From positions 1 through 30,396 of IMG/VR virus record IMGVR_UViG_3300021405_000277: a stretch of DNA of 30,396 nucleotides. One strand, written 5' to 3'. Of this stretch, positions 1 to 30,396 are shown piece after piece. Source of the stretch: a virus. A program made the position numbers and the translations under genes. The notes under the pieces are model-generated. The model was not told the DNA's origin. It saw only the letters and a list, made by a program, of their open reading frames with translations, and made no database searches. Every line of letters begins with the position of its first letter. Position 1 is the stretch's first letter.

Positions 1-91
1 GCGGCTGGAAGTCAAGCGCCACGCGCCCACACTTTATATTTATTTCTTTTTAGCTTTTTAGTTTGTGCGCTCGCTTTTGCTCGCTCGCTCT

Positions 92-100
92 TGTGGAAAA
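92..100 (-). promoter_or_regulatory. DnaA-box match
   Basis: The minus strand reads TTTTCCACA, a full match to the relaxed DnaA consensus TTWTNCACA. It sits about 30 bases from the AT-rich tract at 34-65. One box alone is weak evidence for an origin. Confidence 0.35.
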
Positions 101-197
101 CACCCAATTAGATCGCAACTCGCATAGGTTTAGCAAGGCTTTAAACGCCTGTATCCATGCAGGTTTGCGCTTTCTTTTAGCTTTTTATCTTTTTAGC

Positions 198-240
198 TTG
201 ACACTAAAAACACAAGCAATTAGAGTAGTGACAGTTCACT
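198..240 (+). promoter_or_regulatory. Promoter candidate for the early operon with palindromic operator
   Basis: A perfect -35 TTGACA (198-203) is followed after 17 bases by a moderate -10 TAGAGT (221-226). The predicted transcription start, near 233, falls inside the inverted repeat AGTGA-cagt-TCACT (227-240), a natural operator position. The transcript would have a leader of about 320 bases before the first start codon at 551. Confidence 0.5.
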
Positions 241-413
241 AAGAGCGAACGGCAAACAAAAGATCATTGACAACTAAATAAGATCAGAACGCGATACCCA
301 CATTAGAAAAACGGGATTCGGAGCTGATCGCACGGGGTTATCTAACACGCACGCAACGTAGGCGCGAGGGCGCGAGGCGAAGCGATGATAACAGGCGATC
401 GGCAAAGGACTAT

Positions 414-433
414 GCAGGGGTTAACGGCCCTGC
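414..433 (+). other. Hairpin in the early leader
   Basis: GCAGGG (414-419) pairs with CCCTGC (428-433) around an 8-base loop. There is no T-tract, so it is not a standard terminator. It lies in the predicted 5' leader of the early operon and could affect mRNA stability or mark a binding site. Confidence 0.3.
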
Positions 434-531
434 ACTAACGGTAATGAACGGGAAGGATTGACGGCAACGGCTGTCCGATCGCAAGTATGACAAGCGCTGA
501 TAGCAAGGCGCGTAACCGATTTAAATTGAAC

Positions 532-545
532 ACTTTGGAGATAGA
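532..545 (+). repeat. Ribosome-binding cassette, copy 1
   Basis: ACTTTGGAGATAGA, with the Shine-Dalgarno core GGAG, lies just ahead of the ATG at 551. The same 14-mer recurs at 2561-2574 and 2974-2987, and with one change at 3998-4011, each time before a start codon. Confidence 0.75.
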
Positions 546-550
546 CGACA

Positions 551-1693
551 ATGAAAGCACGTTTCGTAACAAATTGCAAAACATGTTCTTCGCCGATTGC
601 AATCGGTGAAGAAATAACTTGGGCTCGGCGTGGCCAGCATAAAGGAACACATCACGCAGCATGTTATCAACCGATGACACAAACAACTAAACCGATCGAG
701 ACTAAAACAGAAGACGCGATCGCAACTAAACCGACAGATACGCAAACCATCGATGGTTTGCCGTTGGACAATTACTCACTAGCGCAAACATTGGCGCGAA
801 CCTTGGAACCCTTTCTTACAATCCAGCGTGATGAACTCACAGCTGAGTTAGAAGAAAAGCTATCGCAGATGATAGAAGAATCGATCGCCAATTTGCCGCT
901 GAAGACTAAAACCGTCTTCATCCAGCAAGGTCGCACGATTGGCGAAGTCACAGAACAACAGCATGAGCACTTTGAACTGGTCTATAAGCTCGTTCAAGCT
1001 AGAATCAACGTATTTCTATGGGGCGAGGCAGGGAGCGGCAAGTCTAGCGCGGCCCGTGAAATTGCTAAGTCTCTGAAACTGCCATTTTACTATCTGGCAT
1101 TGCAGGCGCAAACCCCAGAATCGCGTCTTATGGGTTATATGGATGCGAACGGCAACTATGTGGAAACAGACTTTTACCGCGCATATAAGCATGGCGGTAT
1201 TTTCCTTTTGGATGAGTTAGCACTAGGGAACGGCAACCTTTTAGGTTCATTGAATGGCGCGCTTGCGAACGGTCTCGCATCTTTCCCTTGTGGCCAAGTA
1301 GAACGGCATCCTGACTTTATCTGCATCGCGACGGATAACACTCCCGGACTAGGCGCAACTAAGGCTTATTGCGATCGCAGGGCATTAGATGCTTCTGTTC
1401 GCGATCGCTTTTACCTTGTGCAATGGGACACCGACAAGGCACTGGAACATGCACTTGCCGCGAACCATTTCGAACATGCACCTAAGTGGGTTAATTGGGT
1501 GCAAGCAATTCGCAATGCCGCGCAAACAGTCTCGCCGTCGCTGATCGTAACGCAACGCGCATCGATCGAAGGTTCGCGCATGTTAGCAGCTGGCCTAGAC
1601 GTTGCCAACGTTGCCGAGGGTATGGTCTTTCGCGGATTCGATCGTGTGAGCGTAGGCGCTTTACTTGCACGGCATCCTTTACCAGTATTTTAA
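551..1693 (+). CDS. CobS/MoxR-type AAA+ ATPase with N-terminal zinc-finger-like motif
   Basis: A 380-residue AAA+ ATPase of the MoxR/CobS (dynein-related) type. The N-terminus has a zinc-binding-like pattern (C9, C12, then the HHAAC cluster at 34-38), followed by a low-complexity Thr/Lys linker and a predicted helical stretch at 75-115. The ATPase core shows Walker A GEAGSGKSS (158-166), Walker B GGIFLLDELAL (215-225), a sensor-1 Asn near 263 and an arginine-finger-like RDRF (284-287). The start is fixed by GGAG nine bases upstream. MoxR/CobS ATPases usually remodel a target with a VWA-domain partner, and the next gene, 19 bases downstream, fits that role. Both head the early operon. The substrate is unknown. 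The ATPase call is firm; the MoxR subclass is inferred from the motifs and the neighbour. Confidence 0.88.
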   Translation: MKARFVTNCKTCSSPIAIGEEITWARRGQHKGTHHAACYQPMTQTTKPIETKTEDAIATKPTDTQTIDGLPLDNYSLAQTLARTLEPFLTIQRDELTAELEEKLSQMIEESIANLPLKTKTVFIQQGRTIGEVTEQQHEHFELVYKLVQARINVFLWGEAGSGKSSAAREIAKSLKLPFYYLALQAQTPESRLMGYMDANGNYVETDFYRAYKHGGIFLLDELALGNGNLLGSLNGALANGLASFPCGQVERHPDFICIATDNTPGLGATKAYCDRRALDASVRDRFYLVQWDTDKALEHALAANHFEHAPKWVNWVQAIRNAAQTVSPSLIVTQRASIEGSRMLAAGLDVANVAEGMVFRGFDRVSVGALLARHPLPVF

Positions 1694-1712
1694 CTTTCAG
1701 AGGTTTTACAAA

Positions 1713-2525
1713 ATGGCACGAATTAGACTTACAGAAAAGCGGGTGATACCTCCGTTTGCGTTGGAGTTACCCGCGTTTTATTCGCTCATTCGCAATGTGG
1801 CAACCAGTGGCAAAGATGGTTGGTCGTCACTGAAGGAATCAAGCGACTGGAACGGCAACCTAACATTAGCCCAAGCGATTGATTGCTTGGAACAAGGATG
1901 GTTAGATGCGCCTGCAATTCAGGATGTAACCATCCCGAATGCGCCTAACTTCATCCCCGACATTGATTACAACTATGATGTAACCGGGAACAGCTTAGAT
2001 GTGGCCACATACTTGACAGGCATTCCCGAGCATTGGTTCGCACCCGAGCAAGTGAACCGGCCAAGCGATAACATCGTTAGACTTTCGATCGAAGTTGGCG
2101 GTTCATGGAAAATATCCGCAGATGAGTTGCGAAACCGTGGCCAAGCTGTAATCGCTCTAATCAATTCGCTGGAATTGTCCGGCCTGTCAGTCGAGCTAGT
2201 GCTAATCAGCTCATGGATTAGTCGCGCAGGAATCGTCAATACCATGCTGTTGCCTGTAAAACGCGCGGGTCAGCCGCTGGATATGAACCGCCTGCAATTC
2301 ATGCTTATCAATCCAGCCTTTTACCGTCGCTGCATCTTCGCAGTGCATGAGCACATACAAAACAAGTCCCTGAATGAGTGCAACAGTTTCACGCGCACCT
2401 ACACGCTTCCCGGTTATACCCATATCAATCATGCTGAGGGATTGCACGAAACCCTAGAGGGCGCAATGAACTGGGCGCGATACTTCGGCCTTGGAATCGT
2501 CGCAGCAACTCCCGCGCTGGTATAG
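1713..2525 (+). CDS. VWA-like partner protein of the CobS/MoxR ATPase
   Basis: A 270-residue protein starting at MARIRLTEKR behind an AGAGG ribosome site. Its centre resembles a Rossmann-like VWA fold: a hydrophobic strand VRLSIEVGGSW (about 128-138), a helix with RGQAVIALINSLE (about 145-157), then the strand SVELVLISS. The MIDAS motif DxSxS is absent; the equivalent position reads EVGGS, so metal binding may be lost. Proteins of this shape occur beside CobS-like ATPases in phages and plasmids, and I believe the family is catalogued as DUF7192, though I could not check. By analogy with CobS-CobT and MoxR-VWA pairs it probably couples the ATPase to a target. Position and orientation favour co-expression. 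The fold is inferred and the target is unknown. Confidence 0.6.
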   Translation: MARIRLTEKRVIPPFALELPAFYSLIRNVATSGKDGWSSLKESSDWNGNLTLAQAIDCLEQGWLDAPAIQDVTIPNAPNFIPDIDYNYDVTGNSLDVATYLTGIPEHWFAPEQVNRPSDNIVRLSIEVGGSWKISADELRNRGQAVIALINSLELSGLSVELVLISSWISRAGIVNTMLLPVKRAGQPLDMNRLQFMLINPAFYRRCIFAVHEHIQNKSLNECNSFTRTYTLPGYTHINHAEGLHETLEGAMNWARYFGLGIVAATPALV

Positions 2526-2560
2526 GCGGGAGTAAACACTAAAACCTAAAAACTCTGAAT

Positions 2561-2574
2561 ACTTTGGAGATAGA
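2561..2574 (+). repeat. Ribosome-binding cassette, copy 2
   Basis: The 14-mer ACTTTGGAGATAGA is followed by AAAA and ATGGAC. The match with copy 3 continues through the start codon and extends upstream into a CTAAAAACT tract, so the repeat is larger than a Shine-Dalgarno site. Confidence 0.8.
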
Positions 2575-2578
2575 AAAA

Positions 2579-2764
2579 ATGGACATCCACAAACTGACCA
2601 TCGCCAATCCCGCTGACGATCTTTTAAAGCGAGCACTCGCCGCGCTGAATGCTCAACCGCGTTTCAAGGTTCCGCCGCTGGCTACTGATAGCTACGCGAT
2701 CGCGGCGGAAATTGACGATTACTTCCACAAGGTTGCACTTTCGATGGAGGAGGCGGCGCAATGA
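2579..2764 (+). CDS. Small hypothetical protein
   Basis: A 61-residue, mostly helical-looking protein starting MDIHKLTIANPADDLL. I recognise no family. The start is set by the repeated GGAGATAGA cassette. Its 3' end contains GGAGGAGG (2746-2753), which serves as a strong ribosome site for the next gene, and the two overlap by ATGA, so they are probably translationally coupled. The acidic C-terminus ends in SMEEAAQ. Confidence 0.65.
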   Translation: MDIHKLTIANPADDLLKRALAALNAQPRFKVPPLATDSYAIAAEIDDYFHKVALSMEEAAQ

Positions 2765-2955
2765 GCATCCCTCAAACTATAAAGCTACTCGACATCATGG
2801 CTGCGGTTGAGCGCGACAATAACGAGGGGTTCTGTCTCGCTTGCGGCATTCTCGCATCTGGCGTCGAACCGGACGCACGCGGGTACAAGTGCGATGCCTG
2901 CGGCGAGCTAGGCGTCTATGGGGCTGAAGAGATTCTCATACAGCTTTTCGGCTAA
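2761..2955 (+). CDS. Small zinc-ribbon protein
   Basis: A 64-residue protein with two CxxC knuckles, CLAC (25-28) and CDAC (44-47), separated by 15 residues, which is a zinc-ribbon spacing. The rest is a short N-terminal helix and an acidic C-terminus. Such proteins in phages often bind DNA, RNA or a polymerase, but the partner cannot be read here. It overlaps the preceding gene by ATGA and has a very strong ribosome site seven bases upstream. Confidence 0.7.
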   Translation: MSIPQTIKLLDIMAAVERDNNEGFCLACGILASGVEPDARGYKCDACGELGVYGAEEILIQLFG

Positions 2956-2973
2956 AAACTAAAAACCTGAAAC

Positions 2974-2987
2974 ACTTTGGAGATAGA
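2974..2987 (+). repeat. Ribosome-binding cassette, copy 3
   Basis: Identical to copy 2 from ACTTTGG through ATGGAC. It is preceded by a doubled CTAAAAA tract (2952-2965). Confidence 0.8.
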
Positions 2988-2991
2988 AAAA

Positions 2992-3657
2992 ATGGACACG
3001 TTATTTGGAAACACCCAGGCACAGGCGGATTTAAGTTTTCCGCTCACCTTGGCCGAACGGTATCGCCCGTCAACTCTGGATGAGTTTGTCGGCCTGCCGA
3101 AAGCTAAACAGCTGTTTAAAAAGTTCCTCGCACACCCGAAAGAATCTAGCTGGTTATTTGTAGGCGCATCGGGCACCGGCAAAACGTCAATGGCGCTCGC
3201 GCTGGCCAAGCTGATCCCCGCCGAGCTGCACCACATCCCGAGCCAGAACTGCAACCTTGAAACCATAGAGCGGGTGCGGCGAACGTGCCAGTATGTGCCC
3301 GCCGCTGGATTCAAGGCGCATTTAGTTTTAGTTGACGAAGCCGATCGCATGAGCGAAGCCGCGCAGGTTGCGCTCTTGTCTAAGCTCGATGGCACGGACA
3401 AGGCCCCGAATACCATCTGGATTTTTACCTGCAACGCTACCGATCGATTCGAGCCGCGTTTCCTCTCGCGTCACTTTCGCGTGGAGTTTTCAACCTATGC
3501 GATCGCCAAAGACACGGCGGCCTTTTTAGAAAAGGTATGGGATGCCGAGGCCCCGGAAGCCGCGACGAAGCCGAATTTCACCCGCCTAGTGAAAGACGCC
3601 AACAATAACATCCGAGAGGCCCTGATGAGCCTAGAAATGGAGCTGATGGTTGCATGA
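2992..3657 (+). CDS. Clamp-loader-like AAA+ ATPase (RFC/DnaX type)
   Basis: A 221-residue AAA+ ATPase resembling the core of RFC small subunits and DnaX. LAERYRPSTLDEFVG (20-34) is the typical clamp-loader opening. Walker A is GASGTGKTS (58-66) and Walker B LVLVDEAD (111-118). Sensor-1 Asn (148) is followed by FEPRFLSRHF, where LSRH (158-161) stands in for the SRC arginine-finger motif. It is shorter than a full clamp-loader subunit and appears to lack the C-terminal collar domain that holds the pentamer, so it may assemble differently or work with host subunits. No sliding clamp or polymerase lies nearby. The start follows the repeated ribosome cassette. ATPase identity is firm; a replication role is inferred. 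Confidence 0.85.
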   Translation: MDTLFGNTQAQADLSFPLTLAERYRPSTLDEFVGLPKAKQLFKKFLAHPKESSWLFVGASGTGKTSMALALAKLIPAELHHIPSQNCNLETIERVRRTCQYVPAAGFKAHLVLVDEADRMSEAAQVALLSKLDGTDKAPNTIWIFTCNATDRFEPRFLSRHFRVEFSTYAIAKDTAAFLEKVWDAEAPEAATKPNFTRLVKDANNNIREALMSLEMELMVA

Positions 3658-3989
3658 GCACAATTACACGCGAGTTCGCCCCGGCAGATCGTTACATCTA
3701 CGATTTTAAATTCTGCAACTTTAAAAATGGTTGGGCACAGCTGGACACCCGCCAGGATGCCAGCTACTACGGCAATTGGATAAACCCGATCACTTTGAAG
3801 TTGTTTAGCTACTGTGAGGGTGACACCACACTGACCGAATGCACAGACGCGGCGGATTTCGTTCGCGAGGTCCGCGAGTGCGTCGAATGGCATCGCAACT
3901 CCGGTTATTACATCGGCATTGACGGCATGTGCTCAGAGCCGATCATCGAGGCTTTCACCCGCATGGGACTTGCAGAGTTCCTGCACTAG
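3654..3989 (+). CDS. Conserved phage-type hypothetical protein
   Basis: A 111-residue acidic protein, coupled to the clamp-loader-like gene by an ATGA overlap. A central WAQLDTRQDASYYGNWINP segment is followed by a C-rich region. It resembles hypothetical proteins I associate with phages and plasmids that share a 'tRQDASYyGnW' motif, but I know no function. The C-terminal part (EFVREVRECVEWHR-like) looks helical. Coupling suggests co-production with the ATPase. Confidence 0.7.
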   Translation: MSTITREFAPADRYIYDFKFCNFKNGWAQLDTRQDASYYGNWINPITLKLFSYCEGDTTLTECTDAADFVREVRECVEWHRNSGYYIGIDGMCSEPIIEAFTRMGLAEFLH

Positions 3990-3997
3990 AACTAAAA

Positions 3998-4011
3998 ACT
4001 TAGGAGATAGA
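3998..4011 (+). repeat. Ribosome-binding cassette, copy 4 (one mismatch)
   Basis: ACTTAGGAGATAGA differs from the other copies at one base and again follows an ACTAAAA tract. The ATG at 4013 follows directly. Confidence 0.7.
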
Positions 4012-4012
4012 A

Positions 4013-4315
4013 ATGCCTTTTACTGGAATGAAATTCGAACTTGGCCAAGCATCGGCCACACACGGCGCTATGGGAGCGCTCGAAGACAACAAGATCGCGC
4101 CAATTGTCATCTTGGCGCGACACGCACGCGGCGATTGGGGCGACTTGGGCGACGACGACAAGGCCCGCAACAATGCGGCGCTGGTCCCCGATCCCGAGAG
4201 CGGCGAATGTGACCGGATCGTGAGTCATTACATCCTGCCGGACAAGCAAGAGGTTCTATGTATCACCGAATGGAACCGATCGCGGACCACAATCCTCCTG
4301 CCGTCCGATTACTAA
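4013..4315 (+). CDS. 'Plasmid related protein'-like conserved protein
   Basis: A 100-residue protein resembling a family common on plasmids and mobile elements. Family hallmarks are an early ELGQASATHGAMGALE-type segment, HARGDWGDLGDDDKARNN (about 37-54), and the ending ITEWNRSRTTILLPSDY. The family role is unknown. Its presence beside ParA fits a plasmid lifestyle. The start follows cassette copy 4. The protein is soluble, with no signal or membrane segment. Confidence 0.72.
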   Translation: MPFTGMKFELGQASATHGAMGALEDNKIAPIVILARHARGDWGDLGDDDKARNNAALVPDPESGECDRIVSHYILPDKQEVLCITEWNRSRTTILLPSDY

Positions 4316-4362
4316 AAACACAGGTAAAACGTTTTACTAACCCCAACCTGGAAGGAAACCCT

Positions 4363-4614
4363 ATGCCACCGAGGAAACCACCGCAGAATGTATCCGACTG
4401 GCGCACGCAGCCACGCAACCGAGGCCCTAAATATGGGTCCCGCGTCCTGGTCGGCGGGTATTTTCACCCGGATGTCAAAAAACAGTTGCGGGCGATCGCT
4501 ATTGCCAATGACACTACCGTGCAACAGCTTTTAATCGAAGCACTTAACCGCACTTTCTTCAAATACGGCCAGCCCTGCATAGCTGGCCACATGCCCAAAC
4601 CGGAGGCCCCATGA
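4363..4614 (+). CDS. Ribbon-helix-helix protein (ParG/CopG-like)
   Basis: An 83-residue protein with a basic, disordered N-terminal tail (PPRKPP to about residue 27). A ribbon-helix-helix domain follows: a short strand VLVGGYFH (28-35), then helices DVKKQLRAIAIAND and VQQLLIEALNRTFFKYG. This layout matches ParG-type centromere-binding proteins and plasmid repressors. The ATG at 4363 is preferred over longer readings because GGAAGGA lies six bases upstream. It resembles the second ribbon-helix-helix protein at 5962 in plan, but is not obviously a copy. Likely a DNA-binding autoregulator of the early operon (inferred). Confidence 0.72.
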   Translation: MPPRKPPQNVSDWRTQPRNRGPKYGSRVLVGGYFHPDVKKQLRAIAIANDTTVQQLLIEALNRTFFKYGQPCIAGHMPKPEAP

Positions 4615-4703
4615 GCTTGACCGAACGTGTACTGGCTTTTCTAGCTCGCTGGTATTCTGAAAACCCCCACAATTTAAAACCTAAAAAGGAGACCATCAAT
4701 TGA
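4611..4703 (+). CDS. Micro-protein, 30 residues
   Basis: Starts at an ATGA overlap with the ribbon-helix-helix gene and ends in a TTGA overlap with the next small gene. It begins MSLTERVLAFLARWY, an amphipathic helix, and ends in a Lys-rich tail. Its last codons contain AAGGAG, the ribosome site for the next gene, so it may be only a coupling leader peptide. No family recognised. Confidence 0.45.
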   Translation: MSLTERVLAFLARWYSENPHNLKPKKETIN

Positions 4704-4840
4704 TTGTGATTGAACTTATCATCATTGCGTTTTGCATTGCGGTTTGGACGCTGGCCAATGATTCACAGCAAACCACAAGGCATAACGAAGTCAAGCGCCT
4801 ACTAGAACACAGCAATAGGCGTGACCAGAGGCCCCGATGA
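4700..4840 (+). CDS. Small single-span membrane protein, TTG start
   Basis: A 46-residue protein from the TTG at 4700, supported by AAGGAG (4685-4690) nine bases upstream. Residues 2-17 (IVIELIIIAFCIAVWT) form one membrane helix, followed by a basic tail rich in Arg, Gln and His. It overlaps the genes on both sides. Possible roles are membrane anchoring for replication or partition, superinfection exclusion, or a toxin-like peptide; nothing decides between them. Confidence 0.55.
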   Translation: MIVIELIIIAFCIAVWTLANDSQQTTRHNEVKRLLEHSNRRDQRPR

Positions 4841-4917
4841 CAAACACCGCTTGGCTCATCCTGGGTGTGTGTGCTCTGATATTGCACCTTACCCGTAACG
4901 ACGAAAGGGACAAATGA
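4837..4917 (+). CDS. Micro-membrane protein, 26 residues
   Basis: An ATGA-coupled frame coding MTNTAWLILGVCALILHLTR and a short charged tail. One hydrophobic helix fills most of it. It ends in an ATGA overlap with the coiled-coil gene. Position in an unbroken chain of overlaps is the main evidence that it is translated. Confidence 0.45.
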   Translation: MTNTAWLILGVCALILHLTRNDERDK

Positions 4918-5144
4918 ACAACGGCAAAACTATAGACGAACGGTTGCAATTCCTGCTAACTTCCACCGAATCCCTGCACGCAAGCTGCCAGGAACTTCAC
5001 GCGGCAGCTGCCGAACAGCGGCGGCAGTCCGAGGAACAGTCGCAGCAACTTAACAGAGAATCGCGCCGCCTGCATCGATTACATGCGGCCTTGCTCGCGT
5101 CTATCCGCGCCTTTTTGGAAGCGCCCGAAGACCCGGAAACTTAG
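4914..5144 (+). CDS. Small coiled-coil protein
   Basis: A 76-residue, Gln/Glu/Arg-rich protein whose middle (about 20-60) reads as a long coiled coil, with repeated EQRRQSEEQSQQ-like heptads. It has no membrane segment. It is the last gene of the early run and overlaps the 26-residue membrane gene, so the two may act together. A membrane peptide plus a coiled-coil protein recalls spanin-like pairs, but the location in the early operon argues against lysis. Function unknown. Confidence 0.6.
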   Translation: MNNGKTIDERLQFLLTSTESLHASCQELHAAAAEQRRQSEEQSQQLNRESRRLHRLHAALLASIRAFLEAPEDPET

Positions 5145-5173
5145 AAAGGGATCTAGTTTCCTAGACCCCTTTC
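5144..5173 (+). terminator. Hairpin closing the early operon
   Basis: GAAAGGGATCTAG (5144-5156) pairs with CTAGACCCCTTTC (5161-5173) with one mismatch and a four-base loop, right at the stop of the last early gene. No T-tract follows, so it may be a weak terminator or an mRNA-stabilising stem. Confidence 0.4.
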
Positions 5174-5189
5174 GCCCCTAAGCGAGATG

Positions 5190-5283
5190 TCCGGCCCTGT
5201 CCCCTCCCCCGAGGAAAATAGGCCGAACGCAAACAATCTTACCAGACCGGCCAGCTCCCCCAAGTTGGCCCATTTTCTTTTTC
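5190..5283. promoter_or_regulatory. Candidate centromere/operator region upstream of parA
   Basis: This gap carries four GGCC words in about 80 bases, two of them forming an inverted repeat GGCCA (5249-5253) / TGGCC (5266-5270). It ends in a T-rich stretch ahead of the parA promoter. Partition systems of this class usually have ribbon-helix-helix binding repeats just here. The repeats are short, so the call rests mainly on position. Confidence 0.3.
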
Positions 5284-5313
5284 TTGACTTCTAAAATCTC
5301 CAAAACTTATAAT
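5284..5313 (+). promoter_or_regulatory. Strong sigma70-type promoter of the partition operon
   Basis: TTGACT (5284-5289) and a perfect TATAAT (5308-5313) are spaced by 18 bases, with a T-rich tract just upstream. The expected start at 5320-5322 nearly coincides with the parA ATG at 5322, and there is no Shine-Dalgarno sequence, so the transcript would be leaderless or almost so. Confidence 0.75.
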
Positions 5314-5321
5314 CCTCAGAT

Positions 5322-5975
5322 ATGAACGTGATCGCGGTAATTTCGGAAAAGGGCGGCGTGGGTAAAACCACGATCGCCATTGACCTAGCCGTGGCCGCCG
5401 TTCGTAAGCAGCTGGCGGTTGCGGTGCTCGACATCGACCCCCAGGCGACGGCTGCAAACTGGCTCGATCGACGCACCGACAAACAGCCTTGGGTAATCGC
5501 TACGCCAGTGTCCCGCCTGGTGCCCGTGATCGCCAAAGCTAAAGCGGAGGGCGTCGATATAGTCATCATCGACACGCAGGCGCAATTGTCGATGGATTCG
5601 GCGGAAGCGGCGCGGCGGGCTGATCTGGTTTTAATCCCGATCGAACCCCATCTTTTCTCACTCGAAACGGTCGCGAAAGTGGCCGATCTGCTGCGGTATG
5701 CCGGTAATCCGGCATCCGCTTACATCATCAACAAGGCTCCGATTCAAGGCCAAGAGGCCACCGAAGCGGCAGCCTTCATCACCGCGCAGGGTTTGACGCT
5801 TAGCCCTGTCGTATTGCACACCCGCGCCGCCCACCGACACGCTAGCAATGCTGGCCAGGTGGCGGCAGAGTTCGACGAACACTCAAAAGCGGCAGAGGAA
5901 GCCGCGCAGCTCGCAGAGTACGTCTTTCGATTCATCAAGCTAAACGGACGGAGAAAAAACAATGGCAAAGAGTAG
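5322..5975 (+). CDS. parA: ParA-family partition ATPase
   Basis: A 217-residue ParA/Soj-type ATPase. It has the deviant Walker A KGGVGKTT (residues 10-17), the VLDIDPQATAANW segment that follows in this family, Walker B VDIVIIDTQAQ and DLVLIPIEPH. There is no N-terminal DNA-binding domain, which places it with the small type Ib ParA proteins that pair with a ribbon-helix-helix partner rather than ParB. It would move plasmid copies over the nucleoid. The ATG lies at the predicted transcription start and lacks a ribosome site, suggesting leaderless translation. The partner gene overlaps its end by 14 bases. Confidence 0.93.
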   Translation: MNVIAVISEKGGVGKTTIAIDLAVAAVRKQLAVAVLDIDPQATAANWLDRRTDKQPWVIATPVSRLVPVIAKAKAEGVDIVIIDTQAQLSMDSAEAARRADLVLIPIEPHLFSLETVAKVADLLRYAGNPASAYIINKAPIQGQEATEAAAFITAQGLTLSPVVLHTRAAHRHASNAGQVAAEFDEHSKAAEEAAQLAEYVFRFIKLNGRRKNNGKE

Positions 5976-6243
5976 CAATCTGGGGAAAGGTCTTCAGGCC
6001 CTTAAACAAACAGCGGCGGCGAAGAAAACTAAAAAAGTCAAAGCCGAAACCAACGGCACAGGCAACGGCATGAACGGTCCCCACCGTCCTAAGCTCTTGG
6101 GTGCGAATGTCGAGGTTGAAGTTCACCGCGCATTTAAGCAAATCTCGATTGACGACGCTACCAGCATCCAGCGCCTAGTGTGCGAAGCGCTGAACGACTT
6201 CCTAGCCAAGCGCGGCAGCAAGGTACGCACGGCTATAGAATAA
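5962..6243 (+). CDS. Ribbon-helix-helix partition partner (ParG-like)
   Basis: A 93-residue protein with a basic, flexible N-terminus (about 1-45, Lys-rich then Gly/Asn) and a C-terminal ribbon-helix-helix domain. The domain has a strand KLLGANVEVE, then helices VHRAFKQISIDD and SIQRLVCEALNDFLAKRG. ParG-type proteins use the tail to stimulate ParA ATPase and the domain to bind the centromere and repress the operon. GGAG (5950-5953) sits eight bases upstream. The 14-base overlap with parA and the terminator just after it define a two-gene partition cassette. Confidence 0.82.
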   Translation: MAKSSNLGKGLQALKQTAAAKKTKKVKAETNGTGNGMNGPHRPKLLGANVEVEVHRAFKQISIDDATSIQRLVCEALNDFLAKRGSKVRTAIE

Positions 6244-6262
6244 AGTTTGTCGTTCTATCTCC

Positions 6263-6305
6263 GGGGATGAGCGGGCATGTCCAGCCGCCCATCCCCCTTT
6301 TTTTT
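6263..6305 (+). terminator. Intrinsic terminator of the partition operon
   Basis: GGGGATG (6263-6269) pairs with CATCCCC (6290-6296), with further GC pairing inside the stem, followed by eight T residues (6298-6305). It lies 20 bases past the stop of the partner gene and works only for the plus strand. The 9-mer TCTATCTCC (6254-6262), just ahead, is the reverse complement of the ribosome cassette core. Confidence 0.88.
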
Positions 6306-6309
6306 GTTT

Positions 6310-6432
6310 TTAGATCTTAGAACGGCGATGCGCCGCGAGCTGGTGAAAGTTCATCCACCGCCAACGATTCCACGGCTTGATATAGTGCGGCGGGCGCTGT
6401 TCACATATCGCGCATACGCACGGAACCCCCAA
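6310..6432 (-). CDS. Possible overlapping micro-gene with zinc-binding pattern
   Basis: A minus-strand frame that overlaps the 3' end of the zinc-finger gene in another frame and runs 91 bases beyond it. From a TTG at 6432 it would give 40 residues: a CAIC pair, a Trp-rich stretch (PWNRWRWMNF) and HQLAAH, that is CxxC then HxxxxH, a finger-like layout. The frame is open further upstream, with an ATG at 6504. No good ribosome site is seen. It could be a real small zinc protein or a chance frame. Confidence 0.35.
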   Translation of the reverse strand: MGVPCVCAICEQRPPHYIKPWNRWRWMNFHQLAAHRRSKI

Positions 6433-7168
6433 GTGATTGCCGTACCTGCGCGGCGTATATAAGCTCTGCGAATCGGGCGGCAAACATCCTTGGAGGTAGG
6501 TCATATTCTGCCGCAAAATTCTTGCAAAATTCTTGGAACCGGCCAAGGGCAACTTGGAGGGTTGCGGGGGCAAAAGCTCCATTTTCGGCGTGTTCGCTGG
6601 CATGGTTATCACCTTCATTGACGCTGACGATCGCTGCGCTATTGGGGGCATTCAGTCTCCTTAGTTTTCTAGCTTGAGCTGCTTCGTGTTTGGCGTGGTG
6701 TGCGCCTTTGACGTGGTGCTTCTGTGCGAGATGGATGGCCAAACCAGCCTTATTAACAGCTCTGAAATCGCAGTTCGGACAGTCGATAGTCCCTCGGATC
6801 TCCTCGCGCCTTCGCAACGCTTCCTTAGACTTCCCCGGAACGTTGTGAGCGGTCCAGAGATGACGGCCTAGCACTTGAGGACGTTTGAACTTTAGATGGC
6901 ATTGGGGACATTCAAACGGCGGGCCTAGCTTCTTCGGCTTCTTTGTCTGATAGCGCATCGGCAGGCCTGCGGCCTCGCGTTGCTGGCGAAGCGCTATCGC
7001 TGTTCCAGATTTGCCTTTGACGTTGTGCTCGGCGCGGAGATGTGAGCCAAGGCCAGTTCGCTTTTTAAACGTTCGCGGGCACTTGGGGCACTTGAAGGGT
7101 TTGGGCGGCGACGAGCTGGCGAGTTCACTCGTCGAGGAAAGCACTAGAGCGGGTGCTGGATCTGGCAT
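6401..7168 (-). CDS. Protein with three C2H2 zinc fingers
   Basis: A 255-residue protein with three canonical Cx2Cx12Hx4H fingers: C27/C30/H43/H48, C87/C90/H103/H108 and C130/C133/H146/H151. Each finger ends in an HNVKGKS-like linker, and basic regions separate them (for example YQTKKPKK). The C-terminal part (about 195-250) looks helical and may mediate dimer or partner binding. Classical C2H2 tandems are typical of eukaryotes, with a few bacterial groups and their viruses as exceptions. It is likely a DNA-binding regulator, transcribed against the partition operon from its own promoter candidate and separate from the late run. A GGAG lies 13 bases upstream of the ATG, further than usual. 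Target unknown. Confidence 0.85.
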   Translation of the reverse strand: MPDPAPALVLSSTSELASSSPPKPFKCPKCPRTFKKRTGLGSHLRAEHNVKGKSGTAIALRQQREAAGLPMRYQTKKPKKLGPPFECPQCHLKFKRPQVLGRHLWTAHNVPGKSKEALRRREEIRGTIDCPNCDFRAVNKAGLAIHLAQKHHVKGAHHAKHEAAQARKLRRLNAPNSAAIVSVNEGDNHASEHAENGAFAPATLQVALGRFQEFCKNFAAEYDLPPRMFAARFAELIYAAQVRQSLGGSVRMRDM

Positions 7169-7193
7169 TTAAAGTCTTGCACTCCTGCCAGAT

Positions 7194-7222
7194 AGTCTCA
7201 GTGCCTTGCCCCTAAAGGTCAA
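7194..7222 (-). promoter_or_regulatory. Promoter candidate of the zinc-finger gene
   Basis: On the minus strand TTGACC (7217-7222) is followed after 17 bases by GAGACT (7194-7199), matching only three of six -10 positions. It lies 26 bases upstream of the zinc-finger ATG. It implies expression independent of the late operon, which ends at 7254. Confidence 0.35.
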
Positions 7223-7253
7223 CCCTTAGAATTTTAGAAACTAGATTCGTTCG

Positions 7254-7412
7254 CTATCTTTTCGCCTTCGATCGCTGCGGGATCTTCGCGCCCGATCGCC
7301 GCGCCGTGTCGAGCGCGATCGCAATAGCTTGCTTGCGGGGTTTGCCCGCTGCCTCTTCCGTCTTGATGTTCTTCCCGATCGTTTTTTTAGAAGTTCCCTT
7401 TTTTAGCGGCAT
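7254..7412 (-). CDS. Small basic conserved phage protein (DUF6496-like)
   Basis: A 52-residue, Lys/Arg-rich protein: MPLKKGTSKKTIGKNIKTE, then AGKPRKQAIAIALDTARRSG and a basic tail. This pattern matches a small family common in phages and prophages ('KKG-SKK-I-NI---GKP-KQAVAIAL'), which I recall as DUF6496. The function is unknown; nucleic-acid binding is plausible from the charge. It is the last gene of the late run and overlaps the preceding exported protein by 26 bases. A longer in-frame reading to 7541 is a shadow. Confidence 0.8.
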   Translation of the reverse strand: MPLKKGTSKKTIGKNIKTEEAAGKPRKQAIAIALDTARRSGAKIPQRSKAKR

Positions 7413-8040
7413 CGCGTCTTTTCCCTTCTGGAGTGTCGGCGGCGGGCAATTGTTGCGCGGTTGCTGGCTCGATCCCAACGATGGCAATGGTGGTGCCCAT
7501 CGAATTCGTGCCGCATGTCCCGGCGCATTGGTAGACCACATAAATTTTGTCGCCTAGAGTAACCGGCGTCTGGTGGTGGGTAAAGTCGGAACATCTTGTC
7601 ACACCGCTGCCTAGCGTGCAGGTTAGTGCTGTGGGAGTGGCCCCATCATAGACGGTGACGGTCACCGTGTTACCTGCGGCTGGGGCAGCGCTAGTCATCG
7701 TGAATAAGCCTTCCAGAATCCCTGTGCTTATTGCGCTGTTCGCCATCAGCGGCACGGTAGCCGTAAAAGCCCCTGGCGTTCCGATCCAGTAATTCGTCCC
7801 CGCCGTCATGGTTTGAAATGCGGGCGGTGTAGACCACTGGATATAGCCGCCGCTGGCTACAACAGGCGTGCTGCCTCCGATCACTGGCGTGCCGCCGCTG
7901 GCAACCGGCGTGCCCGGTGCGCCGTTGATTATCGGCGTACCGCTATTGACAATCGGCGTGCCGCTTGTGCTGGTGACAACTGGCGTTTGCGCGGATGCGA
8001 TCGCGCCTATGAATAGCACTAGGGCTATAAGCGGCTTCAT
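7387..8040 (-). CDS. Exported beta-sandwich protein with Gly-Thr-Pro repeats
   Basis: A 217-residue protein starting MKPLIALVLFIGAIASAQ, a Sec signal peptide with an Ala-x-Ala-Gln type end. About 40 residues of short repeats follow (SGTPIVN, SGTPIIN, PGTPVAS, GGTPVIG). One copy of a Cys-containing beta domain comes next (about 70-190), with AGNTVTVTVYDG, LTCTLGSG, RCSDF, LGDKIYVVYQCAGTCG. The same domain occurs twice in the upstream gene. The start overlaps the previous stop by ATGA; a longer start at 8103 is rejected because the extension is basic and masks the signal peptide. A role in adhesion or at the cell surface is inferred. Confidence 0.75.
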   Translation of the reverse strand: MKPLIALVLFIGAIASAQTPVVTSTSGTPIVNSGTPIINGAPGTPVASGGTPVIGGSTPVVASGGYIQWSTPPAFQTMTAGTNYWIGTPGAFTATVPLMANSAISTGILEGLFTMTSAAPAAGNTVTVTVYDGATPTALTCTLGSGVTRCSDFTHHQTPVTLGDKIYVVYQCAGTCGTNSMGTTIAIVGIEPATAQQLPAADTPEGKRRDAAKKGNF

Positions 8041-8891
8041 GGCGTGACTCCCACTTGTGCGTTGAACCCGCCGCTTAGCAAGTTGCCGCATGTGCCTGTG
8101 CATATCGCTACAATCTGGATCTTGTCACCCTGATTCACGGCGACAGAATCGGCTACATCCGTACAAGTTGAGCTGCTGTTGCTGAGGGTGCAGGTTATCG
8201 CAGTGGCCACAGCATTCACATAGACATATAGCGCCACCGTGTTCCCTGCGGCGAGTGTTCCCCCCACGTTTGCAATGAAGGTGTGCAGATGGCCAGTCTC
8301 AAGGGCTGGCGCGAACATAAGCGTACTCAACGTGGATACAAGAGCTACCGTTGCGTTGGTTGGCTGGATGGCATATGCCGATCCCGCCGTCATGGTCTGA
8401 TTTGCGTTTGTGGTTTGCCACTGCATGTACCCCACATTTCCGGTCGCCACTTCCGCGAAGATCGCGCCTATTGTGGTCCCCGAACATGTCCCGCTACACG
8501 TCGCCATCACTGTTACAATATCGCCTTGGTTCACGGCGGCGCTGTGCGTGAAGTCGCTGCACGACCCTGGTGTGATTCCTGCCATCACGCAGGTGATCGC
8601 GGTTGCCGTGCTGTTCACCCAGACGGTGAATGTGACGGTATTCCCGGCGATGAGCGTACTGGTGGTGACGGCGAAGTTTTTTAGGGTGCCGGTATTCAGT
8701 GAGGAGTAAACAACGTTGCTCGCCGCTGACGCCACCATTCCGCCGCCGAAGTAGCCAGGGACATAGTAATTCGTGGCCGGAGCCATGCTAGTGCCGGTGA
8801 AATTGGTGGCATGGGTGATTATTCCCTGCGGCCCGGTTTGAGCCATGCAATAAGCGCCGCACAGCAAAACTAAAGCTAAGATCCGTTTCAT
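8037..8891 (-). CDS. Exported protein with two tandem Cys-rich beta domains
   Basis: A 284-residue protein with a Sec signal peptide (MKRILALVLLCGAYCMAQ) and two tandem copies of one domain of about 125 residues. Shared landmarks are AGNTVTFTVWVN / AGNTVALYVYVN, TAITCVM / TAITCTL, SCSDFTHS / TCTDVADS, VNQGDIV / VNQGDKI and CSGTCSG / CTGTCGN. The four Cys per copy probably form disulfides, consistent with export. The downstream gene carries a third copy. It sits after the lysis genes, two bases past the 134-residue exported gene. Possible roles are receptor binding, a virion decoration, or a surface factor of the carrier cell. Confidence 0.75.
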   Translation of the reverse strand: MKRILALVLLCGAYCMAQTGPQGIITHATNFTGTSMAPATNYYVPGYFGGGMVASAASNVVYSSLNTGTLKNFAVTTSTLIAGNTVTFTVWVNSTATAITCVMAGITPGSCSDFTHSAAVNQGDIVTVMATCSGTCSGTTIGAIFAEVATGNVGYMQWQTTNANQTMTAGSAYAIQPTNATVALVSTLSTLMFAPALETGHLHTFIANVGGTLAAGNTVALYVYVNAVATAITCTLSNSSSTCTDVADSVAVNQGDKIQIVAICTGTCGNLLSGGFNAQVGVTP

Positions 8892-8892
8892 A

Positions 8893-9297
8893 TCACTGTT
8901 TCCCGGTGTAATGGAAAATCACCCTGGTTGTGCCGTCGCCCGCCGTGTAGCTGACTAAGTTGATTCTTAGATAGAGCACAGGTTTCGAGACGATATGCTC
9001 CATGTACGCGGTTGTGCAGCTGTTGGTTGCCGGTGAAGTCACGTCCAGCCCATACCATGTGCTGTTATCGGAGCTGCCCTCCACGCGGAACGTGCAAGCG
9101 GTTGGCGCGGTCCCGTTCACGCTGGCGTCGATCGTGTAATTTTGCGGACGGGCTGCGACGTTCGAAAACTGCAAAGGGATAAGCGGCACGGCGGCGGTCA
9201 CCGCTGGAAAGGTGTAGAGCAGGTTATTCGGCGCTTGAACCTGCGCCGCCGCCGTCGCACACACTAAACTAAAAACTAAAAACGCTAGCTTTCTCAT
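8893..9297 (-). CDS. Exported beta-rich protein
   Basis: A 134-residue protein with a clear signal peptide, MRKLAFLVFSLVCATAAAQ. The mature part is Ser/Thr/Asn-rich and beta-like, with FRVEGSSDNSTWYGLDV in the middle, a segment typical of jelly-roll or Ig-like phage domains. AAGGAG sits nine bases upstream of its ATG, inside the end of the lysozyme gene. The signal-peptide hydrophobic core is encoded by a TTTTTAGTTTTTAG run. Function unknown. Confidence 0.7.
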   Translation of the reverse strand: MRKLAFLVFSLVCATAAAQVQAPNNLLYTFPAVTAAVPLIPLQFSNVAARPQNYTIDASVNGTAPTACTFRVEGSSDNSTWYGLDVTSPATNSCTTAYMEHIVSKPVLYLRINLVSYTAGDGTTRVIFHYTGKQ

Positions 9298-9299
9298 GT

Positions 9300-9818
9300 T
9301 TAAGTCTCCTTAATTTGCGATCGCACGATCGCTATATCGTCCTTGGCCCGGTTCGGGACTTGGATCTTTGCCCATGCTGAGTCTTCCATCGCATCGGCGG
9401 CGGCGGGGTAGTCCTTGCGCTCGAATGCCGCGATGGTATCGACAAACTTAGACAATTTGGTTGGCCCCAGGTTATAGATCATGTCAACGATCACGGCTTG
9501 TATCTCGTCCGGGTGCTCGTCGAAATTGCCCACAATTCCCGGTGCAAGCGCGATCGCATCGTTGAGGTCTACCTCAAACAGCGCTTCAATGTGAACGTCT
9601 GTCAGTCTGACCAGGCCCGCCAGCACGTTATCTAAATCGAGACCCAGGGCGATGAAGCGGCGGCGAATGCCGGGTACTTCAAAGAGCTTGTCGTCCTTGT
9701 CGCGTAGCGCCAACAAGCGCCCAATGCCCACCGTTGGGTTGCCGCCCGTGTCGTTGTAGACGACATAGCGGATGCCCTCATGCCGCCTGACGAGATCCGC
9801 CGTGTACTGCCGGTTCAT
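9300..9818 (-). CDS. Endolysin, GH24 phage lysozyme
   Basis: A 172-residue muramidase of the T4-lysozyme class, cutting the glycan strands of peptidoglycan. The catalytic triad is visible: Glu in RRHEG (11-15), Asp in VYNDTGG (20-26) and Thr in NPTVGIG (27-33). IQAVIVDMIYNLG (about 108-120) is the usual C-terminal core motif, and the length is normal for the family. There is no signal peptide, so it needs a holin. The gene upstream, overlapping by ATGA, encodes a small membrane protein that fits. Confidence 0.92.
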   Translation of the reverse strand: MNRQYTADLVRRHEGIRYVVYNDTGGNPTVGIGRLLALRDKDDKLFEVPGIRRRFIALGLDLDNVLAGLVRLTDVHIEALFEVDLNDAIALAPGIVGNFDEHPDEIQAVIVDMIYNLGPTKLSKFVDTIAAFERKDYPAAADAMEDSAWAKIQVPNRAKDDIAIVRSQIKET

Positions 9819-10138
9819 GGCTTCCCCTTTTGCACGGAGTTTTTTAGATCGGCTTTAGTTTCTGCGATGGTGTCCTGGCTCTCCTGCAATTCCGCTTGGG
9901 TGCTTTTAAAGCTGCCTACCACCTGGCGGCCCCAGGGTGATTTGAGGCACAGCGCCCCCACCGTCATCAGCGCCCCTTGCGCAAAGAACTTCCAGAGCTT
10001 GCCAGATCCGAAGTCACGCGGGAATTGATACTTCGAGGGGTCCATTGCGGCGGCGAATGCTCCAGCAATCCCCCCACCAACACCGCCGATGATGAGGGTC
10101 TTAATCCAGCCCTTCGCGCCCGTTACCTCTGCTGCCAT
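9815..10138 (-). CDS. Holin candidate
   Basis: A 107-residue protein with a hydrophobic Gly/Ala-rich helix near 11-32 (WIKTLIIGGVGGGIAGAFAA), a second at about 48-66 (LWKFFAQGALMTVGALCL), and a charged, coiled-coil-like C-terminal tail. Two spans, small size and an ATGA overlap with the endolysin are the usual holin signs. The GGGGGAG ribosome site is strong. No sequence family is recognised, so a role as membrane anchor or internal virion component stays open. Confidence 0.65.
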   Translation of the reverse strand: MAAEVTGAKGWIKTLIIGGVGGGIAGAFAAAMDPSKYQFPRDFGSGKLWKFFAQGALMTVGALCLKSPWGRQVVGSFKSTQAELQESQDTIAETKADLKNSVQKGKP

Positions 10139-10150
10139 GACACTCCCCCT

Positions 10151-13100
10151 TTAGTGAATCCACCAACACACAATCGAGGTGTCGGCGTTGTTGCTCGAAT
10201 TGATAACGAAGCTGGTCCCCGGTGTGATCGTGCCCACGGAAAGGATTCCTAACGTCCCTCCTGCTTGGCAGTTGGTGAGCGTGTACGTTAGGGTGCTGGT
10301 CATCGCGGCGGCGGCGGTGGTGCTAACTGTCACCGTGCCTGCTACAAGAGTCGCCCGCCCCTGATTCGGCGGATGGAATCCGCCATTGAATCCGCTGAGG
10401 TCAATATCCGATCCGGCAGGCAGCGTGTAGGTCGTGTGAACGGGCAGGCTTAACGGCGTGCCGCCGTCACACCGCCAAGTCTCGTTTATCTTGGTCGGCT
10501 GCACGCCTGCGGCGGTGTTCGATGAGGTAGACCAGCCGCATCCGGTGCTGTTGGTCGTGGTGCCGTTCCACCACGCGAAATAGTCGTACCAGCCTGGAGG
10601 ACCGTTGAAGGTGCCCGCTGCGGTTGCGGCCAGCCCGTTTCTATTCCCCATGCGTGAACCCTGCGCCCCCGTGCCGGTGTTATAGCTGACGAACTGCACG
10701 GCGTTGTTACCGCTGGCTTGAAAACTTGCTTGCCACTGCGATACGGCAGCGTTCCACGATTCAAAACTAAGTCCGGCGTTAACCCCTGTATTGGCTGGCG
10801 ATCCTCTCAAGCAAACCCGCGTGAGGGTGTGCCCTGAGCCCATGTCATAGAAGCAATGCTGCGAGAGGTACTGATGGCCCATATAATCGCCGGTCAGCGG
10901 GTCCGGGCTTGTGTTGTTGTACAAGCTCCAATAGTTCGTCGTGCTGCTCGCCATCGCGGTATCGTTCGATGGGTCAATATAGGTCACCTGTGCATAGGAG
11001 CTGTCGAGCGGATACTGCACCGCGAAGACATGCGGCGATCCGGTGTTGAGAATTTGCCCGTTAGCTACGCTGGTTGTTTCTGCGGCGGTTGTGCCCGCAG
11101 TGTTATTAACCCCCAGGATGGCACTCCCGAACACTTTGATGTAATCCTGACCGTATATCTCCGGGTTAGTCGGTCCCCAATACTGCATACCTTCAAATAG
11201 TGAGGTCGAGTTAGCCTGCGCTTTTTGGGCTCGCGTCCAGGTTGAGTAGCCATTCGGGATCGGCCCCATGAGAAACGTCCCACAAGTGTAGTTAGTACCG
11301 TCCACGCAGTAGCTTGCCCAGCCCGTTCCCGGAGGTCCAAGCGATGAGGGGTGCCAGCTCTTGATCGTGACCGGCCCATAGCTGCCCTGCGGCTGCATCG
11401 CGATGATCGAGCCAGCGGGCCATGCAGTGTTTGTTACCGTGCTGCCTGCCTGGTTGCGTGCTCTAATCATCACTTGCTGCGTAGTGCCAGAGAAGACCAC
11501 CAGCGCCAGCTCATAACTCCCACGGGTAATGCTCGGGACTGCCGTAGATGGGGCGCTGCTGTTAACTAAAAAGTCCGCTGGCTCGATGTAGTAGAGGCCG
11601 CCCTGCGTGTTCGATGGAATGTCGGCGGGATCGTTGATGTACGGGAACGCATAGGCTGTACTGGCCACGGGCGCGGTTGCGGTCGGCGCGGTGCCGGTGA
11701 TCGTCCCGGTTAAAGTCGTCCACCAGGGGTAACCCACATCCATGAGCGCCGGATTTACCGGGATACGGTTGTTTATGGGATAGCCCTCGCAATATAGATC
11801 CTCGATTAAACCGCCCTGGTGATTCGTGATATAGACGCAAGGGCTGTACCACAGCGATTTAAGCGAGCCGCCCTGCACCTGGAAGGTGTCGCCGCCCACG
11901 GTCAGCGCCGCGCCCCAATACTCAGGCAGAAGTGTGGGTGCAAAGGTAAGACTGCTCGGCGTCTCGGTGTCAGTGATCGTTGTAGCTGCGGTCACCGTGT
12001 ATTGCGTGCCGGTCGGCGTGGTGTTGGTAAGTCCGGTAATTTGATAGAAGCCATTCAGCGCCGGGTTATTCGTCGCGCCGCCTAGCTGGAACCAATGCCC
12101 TACTACCTGCGGCGAGATTCCATTATTTGATGGCCCGTTGTTTCCCCCGTTGATGACGAGGCTTAGCGTGGTGCCGTTGGCTGTCATCGCCGCCACGGTT
12201 TGCGGCGTCACCCAGTTGGCACTCGGGTAAACACCGTTCGGGCAATTGCGAACGGAGTAGCAATAACCGTTAGCGTCCTGCCCTGGCGAAGCTACGGACG
12301 TGTCAAGGAAGCGATTCTCATTCCCTGGTCCGACGACTGACCATCTGTTTGTGTCCCATTCCGTCGCGATTACTCTTAGCCGCTCTGTGTTCCCTGCCGT
12401 TGCCAGTCCCCGGTTGCCGTTGCTTCCGCGAACTTTAAACACGGTGAAGCCCACCGCGTTGAGTAGTTCTAAGAGCGTGCCGGACGAGAAATGTCCGCCT
12501 GGGGCATGGATCGTTATGTTTTCGATTGACCCTTGGCACGACCATTGATTCGGCTGCGGCCCTACCCCGCCTGATACAACTACCCCGTCATAGTTCACGC
12601 CTGCGGTTGTTCCCACGTAGAGAAGCGATGCGCCCTCTCCATCGCCAATCAAGTGCAAGTTGCAGTTCATTCTTAGCGGCGCTTCGAGATAGTAAGTGCC
12701 TGCGGGAACCCAGATAGCCGGGTTTCCGTGCCCCTGCGGATTCGCGATTGAATAGGCGATCGCCGCATTGATGGCCGCCGCCGATGGCCTGACCCCCAGA
12801 GGATCTGCGCCGCCTGCGAACATCGGATTCTGCACGTTCACCTTGGGTAACGGCGTCATCCATCCGGCTTGCCCGATGATGTCGCCCGCCGCGTCGGTGT
12901 AGATCCTGTTCGGAGATGACACGGCAAAGTTTGAACCGCCGTTCATCTGCAAGTCATAGAGCTGCCCCGCTGGATTGTTCGCGGTGCCGCCCTGCGCCAC
13001 GCAAGTGTTTGTGCCCGGTGAGTACACCATCCCCGGCGTGCAGTTTGGCGGCCACACCACATTCGCGGGCGGGATCTGATCGAATCGCACGCAGGCGTTG

Positions 13101-13351
13101 GCTGCCGGGTTGTAGACGCCCATTGGCTGCTGGCAGCTCGGGATCGGCCACACGATAGCCGATGAAGGAAGCGAGCCGATATTCTGGCAGTTGTTCGCGC
13201 CTGGTACATACGCGGCGCTGGTGGACAGGCAGCTCGGGACCGGCCAGCGGATCTGATTCCCTGGGTTGATCTGATTCTGCGAAAAACTAAAACACCCAAA
13301 ACTAAAAAAACTAAGTATTAAGAGTAACTGCCTGGTATATCGCATACGCAT
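10151..13351 (-). CDS. Tailspike with right-handed beta-helix (pectate-lyase-like) and N-terminal Cys repeats
   Basis: A 1066-residue protein, probably the receptor-binding tailspike. It opens with a Sec-type signal peptide (RYTRQLLLILSFFSFGCFSFSQ). Three tandem repeats follow (about 25-130), each with an IxWP element, a Cys, a YxPxxNxC element and a second Cys. A beta-helix domain begins near DPLGVRPSAAAINAAIAYS (about 180), with the IWVPAGTYYL and LHLIGDGEG motifs of polysaccharide-degrading spikes. The C-terminus (GTVTVSTT to SSNNADTSIVCWW) resembles a cap domain found on many phage fibres. The first 41 bases overlap the preceding gene. Depolymerase activity is likely but no active site was identified. 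Confidence 0.82.
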   Translation of the reverse strand: MRMRYTRQLLLILSFFSFGCFSFSQNQINPGNQIRWPVPSCLSTSAAYVPGANNCQNIGSLPSSAIVWPIPSCQQPMGVYNPAANACVRFDQIPPANVVWPPNCTPGMVYSPGTNTCVAQGGTANNPAGQLYDLQMNGGSNFAVSSPNRIYTDAAGDIIGQAGWMTPLPKVNVQNPMFAGGADPLGVRPSAAAINAAIAYSIANPQGHGNPAIWVPAGTYYLEAPLRMNCNLHLIGDGEGASLLYVGTTAGVNYDGVVVSGGVGPQPNQWSCQGSIENITIHAPGGHFSSGTLLELLNAVGFTVFKVRGSNGNRGLATAGNTERLRVIATEWDTNRWSVVGPGNENRFLDTSVASPGQDANGYCYSVRNCPNGVYPSANWVTPQTVAAMTANGTTLSLVINGGNNGPSNNGISPQVVGHWFQLGGATNNPALNGFYQITGLTNTTPTGTQYTVTAATTITDTETPSSLTFAPTLLPEYWGAALTVGGDTFQVQGGSLKSLWYSPCVYITNHQGGLIEDLYCEGYPINNRIPVNPALMDVGYPWWTTLTGTITGTAPTATAPVASTAYAFPYINDPADIPSNTQGGLYYIEPADFLVNSSAPSTAVPSITRGSYELALVVFSGTTQQVMIRARNQAGSTVTNTAWPAGSIIAMQPQGSYGPVTIKSWHPSSLGPPGTGWASYCVDGTNYTCGTFLMGPIPNGYSTWTRAQKAQANSTSLFEGMQYWGPTNPEIYGQDYIKVFGSAILGVNNTAGTTAAETTSVANGQILNTGSPHVFAVQYPLDSSYAQVTYIDPSNDTAMASSTTNYWSLYNNTSPDPLTGDYMGHQYLSQHCFYDMGSGHTLTRVCLRGSPANTGVNAGLSFESWNAAVSQWQASFQASGNNAVQFVSYNTGTGAQGSRMGNRNGLAATAAGTFNGPPGWYDYFAWWNGTTTNSTGCGWSTSSNTAAGVQPTKINETWRCDGGTPLSLPVHTTYTLPAGSDIDLSGFNGGFHPPNQGRATLVAGTVTVSTTAAAAMTSTLTYTLTNCQAGGTLGILSVGTITPGTSFVINSSNNADTSIVCWWIH

Positions 13352-13562
13352 TATCCCCGATTTCCAGCTGGTAATTGAGGCTTATGGTGCGTTGCGAGAG
13401 CGTGAAATGAAGTACAGGGATTTGAAATATGCCGTTGACGAAAAACCAGAAAAACCCCCCCTGTTGGGGTGACTGGCTCAGACTGAAGATCGGCCCTGGC
13501 GAAACAACAACCCCGCCATCGGTGGTCATGTACGGCAGAACCGGGACAATGGGGATCGTCAT
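13311..13562 (-). CDS. Small fibre-domain protein, paralogue of the upstream C-terminal domain
   Basis: An 83-residue protein that looks like a partial copy of the C-terminal domain of the neighbouring 242-residue protein. FVNGIFQIPVLHFTLSQRTI here aligns with FYNGTLLLNPLHYSLSGQTI there, and IGDNAYAIYQAV with IGDNLCASYVAT. This 'NG--L---HY-LSG-TI-L--A---GD-L-A-Y' domain is common at the ends of phage fibres and baseplate proteins. It probably arose by duplication and may form a fibre tip or adaptor. Confidence 0.65.
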   Translation of the reverse strand: MTIPIVPVLPYMTTDGGVVVSPGPIFSLSQSPQQGGFFWFFVNGIFQIPVLHFTLSQRTISLNYQLEIGDNAYAIYQAVTLNT

Positions 13563-13571
13563 TTCAGGGCC

Positions 13572-14300
13572 TTAGTTCAACGATGTGGCGACGTACGACG
13601 CGCAGAGGTTGTCACCTATGGCGGTGTCGAATGTCAGCGTGATGGTTTGGCCGCTCAAGCTGTAGTGCAGCGGGTTGAGCAACAGCGTGCCGTTGTAGAA
13701 AAGCCCTATGATCTGGCCGTTATAGGGCTGGCGTGTGAGCGTGTAGACGTTCCCTGGCGGCGCTGAGAGCGCTTTATAGCCTGTGGGCATGGACGCGATC
13801 GGCGGCATTGGCTTGGGGCGGGTTGGCTTCACGAAGCCAAGCTCGGTCAGCTTCACAATCAGGTCGTTGATGTCGGCCTTCTGCTGCTGAGTCAGCCCCG
13901 GAAGGATGATCCAAATATCCGCCGTCACGAACTGAAGCGGCGGTACTCCGATGCCTGGGGCCACCTGTTGCGCGTTGCTTAGATCTATAGTTTGCGTGCC
14001 GGTGAACTGGTAGATTCCCGATTGCACGATGTTCTTTTTGTTGTCCTCTATGGTGATGCAGTAAAAGGTCTGATTCAGCGGCGTGATCTGATCGTTACCC
14101 CACAACAACAAGCCAGTGTCGAAAGTCCCATCTGCGAGCGAATACGCGATCGGCCCCACCTTTGCGAGCATCGATGTGCCCTCGATCATTGGCAGGACAG
14201 CGCCGAAGCCAAACAACACAATCGTGACCGTGCCCTGCTGCACGGCATTGCCGTTTATATCCTGCAAGGTGCAAGTTAGCGTGATGTTCGGCGTGGCCAT
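13572..14300 (-). CDS. Tail-fibre/adhesin-like protein
   Basis: A 242-residue protein with an N-terminal Ig-like domain (TLTCTLQDINGNAVQQGTVTI) and a middle region with a Gln/Lys helical segment (LTQQQKADINDLIVKLTEL, about 153-171). The C-terminal beta domain is shared with the next gene. It has no signal peptide. The arrangement suits a short fibre or an adaptor joining the spike to the tail. No enzymatic motif is seen. Confidence 0.65.
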   Translation of the reverse strand: MATPNITLTCTLQDINGNAVQQGTVTIVLFGFGAVLPMIEGTSMLAKVGPIAYSLADGTFDTGLLLWGNDQITPLNQTFYCITIEDNKKNIVQSGIYQFTGTQTIDLSNAQQVAPGIGVPPLQFVTADIWIILPGLTQQQKADINDLIVKLTELGFVKPTRPKPMPPIASMPTGYKALSAPPGNVYTLTRQPYNGQIIGLFYNGTLLLNPLHYSLSGQTITLTFDTAIGDNLCASYVATSLN

Positions 14301-14309
14301 TCATGCCTC

Positions 14310-14729
14310 TCAGTCGTACACCATCATGGAACCGATAATCGCTCGGCGCTTGTGTGCGACTTCCGCACGCAGCACGTTATCTGTGAACCACTGGCGCATG
14401 GGCTGGTCTATGAACTGGTAGTACAGGGCCTTGTCCACGATCCGCCCTATCTCGTCGGCTTGGCCAAAATAAATGTCGTCGATCGATCGCGCCAGTATCT
14501 GAAACGTTTGGCTGTAGCAGTCGAACAGCGGCGCGGCGGTCGGCTCATTGCCGCTCACGTCGCCCGCCCGCTGTATCGCGTCGATCCAGCTCCCGTCATG
14601 CCAGCCGCCCACAACCCGGTTGCGGATGACATAGGCCACCGCTTTCATCGCCGCGATGCTGCCGGTGTGTAGGGCCTGCTGGTAGGCGAAGCCGAACAAC
14701 TGAGCGCGTTGGAATTGATCGAGGGTCAC
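14310..14729 (-). CDS. SleB-like fold protein lacking the catalytic Glu
   Basis: A 139-residue protein, GTG start, sharing GTGA with the stop of the upstream gene. FGFAYQQALHTGS then AAMKAVAYVIRNRVVGGWHDGS follows the pattern of SleB-type cell-wall hydrolases ('A--I-GEARGE--GQ-AVA-VI-NR'). The usual catalytic Glu position reads Gln-Gln-Ala, so it may be inactive or non-standard. Placed among virion genes, it could be a structural relative of a virion-associated lysin. The fold is inferred. A longer upstream reading to 14855 is rejected because it covers the previous gene. Confidence 0.55.
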   Translation of the reverse strand: MTLDQFQRAQLFGFAYQQALHTGSIAAMKAVAYVIRNRVVGGWHDGSWIDAIQRAGDVSGNEPTAAPLFDCYSQTFQILARSIDDIYFGQADEIGRIVDKALYYQFIDQPMRQWFTDNVLRAEVAHKRRAIIGSMMVYD

Positions 14730-14905
14730 TGCTGCTCGGCCCCCCCGCTCTTGCCGTGGCCTTTTAGCACCCGTTCTTCGTGCGGCGTTTCGAGATATTC
14801 CATCCCGCCGCCGCGCTTGTGTTGCAGACAAAGCCCGCTCACTGAGGCAGAGCAAACCGGACAGATAACCGATAGCGTCTCCTGGTCATACTGGTCAAAG
14901 CTCAT
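14726..14905 (-). CDS. Small Cys-containing protein
   Basis: A 59-residue protein, MSFDQYDQETLSVICPVCSA, with CPVC (15-18) and another Cys at 25 followed by QHKRGGG, a possible single zinc site (Cys3His). The polar C-terminus ends in GGAEQQ. ATGA overlap upstream and GTGA downstream embed it firmly in the run. No family recognised; similar short zinc proteins are common between phage structural genes. Confidence 0.6.
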   Translation of the reverse strand: MSFDQYDQETLSVICPVCSASVSGLCLQHKRGGGMEYLETPHEERVLKGHGKSGGAEQQ

Positions 14906-15687
14906 GCGTTCCCCCTGTTGTTCCGTAGATCGTAGAGCTGTTGAAGATACCACTTCGAGGCGCTGCGCTCGTTCACGGGAAATGCCTTGTGCGCCTCGGT
15001 CTCGGTGATGACGCCTTGCGTAATCATCGCGAGAAGCGCCGTGCGCCAGCCCAGATATTTTGCATACTTCGGCACTCCGTATTCGGTGAATCGCATCATC
15101 ATCCATTCGGTGCCCACGGGGAATTGCAGCGTGGCGACTTGCAGTTTTTTATCTTGCGTGTGGTATGGCCCTGGCAGGATCAGATCCGATTTGTTGGGGT
15201 TCTCGATGAGCACGGCCACGCGCCCCATGATGGCGTAACGGTACAGCTCGACGCGCCCGTGACCGATGATCTTCTCCAATCGCGCTATGAACTGCGCGGG
15301 GGTTAGCAGCTCGCCGTAACGCTCGTCTTCATTCTCTTTGCCGATCCAGCGCCCCTGGCCGTCCCATTGGTCTTTGCGCGTGGCCATCGTATTCAGCTCA
15401 TGGAGCATCAGGCTCTTTTCTATAAATTCCTGAGAATTTCTAGATTCTTGAACTTCATCTTTTAATTTTTCTAAAGCCTCAGTCACACGCGGATGCTGCC
15501 AAAGCAGCTGCTCAGGACCGATGTAAAAGTAATCGTCGTCTTTTAGTTGTGGGGTGAACCCGCCCTTGTCGATGTCCTCCGCCGCCTTGCGTAGCTCGTC
15601 GTTCATCCAGTGTTCTTTCGGTGCGGACTGGTGTTCAACGGGAATGACTACGCTCGGCGCTTCGCCGTTTTTGATTTCTTCGCTCAT
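14902..15687 (-). CDS. Hypothetical protein of the ejection-protein region
   Basis: A 261-residue soluble protein, MSEEIKNGEAPSVV. It has a helical, charged middle (about 85-125) and a mixed C-terminal half (GRVELYRYAIMGRVAVLIENP onward). I recognise no family. ATGA overlaps on both sides show coupled translation with the 648-residue ejection-type protein upstream and the 59-residue protein downstream. A Lys/Asn-rich segment is written in AT-rich codons (15434-15475), unlike the rest. Confidence 0.6.
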   Translation of the reverse strand: MSEEIKNGEAPSVVIPVEHQSAPKEHWMNDELRKAAEDIDKGGFTPQLKDDDYFYIGPEQLLWQHPRVTEALEKLKDEVQESRNSQEFIEKSLMLHELNTMATRKDQWDGQGRWIGKENEDERYGELLTPAQFIARLEKIIGHGRVELYRYAIMGRVAVLIENPNKSDLILPGPYHTQDKKLQVATLQFPVGTEWMMMRFTEYGVPKYAKYLGWRTALLAMITQGVITETEAHKAFPVNERSASKWYLQQLYDLRNNRGNA

Positions 15688-17630
15688 CGGTTGTAGTACC
15701 TACCTTCCAGCAAGTGCTCTGCCGTTCTATAGCCTGCTGCTAACCCAACACCTGTCAAACCTGCGCCCACCTTTACGCCCGTCTTGATGCGGTTAGTACG
15801 GCGCACGATGTTGTCAGATTGGATCTTTGCCGCGTCTACTTCGTTCAACAGATCGCGGGCGCGGCCAGGGCCAAGGGCTTCCTGCAAACGTTCATCATCG
15901 TGCATGTCGTGCAGATGATCGAACAGCTGTTGGATCTTCAGGCTTTCGGGTGTGCCTACTCTTCCCGGCGTCACGTCCTGCGGGCGCATCCCATCGGTGT
16001 TGTTCCGGATTACCGCTGTCAATTCGTCCAGCGCATCGCTCTGTTGGCGTAGGGCTTCGGGAGTTTTCGGCGTGGCAACTTGGGCGCGGTCCACATGGCG
16101 GAGCAAGTCTTGCGCGTGCCCTTCGCCAAGCGCGGACTGCAATCTCCCGCTGTCATACATCGCATTCACGCGGGCTTCTAGCCGCCCTGGATGCACGGTC
16201 TCTGGCGTGGCTGGCTCGCCTGCCTGCCGCAGCTCGGGACGCAGGCCCTGCGTGGTCTTGCGGATGTGGTTCGAAAGTTCCTCTACACCTTTGTGTTGGC
16301 GATAGAGGTTATTCGCCTCTTTGATTAGGTCGGGATCTAAGCCTTTCCCGCGCAGCTCTTTGATCGCCTGTTCCATCGAGGCTTGCTCGGCATTCAGCCG
16401 CTCTACCAGGCGGCCCTCTTCCTCGGGATCTGTGCCGGTGACGTTCCGCAGCGCATTATTTATATTTTTAATTTTTTCGCTATAGGTCTGAAAGCGCCGG
16501 CCACCTAGCGCCTCATCGAGTTGTTGATAAGTCCCCTTCGCTTTGTCCTCCAGCGAATCTGACAGTTTCAAAGCTGCATCGCGGATGGATTGGGGTTCCT
16601 CCACTTTTAGAGTCGTGTCCTCGCCGGACTTGCGGATCACGTCGCGGATTCCCTTTTGCAGATTGTTTTGCGCTTCCGCCGCCGCTTCTGCGGTCGTCTG
16701 TCCAACCGCCGCGGGCTGGCGCAGCGCATTCGACAAGTGCTCAGATACGTCGCGGATCGAGGGGATGTCATCCGGCAGTGGGACGTTGCGATCGCCCGCA
16801 GCGCCTTTGAGGATGCCGCGTATTCCCTGCATCAGATCCTCTTGCACGCCCTGCTGCGCGGTCGCTCCGGTCCACAGCTCGCGACCTGTGCGGCCTGCGG
16901 CACGCACCACACCCGGCAGCTCGGGCACTGCGCCCAACGTGCCGCCGATCGCCGCGCCTTCCAAGCCCTTTACCGGATCGCCGGTCTGCGCTGTTGTCAC
17001 CCCTCCGCCAACTGTCGCCCCCTCGGTGCCCGCGACAATGCCCCTTCGCAGCGCATTCATCAAGGAAGTATCGCCTTCCACAGTTTTTAAAAAAGGTAAA
17101 ACCTTCTGCAATCTTTCAGCATAGGAAAGCTCTTTCAAAGCTGCGTCGCCTGTCGCAAATTCGGCTAGGCCCTCCATCACCTTTCCGGCCTTCTCGTCCG
17201 GTGTAGATCCACCCTCAGCTATCGCCTTCATACGATCTAAAAATCTAAAATGCCTCTCGTCCGGCGCTTCGCCTGTCACCCCTCTAACTGCCAGATCGCC
17301 AAGGCTCGCGGCAGTCCCTATCCCGCCGCGTATCATGCCCGCCACGGTTCTCGTTGTGTACCCCTCTGGCCCGCCCATTCCCCCCATCGTGTCTAGGATC
17401 TGTTCGGGCAGGCCCTGCGGCACTGGTTTAACCGGCTGCATTGTGCCCGTGCCGGTGCCGCCTGGTCCTGCTGCGCCTGTTGTTGACGTTTGCCCTGCCG
17501 CCATCTGATCGAAGATGGTTCCCCCTCCAGCTCGCGGGGGAGCTGCGGCGGCGGGCGGCGCAGCTGGCGGCGGCGCATCCCCGCCCGGTGCCTGTCCTGC
17601 CGCCATCTGATCGAAAATGGTCGTGCCCAT
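15684..17630 (-). CDS. Internal virion / DNA-ejection-type protein, 648 residues
   Basis: A long helical protein with an Ala/Pro/Gly-rich N-terminus in which TIFDQMAAGQ occurs twice (about 3-12 and 38-47), an opening seen in phage ejection proteins. Glycine-rich hydrophobic segments (about 100-120 and 205-235) could insert in membranes. Coiled-coil stretches fill 330-470. Two related units of about 80 residues follow, each with a GLRPE/GMRPQ turn, an LQ-ALG-G-A-DLL helix and an HVD/EVD end (about 445-600). A hydrophobic Gly-rich helix lies near the C-terminus. Likely packed inside the capsid and ejected with DNA; inferred from composition and gene order. Confidence 0.65.
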   Translation of the reverse strand: MGTTIFDQMAAGQAPGGDAPPPAAPPAAAAPPRAGGGTIFDQMAAGQTSTTGAAGPGGTGTGTMQPVKPVPQGLPEQILDTMGGMGGPEGYTTRTVAGMIRGGIGTAASLGDLAVRGVTGEAPDERHFRFLDRMKAIAEGGSTPDEKAGKVMEGLAEFATGDAALKELSYAERLQKVLPFLKTVEGDTSLMNALRRGIVAGTEGATVGGGVTTAQTGDPVKGLEGAAIGGTLGAVPELPGVVRAAGRTGRELWTGATAQQGVQEDLMQGIRGILKGAAGDRNVPLPDDIPSIRDVSEHLSNALRQPAAVGQTTAEAAAEAQNNLQKGIRDVIRKSGEDTTLKVEEPQSIRDAALKLSDSLEDKAKGTYQQLDEALGGRRFQTYSEKIKNINNALRNVTGTDPEEEGRLVERLNAEQASMEQAIKELRGKGLDPDLIKEANNLYRQHKGVEELSNHIRKTTQGLRPELRQAGEPATPETVHPGRLEARVNAMYDSGRLQSALGEGHAQDLLRHVDRAQVATPKTPEALRQQSDALDELTAVIRNNTDGMRPQDVTPGRVGTPESLKIQQLFDHLHDMHDDERLQEALGPGRARDLLNEVDAAKIQSDNIVRRTNRIKTGVKVGAGLTGVGLAAGYRTAEHLLEGRYYNR

Positions 17631-17642
17631 TTCAAAACCTTT

Positions 17643-19448
17643 CTATTTTGTGACTTGTGAAACTTGTGGAACTTGCCACCCCTTAGCTTCTGCTGCGGCC
17701 TGTGCTTTCTTGGGATCGCCCCCTGAGACATCGAAGAAGATTTGTGCGGTGTTGTGATCTAGCGCCTTGCCATTGCCCACGGGCAGCGCCGCATCTGCGG
17801 ACAGTCCCATGTTGTGCATTTCGTTGACGGTGTTCACAAACAGCGTGCGGCGGGAATTTAAAGCGATTCGCGCATAGCCCCTGATCTGGTCCGGCGTGAT
17901 TACATCGCCCTCTTTGGCTTCGAGCAATTTCTGCCGTAAATCGTCCAGCCAGCCTCGCGCCTGCTCATGCTGTTCGATCATGTTCTTTGTGATTCGCACC
18001 GATCCACCCATGCCCTTAACCGGCGCTACGCTTAGGCCGATCGCGTTGAATAACCCGGTGACCGATTCCGCGCCGGTCATGGGCTTGCCTTGCGAGAGAT
18101 TGTTAAGCGTGTCCTGAAACTGGTAGGTGGCCGCTTCCGTCGCAGCTAACCCGTCAAAATTTCTCTTGAACGCATTCAGCTTCTTGTTGTATTCCTTGAT
18201 TCCGCCCATGCCTTCAACGTCCGGCTTGAACCCGGTCGCGTCCGGCGTGGCCTCTATCTTCGCGCCCGCCCGCTTCTCTTCGGCCTCCGCGTTCCGCAGA
18301 TTCGTTTCGGCCTGTATGTTCCCAAGTGTCGCGTTCTTGGTCTTCACGTCCAGGTCTGCGATCCTCCCCGCTACTCTGGCCTGTTCCTCGGCTGTGGTGG
18401 TCTTCGCTATCTGCTCGCGTCTTGCCAGCGCCGCGCCTGAGTCAAGAGTCCATTTGTTGTTGACCATTTCCAGATCGCGTTCTGTGGAGCCCTCGGCCAT
18501 CGGCACGTTAACCGTGTGCCCGCCCTCTTTGGAATCGTCTTGAACCCATTGCCTGCCGGTGGTGCCTGCGGGCAGTGGCGCGTCCAGGCGATCGGGCGGG
18601 ACTTCCCAGAACTGCACCCCTTGCGCGGTGTGAACCGGCATGATGTTGGCATTCTGTGCGTGCATTTTTAAAACGTTCGGCGCTACGTCTTTCAGCGTGT
18701 GCCAGTCGTCGCTTGTGTAGAAACCGGGAAGCGGATGGCCGCCCATCGCCTTGTAACGGTCCTGCTGTTCATCCGCGAATTTCTCTTTCTCGGCGGTGAA
18801 CTCGAAGCCTTGGCGATCGTGCGCTAGACTCATCTCCGCGATCTTCATTTGCTGAATCTGCATGGTGGCCTTGTCGATCTTGGCCTGCCGCTGCATCTGC
18901 CATGTTTTCGTTGCTTCCTCGTCCTTCAGCGCATCCGCCTGCTGCCTGTCGTTTATTCCCCCCTGCACTGAGGCTGCAAAGGCCCTTGCGTGGCCTCCTG
19001 GCCCCTGACCGGCTGCTAACCCTCTCCCCGCGCCCTGGAGCGCTGCTGCGCCCACCCTGGCCCATTGTTGGGCATGTGTCATGGGCGGGTGCTGAATGAA
19101 CTTGTTGCCGTCCTGGTCGATGTAGACTTCCCCGCCCTGGGTGCCGGTCAGAAACTTGCCTACCTCGTCTATGACCCCTTGCATCCCGTGGCGTCTCAGC
19201 GGCTGGAGAACGACCGGCGCGGCGCTCGGGGTTGCCGGTGCGATACCCTGCGCGGTCTGCCATGCCTGCGTCTCGGCCTTAGCTGCCGGGTGCGAAGCCG
19301 CGATCATGGCATCGCTCGGCGGCGCGGGCGGATTGCTGCCAGTGGTCGGCGGCGGCGAGCTGGTGCCGCTGTCCGCTGGCGGCGGCGGCGGCGGCGGTGT
19401 CGCCGTCGAGGGTCCAACTCCGATGTCTGGTGCGTCTGCGTCTGCCAT
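17643..19448 (-). CDS. Internal virion / ejection-type protein, 601 residues
   Basis: A 601-residue protein with a Pro-rich, disordered N-terminus (1-80), including a run of prolines. A Gln-rich coiled coil follows (about 175-235, TWQMQRQAKIDKATMQIQQM). A second helical region runs over 330-400, and the C-terminal domain (about 415-570) contains LDDLRQKLLEAKEGD. It lies between two other ejection-type genes. No enzymatic motif seen. It probably belongs to the inner-core or ejection set of the virion, as in other short-tailed phages. Confidence 0.6.
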   Translation of the reverse strand: MADADAPDIGVGPSTATPPPPPPPADSGTSSPPPTTGSNPPAPPSDAMIAASHPAAKAETQAWQTAQGIAPATPSAAPVVLQPLRRHGMQGVIDEVGKFLTGTQGGEVYIDQDGNKFIQHPPMTHAQQWARVGAAALQGAGRGLAAGQGPGGHARAFAASVQGGINDRQQADALKDEEATKTWQMQRQAKIDKATMQIQQMKIAEMSLAHDRQGFEFTAEKEKFADEQQDRYKAMGGHPLPGFYTSDDWHTLKDVAPNVLKMHAQNANIMPVHTAQGVQFWEVPPDRLDAPLPAGTTGRQWVQDDSKEGGHTVNVPMAEGSTERDLEMVNNKWTLDSGAALARREQIAKTTTAEEQARVAGRIADLDVKTKNATLGNIQAETNLRNAEAEEKRAGAKIEATPDATGFKPDVEGMGGIKEYNKKLNAFKRNFDGLAATEAATYQFQDTLNNLSQGKPMTGAESVTGLFNAIGLSVAPVKGMGGSVRITKNMIEQHEQARGWLDDLRQKLLEAKEGDVITPDQIRGYARIALNSRRTLFVNTVNEMHNMGLSADAALPVGNGKALDHNTAQIFFDVSGGDPKKAQAAAEAKGWQVPQVSQVTK

Positions 19449-19520
19449 AGTCCCGCCTTAGATGTATTCAGAGCCTGAATTTTGGGTCGCTTGATAAACC
19501 CCTTGATAACCGCTTGTATC

Positions 19521-19539
19521 AGCGCCGCTCCCCGGCGCT
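19521..19539 (-). other. Hairpin after the 200-residue gene
   Basis: AGCGCCG (19521-19527) and CGGCGCT (19533-19539) form a perfect 7-bp GC-rich stem with a five-base loop at the stop codon of the 200-residue gene. No T-tract follows in the direction of transcription. The 89-base gap after it is one of the few in the late run, so it may adjust read-through or protect the mRNA end. Confidence 0.4.
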
Positions 19540-20140
19540 AGGCTCCCCCCAGGGCCATCCCTCCTATCTCGCCCGCCGCTCCGATCGCCGCATTGATCCA
19601 ACTGTTGTTTTCCTGCGCGATCTGGTTTGCCGTCGAAGCCGCCGCACCCCCGGCGCTGGTGGCCGCCCCGGAGAAGCTAACCGGGCTTACCATCTGCGCG
19701 GTTGTGTTCATCCCCTGCGCCGCATTCAGCCAGTTTTGATAGCCCTGCGTGTATGACGACTGCGTAATCCCTAGCCGCTGGCTGGCCTCCTGGCTGGCGG
19801 CGCTAGACGCCAGCTCTCCCTTGATCGTCGCCGTGGCCCCGCTCGGGATCGCGATGTTTCCGCCGCCCTGCGCGGCCAGCTGTTCGCCCACCGCTTGCGC
19901 GGCCTGCCCGTAGTTCTGCGCGGTCTGGTCGGTAACCTGGGTATTCAGGTTGGCTTTTTCTTCCGGCGAGAATCCCTCCTGGTCCGGCCCTTTGGCGAAG
20001 ATCGGCGCATATACGGAGCGCATCTGCGCGAGAATGTCTTGATCCTGACCCCAGGATGTCTGCTGTTCCTGCATAGCCTCAGACATGAACTGCTGCTGCT
20101 GCTGCTCGATCTGCGTCTGTTGTGGAGCTGCGCCGCACAT
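19538..20140 (-). CDS. Small ejection-type/internal virion protein
   Basis: A 200-residue protein: MCGAAPQQTQIEQQQQQFM, then a Gln/Glu helix, a middle with NYGQAAQAVGEQLAAQGGG, an Ala/Ser-rich segment, and a hydrophobic Gly/Ala end (AAIGAAGEIGGMALGGA). Small Gln-rich proteins with a membrane-like tail directly before two long helical proteins match the internal-core trio of T7-like phages by position and style. Sequence identity to a named family was not established. Confidence 0.6.
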   Translation of the reverse strand: MCGAAPQQTQIEQQQQQFMSEAMQEQQTSWGQDQDILAQMRSVYAPIFAKGPDQEGFSPEEKANLNTQVTDQTAQNYGQAAQAVGEQLAAQGGGNIAIPSGATATIKGELASSAASQEASQRLGITQSSYTQGYQNWLNAAQGMNTTAQMVSPVSFSGAATSAGGAAASTANQIAQENNSWINAAIGAAGEIGGMALGGA

Positions 20141-20142
20141 AG

Positions 20143-20595
20143 TCAGACCCCGATTTCTTTCTCCAACCTAAAATCTTTAGTTTTCGAGAAATTTAGTTTT
20201 TTCATCGCGAACGAGACCAGGCCCTGAGAGTGACTGTCAAAAGCCAGATGACTAACCCCGTGGTCGCGCAGCTTCCCTTCTAGCCAGTCCAGCCCCACCA
20301 TCAGCGCCCGCCCTACTCTCAGCGCCTGATCGCGTGTGTATTCGGGCGCAAATTGGATGTGAATGTCTACCGAATTTGCATCCATCTGGTGCAGCTTCAG
20401 AAAGAAGACTCGCCCCTGGCCATCGAGAAGCACGTAACTATCACGGGTCGCGGTTTGTTCCAGCCAGAAGTCCGGCGCGGTTAAATCCTTGTGGTCGGGA
20501 TCGGCCAGCGTCCAGTTAATCGCAAACGTGCGATCGGTCTCGTCAACCGGCCTCAGCATATAGCGATCAAAGTGGAATGTGCGGCTGGCGCTCAT
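20143..20595 (-). CDS. GNAT-like acetyltransferase-fold protein
   Basis: A 150-residue protein with the strand and helix order of a GNAT fold. There is an N-terminal MLRPVDETDR-type strand, a central pair (DSYVLLDGQGRVFFLKLHQ; SVDIHIQFAP), a helix RVGRALMVGLDWLEGKLRDHG, and a late SHSQGLVSFAMKKLNF like the 'N--A---YEK-GF' end. The pyrophosphate loop (Q/RxxGxG/A) is poorly kept, so catalysis is doubtful. GNAT-like proteins occur in phage structural operons with unknown roles. It overlaps its neighbour by ATGA. Confidence 0.6.
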   Translation of the reverse strand: MSASRTFHFDRYMLRPVDETDRTFAINWTLADPDHKDLTAPDFWLEQTATRDSYVLLDGQGRVFFLKLHQMDANSVDIHIQFAPEYTRDQALRVGRALMVGLDWLEGKLRDHGVSHLAFDSHSQGLVSFAMKKLNFSKTKDFRLEKEIGV

Positions 20596-20822
20596 GGCAG
20601 GATCGACCTCCGTGTAGGCACGATGGTTTTCCCGTAAAACTGGCGGGTGATGCCGTCAACGTCCGTGGACATGGCGGGCAGCGACGAAATAAAAACCGGG
20701 CTTAGTTTTAAATGCTGCGGCAGATCGGGCGGCATCTGCGGCGGCGGCTGCACGGGCAGCGGCGCTGTTATCCGGCGCATGTTCGACGTGTCCACAGCTC
20801 GGCTTTGTGCGGGGGTTGGCAT
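20592..20822 (-). CDS. Small Pro-rich hypothetical protein
   Basis: A 76-residue protein with a Pro-rich centre (PLPVQPPPQMPPDLPQHLKL) and a C-terminal FYGKTIVPTRRSILP. Its ATG shares one base with the stop of the large nozzle-like gene, and its stop overlaps the GNAT-like gene by ATGA. No family recognised. Translation coupling on both sides supports it as real. Confidence 0.55.
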   Translation of the reverse strand: MPTPAQSRAVDTSNMRRITAPLPVQPPPQMPPDLPQHLKLSPVFISSLPAMSTDVDGITRQFYGKTIVPTRRSILP

Positions 20823-23800
20823 TATCCGGGTTGCTCCTTCCGTTCTCCGTACTTCGCGCCGTAGATGGCGTGCGACAACAGCTCGTCGCCTTCCGCCTGG
20901 TCCGGCCAGCTAATCAGGATCTGGCAGTGCGTGCATTTCGGGCATTCTCCGTCCTGGCTGGTAACGTAGCGATCGGAGTAAAGCGTCTCCGATGCGGAGA
21001 GGGTCGGCGGGTCCACGCTGGTGTAGTCCAGCATGTCAAATGAAATCGTGGCGGATTCCGCTATCTCGTCGTAGAGCATCCCCACCTGGGGCCGATCGCC
21101 GGTCAGAATCGAGTCCAGCTCGATGTGCGCGACCTCCGCGACTTCGCCGGTCTGACACAACACCACGTTGCCTAAAACTCCGTAGCAATTCCCCTCCCCA
21201 TAGGTCTTGCCGTTGTCCGTGAACACCGAAGTATCCCGCATCAGGATTTGCCCGGTCCCCTCGGCGTATGAGACTGTGCCGGTCTCGGGGACGGCGGGCG
21301 TTATCTCGGGTAGCAAGCTCTTGACCTGGTTTAGCAGGATGCGATTGCCGGAATAGCCAACAAGAATGAACGACTGCCCGTTGAGCGCGGGCACGGTGGT
21401 AAGCCCGTTGAGCGTGACCGTGATTAACGGGTCCACCAGCGGCGCATCGAGAGTAAGCGTGATCGTCGCCAGAGGATTGTCTGAGGGGTCACTGGCAAAG
21501 CCAATCAGGATTTGAATTTCCTGTATGTTTCGCGTGCCCGAATCGTTGGGGCCTACTAACAATTCCCATTGCCCGGTGGCTACTTCCACGCTCTGCACGG
21601 CGCTGGTGCCGCCTACGATCGCCGCGAACGGCGACCAGAGAAAACCCGTTTCAGGCGGCGCAACCGGCGAGTATCTAAACCAGCCCACCGCACCATCCGC
21701 AACATAGAGCGCGGTATCTCCCGATTTCTTCTCGTGCCAAGTGACATAGGTTGTCGCTGGATCGAAAAGCGTATCCTCAAAACCTCCGGTGCTCATCTGC
21801 GTAAACTGGTCCCCGATCGGGAAGCCATATTCGACGTAGCCAGCTCCGGGGTCCAGCTCTGCCCCCTTTTGATTATTTGTAAAAAGATAAAAAGTAGAAC
21901 CCACAACTTCTATAGCGTCATAATTTAAAACCCCTAAATTTTTCATGTAGACAACCGGGTAGAACGGCTCCGCAGCCGTGCCGTTGCCCAGGATGGCGTA
22001 CACGTTCGCGGTGCCGAAGACCAACAGCGCCGCATCGTTGGTCACCGATGAGACCAGGCGGGTTAATTTCTCGGAGAACTGCAACACGTTATTGCCGGGG
22101 AAAGCCGTTAGCCCGTTGCCTACAACCGTGTCCGGCCCGCCGCTCCAGATCACTTGCGAGCCGTTGCTAATCATCCAGACACGCTGCAAGTGATATTCCG
22201 GCGCGGTAGCGCCCACGGGCGGCGGGTTGTTCGCGCCTATGGCATTCAGGGGAGCTGAAATCAAAGGATTGAGCGCGGCGCTGGTCGGGTCGGTGTCTAC
22301 GAATGTCCAGCTGGTTGCACTGCCGGGGATCGGGTTGGGGATCGAGGCACGAAACACCATCACCGCGCCGCCCTGGTCGGTGCGCCAGATCCAAATTTGA
22401 TCGCATTGCGGATCTGCCGGACTGTTCCCTATGACGTTCACAGAGAAGCCGCCAGCTGGCCCCAGGATGCCGTTAGGGATAACCGCTGCCGGTGACGCGG
22501 TAGTTATGCTGCCGTCCACACAATGAAACGAGTAGGCGTATTGAAACCCGCCCGTGCAAAGCACTGAGCCAGGGCCTGCACACGTCCAGGTCAGATCCGC
22601 GTCGAATACAACCCCGCCTACTGTAGTGCTCCAGACTGGCTCCGTCGCGCCGCTGGTGCTGGGCACGCTCGACGGTGCGCCCACGGGTGCGCCGGTCGTG
22701 CATATCTGCAAATTGCCGTTGCTGTCGAGGATCGCGGTATCTAGAAACGTGTAGGTGTAGGGCGACCATGTTCCCAGATTCCCGCAGTTCGTCCAGAGGA
22801 TCGTGTTCCCGTCCTGCGTGACGCCCTGAAACTTCCCTGACCATGTTGGCTGCGTCGAGCCGGTGCGCCCAAGGTTGTTAACCCCGCTTACGACTTCTAT
22901 GTTTTCGTTGGCATCGAAAACGGGATACCACACTGACGGACTGCTCAAGGGTTGCCAGTAGGTAAGATTCGACGGCGTGTTGAGGATCGGCGCGGAGGTT
23001 GGGCCTGCCAACGACAAATTTTGCACCGCTGGCCCCTGACACATCCATGTCACCGTCCCGTCTGTTGTGCTTCTGCCGGTGTTTTGCCATGCTGGAGCGG
23101 TTGAGCCGCTGAGTCCTCCGTTGCTCGCCCTGCCGCCGCCAAATCCTGAGTCGGTTATCACTCCGGTTGCGGGACCGTAGTAGAGGAAATACGTGCCGTT
23201 CGTGAGCGGAGTTAGCCCGAATTGCGCCGGTAGGTTGGGGTCATAGGGCAACCGCTGCCCGTTCAACTGTGTGAAGCTCGTCATGCCCCCGAACTGCACA
23301 TTACCGCCTGGGGTCCATTGCGGCGAGGGGGTAGTCCAGATGACTAGCAAGACATAGTGCGGTGACAAGCCCCCGGTAGAAAGCACCTGCACGCTTTGCA
23401 CTTGTAGGCTGGCCGCCGCGTTGCTGATGACCTCTTGAATGTTGCCGCTGGGGTCAACTATGAAATCGCCGCCGTTGTACTGCGTGTTCGGCTGCCATGT
23501 CTTCGCGGCTTGCGTCCATTTCATTTGCTGTAGGTCGTTGGTCATTATCAGCTGCGTACCAACACCCAGAAAGCGCGTGCGGCCCGCGTTGGGCGGCTTG
23601 CCGAAAAGCGATGTACCGGCAGGGTGCCCCGCTGTCACGTCCCAGACTTGACTTAGGGAATCGCCCAGAATGACGACTTGCTGCACGTTGCTTTGAATAT
23701 ATTTAAAACTATAAAAACTAAAAATAGGAGGGTAGTAATTCGGGTTATAGACGATCAGCCCCGCCCGTCTCTGAAATGTGAGCTTGGCGGTAATCTCGCG

Positions 23801-23986
23801 ATTCAGCCCGTCGATCAGCGAATCAAAGCGCGAGGCCCCATAGAACTTGCCATACAGGTACGGCACGGCGGCGTCACGTAGCGGGCTGCGCTGCGTCCAC
23901 AGCCCGGTGATGTAGCGATCCATCGACAGCGGCGCGTACTGCGTCGGCTCATGGGCTACGCCCGCAGTTTCCAGAGGCCCAGACAT
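20822..23986 (-). CDS. Large tail nozzle-like protein with inserted adhesin-type repeats
   Basis: A 1054-residue protein. The N-terminus (LSMDRYITGLWTQRSPLRD) and the middle (SEKLTRLVSSVTNDAALLVFGTANVYAIL) fit beta-propeller-like tail-tube/nozzle proteins (T7 gp12 class). Between about 160 and 490 it carries at least three copies of a module of about 80-100 residues, with 'W-P-T-Y', a G-IQ or G-LQIC element, 'G-SG-T-P-W' and 'DG-V-W-C-GP' landmarks (AWQNTGRSTTDGTVTWMCQG, TWSGKFQGVTQDGNTILWTN, VWSTTVGGVVFDADLTWTC). These look like add-on carbohydrate-binding or spacing domains. The C-terminus has a CPKC pair. It is the largest virion gene except for the tailspike. Confidence 0.68.
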   Translation of the reverse strand: MSGPLETAGVAHEPTQYAPLSMDRYITGLWTQRSPLRDAAVPYLYGKFYGASRFDSLIDGLNREITAKLTFQRRAGLIVYNPNYYPPIFSFYSFKYIQSNVQQVVILGDSLSQVWDVTAGHPAGTSLFGKPPNAGRTRFLGVGTQLIMTNDLQQMKWTQAAKTWQPNTQYNGGDFIVDPSGNIQEVISNAAASLQVQSVQVLSTGGLSPHYVLLVIWTTPSPQWTPGGNVQFGGMTSFTQLNGQRLPYDPNLPAQFGLTPLTNGTYFLYYGPATGVITDSGFGGGRASNGGLSGSTAPAWQNTGRSTTDGTVTWMCQGPAVQNLSLAGPTSAPILNTPSNLTYWQPLSSPSVWYPVFDANENIEVVSGVNNLGRTGSTQPTWSGKFQGVTQDGNTILWTNCGNLGTWSPYTYTFLDTAILDSNGNLQICTTGAPVGAPSSVPSTSGATEPVWSTTVGGVVFDADLTWTCAGPGSVLCTGGFQYAYSFHCVDGSITTASPAAVIPNGILGPAGGFSVNVIGNSPADPQCDQIWIWRTDQGGAVMVFRASIPNPIPGSATSWTFVDTDPTSAALNPLISAPLNAIGANNPPPVGATAPEYHLQRVWMISNGSQVIWSGGPDTVVGNGLTAFPGNNVLQFSEKLTRLVSSVTNDAALLVFGTANVYAILGNGTAAEPFYPVVYMKNLGVLNYDAIEVVGSTFYLFTNNQKGAELDPGAGYVEYGFPIGDQFTQMSTGGFEDTLFDPATTYVTWHEKKSGDTALYVADGAVGWFRYSPVAPPETGFLWSPFAAIVGGTSAVQSVEVATGQWELLVGPNDSGTRNIQEIQILIGFASDPSDNPLATITLTLDAPLVDPLITVTLNGLTTVPALNGQSFILVGYSGNRILLNQVKSLLPEITPAVPETGTVSYAEGTGQILMRDTSVFTDNGKTYGEGNCYGVLGNVVLCQTGEVAEVAHIELDSILTGDRPQVGMLYDEIAESATISFDMLDYTSVDPPTLSASETLYSDRYVTSQDGECPKCTHCQILISWPDQAEGDELLSHAIYGAKYGERKEQPG

Positions 23987-24688
23987 TTAGGTGCCCCTTC
24001 CCGCTGTGCCCTGTTGGGTCGCGGCCTGCGAGCGCATAACCGTTCGCGTCATGTTCATCCAGTTGGACAGGAACAGATCTCGCGCCTGGTCATCGAGACC
24101 GTCTTGCAAGGAGAGAATGCGAGCCAAAAACCAGCGCTCGAAAACAGGGAAGCGCGAGTCATTCACCAGTAAACTTAAAAAAGCTAAAAACCCAAGATTG
24201 TAAACATGGGCGAAATAATCGGGGACCACATCCCACATCGAAGCCGGGGAGCTGATGAGACCAGGGCTGCGTTGATAGTCGCCCGCGACCGTGTACACCG
24301 CATCGGGCGTGTTCTTCACGCGAAAGGTTATCGTTCCCTGGTTGTCGTTGTACTGCGGCGCTATCAGTGTCGGGCGGCTTTGCGTCGAGTCTTTGCCCAG
24401 AGATATAGCCCCGTTGAGCGCGAAGTTTTTCCCGGTTGAATCGCTGATCCATTGCGTCTCGATGAATCCAAAATCGGGAATCGGAACGGGGTAATCGGTG
24501 AGGCCGGTCTGAGTAGGGAACTGGAAGCTACGGCGATTGAAGGGCCAGCGGAACGGCGGCGCGAGGATGGTTTGCAGCACCAGGTTGCCCGCGAAAATTC
24601 CCGGCTCCTGGCCGTTGACATAGATCGGCTGGTTTTTTAAATATGGCCGGACGAAGTTTGCCGAATTTTGTACAGTCAGCGTGACCAT
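23987..24688 (-). CDS. Structural protein between tail adaptor and nozzle
   Basis: A 233-residue protein, MVTLTVQNSANFVRPYLKNQ, beta-rich in the first two thirds (FNRRSFQFPTQTGLTDYPVPIPDFGFIETQWI). A helical C-terminus follows, containing HVYNLGFLAFLSLLVNDSRF and an Arg-rich end. Gene order (adaptor, this gene, nozzle, with stop and start abutting) suggests a head-tail or tail component. No named family recognised. Confidence 0.6.
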   Translation of the reverse strand: MVTLTVQNSANFVRPYLKNQPIYVNGQEPGIFAGNLVLQTILAPPFRWPFNRRSFQFPTQTGLTDYPVPIPDFGFIETQWISDSTGKNFALNGAISLGKDSTQSRPTLIAPQYNDNQGTITFRVKNTPDAVYTVAGDYQRSPGLISSPASMWDVVPDYFAHVYNLGFLAFLSLLVNDSRFPVFERWFLARILSLQDGLDDQARDLFLSNWMNMTRTVMRSQAATQQGTAGRGT

Positions 24689-24697
24689 GACGGCTAC

Positions 24698-25678
24698 CTA
24701 GTACGGCGTTGATGGGTCTCTTGGGTTCCTCATGCCTGGGTAAACCGCATCGACGGGATAGCTCGCCGGGACCAGGCCGTACATATTCAGCTCTTTATCT
24801 CCAGATTTTTTAATTTCTAAAAGGCTGGAAATCCATTCCTGATAATCCGGCTGGAAGCGCTGCCGGTCCTTGGGATCTGGCGAAGCATCGAGCGCATAAG
24901 CCCGATAGCCCTTGCGGAAGTTCCGCGCCTGGTCGTCGGGGATGGGATCAATCATCTGGTCAAACGTGGTGAAGGTCGGCGGCAGCATCTGATAGCGCGG
25001 GATAATCTCCCACACTGGCCCGGTCCCCCCTGGCAGCGGGTACACGCGAAAGCCCTTGGAGTTAGGCGAGCAAATAATCCAGCTCATCGTGCCATCAGGT
25101 ATGATCTGCCCTTCTGCTGGCGCTGGCCCTAGCGACGGCGGCGTTGCGCCGGTTGTGCCGAACGTCCACACGCTTAGAATTTGCCCCTCGAAGAGAATCC
25201 CCATCAGCGGGTTGAACTGCACGGGGTTGCTGCCCGTCACCAGCGGGTAGTAAGTCACATTCGCCCCTGGCCACGCGCCTAGCTTCATGTGTCCGTTAAA
25301 CATCCAGCAAACGTCTGTGATCGGCCCCTGACAGTAGCTGGTCGTTGGGATGTCTTTGCGTGCGGTGATCTGCTGTAGCGGCTTGGGATTCGACGTATTG
25401 TTGATGTCGATTCGATCGGCATTTTCCAGCCAGCCGATATTGTTGTTAAGCCCCGGCGAGGGGTAGTCCTGCTGCCAGGAGTTCGTCCAAAACGCATCGG
25501 CCAGCTGGCGATTCCACTTCCAATTGAAGCGCTCGGAGATTAGATCGCTCATCACATCGTTGCCGATGTCGAGCGCGAGCTGCGAGCCATAACCGGCAGG
25601 GTGATTAAGCGGAGACGGCACACCCTGCGCGGTTATGTGATCGATGACAGCCTGAAGCGAAATGGTAGAGTTTCCCAT
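24698..25678 (-). CDS. Tail adaptor-like protein (T7 gp11 class)
   Basis: A 326-residue protein. The helical start SLQAVIDHITAQG, then ALDIGNDVMSDLISERFNWKWNR and TNSWQQDYPSPGLNNNIGWLENA, resembles tail adaptor / tubular protein A of short-tailed phages. A beta insert (about 140-210) contains IPDGTMSWIICSP, related to the modules in the nozzle-like gene. The C-terminus has DDQARNFRKGYRAYALDASPDPKDRQRF. There is no ribosome site; the ATG is two bases after the previous stop, so translation is probably coupled. Confidence 0.65.
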   Translation of the reverse strand: MGNSTISLQAVIDHITAQGVPSPLNHPAGYGSQLALDIGNDVMSDLISERFNWKWNRQLADAFWTNSWQQDYPSPGLNNNIGWLENADRIDINNTSNPKPLQQITARKDIPTTSYCQGPITDVCWMFNGHMKLGAWPGANVTYYPLVTGSNPVQFNPLMGILFEGQILSVWTFGTTGATPPSLGPAPAEGQIIPDGTMSWIICSPNSKGFRVYPLPGGTGPVWEIIPRYQMLPPTFTTFDQMIDPIPDDQARNFRKGYRAYALDASPDPKDRQRFQPDYQEWISSLLEIKKSGDKELNMYGLVPASYPVDAVYPGMRNPRDPSTPY

Positions 25679-25680
25679 TT

Positions 25681-26247
25681 TTATTTTTTAGAAACTGTGG
25701 ATGCTACGACCGCCGCCTGGTCGGTTGCGAACGTTATCCCAATGCCCACACTCGCATTTGCGGGGTGCGGCTCAATGGTGCTGGCAGGCGTCCCGCGCTC
25801 TACAGCAAGATTGTTGGGATCGCTGCTGTTGGTAACCGTCATGTACTCAGAGTCGATCTGGAGGACCGTCCCCACGCCTACGCTCGTTTCTGGCGCGTTT
25901 TCGAGTGCAACGGTGGTGTCCGTCTCCCCGTCCATCGGCAGCGCCAAGATGCCCCACTCTCCCGGCTCCGATTGCGTGCCTGCGGGTGGCGGAGCTGGCG
26001 GCTCGGTTGGCCTGATGCCGTGCTGATCGAGGGTTGCCCAGATCGTGTCTATCTCGGTCTGCAATTCCTCAACAGTCGGCGGATCTGTTTCGGCGGCCTG
26101 CTGTGTGGGTGGTATGGCTTTGGGTGTGGCTTTGGCGGGTTTTTGTGGCGGCTGCGTCTGTTCTTCTTCGTAGTTGTTTGCCATCGCTCGGCTCCGTTTC
26201 TTCGCTGGTTTGGCCGCTTTGACGGCGGCTTTTTTCTTAGTAGGCAT
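25681..26247 (-). CDS. Head decoration/adaptor-like protein with basic N-terminus
   Basis: A 188-residue protein. A Lys/Ala-rich start (MPTKKKAAVKAAKPAKKRSR) resembles a DNA-binding tail. A Pro/Gln-rich linker and a short coiled coil (VEELQTEIDTIWATLDQHG) follow. The C-terminal domain contains VGTVLQIDSEYMTVTNSS and AVERGTPASTIEPHPANASV. That last pattern ('IDSE-M-V', then 'V-RG--GT--A-H--G--V') recurs in many phage structural proteins. AAGGGGG supports the ATG at 26247 rather than the longer frame. Likely virion-associated. Confidence 0.65.
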   Translation of the reverse strand: MPTKKKAAVKAAKPAKKRSRAMANNYEEEQTQPPQKPAKATPKAIPPTQQAAETDPPTVEELQTEIDTIWATLDQHGIRPTEPPAPPPAGTQSEPGEWGILALPMDGETDTTVALENAPETSVGVGTVLQIDSEYMTVTNSSDPNNLAVERGTPASTIEPHPANASVGIGITFATDQAAVVASTVSKK

Positions 26248-26257
26248 CGCGCCCCCT

Positions 26258-26800
26258 TCAGACTCGATCGGGAATGAACGGCACTCCATCGCGTTCAAAC
26301 GTGAACGATGGCCCCCGAATCTCATCAAGCCCAGATTCCTGGGACATTTCTAAAAACTTGTCATATATAAGTTTTAGTTTTGTATATTCCTCGGGGTGTG
26401 ACTTTCTCAGCGAGGGATGCGGGGTGAAGATTTTCATTCGGCAGCGCAGGCATTGCAGCAACCAGGTGTAACCGTCGAGCATCTGCGTGCGTACTATGCA
26501 CGGCTTGCCATCGCCCGCGTACACGTTCTGCGGCCTTCCGCCCTGGCGGTGGCGGCAGATCGACTGCGCCATTTCCATGTTGCGCCGCTCGGCGGCTACA
26601 TCGGCCTGGATCTGGCGATTGTGGGCCTCTACCGCTTCTTTGCGAGCCAGCCGCCGCGCATTGTCATCTTTAACCCGGTCTAAATCTAAAATCTTAGCTT
26701 GCAGATCTGTCGCGGCAATGAGCCGCTGCATCTCTTCCAGGCTCATGTGCTGAAACTCTTGCGGGATCGCGGGCAGCGCTTCTTTCGATGGTTTGGGCAT
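26258..26800 (-). CDS. Zinc-ribbon-containing hypothetical protein
   Basis: A 180-residue protein. The long helical N-terminal half (about 15-80) is rich in Glu, Gln and Arg. A zinc-ribbon-like centre has SICRHRQGG (Cys and His near 81-83) paired with CLRCR (about 117-121). The C-terminus ends ERDGVPFIPDRV. It sits directly downstream of the capsid gene, a position often held by head-completion or adaptor proteins. Function not established. Confidence 0.6.
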   Translation of the reverse strand: MPKPSKEALPAIPQEFQHMSLEEMQRLIAATDLQAKILDLDRVKDDNARRLARKEAVEAHNRQIQADVAAERRNMEMAQSICRHRQGGRPQNVYAGDGKPCIVRTQMLDGYTWLLQCLRCRMKIFTPHPSLRKSHPEEYTKLKLIYDKFLEMSQESGLDEIRGPSFTFERDGVPFIPDRV

Positions 26801-26982
26801 GAGGCATCCAACCTTTCGGAGTGAAACTCAAATTGAGGGGTGCGCGGGCTTATAGGTGAGAATCAATCCCCAAATTGCTGTACACCCGTATAAAACCCGC
26901 GCTCTCCAGCGCCGCATTCGCGTTAGGTGTGTCGGAGGGACGGCAACCCATTGGCACACCTACGCGGGCGGCAGGTTAAGAC
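26801..26982 (-). promoter_or_regulatory. Gap after the capsid gene with long-loop inverted repeat
   Basis: This 182-base gap is the largest in the late run. It carries TAGGTGTG (26924-26931) and CACACCTA (26955-26962), a perfect 8-bp inverted repeat with a 23-base loop, 21 bases past the capsid stop. A possible -10 TATAAG on the minus strand lies near 26848-26853, with no good -35. A hairpin after the most abundant protein, followed by a weak promoter, would help set capsid above downstream genes. Confidence 0.4.
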
Positions 26983-28149
26983 TTAGGTTGTCTGGGGTAC
27001 TGCATCCCAACAACGGGCGCGGCTCGTCGTATCTGGCGGCGGGCCGAAAGCGAGAATCGCGTTATAGGAAACGCCCCCACCGATAACACCCGGAGGGTCG
27101 GCCTGGTTGCCCATCTGGTATTCGCCCATCCACAGTTTCATGTTTTTGTAATTCCCATCGTCAACATCCGTGCGGTTCTCACGGTTGAGCTTGATGGTGA
27201 TGGCGGCGTCACGTCCGGCGCAGTAGGTGCGAATAGCCGTGTTGCCGGTAGCTTTCCAGTTGGGGGTCTGAGTGCAATTAGTGCTCGCCATCCAATGAAC
27301 ACCGAACAGCTCAATAATGCGGATGCTGTCGCCGTCCTCTGGGTCGGGCAGCTCAGACAACTTCATCTGTCCTTCTGCGGTGTGCTTCCAGATGTCCACG
27401 ATGCTGTTATTGGACGTGTCGAGCGCGACCATATCAGCAATGAAGAAGGGGTGAATCTTGCCGCCAAAGTAGCCGGTGTCCAGTTCGGCCACGTTCTGAC
27501 CGCGCAGGCTGAAAGGTGCCTGCTCGATCATCGCCTTTGTGAAGTTGGGCGATCCTACCGTAGCGTCCAGGTTGGCAGTCTTCGGATCTAAAATCCTTAA
27601 ATAATCGAAGATTGCCATTATCAAATCATCGACGGACAGGCCAAGGCGATACGCCATTTCACGGCGCAGCGCGATCATGTCATCGCTGATCGAGGTAACC
27701 AGGGCCTTGTCGCTGATGTTGAGGTAATCCGCCCACTGGCCAAGAACATAGTCTTGGAAATTGGCGGTGGTGGTGATGCCGGTTCCCACCGTGCCCTCGG
27801 CCTGTTCCTGAGTATTCGCGGGGAACACTGGCCACATGAAATTGCGGTAAATTTGACCAGACTTGGCAGGCATTGGCAGCCTGGTCGTCATCCGCATCAT
27901 CACCAGTTTCGCTTTTAGGTTTTCTAAAAAGTTTTTATTATAAAACGTTGAAAAGGCTGCCTGCGGCATATTGCCGGATTGCATCGAGGCTGGCGAGAAG
28001 CCATCGCAGAATGCAGCTCCGGGGTGTGCAGCACAGGACAGCGCATAGCGCGAGGTAACAACGATCGCAGAACCTAGCGCAACGATCAGTTGGAGGATTG
28101 GGAAAACAACCCAATCGACCAGCCAGCGGGTAAGCCTCTCTGTCGGCAT
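26983..28149 (-). CDS. Major capsid protein, N4-gp56 family
   Basis: A 388-residue protein from the ATG at 28149, with GGAG nine bases upstream. From about residue 61 it follows the N4-gp56 family of HK97-fold capsid proteins: QAAFSTFYNKNFLENLKAKL, then RLPMPAKSGQIYRNFMWPVF, then YVLGQWADYLNISDKAL. That core is about 330 residues, the usual family length. The first 60 residues are an extra segment with a hydrophobic helix (VVFPILQLIVALGSAIVV), not expected in this family. Start at an internal ATG (27984 or 27969) is possible but neither has a ribosome site. A GTG at 28170 is a longer option. It assembles the head together with the upstream scaffold-like protein. Confidence 0.88.
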   Translation of the reverse strand: MPTERLTRWLVDWVVFPILQLIVALGSAIVVTSRYALSCAAHPGAAFCDGFSPASMQSGNMPQAAFSTFYNKNFLENLKAKLVMMRMTTRLPMPAKSGQIYRNFMWPVFPANTQEQAEGTVGTGITTTANFQDYVLGQWADYLNISDKALVTSISDDMIALRREMAYRLGLSVDDLIMAIFDYLRILDPKTANLDATVGSPNFTKAMIEQAPFSLRGQNVAELDTGYFGGKIHPFFIADMVALDTSNNSIVDIWKHTAEGQMKLSELPDPEDGDSIRIIELFGVHWMASTNCTQTPNWKATGNTAIRTYCAGRDAAITIKLNRENRTDVDDGNYKNMKLWMGEYQMGNQADPPGVIGGGVSYNAILAFGPPPDTTSRARCWDAVPQTT

Positions 28150-28170
28150 GGCAGTGCTCCGGTCACGCAC

Positions 28171-28204
28171 TGCAAACTAAAAAACCGGGAGTTTTTAGTT
28201 TGCA
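28171..28204 (-). promoter_or_regulatory. Perfect 13-bp hairpin between scaffold and capsid genes
   Basis: TGCAAACTAAAAA (28171-28183) and TTTTTAGTTTGCA (28192-28204) are exact inverted repeats with an 8-base loop. They overlap the last codons of the scaffold-like gene and lie about 21 bases upstream of the capsid ATG. The stem is AT-rich and no T-tract follows it. Possible roles are an RNA processing site, a translational switch for capsid, or a binding site. Confidence 0.7.
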
Positions 28205-29085
28205 GGCGCAACAGTGAGCGCAGCGACAGCCACAGCAAAGCCAGGTTCCGTTTCAAGTTTTCTACGGTACTCGGCACTGCTCATCGCGTCGATCTGCGCT
28301 CGGGTGTACTTCGGCGTTTGTGATGCTGGAGCGGGCGCAGGGCTTGCGTGGTTCGCCCTGCGGTAGCTCGCAGCGCCTCTAGGCCGCCGTACAGTGACCG
28401 GAGTTTCCGCCGGGTGCGCGTCGGGTGATGTGGCGTCTGTGTCCTCTTCGGGCACGAACAGGCCCTGGTCGGACAGCTCGTTAAACACCGCGTCGAGAAT
28501 TTCGGAAGTGATATTTTCATATCCCCCCGCCCTAATGACTGCGGCATCGTTCATTAACTTGTAGTTGGTCGGATGCTTCGGGAAATCTGGCCGGTTGATC
28601 GACCAGGCCGTTTGTATGGCGGCAATACGCTTCACCGTTTCCTGATTGGCAAACGAGCTGAAGTCGAAGCCTGTATGACTTTCTATAAGTCTGGTAAGTG
28701 CGGCAGGGGCCTTGGCCGGGTTGGATAGATCGGCGGTGAGTGCCATCTGCTCACCCGCCGATAGCGGCGCTGGCTTCGGAGGGGTAGACGCGGCCCCTGT
28801 CGCTGGTCGGGCGGTTCCGCTGCCGTTAGGCTCGGAAGATCCACCAGGCCGGGTAGTGGTTAATTGTCCGCGTAGCTCAGAGATGGTGCGCTGGCCGTGC
28901 TCTACAGTCTTGGCCGCTTTGTCGAGAATTTCTTCCCGTGTTCGGCCCCAGACACGTAAAGGGTGCGTTCCATCTTCAGGATCGATTTCGAGGCAGAGTC
29001 GGCCCGATTGATCGGGCTTGCCATCATTCAGCCAAGTGCGTGCCATACCTTCGGGGGAACCTTTTCGAACAAATTTGGCATACAA
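28195..29085 (-). CDS. Scaffold-like head assembly protein
   Basis: A 296-residue protein directly upstream of the capsid gene. The N-terminal part (about 14-75, ARTWLNDGKPDQSGRLCLEI and TREEILDKAAKTVEHGQ) is folded and ends in a coiled-coil-like helix. An Ala/Pro/Ser/Thr-rich linker and helical segments around 140-210 follow, and the C-terminus is basic (PKYTRAQIDAMSSAEYRRKLE). A charged helical end, low complexity and position suit a scaffold. The given TTG start has no ribosome site; the ATG at 29046 (MARTWLNDG) is an equal alternative. I found no named family. Confidence 0.6.
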   Translation of the reverse strand: MYAKFVRKGSPEGMARTWLNDGKPDQSGRLCLEIDPEDGTHPLRVWGRTREEILDKAAKTVEHGQRTISELRGQLTTTRPGGSSEPNGSGTARPATGAASTPPKPAPLSAGEQMALTADLSNPAKAPAALTRLIESHTGFDFSSFANQETVKRIAAIQTAWSINRPDFPKHPTNYKLMNDAAVIRAGGYENITSEILDAVFNELSDQGLFVPEEDTDATSPDAHPAETPVTVRRPRGAASYRRANHASPAPAPASQTPKYTRAQIDAMSSAEYRRKLETEPGFAVAVAALTVAPAN

Positions 29086-29116
29086 CGCATTTGTTAAGAT
29101 CTGGCAATTTTTAAAA

Positions 29117-29503
29117 CTAAACTTCTATTTTTTTAATTTGTTCTTGCACCATGAGCTGTATATCTCGCATCACGGTTTTGAAGCATGAAACATAAGCCCA
29201 TTCGTTGACGATCTTTTCTTTGTTGCTCAGCGGATCTTGCGAGGACAGCAATGTAACACCTTTTTCACGATTCGCGATAGCCGAATTTAATAACCTCAAA
29301 AATATGCCGAATCCAGGCTCGTGGATGAGCCGCCGCAGCCAGGTGCGGTCTTCATCGGTGAGCGGTTCGCCGTTCGCTTTCGTTTCGCCCAGCGTAACCG
29401 TTTCCGGGTCGGCTTCCATCGCGGGGTCGCGGCCCTCCATGAGAGCCGCGTGCTCGTCACTCAGCGGTAGTCCCGTTAGATACCGTTCCAGTTGGTCTGC
29501 CAA
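29117..29503 (-). CDS. Hypothetical protein upstream of the scaffold gene
   Basis: A 128-residue acidic, helical protein, from a TTG at 29503 supported by GAGGGA six bases upstream. It begins MADQLERYLTGLPL and ends in a helix IQLMVQEQIKKIEV. It overlaps the preceding gene by 47 bases. The LTDEDRTWLRRLIHEPGFGIFLRLL segment is distinctive, but I cannot place it in a family. Head assembly is inferred from position only. Confidence 0.6.
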   Translation of the reverse strand: MADQLERYLTGLPLSDEHAALMEGRDPAMEADPETVTLGETKANGEPLTDEDRTWLRRLIHEPGFGIFLRLLNSAIANREKGVTLLSSQDPLSNKEKIVNEWAYVSCFKTVMRDIQLMVQEQIKKIEV

Positions 29504-29945
29504 GCGCTTCCCTCAGTACCGCGTCAGTGTACGCCAGAACCACGGGAACGTTGTCAGGGAACGAGCGCCACTCGACGCCCCGCACCCGATGCCGGTAGCG
29601 AACAAGTTTCTTATGGCCGTGGAGTCGCACGCGAAACCCATAGTGAAATTCGCGGTACTCGGCAAAGGCGGTCATAGACTGGCCCTTGTCGCGGAACATC
29701 GCTTGCAGCTGATCGATCGCGAAGTGTAGGCGCTTATGCTTCCACTCTTCCAGCTTTTCGCCGCCCAGGTCGATCGCCTGCTGCGTGCGTAGCGTCTGCC
29801 GCTCGACTTCCATCAAGCGCCGCGCCAGCCAGCCGCGCAGTCCCCAATTTTCCAGCGCCGTGTACCCAGGGCTGATTTCTTCTTTGGTGGTCGCCATGTA
29901 CAGCCGCTCGGCTGTAATCTTATCTTTCTGTGTTTCTAAAACCAT
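29457..29945 (-). CDS. Hypothetical protein, first gene of the visible late run
   Basis: A 162-residue basic protein with an amphipathic start (MVLETQKDKITAERLYMATT). A helical middle follows (LARRLMEVERQTLRTQQAIDL and DQLQAMFRDKGQSM), then a basic patch RVRLHGHKKLVRYRHRVRG. An ATG at residue 17 (29897) is a second option; GGAG precedes the first ATG by 13 bases, longer than ideal. It faces a divergent gene across a 79-base gap. No family recognised. Confidence 0.55.
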   Translation of the reverse strand: MVLETQKDKITAERLYMATTKEEISPGYTALENWGLRGWLARRLMEVERQTLRTQQAIDLGGEKLEEWKHKRLHFAIDQLQAMFRDKGQSMTAFAEYREFHYGFRVRLHGHKKLVRYRHRVRGVEWRSFPDNVPVVLAYTDAVLREALGRPTGTVSNGTTAE

Positions 29946-29953
29946 AGCTTTTT

Positions 29954-29988
29954 AACGTCTCCTGTAGCCGAAGGTAACATGAGACGTT
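29954..29988. promoter_or_regulatory. Inverted repeat in the divergent control region
   Basis: AACGTCTC (29954-29961) and GAGACGTT (29981-29988) are a perfect 8-bp inverted repeat with a 19-base spacer, between divergent genes starting at 29945 and 30025. The left arm carries the GGAG of the minus-strand gene. It is a good candidate for an operator controlling one or both directions. No clear -35/-10 pair was found in either direction. Confidence 0.45.
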
Positions 29989-30024
29989 GCCTCGCGCAAG
30001 CGCCTTTAATTACCCTGCAATTAC

Positions 30025-30375
30025 ATGCTCAAGAAATACATTCTCGATGCGAACGGCAACCCGGTGGTTTGCACCGATCTGATGGCATGGGCGGCGTGGT
30101 ATGAGACGGGGGACCAGCGCAGGCTAGCGTTTGACCAGGTTGGGGAAGTTAAAATCTCGACCGTGTTTTTAGGTTTAGATCACAACTTCGCGATGACCGG
30201 CCCGCCGATCCTCTGGGAAACCATGATCTTTGGCGGGCCATTTGACCGCGAATTATACCGCTACACTACGCGGGATCTGGCGCTGATCGGTCATGCTGAG
30301 GCCCTGCTGATGGTGAAAACTACCATGCGCCACAAACAGCACGTTGAGGGGAAACGCCACAAATGGGAGACTTAG
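30025..30375 (+). CDS. Conserved phage hypothetical protein
   Basis: A 116-residue protein resembling a small family widespread in phages and prophages: a start like KYILDANGNPV, then WAAWYETGDQRR and VKISTVFLGLDHNF, then GPPILWETMIFGG. The family role is unknown. The ATG has no ribosome site, with AT-rich sequence close by, so a short or missing leader is possible. It diverges from the late operon and starts a new plus-strand run at the window edge. Confidence 0.78.
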   Translation: MLKKYILDANGNPVVCTDLMAWAAWYETGDQRRLAFDQVGEVKISTVFLGLDHNFAMTGPPILWETMIFGGPFDRELYRYTTRDLALIGHAEALLMVKTTMRHKQHVEGKRHKWET

Positions 30376-30396
30376 GGAACCCGCACTATAACACCG

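Follow-up and report, generated by a model that had tools for sequence, protein, structure and literature searches.

A phage gene pair encoding a MoxR/CobS-type ATPase and a VWA-like DUF7192 protein is a probable NorQ/NorD-like remodeling machine

Analysis of an IMG/VR virus contig of 30,396 bases (hereinafter the window, that is, the whole stretch of DNA) reveals two adjacent genes whose products, a MoxR/CobS-type AAA+ ATPase and a protein of the DUF7192 family, probably constitute a phage-specific AAA+/VWA-like remodeling machine that works like NorQ/NorD. The family and the motifs of the ATPase, the VWA-like fold of its partner, the degenerate MIDAS site, the nearly obligate adjacency of the two genes and the conservation of a finger block in the partner were all computed here.

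The first-pass annotation of this DNA had recognized a CobS/MoxR-type ATPase in the first of the two genes, and this assignment holds: both open reading frames are located exactly as given, and the product of the first matches both AAA_5 and PHROG 249. The features of the ATPase are as follows.

551-1693, + strand: MoxR/CobS-type AAA+ ATPase of 380 aa, PHROG 249 (AAA_5, 9.5e-15; PHROG 249, 6.8e-49)
575-664, + strand: N-terminal zinc-finger-like motif C9xxC12...H35xxC38, conserved with Tunturi_4
1022-1045, + strand: Walker A (GEAGSGKS), first G and GK invariant in 26 sequences
1133-1174, + strand: probable helix-2 insert, GYMDANGNYVETDF, between Walker A and Walker B (conservation in 26 sequences; analogy with NorQ, PMC13036017)
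1202-1222, + strand: Walker B (FLLDELA), from the alignment of 26 sequences
1397-1411, + strand: arginine finger (VRDRF, R286), R invariant in 26
1550-1564, + strand: sensor 2 (TQRAS, R336), R invariant in 26

The match to PHROG 249, a family annotated as "porphyrin biosynthesis", spans residues 66-364 of the ATPase. A search of the PDB with the profile of the ATPase family retrieves Midasin, followed by CobS (2.5e-23), CbbQ and NorQ chains, that is, the MoxR-like class, the members of which act with VWA partners; the NCBIfam matches of the ATPase include no CobS model, although that collection may not contain one. All the signature elements of the MoxR class are in place, namely Walker A (residues 158-165), Walker B (D221 and E222), sensor 1 (N263), the arginine finger (R286) and sensor 2 (R336). 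No variation is seen across 26 aligned ATPases in the glycines and the lysine of Walker A, the D/E of Walker B, the N/T of sensor 1, the arginine finger or the arginine of sensor 2, and the fourth position of Walker A differs in a single case. In the Walker B region (1202-1222, + strand), residue 224 of the window ATPase is A, against D in all 25 aligned relatives. Residues 195-208 form a conserved segment rich in glycine and aromatic residues at the place where, from sequence alone, the helix-2 beta-hairpin insert of the MoxR class is expected; by analogy with NorQ, in which this element grips the finger of the partner, GYMDANGNYVETDF is the probable helix-2 insert. The N-terminal zinc-finger-like motif, which had been described as an addition to the ATPase, is kept in Tunturi_4, and motifs of the same kind occur in 9 of the 44 non-redundant ATPase relatives, the window included; judging from this conservation, the CxxC...HxxC motif is real, yet an accessory confined to some branches of the family, and it probably binds zinc.

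The gene immediately downstream encodes a protein of 270 aa with the following features.

1713-2525, + strand: DUF7192 protein, VWA-like adaptor of 270 aa (PF23822, 1.8e-25; PHROG 1909, 2e-25; structure model; PDB matches)
1962-2057, + strand: putative finger block, residues 84-115 (...YDVTGNSLDVATYLTGIPEHW...), from the conservation profile, the block listing and the L068 model
2091-2105, + strand: MIDAS-equivalent site, residues 127-131, EVGGS for DxSxS, at the DxSxS position after strand 1

The window protein scores 90.3 bits against DUF7192 (PF23822), for which the cut-off is 27; this cut-off is passed by all 35 aligned members, among them the window protein, and also by the partners in Listeria, Acinetobacter, Alteromonas and crAss-like phages. 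PHROG 1909 carries no function label. None of the Pfam VWA models matches any of the 35 members at an E value of 0.01, and searches of PDB sequences with the single partner protein and with a profile returned chance matches only. These findings bear on a cobaltochelatase reading, with the ATPase in the role of CobS and its partner in that of CobT, by which the pair would serve the host subunit CobN and raise cobalamin output. The PHROG 249 label and the CobS match of the family profile are compatible with such a function, and cobST clusters, which are widespread in tailed viruses, have been interpreted as helpers of host CobN (PMC8651126). It is nevertheless highly improbable that the present pair plays this part: DUF7192 is not CobT, given that none of the 35 members matches CobT_C either, that the proteins comprise only about 270 aa and that they have no MIDAS. 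The CobT-like partners of phages are large, match VWA or CobT_C models and are paired with more distant ATPases (GMA7, MT835474), and CobN was not found in the window, a contig that seems to be incomplete. Moreover, the pair is present in 236 Staphylococcus phage records. Staphylococcus is not known to make cobalamin or to have CobN.

The relationship between DUF7192 and VWA domains is invisible to sequence comparison and becomes visible by structure. The window partner was modeled by AlphaFold2 from 35 sequences (mean pLDDT 64.5; about 75-90 in the core), and the first PDB match of the model is the NorQ-bound VWA domain of NorD (Foldseek E 4.7e-3; Z 5.0 and 4.9). L068, a relative that shares only about 21% of its residues with the window protein, was modeled by AlphaFold2 from 49 sequences and gave a pLDDT of 86.8 and a pTM of 0.82; the top PDB matches of this model are all NorD VWA chains of NorQ-NorD complexes (Foldseek E 2.8e-4, probability 0.99). 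The structure realignment covered the best 1000 chains of Foldseek, so that some folds are possibly missing from the comparison; among these chains, NorD reaches Z 8.1-9.5 against the L068 model (at the top Z of 9.5, rmsd 5.9 A over 194 residues), followed by the MIDAS domain of Rea1/Midasin (Z 7.1) and a further state of NorD (Z 7.0), ordinary VWA domains such as those of integrin, von Willebrand factor, TFIIH, Ku and others do not exceed Z 5.9, and nearly all the remaining matches are other VWA domains. Among viral structure models, the first matches outside DUF7192 are phage CobT and VWA proteins. Given the TM-scores of about 0.3 to NorD and the large rmsd, the kinship with NorD is remote, and the models indicate a shared fold, not a close relation. 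The first-pass annotation had proposed a VWA-like core for this protein, and both models agree in pointing to one, with the NorD VWA domain as the top solved match: the structure predicted for 1713-2525 came out as a VWA-like alpha/beta fold, the model of the window protein itself agreeing at lower confidence.

The most conserved stretch of the DUF7192 family is the block that precedes strand 1, YDVxGxxVDxGRxxTGEPEC, in which one G and the P are invariant; apart from this block, conservation is concentrated in a few positions after strand 3. In the L068 model, the block is folded into a strand (85-90), a helix (98-102) and another strand (109-114). The alignments of this model with NorD and Rea1 begin at residue 1, 19, 51 or about 56-62, whereas those with most of the ordinary VWA domains begin only at about 117; the extra N-terminal part that is aligned with NorD falls where NorD has the finger by which it reaches into the pore of NorQ (PMC13036017). 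As judged from the model, the DUF7192 block is thus the putative counterpart of this finger. A resemblance between the GR of the finger, present in 32 of the 49 members, and the GRXLL/I motif of NorQD was considered and dropped because GRXLL/I sits in the helix-2 insert of NorQ, not in the finger. The loss of the MIDAS residues that had been read from EVGGS in the window protein applies to the family at large: the first MIDAS position is N in 34 of the 49 members, D in 4 and E in the window, and only one of the 49 shows a DxSxS-like pattern, the site being judged here on the DxSxS residues of a motif that also comprises a T and a D. Taken together, the conservation of the finger block and the degeneracy of the MIDAS mean that the part of the domain expected to face the motor has been kept and that the site by which targets are usually held is degenerate.

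Relatives were found through close pairs and then through a short motif, whereas searches with one window protein or with an alignment of distant sequences were useless; the motif [VL][TDE]GEPE[CA][MWC] alone recovered 41 relatives among 58 matching stretches. The survey of pairing started from contigs identified with the partner alone as the query, 57 distinct viral contigs in total. The ATPase gene immediately precedes that of DUF7192 in 55 of these, in the same orientation and with a median of 49 bases between the two, and the remaining two contigs break off at the DUF7192 gene. The partner is thus paired in every contig that has room for the ATPase; together with the VWA-like fold, this adjacency supports the MoxR-VWA pairing that had been proposed for the two genes. 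The same gene order is found in isolate phages of Staphylococcus, Listeria, Lactobacillus, Mycobacterium, Gordonia, Rhizobium, Sinorhizobium, Acinetobacter, Alteromonas and Tunturiibacter and in one uncultured crAss-like phage, eleven host or phage groups in all, with hosts in Firmicutes, Actinobacteria, Proteobacteria and Acidobacteria. The sequence divergence of the ATPase is correlated with that of DUF7192 (r 0.63, the highest value in 5000 permutations being 0.33), a correlation that may reflect merely the ancestry of the phages. Plasmids, which the first-pass annotation had named alongside phages for a survey of the two genes, yielded just two weak matches to the ATPase. In actinobacterial cellular genomes, the DUF7192 family was detected in 2 of 396, one of them being the genome used as the center. 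Near-absent from plasmids and rare in the sampled cellular genomes, the pair is a feature of phages rather than of plasmids.

The apparent exceptions to the pairing are second, orphan copies of DUF7192 in cluster-L mycobacteriophages that also carry the pair; in these phages, the orphan paralogue is located near the pair, as in L013 (DUF7192 copies at 4629-5477 and 8329-9177). Tandem copies of DUF7192 are present in two environmental contigs (L031, L039). In Mycobacterium phage DirkDirk (MN617841.1, 65031-65243), the tail end of DUF7192 lies under a gene annotated as AAA-ATPase, perhaps a fusion of the ATPase and the adaptor by deletion. The sole cellular relative from the genome scan, a contig of Trebonia kvetii (L108, L112), contains two copies of DUF7192 with the ATPase upstream and is probably a prophage.

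The NorQ/NorD system suggests how such a pair could operate. NorQ is a hexamer, the pore of which is entered by the finger of NorD; a rotation of the VWA domain of NorD by ATP-driven steps has been proposed; no iron is inserted when the finger is deleted, the finger being essential for remodeling; and the MIDAS of NorD is dispensable for binding NorQ and required for the target (PMC9976466, PMC13036017). By analogy, we infer that the PHROG 249 ATPase would assemble as a ring motor, presumably a hexamer, on which DUF7192 would be mounted with its conserved finger inserted in the pore, and that ATP-driven movements of the ring would twist the adaptor along with its cargo. With a MIDAS that has degenerated throughout the family, DUF7192 would be expected to grip its target by a different, metal-independent surface. 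The pair most likely would pull apart or reshape some protein complex during infection. Several findings weigh against this proposal: the best model comes from a relative with only about 21% identity, the model of the window protein is mediocre and the likeness to NorD is remote. Against a NorQ/NorD-like mode of action, in particular, it can be noted that DUF7192 is devoid of a large, separate target-binding domain of the NorD kind and that no constant third gene accompanies the pair.

The third gene was sought in a pooled scan of the neighborhoods of the pair. Where neighbors can be recognized, they often belong to replication (clamp loader, sliding clamp, primase, helicase and ligase), and the likeliest guess for the target is accordingly a protein complex of replication or of the host. 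One option is that the remodeling machine loads, unloads or disassembles a replication or transcription complex of the phage or the host. A clamp-loader-like gene lies near the pair in the window and a sliding clamp gene in Tunturi_4, a helicase and a primase are encoded near the pair in PT11-V19 and cr10_1, and a processivity factor, primase/helicase and thymidine kinase, in addition to ligase, appear in the pooled scan. Because none of the neighbors is constant and replication genes abound in early phage regions anyway, we hold this reading tentatively, as a serious possibility that falls somewhat short of an even chance.

The gene neighborhoods also bear on a role in virion assembly, in which the pair would be a chaperone that aids the assembly or processing of capsid or tail proteins; proposals of this kind exist for the jumbo-phage MoxR-vWA pair (PMC7824862) and the Acidianus two-tailed virus. 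The pair is located among head and tail genes in RHph_X2_24 and P106B, and the annotation of vB_SauM-515A1 lists its ATPase as a structural protein. Most of the other phages examined, however, place the pair outside the structural genes, near replication or small unknown genes; in the window, the capsid genes are on the strand opposite to that of the pair, and the metallopeptidase domain of the jumbo-phage partner is lacking. Such a role seems unlikely. Another option for the target of the remodeling machine is a host defense complex that the pair would dismantle. The presence of the pair in unrelated phages, which would not bind it to one host function, and the propensity of AAA+/VWA machines to work on complexes could be taken to fit counter-defense, but the PADLOC matches of the ATPase are weak, being located in the AAA+ core and the part that precedes it (IetA, 6.7e-7), and PADLOC gives no match for DUF7192. 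Since the pairing is near-universal over very different hosts, a core function is favored over a defense-specific one, and we regard counter-defense as quite unlikely. The roles that the first-pass annotation had suggested for the pair, in host takeover, counter-defense or the start of replication, are candidate functions. The main text of the published kayvirus transcriptomes does not mention the pair.

Within the window, two further elements of the same cluster are pertinent.

532-545, + strand: recurrent leader ACTTTGGAGATAGA with a Shine-Dalgarno core, ahead of the ATPase start (copy count versus chance)
2992-3657, + strand: short clamp-loader-like AAA+ protein in the same cluster, given for context (PHROG 168, clamp loader, 2.8e-26)

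The closest isolate relatives of both the ATPase and DUF7192 are the products of adjacent genes of Tunturiibacter phage Tunturi_4, and the capsid protein of the window is 38% identical to that of Tunturi_3; from these similarities, the host of the virus is probably an acidobacterium. Among the scanned proteins of the window, no terminase, portal or DNA polymerase was recognized, and the contig therefore seems to be incomplete. The description of the ATPase gene as the first of a putative early operon is accordingly valid for the present piece only: 551-1693 is indeed the first open reading frame of a rightward cluster, positions 1-550 containing no plausible gene, but the contig apparently lacks part of the genome and has a further + strand open reading frame at its far right end (30025-30375). 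Promoter-like matches in the window are not above chance (5 found versus 4.1 expected). The leader, in contrast, is present in 4 copies with at most 2 mismatches allowed, versus 0.06 expected; the copies, at 532-545, 2561-2574, 2974-2987 and 3998-4011 (+ strand), precede four genes of the cluster, and one has a single mismatch. The clamp-loader-like protein (2992-3657, + strand) has just 221 residues and apparently is missing the C-terminal part of the usual loaders. A ParA-like ATPase followed by a ribbon-helix-helix protein (5322-6243, + strand) suggests partition as in phage-plasmids, and a protein of 255 residues encoded at 6401-7168 (- strand) contains at least two C2H2 zinc fingers (zf-C2H2, 2.2e-9), which is unusual in a phage.

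Going beyond the single pair, we suggest, with some hesitation and at less than even confidence, that PHROG 249 and DUF7192 represent a distinct, phage-dedicated class of AAA+/VWA systems that has kept the motor-coupling finger and discarded metal binding at the MIDAS, and that serves one shared, so far unnamed step of the infection cycle in phages of Gram-positive, Gram-negative and acidobacterial hosts. If the proposed machine is real, two large phage families, labeled "porphyrin biosynthesis" and "domain of unknown function", are the parts of one machine, which is carried by therapeutically used Staphylococcus phages and by Listeria phages. To label the DUF7192 branch as a vitamin B12 auxiliary metabolic gene would then be an error, one that would lead ecological surveys astray. 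With about 650 residues in two genes, the set would also be a small system for the study of MoxR motors that drive MIDAS-less VWA partners.

The first-pass annotation had held that the role of the pair was not described. This is accurate in that we found no account of DUF7192 itself in the literature searched, but the ATPase belongs to a known phage family, and phage CobS/CobT (PMC8651126) and jumbo-phage MoxR-vWA (PMC7824862) pairs have been published and were known beforehand. Among other known systems, the MIDAS domain of Rea1/Midasin, the next-best fold match after NorD, is like DUF7192 a VWA domain that is coupled to AAA+ and has an inserted loop, but it is fused to a giant eukaryotic AAA+ protein, has a functional MIDAS and acts on pre-60S ribosomes. 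CbbQ/CbbO and RavA/ViaA belong with the window pair to the class of ATPase-VWA remodeling systems but are cellular and have defined cellular targets. The VWA partners of these two systems are much larger than DUF7192. The viral CobS/CobT pairs of tailed phages (PMC8651126), such as that of Gordonia phage GMA7, resemble the window pair in having an AAA+ gene followed by an adjacent VWA gene, and the GMA7 ATPase also matches PHROG 249 (1.8e-22); they differ in the partner, which is not DUF7192 but a protein of about 600 aa that Pfam recognizes by CobT_C, as for GMA7_71, or by VWA models, as for the protein in MT835474, where DxSGS is intact. These pairs also match mostly other PHROGs (5424, 5298). 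The jumbo-phage pair shares with the window pair the phage-encoded MoxR-VWA combination and a proposed chaperone-like role, but its vWA domain is fused to a metallopeptidase, which DUF7192 is not, and virion assembly has been proposed as its function (PMC7824862). The closest parallel is NorQ/NorD, which is involved in the maturation of nitric oxide reductase (PMC9976466, PMC13036017): it likewise combines a MoxR ATPase with a VWA partner, provides the closest solved fold for DUF7192 and has a matching block before strand 1, where the finger of NorD is located, whereas NorD is a protein of 638 aa in which the N-terminal domain stands apart and the MIDAS is intact, and DUF7192, with about 270 aa, has a degenerate MIDAS and neither the large N-terminal domain nor the linker of NorD, the whole window partner comprising 270 aa.
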